DNA of 11,962 bases from Arthrobacter sp. (GTDB lineage Bacteria; Actinomycetota; Actinomycetes; Actinomycetales; Micrococcaceae). This document shows, piece by piece, positions 1-11,962 of this stretch. Within the stretch, counting starts at the first letter, position 1; every line of letters begins with the position of its first letter. Position numbers and translations under genes: made by a program. Location of the stretch: positions 1 through 11,962 of the forward strand of contig JAODMA010000198.1 of assembly GCA_025464545.1 (NCBI GenBank). Direction: 5' to 3'. The notes beneath the pieces are model-generated. The model did not search any database. It had not been told where the DNA came from and saw nothing but the letters and a program-made list of their open reading frames with translations.

Positions 1-144
1 CTCGGCCGGCGCCGGATCTGTGTCCTGAAGGACGCACCAGCTCGTGTAGATGCCGTACAACTCGTCCTCCGTCAGGCCGACGTCGGCGTCACTGCGGGTG
101 CAGGTGCAGGCTTGGAGGAAACGGCTAAATAGCAAAGATTCCAT
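1..144 (-). CDS. Unidentified small protein, 5' part only (cut by window edge)
   Basis: An open frame starts at the ATG read leftwards from 144 and stays open to base 1, giving the first 48 residues; the rest lies outside the window. A GAGGG ribosome site sits 6 bases before the ATG. The peptide starts MESLLFSRFLQACT and contains the segment LTEDELYGIYTSWC, a hydrophobic/aromatic pattern that looks like a folded helical domain rather than a chance frame. The Tyr-x-x-Trp-Cys ending loosely recalls the small winged-helix domains found beside D5-type primases, but this is only a resemblance and the function is unknown. It is on the same strand as the membrane protein at 386-736, with 241 bp between them, so it could be transcribed separately. 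That it is coding rests on the ribosome site and residue pattern alone. Confidence 0.6.
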   Translation of the reverse strand, partial: MESLLFSRFLQACTCTRSDADVGLTEDELYGIYTSWCVLQDTDPAPAE

Positions 145-385
145 GCTGGACCCTCAAAGTTCGATGACCGGGACCGCTGTCTGCGTCAGCGGGAATGAAG
201 CCTCGGCCCCGCAAAGCGGAACTGGTTTCTGAGGCGAAGATAGGCCCATCACGGGTAGTTGTCCAGAGGCCTGTTGTCCCGGACCGAAACAACGGTCCGG
301 GGGATGTTCCATCGGCAGGTCAAGAGGCCGGATTGCCCCGACGGCAGTCCTTGGCTCTGCCGGGTCGCCGCCCGGGCGCCCTGCC
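145..385. other. Intergenic region between two minus-strand genes
   Basis: No convincing gene was found in these 241 bp. Several frames are open here on both strands, but their products are arginine/proline-rich strings typical of out-of-phase GC-rich DNA. The region should hold the end of the 386-736 transcript and the promoter of the gene starting at 144. The only clear structure is the inverted repeat at 278-301. A 7-bp direct repeat (AGAGGCC, 265-271 and 323-329) flanks it and may be chance. Confidence 0.5.
278..301. repeat. Perfect 9-bp inverted repeat (stem-loop or operator)
   Basis: CCCGGACCG and CGGTCCGGG flank the six-base loop AAACAA. The arms are perfectly complementary. Neither side is followed by a T-run, so it does not look like a standard intrinsic terminator. 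It lies 85 bp past the stop of the membrane protein gene and about 135 bp upstream of the gene starting at 144. Either a T-less actinobacterial terminator or a dimeric repressor operator would fit. Confidence 0.5.
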
Positions 386-736
386 CTAGCTGTCCGCCCG
401 GCGGGGTCCCTTCGACGACGGACCGGCACCTCCGCGTCGCCGCCACACGATCACGGCAGCGAGGAGGGCCGCAACGACCACGGCCCCAATCACGTATGGC
501 GCGTAGTCGACCCGGGTCTCCTTTGCATCGCGGCTTTCGCCGGTCCCGGGGTCCACCGGTCCGGTTGGTGAGGCGGAGTCGGTGGGCGTGGCGCTGCCTG
601 TGGTAGCCGTGGATTGGCTCTGGAAGCTCAAGGACTGGCTGTTCTCCGCAGGCGCTGCACTGGCGGCGCCGGCGTTCAGCAGGGCGCCGGCGCACAGCGC
701 TATCGCGGCCAGGGCAATGGTCAAGATCCGGTGCAT
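386..736 (-). CDS. Small secreted protein with C-terminal membrane anchor
   Basis: A 116-residue protein of unknown function with a clear topology. Residues 1-27 form a signal peptide (MHRILTIALAAIALCAG, then an ASA-A cleavage site near 27). Residues 30-70 are a Ser/Thr/Pro-rich stalk likely exposed outside the cell. Residues 81-97 are a hydrophobic membrane segment followed by WRRR, a positive stop-transfer, and a short cytoplasmic tail ending PRRADS. This predicts a single-pass protein with the N-terminus outside. No LPXTG sorting motif is present. The start at 736 was chosen over an in-frame ATG at 778 because it gives a proper signal peptide and has a GAGGAGA site at the right distance. 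It is transcribed away from the sigma factor gene across a shared upstream region. The Ser/Thr stalk could be a glycosylation substrate, but nothing in the sequence shows that. Confidence 0.75.
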   Translation of the reverse strand: MHRILTIALAAIALCAGALLNAGAASAAPAENSQSLSFQSQSTATTGSATPTDSASPTGPVDPGTGESRDAKETRVDYAPYVIGAVVVAALLAAVIVWRRRGGAGPSSKGPRRADS

Positions 737-1012
737 CTGTATCTCCTCAGCGGTGGCTGCAGTTATTCCGGGTGCCAACGCGCCGGCGGGAGGTAGCGCG
801 GGGCTGTCCGACCTGCGGATTCGTCCCGTTGAAGCGGCTGGTCCCTTTCTTGAAACACTAAGCCTGCTGACTACCTGTGTCCATCCGGGCGGAGCAGGAG
901 TCGGGCCCTAAGGGGCGCAGGGCCATTGTGCAATGAGCAGGCCTGTGGTTCTCTTCTCCTAAGTCTTGCCCCAGGCATTTTGAATGCAACAGGTTCAAAG
1001 GAACGACCGATC
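737..1012. promoter_or_regulatory. Divergent intergenic region between membrane protein and sigma factor genes
   Basis: These 276 bp must carry the control regions of both divergent genes. I see no strong sigma-A type promoter on either strand. A weak minus-strand candidate resembling a SigB-type site (GCTTAG, 12 bases, GGGACC; positions 863 down to 840) could serve the membrane protein gene, but its spacer is short. A small inverted repeat (GGCCCT at 904-909, AGGGCC at 919-924) precedes the sigma gene by about 90 bp. The sigma gene itself has an AAAGGA ribosome site 10-11 bases before its start. Confidence 0.4.
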
Positions 1013-1843
1013 ATGGCAGAACTCCAGCAGTCGCCATCCTTGAATCCGCCTAGTGGATCTGCTGCCCCTCCGGGCAGGCGTCCAACGCTGGGGGCGCCAG
1101 CAGGCCAGATCCGGCAAACATTTGAAAACCGCCTGGTCCTGGACCACCTGGATCTTGCCGAGGCGCTGGCGGCGCGTTTCGCGGGCCGTGGCCGGGAACG
1201 GGAGGATCTGATCCAGGTCGCCTATCTCGGGCTGATCAAGGCAGCCCGGGGGTTTGATGACAACCGGGGGGTCAGTTTTACGGCCTACGCCGCACCTACC
1301 GTCACCGGCGAACTCAAGCGCTACCTGCGGGACCGCTGCTGGGTGGTGAGACCGCCCCGTCGGATTCAGGATCTGCGAACCGAGCTCCTGCGCTCGGAGC
1401 CGGAACTGGCCCAGTCGCTGGGCCACCGTCCGACGGCCGCGGAGTTGGCGCGGGAACTGGGCGTGCCTGAAACCGTTGTACGCGAAGCGGCGGCAGCCGG
1501 ATCCAGCCTCCGCCCTGATTCGCTCGACATCATCGACACCAATGGTGACGGCCGCCCTGCCCTTGCCGAGTCGCTGGCCTCCCCGGACCTGCCGCTGGAG
1601 CGGCTGGAGGAACTCATGTGCCTCGACCAAGCAATACAGGAACTCTCGGAAGACGACCGGGAACTGCTCTACCGGCGCTACTTCTGCGAGGAAAGCCAGG
1701 CGGAGTTGGGCAGGAGGTTTGGCGTGTCGCAGATGCAGGTCTCCCGCAGGCTTTCGAAAGTGCTGGTGCGGCTGCAACAACTGCTGTCCGCGGCTGATGC
1801 TCAGAGCGATCCGGGTGTGCGGACAGCGTCCGTGACCTCCTGA
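1013..1843 (+). CDS. RNA polymerase sigma factor, SigB/SigF family
   Basis: A 276-residue alternative sigma factor of the sigma-70 group 3 (SigB/SigF stress and sporulation type), which directs RNA polymerase to its own promoter class. Region 2 spans about 41-113, with the core-binding stretch GREREDLIQVAYLGLIKAA and then TAYAAPTVTGELKRYLRD and WVVRPPRR, the family signature for DNA melting and -10 contact. Region 3 covers about 117-165. Region 4 covers about 200-256, with a helix-turn-helix at 228-253 (SQAELGRRFGVSQMQVSRRL). The first 35 residues are a Pro/Ser-rich tail. The start at 1013 was preferred over an ATG at 926 because the extra residues have no family character and AAAGGA precedes 1013. 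Family members are usually held by an RsbW-type anti-sigma factor; none is encoded here. It lies 105 bp upstream of gmhB on the same strand, with no terminator seen between, so it may regulate the heptose locus. Confidence 0.92.
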   Translation: MAELQQSPSLNPPSGSAAPPGRRPTLGAPAGQIRQTFENRLVLDHLDLAEALAARFAGRGREREDLIQVAYLGLIKAARGFDDNRGVSFTAYAAPTVTGELKRYLRDRCWVVRPPRRIQDLRTELLRSEPELAQSLGHRPTAAELARELGVPETVVREAAAAGSSLRPDSLDIIDTNGDGRPALAESLASPDLPLERLEELMCLDQAIQELSEDDRELLYRRYFCEESQAELGRRFGVSQMQVSRRLSKVLVRLQQLLSAADAQSDPGVRTASVTS

Positions 1844-1913
1844 GCCGTGAGGCCCGTCCCGCATTCGCGAGATGCCGGCCGGAGTGCGGCGCGGAGAAGA
1901 GGGGCTGCCGGGC

Positions 1914-1939
1914 GTTTAGGCCGGACCCGAATAGGGAAC
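1914..1939 (+). promoter_or_regulatory. Candidate SigB/SigF-type promoter before gmhB
   Basis: GTTTAG (1914-1919), a 14-base spacer and GGGAAC (1934-1939) closely match the general SigB/SigF pattern GTTTAA-N12-15-GGGWAW. A sigma factor of exactly that family is encoded just upstream. Transcription would start around 1945-1948, almost at the gmhB ATG at 1949, giving a leaderless or near-leaderless message and leaving out the GAGG ribosome site. This is an odd arrangement but leaderless messages are common in actinobacteria. The match was made by eye and could be chance. Confidence 0.45.
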
Positions 1940-1948
1940 GAGGTGGGT

Positions 1949-2500
1949 ATGGGAAGTTCCGGTTTTCCGTCCTTGCGTGCTGTCCTGTTCGACCGTGACG
2001 GCACGCTGGTCCATGACGTTCCGTACAACGGGAATCCCGCGAGGGTGCGGATCATGCCGTACGCCCGCGAATCCCTGCAGCAACTGAGGGCGCACGGCAT
2101 AGCCACCGGTGTGCTGAGCAATCAGTCCGGCATCGCCCGGGGGATCCTCACGGTGGACCAGGTGCTCGCCGTCAACGGCCGTGTCGAGGAACTGCTGGGG
2201 CCCTTCGATGTGTGGGACTTTTGCCCGCATCTGCCGGAGGATCTCTGCAGCTGCCGGAAGCCGGAGCCGGGCATGATCGTCAACGCCTGCCGAAGGCTGG
2301 GCATCGCCACCGCAGACGCCGCCTACATCGGGGACATCGGCAGCGACCTGGGGGCCGCGGAGGCGGCAGGATCCCGTGGCGTACTGGTGCCGACTCCGGT
2401 GACCCGGGCGGCAGAAGTGGATGCCGCCCCCGTCGTCGCCGCGCACCTCGGCGCCGCCGTGGAGCTGCTCCTGAACCCGCCCGCGGGACCAGGCTCATGA
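1949..2500 (+). CDS. gmhB: D-glycero-D-manno-heptose 1,7-bisphosphate 7-phosphatase (GmhB-like HAD)
   Basis: A 183-residue cytoplasmic phosphatase of the HAD histidinol-phosphatase family, near the roughly 190 residues usual for GmhB. It removes the C7 phosphate of heptose 1,7-bisphosphate so that the 1-phosphate can be activated. Motif I is DRDGT (15-19; D15 nucleophile, D17 acid/base). Motif II is SNQSG (57-61), motif III is RKPEPGM (K104), and motif IV is GDIGSD (128-133). The structural zinc site is complete: C92, H94, C100 and C102 in FCPHLPEDLCSCRKP, a GmhB feature. All catalytic residues are present. The start at 1949 has a GAGG site 5 bases upstream; GTG at 1943 is a possible alternative. 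Its last four bases overlap the next start (ATGA). A histidinol phosphatase role is possible by family, but the neighbours gmhA and hldE argue for heptose. Confidence 0.88.
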   Translation: MGSSGFPSLRAVLFDRDGTLVHDVPYNGNPARVRIMPYARESLQQLRAHGIATGVLSNQSGIARGILTVDQVLAVNGRVEELLGPFDVWDFCPHLPEDLCSCRKPEPGMIVNACRRLGIATADAAYIGDIGSDLGAAEAAGSRGVLVPTPVTRAAEVDAAPVVAAHLGAAVELLLNPPAGPGS

Positions 2501-3573
2501 CGGCCGTTCTGGTGGCCCGGCTCGACAGCGTGGGAGATGTTCTGTTGGCGGGTCCCGCCATCCGGGCCGTGGCCCATGGCCGGCGGCTTGACGGAGGCGA
2601 GCCGAACGACGTCGTCCTGCTCTGTGGGCCGCAAGGGGAACCGGCGGCGTCGCTCCTGCCCGGCGTCACCGAGGTGTACAGCTGGAACTGCCCGTGGATC
2701 GTGAAGCCGGCACCTCCGGTGGACCAGGAGCAGCTGGACGCGCTGCGGAGGTTCATCAGCGATTCGCGGATCACTGAAGCGGTTCTCCTGACCTCCTTCC
2801 ACCAGTCGCCGCTACCCTTGGCCCTGGTGTTGCGGCTGGCCGGCGTCCGCCGGATCACCGGGGTGTCCACGGACTATGCCGGCAGCCTGCTGGACAATCG
2901 CCTGCGGCCAGGCGAGGACCTCCCGGAAGACCAGCCGGAGGCGGAACGTGCCCTCGGCATCGCCACTGCCGCCGGCTTCACCCTTCCGCCCGGCGACGAC
3001 GGCCGGCTTCGGGTCACCGGCCTGCCGGATGTGCGTGGGCTGGTGGGCGAGGAGCCGTACGTTGTTATCCACCCGGGCGCCTCCGCCCCTGCCCGGGCCT
3101 GGCCGGCCCTGCACCATGCTGCCGCGGTGGAACTCCTCGAGGGCGCCGGGCACCGGGTGGTCGTTACCGGAGGTCCCGGGGAAACCGAGCTCACGGCAAC
3201 GGTCGCCGGACCCTCGGCGGTGGACCTTGGCGGACGGACGGACCTGAAGACCCTGGCCGGCGTCCTTGCCCACGCGGAGGTCCTGGTCACCGGTAACACC
3301 GGCCCGGCGCATCTGGCCGCCGCCCTGGGGACACCGGTGGCCTGCCTGTTTTCCCCGGTGGTGCCGGCAATCAGGTGGGCGCCGTACGGAGTGCCGCTGG
3401 AACTTCTGGGGGATCAGGCTGCTCCCTGCAGGCTGACCCGGGCCACCGATTGCCCTGTGCCTGGTCATCCGTGCCTGGCGTCAGTTGCCCCGGAGCAGCT
3501 GGTGGAGGCCGTGGAACGTCTGATCAGCGGGGTCGCCTCGCTGTCCACCCGACGGAAGGTGCGGCACCCATGA
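2497..3573 (+). CDS. Glycosyltransferase family 9, heptosyltransferase-like
   Basis: A 358-residue GT-B enzyme of family GT9, whose known members (WaaC, WaaF) move heptose from ADP-heptose onto an acceptor. The N-terminal acceptor domain starts with VARLDSVGDVLLAGPAI (6-22), where G13-D14 is the position of the catalytic Asp. The C-terminal donor domain contains HPGAS (192-196), the GGPGE loop (225-229), DLGGRTDLKTLAGVL (243-257) and TGNTGPAHLAAALGTP (265-280), with H272 in the donor-site motif. The length suits GT9. The start is the ATG overlapping the gmhB stop by four bases, which implies translational coupling and excludes longer upstream frames. Being coupled to ADP-heptose synthesis genes, it probably transfers the heptose made by them. 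The acceptor is unknown, because actinobacteria have no lipid A core. It could also use another NDP-sugar. Confidence 0.87.
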   Translation: MTAVLVARLDSVGDVLLAGPAIRAVAHGRRLDGGEPNDVVLLCGPQGEPAASLLPGVTEVYSWNCPWIVKPAPPVDQEQLDALRRFISDSRITEAVLLTSFHQSPLPLALVLRLAGVRRITGVSTDYAGSLLDNRLRPGEDLPEDQPEAERALGIATAAGFTLPPGDDGRLRVTGLPDVRGLVGEEPYVVIHPGASAPARAWPALHHAAAVELLEGAGHRVVVTGGPGETELTATVAGPSAVDLGGRTDLKTLAGVLAHAEVLVTGNTGPAHLAAALGTPVACLFSPVVPAIRWAPYGVPLELLGDQAAPCRLTRATDCPVPGHPCLASVAPEQLVEAVERLISGVASLSTRRKVRHP

Positions 3574-4586
3574 GAATCCTGCTGTGGCACGTGCATGGAG
3601 GCTGGACGGACGCCTTTGTCCGCGGTCCGCACGAATACCTGCTTCCGGCACTTCCGGACGGCGGTCCCTGGGGGATGGGCCGCGCGGGCCGGAACTGGCC
3701 GGATTCGGTCCGGGACGTGAGCCTGGACGCGGTGGAACCGGCCAGTGTGGACGCCGTCGTGCTGCAGCGGCCGGAGGAGCTCGCAGAGGTCGCCCGGGCT
3801 CTGGGCCGCCGGCCCGGCAAGGACCTGCCGGCCGTGTACCTGGAGCACAACACCCCTAAAGGCGACGTTCCGAACACGGTCCATCCGTTCGCGGACCAGA
3901 CGTCCATACCGATTGTTCATGTGACGCACTTCAATGACCTGTTCTGGGACAACGGCGCGGCACGGACGGTGGTCATCGAGCATGGAGTCCCCGATCCGGG
4001 GCACCTCTATACCGGTGACATCGCGGAACTGGCGGCCGTGGTCAACGAACCCGTGCGGCGCGGCCGGGTCACCGGCACCGACCTGCTGGCCCGCTTTGCG
4101 GGGGCCGCCCCGCTGCAGATGTTCGGGATGGGTGGCGCCGGCCTGCGGGAGGCGACCGGACTGCCGGCCTCGCGGCTGACAATACGCGGGGATCTGCCCA
4201 CAGCTCAGCTGCACCGTGAACTCGCCCGCTGCCGGGTGTACGTCCATCCGCTGCGCTGGACGTCCCTGGGCCTGGCCCTGCTGGAAGCGATGCAGCTTGG
4301 GATGCCGGTCGTCGTACTGGGTACTACCGAAGCGGCCCGTGCCGTGCCGCCGGAGGCCGGCGCGATTTCCACCAGCGTCGACGAACTCGTGCGCAGCGCA
4401 ACGATGCTCGTCAACGACCCGCAGGAAGCGCGGCGCCGGGGGGACATCGCCCGCCGGGTCGCCCTCGAACGCTACGGCCTCGAGGCCTTCCTGCGGGCGT
4501 GGGATGCTCTGCTTGACGAGCTAGCCGCCCCACGCTTCCGGACCGGCCGGATTCTGATTCCATCGCAGGAAGGGATGAGCCAGTGA
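3570..4586 (+). CDS. Glycosyltransferase, GT4-like (GT-B fold)
   Basis: A 338-residue predicted retaining glycosyltransferase. The C-terminal half carries the donor-binding signature CRVYVHPLRWTSLGLALLEAMQLG followed by MPVVV (221-249), with the phosphate-binding Glu at E239. The first acidic residue of the usual E-x7-E pair is replaced in this LRWTSLG version, so it is a variant member. The N-terminal half has motifs EHNTPKGDVP (92-101) and VTHFNDLFW (118-126), likely the acceptor domain. No signal peptide or membrane segment is visible. The ATG overlaps the previous stop by four bases, and a GGAAGG site lies upstream inside the GT9 gene. Donor and acceptor cannot be read from sequence. Its place between a GT9 gene and a second GT4 gene indicates that it adds a sugar to the same glycan. 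The C-terminal segment (320-338) is probably a disordered tail. Confidence 0.8.
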   Translation: MRILLWHVHGGWTDAFVRGPHEYLLPALPDGGPWGMGRAGRNWPDSVRDVSLDAVEPASVDAVVLQRPEELAEVARALGRRPGKDLPAVYLEHNTPKGDVPNTVHPFADQTSIPIVHVTHFNDLFWDNGAARTVVIEHGVPDPGHLYTGDIAELAAVVNEPVRRGRVTGTDLLARFAGAAPLQMFGMGGAGLREATGLPASRLTIRGDLPTAQLHRELARCRVYVHPLRWTSLGLALLEAMQLGMPVVVLGTTEAARAVPPEAGAISTSVDELVRSATMLVNDPQEARRRGDIARRVALERYGLEAFLRAWDALLDELAAPRFRTGRILIPSQEGMSQ

Positions 4587-5839
4587 GAATAGCCATGGTT
4601 TCGGAGCACGCCAGTCCGCTGGCGGCGCTGGGCGGAGTGGACGCCGGCGGTCAGAACGTCCACGTGGCGGCACTTTCGACCGCGCTGGCCCGGCGCGGCC
4701 ACCACGTCACCGTGTACACCCGCCGGGATTCAGCCAGGTTGGCCCGGCGGGTGCAGATACTGCCGCATCTGGAGGTTGTCCACCTGGATGCCGGTCCGGC
4801 ACGCCACGTGCCCAAGGACGAACTCCTCCCGTACATGGGCGCACTGGCCGACGGCATCTCCCGGGACTGGCAGCGCCGCCCGCCCGACGTGATCCACGGA
4901 CATTTCTGGATGTCGGGCGTGGCCGCCCTCGACGCGGCCCGCCGGGGACCCTCCGGCGCCCACGTGCCCGTGGTGCAGACGTTCCACGCGCTGGGAACCG
5001 TCAAGCGCCGCCATCAGGGGGCCGAGGACACCAGCCCGCTGGAGCGGCAATGGCTGGAGCCGTCCGTGGGCAGATCGGTGGATCGAATTATCGCCACGTG
5101 TTCCGACGAGGTCTTTGAGCTCAAGGCCATGGGCATCGATACGGCCCGGATCTCCGTTGCCCCCTGCGGAGTGGATCTGGAACTGTTTTCCGGCGCCGGC
5201 GCGGCCGAGCCCCGCCGCCGCGCCCACCGCATCCTTTCCGTCGGGCGCCTGGTTCCGCGGAAGGGCGTCGATCTGGTGATTGAGGCGCTGCCGGCCCTGC
5301 GGGACGCCGGCTTCGACGTCGAACTCCTGATCGTCGGCGGTGGCGGGGATGCGGCGGCGGTGGCGGGCGACGCCGAAGCCCGCCGGCTGCTCGACGTCGC
5401 CACCGCGTTGGGAGTGCACGAACGGGTCGCCTTCCGGGGCCAGGTGCCCCGCGGCGCCATGCCGGCCATCTTCCGCAGCGCCGATGCGGTGGTGTGCACG
5501 CCGTGGTACGAACCGTTCGGCATCGTGCCGCTGGAGGCGATGGCCTGCGGCGTGCCGGTGGTGGCGGCGGCCGTGGGCGGGCTGCGCGACACCGTGGTGG
5601 ACCAGTGGACCGGCCTGCACGTGCCCCCGAAAGATCCTGCCGCCATCACGGCCGCGCTCGCCGCCCTGCTGGCCGATCCGGGCCTACGCCGGGCGCTGGG
5701 CGCCGGTGGCGAGGCACGCGCCCGGGCCCGATATTCCTGGGCTCGTGTGGCCGCCGAAACGGAGAGGGCGTATCTGCAGACGATGGCCGCGAGCGCGGAT
5801 GCCCGGCGGCTAGATGCAGTGGAAGGAGCCGTGCTGTGA
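4583..5839 (+). CDS. Glycosyltransferase family 4 (group 1), sucrose-phosphate synthase/MshA-like
   Basis: A 418-residue GT4 enzyme with a GT-B fold, length normal for the family. The N-terminal half has the glycine-rich loop GGVDAGGQNVHVAALSTAL (17-35), typical of the MshA and sucrose-phosphate synthase branch, and the HGHFW segment (105-109). The C-terminal donor domain has SVGRLVPRKGVD (219-230) and a full E-x7-E motif, E310 and E318 in WYEPFGIVPLEAMACGVPVV, so it should be active. No membrane segment is seen. Translation starts at a GTG whose last bases overlap the previous stop (GTGA), with GGAAGGGA upstream. MshA itself makes mycothiol precursor from UDP-GlcNAc; that role is unlikely here because the neighbours are heptose genes, so transfer of a sugar onto a shared glycan or glycolipid is more likely. 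The exact donor is not determinable. Confidence 0.85.
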   Translation: MRIAMVSEHASPLAALGGVDAGGQNVHVAALSTALARRGHHVTVYTRRDSARLARRVQILPHLEVVHLDAGPARHVPKDELLPYMGALADGISRDWQRRPPDVIHGHFWMSGVAALDAARRGPSGAHVPVVQTFHALGTVKRRHQGAEDTSPLERQWLEPSVGRSVDRIIATCSDEVFELKAMGIDTARISVAPCGVDLELFSGAGAAEPRRRAHRILSVGRLVPRKGVDLVIEALPALRDAGFDVELLIVGGGGDAAAVAGDAEARRLLDVATALGVHERVAFRGQVPRGAMPAIFRSADAVVCTPWYEPFGIVPLEAMACGVPVVAAAVGGLRDTVVDQWTGLHVPPKDPAAITAALAALLADPGLRRALGAGGEARARARYSWARVAAETERAYLQTMAASADARRLDAVEGAVL

Positions 5840-6534
5840 CTCCGGAACCACCCCTCAAGGACAGTGCCGCTCAGCTCCTGCTGATGCCTGAAACCGGCAC
5901 CGTCCCAAGCCCGGGCCCGGACTGTCCGCCGGACTCCGTTGCTGCAGTCCGCAGTCACTTGGACAACGTCCTGCCGGCGTTCGAGTCCTTGCGAAGCCAG
6001 TCCTTCCACCTGGCTGCGTGGGGCGAGGAGCTGGCACGCCGGCTGCTGCGGGGCTCGCGGTTGCTCGCTGCCGGAAACGGCGGCTCCGCGGCCGAAGCCC
6101 AGCACCTGACGGCGGAGCTGGTGGGTCGGTTCGACGGCGAGCGGGTGCCGTTTTCGGCGATTTCGCTTCATGCGGAGACCTCGGCGGTCACCGCTATCGC
6201 CAACGATTACGGCTTCGAGGAACTTTTCGCCCGCCAGGTGCGCGCGCACGCCCGCACGGGCGATGTGCTGATGCTGCTGTCCACCAGCGGAAAAAGTCCC
6301 AACCTGCTCCGGGCGGCGGAAACGGCCTCCCGGCTCGGGGTCGTCACCTGGGCGCTGACCGGTCCCGGCCCGAATCCGCTGGCTGCGAGCTGCAACGAGG
6401 CCGTGACGATTGATGGTCCGGCCGCCAACGCCCAGGAATGCCATCTGATCGCGCTTCATGCCGTGTGCCGGGCGTTCGACGCCGAGGTACTGCGCCGCGG
6501 ACGCCAGGGCATACCGGCAGGGGCAGTGCGATGA
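5836..6534 (+). CDS. gmhA: Sedoheptulose-7-phosphate isomerase (GmhA, SIS domain)
   Basis: A 232-residue SIS-domain isomerase converting sedoheptulose 7-phosphate to D-glycero-D-manno-heptose 7-phosphate, the first step of heptose activation. The GmhA signature is strong: GNGGSAAEAQHLTAELVGRF (80-99), ISLHAETSAVTAIANDYGFE (109-128), the phosphate-binding loop STSGKSPN (149-156) and QECHLIALH (200-208). The metal/catalytic positions H90, E94, Q200 and H208 are all present. Compared with typical GmhA of about 190 residues there is a Pro-rich extension of roughly 35 residues at the N-terminus. The GTG start at 5836 overlaps the previous stop (GTGA) and has GGAAGGAG 7 bases upstream, so this start is preferred over an ATG at 5884. 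It is coupled to hldE at its end (ATGA). Confidence 0.93.
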   Translation: MTPEPPLKDSAAQLLLMPETGTVPSPGPDCPPDSVAAVRSHLDNVLPAFESLRSQSFHLAAWGEELARRLLRGSRLLAAGNGGSAAEAQHLTAELVGRFDGERVPFSAISLHAETSAVTAIANDYGFEELFARQVRAHARTGDVLMLLSTSGKSPNLLRAAETASRLGVVTWALTGPGPNPLAASCNEAVTIDGPAANAQECHLIALHAVCRAFDAEVLRRGRQGIPAGAVR

Positions 6535-7907
6535 GCATCGTCGTTGTCGGTGACGTCCTGCTGGATGTGGACCTTGACGGGCAGGCCACCCGGCTTAGCC
6601 CCGACGCGCCGGTGCCCGTCGTTGACGTGTCCAACGCCCGGCGGCGCGCCGGTGGTGCCGGGCTGGTGGCCCGGATGCTCGCCGGCGACGGCCATTCGGT
6701 CGTCCTGGTGACTGTGCTGGGCGCGGATGAGGCGTCTACCAGGGTCGAGGAGGAACTGGCCGGTGTCACGGTGGTCGCGGGACCGTCCGGCGCTCCGACC
6801 CCCGTCAAAACCCGGGTCCGTGCCGGCGGCCATCCGCTGGTCCGGTTCGACGAGGGATGCGAACGCCCTGCCGTCCCGGAGGCTACGGCTGCCATGCTGC
6901 AGGCGTTGGACGTCGCGTCCGCGGTCGTGGTCGCCGATTACGGACGGGGCCTGACCGCGAATGCCGAGCTCCGGGCTGCGCTGTCGCGGCTTGCCGGGCG
7001 GGTGCCGATCGTTTGGGACCCCCACCCGGCCGGGTCAACGCCGGTTCCCGGCGTTGACGTGGTCACGCCTAATCTGGCCGAAGCCCGCGCCGCGGCCGGG
7101 CCCGGCAGCCTGTCCGACGCCGCCGGCTTGCTGGCGGAGAAGCTGCTGCGCCGCTGGCAGAGCAAGGCGGTGCTGGTGACACAGGGCGAGCAGGGCGCCG
7201 TCCTGGCGCAGGACTCGGGGCGGATGCCCTTTCCGATCTCGGTACCAAAGACCCACGTCACCGATCCCTGCGGCGCCGGGGACAGGCTCGCCGCGAGCCT
7301 CGCAGTCCATCTGGCGGCGGGACAGGACCTCGAGGGCGCGGCCGTCCTGGCGGTCCGTGAGGCGGCCGTGTTCCTGGCCGGCGGCGGCGTGGCGGGACTG
7401 GGCGGCCGGCCGGGTTCGTTTCCGCATGCCGTCCCCGGCAGGGAACGGCGGGATCCCGACGCCTTGGCGCTTGCCCGAAGGGTTCGCAGGGCGGGCGGGA
7501 CCGTGGTCGCGACCGGCGGTTGCTTCGATCTCCTGCACGCCGGGCATGCCCGGTCCCTCGCGGCCGCCCGGCGCCTCGGCGACTGCCTCATCGTGTGCCT
7601 GAACTCCGACGCCTCGGTGCGGAGGATCAAGGGCGCCTCCCGTCCCATCATCAACGAGCAGGACCGGTCGGAACTGCTGCTGGCACTCCAGTGCGTGGAC
7701 GGCGTGCTGGTCTTCGAGGAGGACACCCCGGAAGCGTGCCTCGATGCGCTCCGCCCGGACATATGGGTGAAGGGCGGCGCCTATGACGTGCGGAACCTGC
7801 CGGAGACCCCGTTGGTGGAGAGCTGGGGCGGGCGGTGCCTCACCGTCCCGCACCACCCCGCCCGCTCCACGACGCATCTCGCCGATGCGCTGGCACGGGT
7901 CGGCTGA
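6531..7907 (+). CDS. hldE: Bifunctional heptose 7-phosphate kinase / heptose 1-phosphate adenylyltransferase, divergent copy
   Basis: A 458-residue two-domain enzyme. Residues 1-300 are a PfkB-type kinase (VVGDVLLDVD at 5-14, LSPDAPVPVVDV at 22-33, and DPCGAGD at 245-251 with catalytic D251). Residues 324-458 are a nucleotidyltransferase of the HldE/RfaE C-terminal type (GGCFDLLHAGH at 329-339 with the HxGH motif, LNSDASVRRIKG at 357-368, WVKGG at 412-416, STTHL at 446-450). The kinase phosphorylates C1 of heptose 7-phosphate; the second domain makes ADP-heptose. The start is the ATG overlapping the gmhA stop. Differences from the second copy in this window are notable: the sugar-binding GGAANxAMN motif is replaced by GGAGLVARM (41-49), and the usual DTTGAGD has become DPCGAGD. 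The adenylyltransferase half looks intact, while the kinase may have altered or reduced specificity. Last of the six-gene overlapping run. Confidence 0.88.
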   Translation: MSIVVVGDVLLDVDLDGQATRLSPDAPVPVVDVSNARRRAGGAGLVARMLAGDGHSVVLVTVLGADEASTRVEEELAGVTVVAGPSGAPTPVKTRVRAGGHPLVRFDEGCERPAVPEATAAMLQALDVASAVVVADYGRGLTANAELRAALSRLAGRVPIVWDPHPAGSTPVPGVDVVTPNLAEARAAAGPGSLSDAAGLLAEKLLRRWQSKAVLVTQGEQGAVLAQDSGRMPFPISVPKTHVTDPCGAGDRLAASLAVHLAAGQDLEGAAVLAVREAAVFLAGGGVAGLGGRPGSFPHAVPGRERRDPDALALARRVRRAGGTVVATGGCFDLLHAGHARSLAAARRLGDCLIVCLNSDASVRRIKGASRPIINEQDRSELLLALQCVDGVLVFEEDTPEACLDALRPDIWVKGGAYDVRNLPETPLVESWGGRCLTVPHHPARSTTHLADALARVG

Positions 7908-7911
7908 CCCG
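7896..7911 (+). repeat. 6-bp stem-loop at the hldE stop codon
   Basis: CGGGTC and GACCCG pair around a GGCT loop and include the hldE stop codon. No T-run follows. It could slow transcription or weakly terminate it between the six-gene block and the SDR gene, or be incidental to GC-rich sequence. Confidence 0.25.
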
Positions 7912-7979
7912 CCCGCCCGTTACCCCTGGGCTCGGCCCCGCAGCCCGCAGGACTCAGACCACACAGCGAAAGGAACACC

Positions 7980-8681
7980 ATGAACCACGAGATACTTTTC
8001 CCCGGCCGGGTCCTTGTTACCGGAGGTGCCTCCGGACTTGGCGCCGCCGTCGTTGAGGCCGTGCTGCAGGCCGGCGGAACACCTGTTGTGCTGGACCGCG
8101 ACCTCCGGGAGGTATCCGCGGTGAAAGCCATCGAAGTGGACGTGGCGGACCGGGTGGCCGTGACTGCCGCCGTGCGGCAGGCAGCCGAGATGCTTGGCGG
8201 TCTGGACGCTGTGGTGACCGCCGCGGGGATCGACCGCTGTGGCCGGCTGGAGGATGTCCGGCCGGAGGACTGGGAGCAGGTCATCTTCGTCAACCTGCTC
8301 GGCACCGTGTCGGTGGTGCGCGCCGCGCTGCCGTACCTGAAGGCATCCCGCGGGCGGGTGGTCACGGTGGCGTCAACCCTGGGCAAGCGGGCGCTGCCGG
8401 AGGCTTCCGCCTATTGCGCGTCCAAATTCGGCGTCGTGGGGTTCAGCCAGGCGCTTGCCGCCGAAACCGGGGGCGAGCTCGGCGTAACCACCCTGATCCC
8501 GGGTGGAATGAAGACCCGGTTCTTTGACGACCGGGCGGAGCAGTACAAGCCGCAGGACGATTCGCGGCTGAACGATCCGGCGAATGTGGCGCGGGCTGTT
8601 CTGTTCGCGCTGTCCCAGCCGCCCGGCTCTGAAGTCCGCGAACTGCTCATCTGCCACGCGGAGGAGGGCTCGTGGCCGTAA
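7980..8681 (+). CDS. Short-chain dehydrogenase/reductase (classical SDR)
   Basis: A 233-residue classical SDR with a Rossmann fold, oxidising or reducing a hydroxyl/carbonyl with a nicotinamide cofactor. The cofactor motif is TGGASGLG (14-21). The acidic D39 in VVLDRD, at the end of the second strand, favours NAD(H) over NADP(H). The usual NAG is replaced by TAAG (80-83). The catalytic tetrad is present as N105, S132, Y145 and K149 (AYCASK), followed by the PGG loop (174-176). The ATG has an AAAGGA site at a good distance. It is 72 bp after hldE, the first break in the overlapping run. At 233 residues with YCASK it is far too short for HldD, an extended SDR of about 310 residues, so it is unlikely to be the C6 epimerase. 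A role in oxidising or reducing a sugar or aglycone of the locus is an inference from position. Confidence 0.88.
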   Translation: MNHEILFPGRVLVTGGASGLGAAVVEAVLQAGGTPVVLDRDLREVSAVKAIEVDVADRVAVTAAVRQAAEMLGGLDAVVTAAGIDRCGRLEDVRPEDWEQVIFVNLLGTVSVVRAALPYLKASRGRVVTVASTLGKRALPEASAYCASKFGVVGFSQALAAETGGELGVTTLIPGGMKTRFFDDRAEQYKPQDDSRLNDPANVARAVLFALSQPPGSEVRELLICHAEEGSWP

Positions 8682-8733
8682 GGAGCCTCACGGTCGGCAC
8701 ACCACCCGCAGATAGACCGGCTTCCTGCGCAGC

Positions 8734-8759
8734 GTGTAAAGACGCCGCGGCCGGGGTAC
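8734..8759 (+). promoter_or_regulatory. Candidate SigB/SigF-type promoter before ALDH
   Basis: GTGTAA (8734-8739), a 14-base spacer and GGGTAC (8754-8759) match the SigB/SigF promoter class well, with the same spacer length as the candidate before gmhB. It sits in the 165-bp gap between SDR and ALDH, the longest gap inside the locus, about 87 bases before the ALDH start, leaving room for an untranslated leader. The rest of the gap shows no gene I trust. The match was made by eye. Confidence 0.5.
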
Positions 8760-8846
8760 GGAAGGGTCATAGGAGCTGCCCGAAACGGCCCGCTGCCGCG
8801 CAGGCGACCGGGGCGGATCTCCGGGCTACACCACGGAAGGAGTCCG

Positions 8847-10250
8847 ATGTCCGCGATCGTCCAGCAAGCCCGCAGCAGCTATCCGGAGCTGCTCACCATT
8901 AGCGATCCGCGCAGCGGCGAGCCGGTAGGTAGCCTTCCGGTTGCCCGCCCGCTCGCCATCCGGCGGGCGGTGAACGCCGCCCGTGCCGCGCACCCTGGCT
9001 GGTCCGCGACAGCCCCGGCGGCGAGGGGAAGCCGTCTGCGCGACGCCGCCCGGGCGCTGGCGGCCGCCACCGTGGAGCTTGCTGAATTGAACAGCCGTGA
9101 AACCGGCCGCCCGGCAGCCGAGGCAGCGGCCGGAATAGCCGCGGGCGTCGCTACCTTGGAGCAGTACGCGGAGCTTGGACCGGTCCACCGCGGGCATAGC
9201 CTGCGGGGCGACCCGTTGGCCGCGGACTTCACCATTGCCGAGTCCCGTGGTGTCGCCGTCTTGCTGACCCCGTGGAATGACCCGGTGGCGGTGGCCTGCG
9301 GCCTGATCGGCGCGGCCCTGGTAACCGGCAACACCGTGGTACACAAACCCAGTGAACGCTGCCCGCACCTCGGCATTCTCCTTGGCCAAGTCCTGTCGCC
9401 GATATTTCCGCCGGATGTCCTTATCACGCTCACCGGCGGGGCGACGGTGGGAACGCAGCTGACCGAACAGGCGGGCGTGTCCGTGGTGGCGCACGTGGGG
9501 TCCAGCGCGTCCGGTGCCCGGATCGCGCGGAGCTCCCTGCTGAGCGGGGCGCACGTGATCCGCGAAAACGGGGGCAACGATCCGCTCATAGTGGACGACG
9601 ACGTCGACCCCGTCTGGGCCGCCGGGCAGGCGGCCGTGGGGGCCTTCAGCAACAGCGGCCAGATCTGCACGTCGGTGGAGCGCATCTACGTCCACCGGGC
9701 CATCGCAGCGCCATTCTGTGCCGCACTCGGGGAGGAAGCCCGGCGCCGGAACGGGGATGGAGGCCTGGCGCCCCTGGTGGACGGCGATCTTCGGGACGCT
9801 GTCCACCGCCAGGTCGCCGAGGCCCTGCAGCAGGGGGCGCGGGCCGTGGAAGGAGGAACTCTGCCGGACGGACCCGGCTCCCATTACCCGGCCACCGTCC
9901 TTCTCAATTGCACGGCGGAGATGAGCGTCATGGCGGAGGAAACGTTCGGCCCCGTCGCACCGGTCCAGGTTGTGGACAGCTTCGATGACGGGCTCCGGCT
10001 CGCCGCCGCGGGCCGCTACGGGCTGGCTGCCACAGTTCTCACGGGAACGATCGCCCACGCCCAGCGCGCCATCGCTGCTCTTCCGGTCGGCACCGTCAAA
10101 GTCAATGAGGTTTTCGGCGGTGCCCCCGGGGGCTCGGCGCAGCCCCGGGGAGACAGCGGCAGCGGCTTCGGCTACGGCCCCGAACTGCTGGATGAATTCA
10201 CCAGGGTCAAGGTCGTGCATATTGCGCCCCCGCCCGGGGGCCGGCCGTGA
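8847..10250 (+). CDS. NAD(P)-dependent aldehyde dehydrogenase
   Basis: A 467-residue member of the aldehyde dehydrogenase superfamily, which oxidises aldehydes to acids through a cysteine thioester. The catalytic set is complete: N144 in TPWNDP, K167 in VHKPSE, E240 in the altered motif ENGGND (usually ELGGK), nucleophile C274 in SNSGQICTS, and E365 in EETFGPV. The length is slightly short of the usual 480-500, mostly at the termini. The start has a strong GGAAGGAG site 6 bases upstream. It follows the SDR by 165 bp, with a candidate SigB-type promoter in the gap, and its stop overlaps the start of the second hldE (GTGA), tying it to heptose activation. Substrate cannot be read from sequence. 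An SDR/ALDH pair could convert an alcohol stepwise to an acid, perhaps giving an acidic sugar, or remove an aldehyde by-product. Confidence 0.87.
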   Translation: MSAIVQQARSSYPELLTISDPRSGEPVGSLPVARPLAIRRAVNAARAAHPGWSATAPAARGSRLRDAARALAAATVELAELNSRETGRPAAEAAAGIAAGVATLEQYAELGPVHRGHSLRGDPLAADFTIAESRGVAVLLTPWNDPVAVACGLIGAALVTGNTVVHKPSERCPHLGILLGQVLSPIFPPDVLITLTGGATVGTQLTEQAGVSVVAHVGSSASGARIARSSLLSGAHVIRENGGNDPLIVDDDVDPVWAAGQAAVGAFSNSGQICTSVERIYVHRAIAAPFCAALGEEARRRNGDGGLAPLVDGDLRDAVHRQVAEALQQGARAVEGGTLPDGPGSHYPATVLLNCTAEMSVMAEETFGPVAPVQVVDSFDDGLRLAAAGRYGLAATVLTGTIAHAQRAIAALPVGTVKVNEVFGGAPGGSAQPRGDSGSGFGYGPELLDEFTRVKVVHIAPPPGGRP

Positions 10251-11791
10251 GCACGGCCGCTACGGAACCCGCCGGCAACCGTCGCGGGCCGTTGACCGAG
10301 CAGCGCGGACTAGAAGACTGGCTTCCCGGGGCGCTCGCCGCGGCGGGACCGTCGATTGCCGTCGTCGGCGACGTGATGCTGGACGGCTGGTGGACCGGAA
10401 CCATCGACCGGCTGTGCCGGGAAGGGCCCGCCCCCGTCGTGGACATCCGCCGGCGCAGCTTCGCCCCGGGCGGCGCCGCCAACACGGCCATGAACCTTGC
10501 TGCTCTGGGGGCACGGGTGAGCCTGGTAGGAGTCGTGGGGTGCGATGACGGCGGTTCGGAACTGATACGTCAGTTAGAGGCCGCCGGGGTGGATACCACC
10601 AATATCCACAGGGTGCCGGGCGTTCCGACCACCACTAAGACCCGCATCAGCAGTGCCGGCCAACTGTTGCTGCGCTTTGATGAGGCAGCGGCAGACCTCC
10701 CGGAGGAGGCCCTTGCCGCCGTCGCGCAGTCCCTTCCCGGCGCGCTTCGGGCGCAGGAGGCGGTAGTGCTGTGCGACTACGGGGCCGGAGCACTGACCGG
10801 TCCGGTACGGAGCGTCCTGTTCGAGTTGCTGCAGGACCGCCCGGCGTCCCTGCTGGCCGTGGTCGATGCGCACGATCCCCGGCCCTGGGCGCCACTCCGG
10901 CCTGACTTGGCCACTCCCAATGCTGCGGAAGCCGCTTCAATACTGGGCCTCCACCTGCCGCAGGGCGCGGCGCGCCCAGCCGTCCTGGTGGAGCACCGGG
11001 CCTCCCTGCTCAAGGCCACCGGCGCAGCTGCCGTGGTAGTCACCCTGGACCGGGACGGAACCGTGCTGTTGCCGGCCGGCGGTGACGTCCACCGGACGTG
11101 GGCAAAGCCCGTAGCAGAGAAACAGGCGTCGGGTGCGGGGGACACTTTCGTGGCTGCGCTGACCTTGGCCAGGGCCGCCTCGCTGCCGTTGACAACCAGC
11201 GTGGATCTTGCCCAGGCCGCGGCCGACATCGCCGTTCACCGCCCCGGCACCTCGGTCTGCAGCACCGCCGACCTCGGCCGCTACCTGGAAAGCTTCGCCG
11301 ACACGGCTCTCGAAGCCGAGGAGCTCACCCGGCACCTCGCACGCCATCGCGGGGAGGGGCAGACGATCGTGCTCACCAACGGTTGCTTCGATGTGCTCCA
11401 CCGGGGCCACACCCGCTATCTCAACCAGGCGAAGCAGCTGGGGGACATCCTGGTCGTGGCACTGAACAGCGATGATTCGGTCCGGCTGCTCAAGGGACCG
11501 GACCGGCCCATTAATACCGTGGCAGACCGGGCGGCCGTAATCGCTGCGCTCAGCTGCGTGGACTACGTCACGGTGTTCGACACCGCCACCCCTATCCCGC
11601 TGATCGACCAGCTCAGGCCGGAGATTTATGCCAAGGGGGGCGACTACAGCCCGGAGATGCTCGCGGAGACCAGTGCCGTGGAAAGCTACGGGGGACGCGT
11701 GGTGATTCTGGATTACGTGGCGGAGTTGTCAACCACCGCGGTGGTGCAGCGCATTCGCAGCGGAGAAGGGGCTGCCCTCGGCGAGGGCTGA
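10247..11791 (+). CDS. hldE: Bifunctional heptose 7-phosphate kinase / heptose 1-phosphate adenylyltransferase, canonical copy
   Basis: A 514-residue HldE-type enzyme with a 30-residue N-terminal extension. The PfkB kinase spans about 35-350: VVGDVMLDGWW (39-49), APGGAANTAMNLAALGA (73-89, the sugar-binding motif intact), TTTKTR (128-133), CDYGAGAL (176-183) and ASGAGDTF (294-301) with catalytic D299. The adenylyltransferase spans about 373-505: TNGCFDVLHRGHTRYL (377-392, HxGH at 385-388), LNSDDSVRLLKG (406-417), YAKGGDY (461-467) and LSTTAVV (494-500). This copy resembles proteobacterial HldE more closely than the copy at 6531-7907. The GTG start overlaps the ALDH stop by four bases; the upstream purine stretch is only GGGGG, so translation probably depends on coupling. 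The two copies may supply two sugars or divide kinase and transferase duties. Confidence 0.92.
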   Translation: MSTAATEPAGNRRGPLTEQRGLEDWLPGALAAAGPSIAVVGDVMLDGWWTGTIDRLCREGPAPVVDIRRRSFAPGGAANTAMNLAALGARVSLVGVVGCDDGGSELIRQLEAAGVDTTNIHRVPGVPTTTKTRISSAGQLLLRFDEAAADLPEEALAAVAQSLPGALRAQEAVVLCDYGAGALTGPVRSVLFELLQDRPASLLAVVDAHDPRPWAPLRPDLATPNAAEAASILGLHLPQGAARPAVLVEHRASLLKATGAAAVVVTLDRDGTVLLPAGGDVHRTWAKPVAEKQASGAGDTFVAALTLARAASLPLTTSVDLAQAAADIAVHRPGTSVCSTADLGRYLESFADTALEAEELTRHLARHRGEGQTIVLTNGCFDVLHRGHTRYLNQAKQLGDILVVALNSDDSVRLLKGPDRPINTVADRAAVIAALSCVDYVTVFDTATPIPLIDQLRPEIYAKGGDYSPEMLAETSAVESYGGRVVILDYVAELSTTAVVQRIRSGEGAALGEG

Positions 11792-11849
11792 TGCGCCGGG
11801 GCTGAGACGGGCTGCTCGGGTCAGGGCGCGACACCCAGGGCCTGGGGTG
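11774..11849 (+). terminator. Possible terminator region: two GC hairpins
   Basis: GCCCTC-GGC-GAGGGC (11774-11788) is a perfect 6-bp stem over the last codons of hldE. A second hairpin, CACCCAG with CTGGGGTG (11832-11849), has one bulged G. No T-run follows either, so intrinsic termination is uncertain. They lie where the plus-strand locus ends and faces a minus-strand ORF, which is where termination is expected. Confidence 0.3.
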
Positions 11850-11860
11850 CTGCCTGCGGG

Positions 11861-11941
11861 TTAGGTCCCGGTACCTGCTTCACGGGCGCGTTCGGCGTCC
11901 TCGTCGCGCGGGGTCCGGTCCTCGTCTGGAATTTCAGTCAT
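11861..11941 (-). CDS. Possible 26-residue acidic small protein
   Basis: A short frame on the minus strand from ATG (11941) to TAA (11861). It is preceded by AGGAG about 7 bases before the start, a good ribosome site. The peptide (MTEIPDEDRTPRDEDAERAR, then EAGTGT) is strongly charged, rich in Asp, Glu and Arg, with no hydrophobic core, so it would be disordered or act through binding a partner. It ends facing the heptose locus in a convergent arrangement. It may be a genuine small protein, since clean start, stop and ribosome site coincide in otherwise gene-free sequence, but its brevity leaves chance open. No function can be given. Confidence 0.45.
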   Translation of the reverse strand: MTEIPDEDRTPRDEDAERAREAGTGT

Positions 11942-11962
11942 TGCTCGCTCCTGGAATCGCTG

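Follow-up and report, generated by a model that had tools for sequence, protein, structure and literature searches.

Gene content of the locus

Our window, the whole stretch of DNA that was analysed (11,962 nucleotides), comes from an Arthrobacter-like genome whose closest named relatives are Arthrobacter and Pseudarthrobacter, in agreement with the Gram-positive actinobacterial host presumed in a preliminary description of this DNA. The host is a soil actinobacterium, seemingly without lipopolysaccharide (LPS). Positions 1949 to 11791 hold nine genes in the order gmhB, GT9, GTa, GTb, gmhA, hldE1, SDR, ALDH, and hldE2, with inferred start codons and 4-base overlaps at 6/8 gene junctions, and this stretch reads as one operon. 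The features are as follows:

about 1013..1843, + strand, SigB/SigF-type RNA polymerase sigma factor (TIGR02980 212.9 bits, cut-off 234.35)
1949..2500, + strand, GmhB-type HAD-IIIA phosphatase (heptose 1,7-bisphosphate 7-phosphatase; TIGR01662, PRK08942, PDB 4pnh)
2497..3573, + strand, GT9 glycosyltransferase (heptosyltransferase family; PF01075 82.4 bits, cut-off 22)
3570..4586, + strand, GTa, a GT4-like glycosyltransferase (PF13692 40.8 bits, cut-off 27; PF00534 37.3 bits)
4583..5839, + strand, GTb, a GT4 glycosyltransferase (PF00534 135.7 bits, cut-off 26.4)
5836..6534, + strand, GmhA-type sedoheptulose 7-phosphate isomerase (TIGR00441, PRK13936, PDB matches)
6531..7907, + strand, HldE1, a bifunctional kinase/nucleotidyltransferase from an HldE clade of actinobacteria (PRK11316 291.6 bits, TIGR02198 164.1, TIGR02199 173.0)
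7980..8681, + strand, classical short-chain dehydrogenase/reductase (SDR; PF00106 144.1 bits)
8847..10250, + strand, aldehyde dehydrogenase (ALDH) family protein (PF00171 328.9 bits)
10247..11791, + strand, HldE2, a second bifunctional kinase/nucleotidyltransferase, of a clade other than that of HldE1 (PRK11316 359.9 bits, TIGR02198 212.4, TIGR02199 198.2)

GmhA, GmhB, and two HldE-type proteins had been described beside a GT9 and two GT4-type transferases, and our coordinates and family matches bear this out. The SDR, the ALDH, and the SigB-type sigma factor were absent from that earlier gene list. The sigma factor gene lies 105 bases upstream of the operon, and a SigB match was found on the same strand within 8 kb of HldE1 in 30/80 named loci; it is uncertain whether the sigma factor is part of the heptose system.

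Probable enzymes of heptose synthesis

GmhB exceeded the cut-off of the HAD-IIIA model TIGR01662 (109.8 vs. 44.6 bits) and also that of TIGR01656, a broader model of histidinol-phosphatase domains (100.5 vs. 84.15), but missed the equivalog cut-off of PRK08942 (107.1 bits vs. 178). Its top PDB match was 4pnh, a D,D-heptose 1,7-bisphosphate phosphatase. GmhA missed the equivalog cut-offs of both TIGR00441 (132.1 vs. 209.45 bits) and PRK13936 (154.4 bits), and its PDB matches were phosphoheptose isomerases (1tk9, 5i01, 5by2; E 3e-36). When aligned to the E. coli proteins, GmhB keeps DRDGT and the Cys/His set and GmhA keeps the metal-binding H/E/Q/H positions. With regard to the HldE proteins, the nucleotidyltransferase domain of HldE2 reached the only equivalog-type cut-off reached among the NCBIfam families listed (TIGR02199, 198.2 vs. 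181.5 bits), that of HldE1 fell just short (173.0), and both kinase domains remained under the TIGR02198 cut-off of 345 (HldE1 164.1, HldE2 212.4).

LpxC was detected in 0/101 same-genus genomes, including the window's own (68% complete), by a search that detected it in 4/14 control genomes, as expected for the host without LPS that had been proposed. None of 59 genomes had an HldD match over the TIGR02197 cut-off (2/14 control genomes did), with weaker matches to epimerase relatives in 59/59, and the heptose therefore probably stays D,D.

Two HldE clades with altered kinase pockets

hldE1 and hldE2 fell into two separate HldE clades in a midpoint-rooted FastTree phylogeny of a sample of sequences, and this tree does not support a recent duplication of hldE1 as the origin of hldE2. 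The motifs GAGD, HxGH, KGG, and STT are all present in both proteins of the window, and GAGD (columns 261-264) is found in 97/97 HldE1 and 42/42 HldE2 aligned rows. The "intact key motifs" reported earlier hold for the catalytic motifs of the HldEs, GmhB, and GmhA, but not fully for the kinase pockets, where several positions differ from those of seven reference HldEs. Specifically, pocket residues such as N55, K179, and Y186 of E. coli HldE, which we infer to contact the substrate, are invariant in 7/7 reference HldEs, and both proteins of the window differ at these positions, except that HldE2 keeps N55. In E. coli numbering, N55 is replaced by L in 97/97 aligned HldE1, K179 by H in 97/97 HldE1 and 42/42 HldE2, and, in HldE2, P34 by R (42/42) and D258 by Q (40/42), so that the pocket residues differ between the two clades. 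Since residues that are invariant in the references have changed, the sugar substrate could differ.

An HldE2-type match occurs in all 24 HldE1-bearing same-genus relatives, and HldE2 lies beside HldE1 in 30/80 named loci, 26 of which also have the ALDH. A single TIGR02199 match, taken as HldE1, was found in 24/38 other genomes, so that HldE1 probably provides both activities, kinase and nucleotidyltransferase, by itself in these; two related loci (L175 and L177) have an HldE2-type protein as their HldE. We considered a reciprocal loss of function (HldE1 kinase only, HldE2 nucleotidyltransferase only) from the fifth residue after STT, which is Ala in 41/41 HldE1 with HldE2 and Arg/Lys in 40/42 HldE2. 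We dropped this idea, as the same residue is Arg in only 35/56 HldE1 without a local HldE2, several of whose genomes hold a single TIGR02199 match, and as the Arg of the published motif lies before STT.

NTP-promiscuous (STTR5-type) heptose nucleotidyltransferases carry the motif (F/L)XXGRSTT, with Arg at position 5, preceding STT (PMC11573728). HldE1 of the window reads HHPARSTT, keeping the Arg with positions 1 and 4 off motif, and HldE2 reads YVAELSTT, with no Arg at position 5. This Arg is present in 40/41 HldE1 with HldE2, 45/56 HldE1 without HldE2, 20/42 HldE2, and 0/7 reference HldEs; the strict motif is present in 0/41, 4/56, and 0/42 of the first three groups, respectively. The route had been described as one to ADP-heptose, and the heptose-synthesis genes are indeed in place, but with the Arg of HldE1, in its variant motif, the nucleotide may not be ADP alone.

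Glycosyltransferases and conservation of the gene set

The GT9 of the window, which was aligned to WaaC and WaaF, matched the PDB entries 3tov, 1psw, and 2h1f. Searches of its own draft genome ruled out that it is the sole GT9: three GT9 genes were found, one in the window and two on another contig (C385, locus L220), all over the curated cut-off of PF01075, and the L220 pair is orthologous to GT9 genes flanking the operon in relatives. GT9 is a family, and membership is no proof of heptose transfer. The nearest NCBIfam model of GTb is MshA (TIGR03449), an assignment that we rejected at 244.5 bits, well under the cut-off of 462.5.

The enzyme families, the operon layout, their conservation, and the exact co-occurrence of HldE1 and GT9 are direct observations from sequence. 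In 80 named loci that contain an HldE1 relative, genes on the same strand and no more than 8 kb from it included GmhA (76), GTb (75), GT9 (66), GTa (63), GmhB (61), and SDR (46). Of the 69 loci whose flanking sequence was long enough at both ends, 51 had the full core of GmhB, GT9, GTa, GTb, and GmhA, and 18 miss at least one member; this gene grouping is far beyond chance. A strong HldE1 match (E <1e-50) was found in 31/58 relatives, and all 31 of these genomes, but 0/27 of the rest, had a GT9 family (PF01075) match (Fisher p 4e-17, uncorrected for the relatedness of these genomes, and with an HldE1 threshold chosen after the scores were known). The two L220 GT9 proteins, used as queries, returned the same 31-genome set. 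Because GT9 presence tracks HldE1 exactly in the 58 relatives, the reading of a locus for both synthesis and transfer is supported, and heptose transfer by the GT9 enzymes gains indirect support. That earlier reading stands as to its gene families, but the set is incomplete in the window, given the two GT9 genes on the other contig.

Related operons extend beyond Micrococcaceae to Streptomyces, Mycobacterium, Nonomuraea, Amycolatopsis, and others. Some related loci contain UDP-sugar dehydrogenase or pyruvyltransferase genes, as in polysaccharide clusters. No flippase, polymerase, or ligase was found among 20 Pfam-annotated flanking and accessory proteins in relatives; further neighbour families, including those around the L220 GT9 genes, were grouped by clustering.

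Proposed pathway and rival explanations

We consider it reasonably probable that the locus encodes the synthesis of NDP-D,D-heptose for a small glycan that contains heptose, for which we infer the substrates, the step order, and the glycan nature of the product. GmhA would isomerise sedoheptulose 7-phosphate, an HldE kinase domain would phosphorylate the sugar at C1, GmhB would remove the 7-phosphate, and an HldE nucleotidyltransferase domain would activate the sugar with ATP, although HldE1 might accept CTP or UTP as well. With no HldD-type epimerase to act on it, the heptose would keep its D,D form. The GT9 enzyme of the window, the two of L220, and the two GT4-type enzymes may next pass heptose and further sugars on to an acceptor, with the SDR and ALDH possibly tailoring a sugar or the product. 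Nearly all matches lie under NCBIfam equivalog cut-offs, which counts against this pathway, as do the altered kinase pockets and the lack of a flippase, polymerase, or ligase among the 20 annotated proteins. A bolder and rather doubtful extension is that monoderm actinobacteria (Arthrobacter and related genera) make an envelope heptose oligosaccharide that is functionally equivalent to the LPS inner core and is built by three distinct GT9 and two GT4 enzymes. Two HldEs of different descent would then serve different transferases with two different NDP-heptoses, HldE2 making, for example, ADP-heptose and HldE1 CDP- or UDP-heptose.

A secreted small molecule in place of an envelope glycan is also conceivable, albeit improbable; it would be a heptose-containing secondary metabolite comparable to septacidin and hygromycin B, for which PMC10221265 gives an ADP-heptose precedent in Streptomyces. 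The missing polymerase, flippase, and ligase among the 20 annotated proteins would fit such a product, as would the SDR, the ALDH, and the carbamoyltransferase genes in related loci of other actinobacteria (tailoring-type genes). A further point in its favour is an MFS transporter gene that lies immediately downstream, in the opposite orientation, at one annotated Streptomyces locus. However, none of the nine operon genes is a nucleoside, peptide, or polyketide core gene, and an oligosaccharide is what the three GT9 and two GT4 genes suggest. A secondary metabolite would also be unusual given GTa at E <1e-100 in 67/101 same-genus genomes (own included) and a grouping common to many genera. Attachment of heptose to proteins (O-heptosylation of the TibC/Aah type) is highly improbable. 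The annotated proteins lack export genes for a lipid-linked glycan, and the GT9 has a weak TIGR04414 match, but at 22.7 bits this match is far under the cut-off of 200, and the annotated neighbour families include no conspicuous target-protein gene. Such chemistry needs fewer transferases than the several found here, which counts against it.

Two further alternatives concern the HldE proteins themselves. The pocket changes in HldE1 and HldE2, and kinase domains that are both under the equivalog cut-off, could mean that one or both use another sugar phosphate, so that a different NDP-sugar results and "heptose" is merely a family name. We regard this as quite unlikely, since HldE1 has GmhA as a neighbour in 76 and GmhB in 61 of the 80 named loci and GT9 co-occurs exactly with it in 58 relatives, both of which fit heptose. 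Redundancy of hldE2, as a second enzyme without a role of its own, is somewhat less unlikely: both HldEs of the window keep their catalytic motifs, one TIGR02199 match suffices in the 24/38 other genomes, and L175 and L177 manage with the HldE2 type. Against redundancy stand the retention of the pair in 24/24 HldE1-bearing same-genus relatives and in 30/80 named loci, and the pocket differences between the clades.

Comparison with known heptose systems

The Gram-negative ADP-heptose pathway (GmhA, HldE, GmhB, HldD, and WaaC/WaaF-type GT9) shares with our locus the enzyme families of the steps that lead to NDP-heptose, as well as the family of its transferases. Our locus differs from it in the lack of LpxC and of an HldD over cut-off, in its GT4 partners, in two HldEs of other clades, and in the SDR and ALDH. 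Mycobacteria have a GDP-heptose gene set, which represents heptose synthesis in an actinobacterium by other kinase and nucleotidyltransferase families. According to PMC10221265, Streptomyces fimbriatus and S. hygroscopicus make ADP-heptose for septacidin and hygromycin B, and ADP-heptose outside Gram-negatives is therefore not new. The Streptomyces pathways that provide ADP-heptose for septacidin, spicamycin, and hygromycin B likewise activate a sedoheptulose-derived heptose in Gram-positive actinobacteria (PMC10221265 and PMC10948575), but they feed secondary metabolites, whereas our locus has several transferases, a widespread conserved operon, and no metabolite core gene.

The NDP-heptose synthesis route is already known in actinobacteria, but the paired HldEs together with the set of three heptosyltransferase-family genes seem to form a variant that is uncharacterised. 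What is new here is the two HldE clades, the altered pockets, the L220 GT9 pair, the exact HldE1/GT9 co-occurrence, and the 0/59 HldD result. Among the listed titles and abstract openings of a mostly open-access literature on heptose and heptosyltransferases in actinobacteria, none was on this operon. NDP-heptoses alert vertebrate cells via ALPK1. Heptoses may have further roles in their producers, and the roles of CDP- and UDP-heptose are elusive (PMC11573728). A soil Arthrobacter operon in which the transferases track the synthetic genes exactly offers a concrete, deletable system for finding the heptose product, and if HldE1 and HldE2 do supply different nucleotide-heptoses, this could give CDP- or UDP-heptose a physiological role.

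Tridomain NDP-heptose synthetases of actinobacteria were reportedly the subject of Tang et al. 2022. This enzyme type, which has been described (PMC11573728), combines isomerase, kinase, and nucleotidyltransferase domains, all of which are likewise present here. In the window, by comparison, GmhA and HldE1 are separate genes with a 4-base overlap and a second HldE is present; GmhA and HldE1 share one uninterrupted frame in 3/91 loci (L047, L090, and L123).

Operon layout and enzyme identity

Nine genes lie on a single strand from position 1949 to 11791 of the window, in the order gmhB-GT9-GTa-GTb-gmhA-hldE1-SDR-ALDH-hldE2 (with inferred start codons), where HldE1 and HldE2 are bifunctional kinase/nucleotidyltransferases, GT9 belongs to the heptosyltransferase family (PF01075), and GTa and GTb are GT4-like glycosyltransferases. 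Adjacent genes overlap by 4 bases at six of the eight junctions and are separated by gaps of 72 and 165 bases at the other two; this arrangement is the layout of one operon. The preliminary description of a heptose locus at these positions was right. The draft genome to which the window belongs, as contig 279, comprises 507 contigs and 2.58 Mb, with 68% completeness and 2% contamination.

GmhA aligned to solved phosphoheptose isomerase structures (best E 3e-36), GmhB to D,D-heptose 1,7-bisphosphate phosphatases (best E 4e-18), and the window GT9 to a GT9 structure, WaaF and WaaC. Among the NCBIfam families listed, only the nucleotidyltransferase domain of HldE2 reached an equivalog-type cut-off, and GmhB also scored above the cut-off of a broader histidinol-phosphatase domain model. 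On this basis we consider the enzyme families secure and infer the exact substrates; a heptose reading of the operon is the best supported. With regard to the epimer, HldD (TIGR02197) was above the curated cut-off in none of 59 genomes, compared with 2 of 14 controls, and below-cut-off matches to epimerase relatives occurred in all 59. The heptose therefore probably stays D-glycero-D-manno, barring another epimerase.

The nearest named relatives of HldE1 are from Arthrobacter and Pseudarthrobacter, although records very close to our own genome were possibly excluded from that comparison. LpxC was absent from all 101 same-genus genomes (own included), which supports the earlier claim that the host has no LPS.

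Co-occurrence of HldE1 with GT9 genes at two loci

Searches of our own genome located further GT9 genes outside the operon:

Contig C385 (locus L220), minus strand: a pair of neighbouring GT9 genes at 2369-3628 and 3632-4627

The L220 genes share only 34–41% identity with the window GT9, compared with ~50–73% with the GT9 genes located beside the operon, but on the other strand, in relatives from Micrococcales; the pair is orthologous to those flanking genes. In many same-genus genomes the L220-type pair lies far from the operon, and the six pair sites compared with L220 represented at least three distinct genomic contexts.

Strong HldE1 matches (E < 1e-50, a threshold chosen after the scores were seen) were detected in 31 of 58 relatives, specifically 24/36 from the same genus and 7/22 others from the same order. 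A further nine relatives had weaker matches only (E 7e-22 to 2e-4), and the strongest of these (G050, E 7e-22) had no GT9. The genomes with PF01075 matches were exactly the 31 with strong HldE1, the other 27 having no such match (Fisher p 4e-17, ignoring shared ancestry). Both L220 GT9 proteins, when used as queries, returned the same 31-genome set; in the seven genomes outside the genus, identity was 32–38% for one of them, which is at family level, and 46–52% for the other. Among the same-genus HldE1 genomes, 23/24 had three PF01075 matches, and the remaining one had four, with one gene matching in two pieces. The window GT9 and both L220 GT9 genes are probably one system.

Two HldE lineages in one operon

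Our HldE tree (FastTree, midpoint-rooted) comprised 87 sequences, namely a sample of HldE1 and HldE2, seven references (HldE of E. coli K-12 plus six genes carried on plasmids) and other actinobacterial hits, with a few loci included twice under different ids. HldE1 and HldE2 formed separate clades, and HldE2 clustered (support 0.998) with four further enzymes from actinobacteria, on the reference-HldE side of the tree. Both window enzymes retain HxGH, KGG, STT and GAGD. Compared with the references, N55 was replaced by Leu in 97/97 HldE1, K179 by His in 97/97 HldE1 and 42/42 HldE2, P34 by Arg in 42/42 HldE2 and D258 by Gln in 40/42 HldE2 (counts of sequences, not of independent genomes); remoter members of the HldE2 clade lack some of the HldE2 changes.

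Either lineage also appears on its own. When 38 genomes (from 40 loci chosen among 80 named ones) were searched with TIGR02199, the HldE nucleotidyltransferase-domain model, 24 had a lone match, taken as HldE1, and HldE1 is therefore probably able to do the whole job alone. At two otherwise similar loci, L175 and L177, the HldE is of the HldE2 type. L177, a distant actinobacterial locus (8481-18803), carries gmhA and gmhB, both GT4-like genes, SDR, ALDH and three GT9 matches together with one enzyme of HldE2-like type, which is much the same gene content as the window but with a single HldE. Placement of the L177 enzyme in the HldE2 clade is weak (support 0.204), and separate single-domain matches to a kinase and a nucleotidyltransferase are also present in that genome. 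The window thus combines two HldE lineages, each of which seems to serve singly elsewhere. In 3/91 loci (L047, L090 and L123) GmhA and HldE1 share one uninterrupted frame, which resembles published tridomain NDP-heptose synthetases.

An (F/L)XXGRSTT motif with its arginine is reported as the signature of enzymes whose products include CDP- and UDP-heptose as well (PMC11573728). The window HldE1 carries a variant with the arginine (HHPARSTT), and the window HldE2 has YVAELSTT, without it. The arginine was found in 20 of 42 HldE2 relatives and the strict motif in none of 41 HldE1 that accompany an HldE2, again as counts of sequences. We hypothesize from these motifs that HldE1 and HldE2 could make different donors.

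Conservation of the locus

The named-genome scan covered 80 loci, the best 80 of 150 HldE1 relatives. Within 8 kb of HldE1 on the same strand, we found GmhA in 76, GTb in 75, GT9 in 66, GTa in 63, GmhB in 61, SDR in 46, HldE2 and SigB in 30 each and ALDH in 27. The whole core was present in 51 of 69 adequately flanked loci and not in the other 18. GTa matched at E < 1e-100 in 67 of 101 same-genus genomes (own included), with weak matches only in 10 more.

Predicted proteins were clustered across 101 sequence sets, made up of the window and loci L035-L134, in which L035-L054 overlap named loci (several contigs are equal in length), so that counts from the clustering, as from the residue alignments and motif survey, are not of independent genomes. 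Two families, each named from one representative, were a carbamoyltransferase (41 sets) and an NAD-dependent epimerase (35 sets), and both occurred mainly in a locus type of Streptomyces, Mycobacterium, Nonomuraea and Amycolatopsis in which ALDH and HldE2 were mostly not seen. UDP-sugar dehydrogenase and pyruvyltransferase-like families occurred in six sets each. In Streptomyces fungicidicus (L173, 4057-11245) the locus is reduced to an epimerase, a carbamoyltransferase, two glycosyltransferases, a SIS protein and HldE; GmhB and GT9 are missing, and the next gene downstream, on the other strand, encodes an MFS transporter. Similar losses were seen in other Streptomyces loci. A 1.0 Mb plasmid record of Arthrobacter sp. 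StoSoilB13 (L172, 1900-13500) carries the whole operon type, including HldE1 and HldE2, with the HldE1 match split in two pieces.

Known systems, regulation and neighbouring genes

NDP-heptose in actinobacteria is, as a general kind, already known. In two Streptomyces species, ADP-heptose is produced for the synthesis of septacidin and hygromycin B (PMC10221265). PMC10948575, which cites Tang et al. 2018, covers the activation of heptose derived from sedoheptulose in Gram-positive actinobacteria. In the literature searched, with most subscription papers outside its scope, we found no description of a two-HldE operon with three GT9 genes over two loci and exact co-occurrence.

A SigB/SigF-type sigma factor gene (1013-1843) lies directly upstream and ends 105 bases before the operon, and it is possible that the operon is under stress control. 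Salt stress in Frankia raises a gene annotated as ADP-heptose:LPS heptosyltransferase (Table 3 of PMC5563000); this gene is a candidate GT9 from a related system. Further upstream, an ORF at 386-778 on the minus strand starts with a signal-like stretch at the N-terminus, is rich in Ser/Thr/Pro in the middle and has a hydrophobic stretch followed by a basic tail at the C-terminus; its product may be a small surface-anchored protein.
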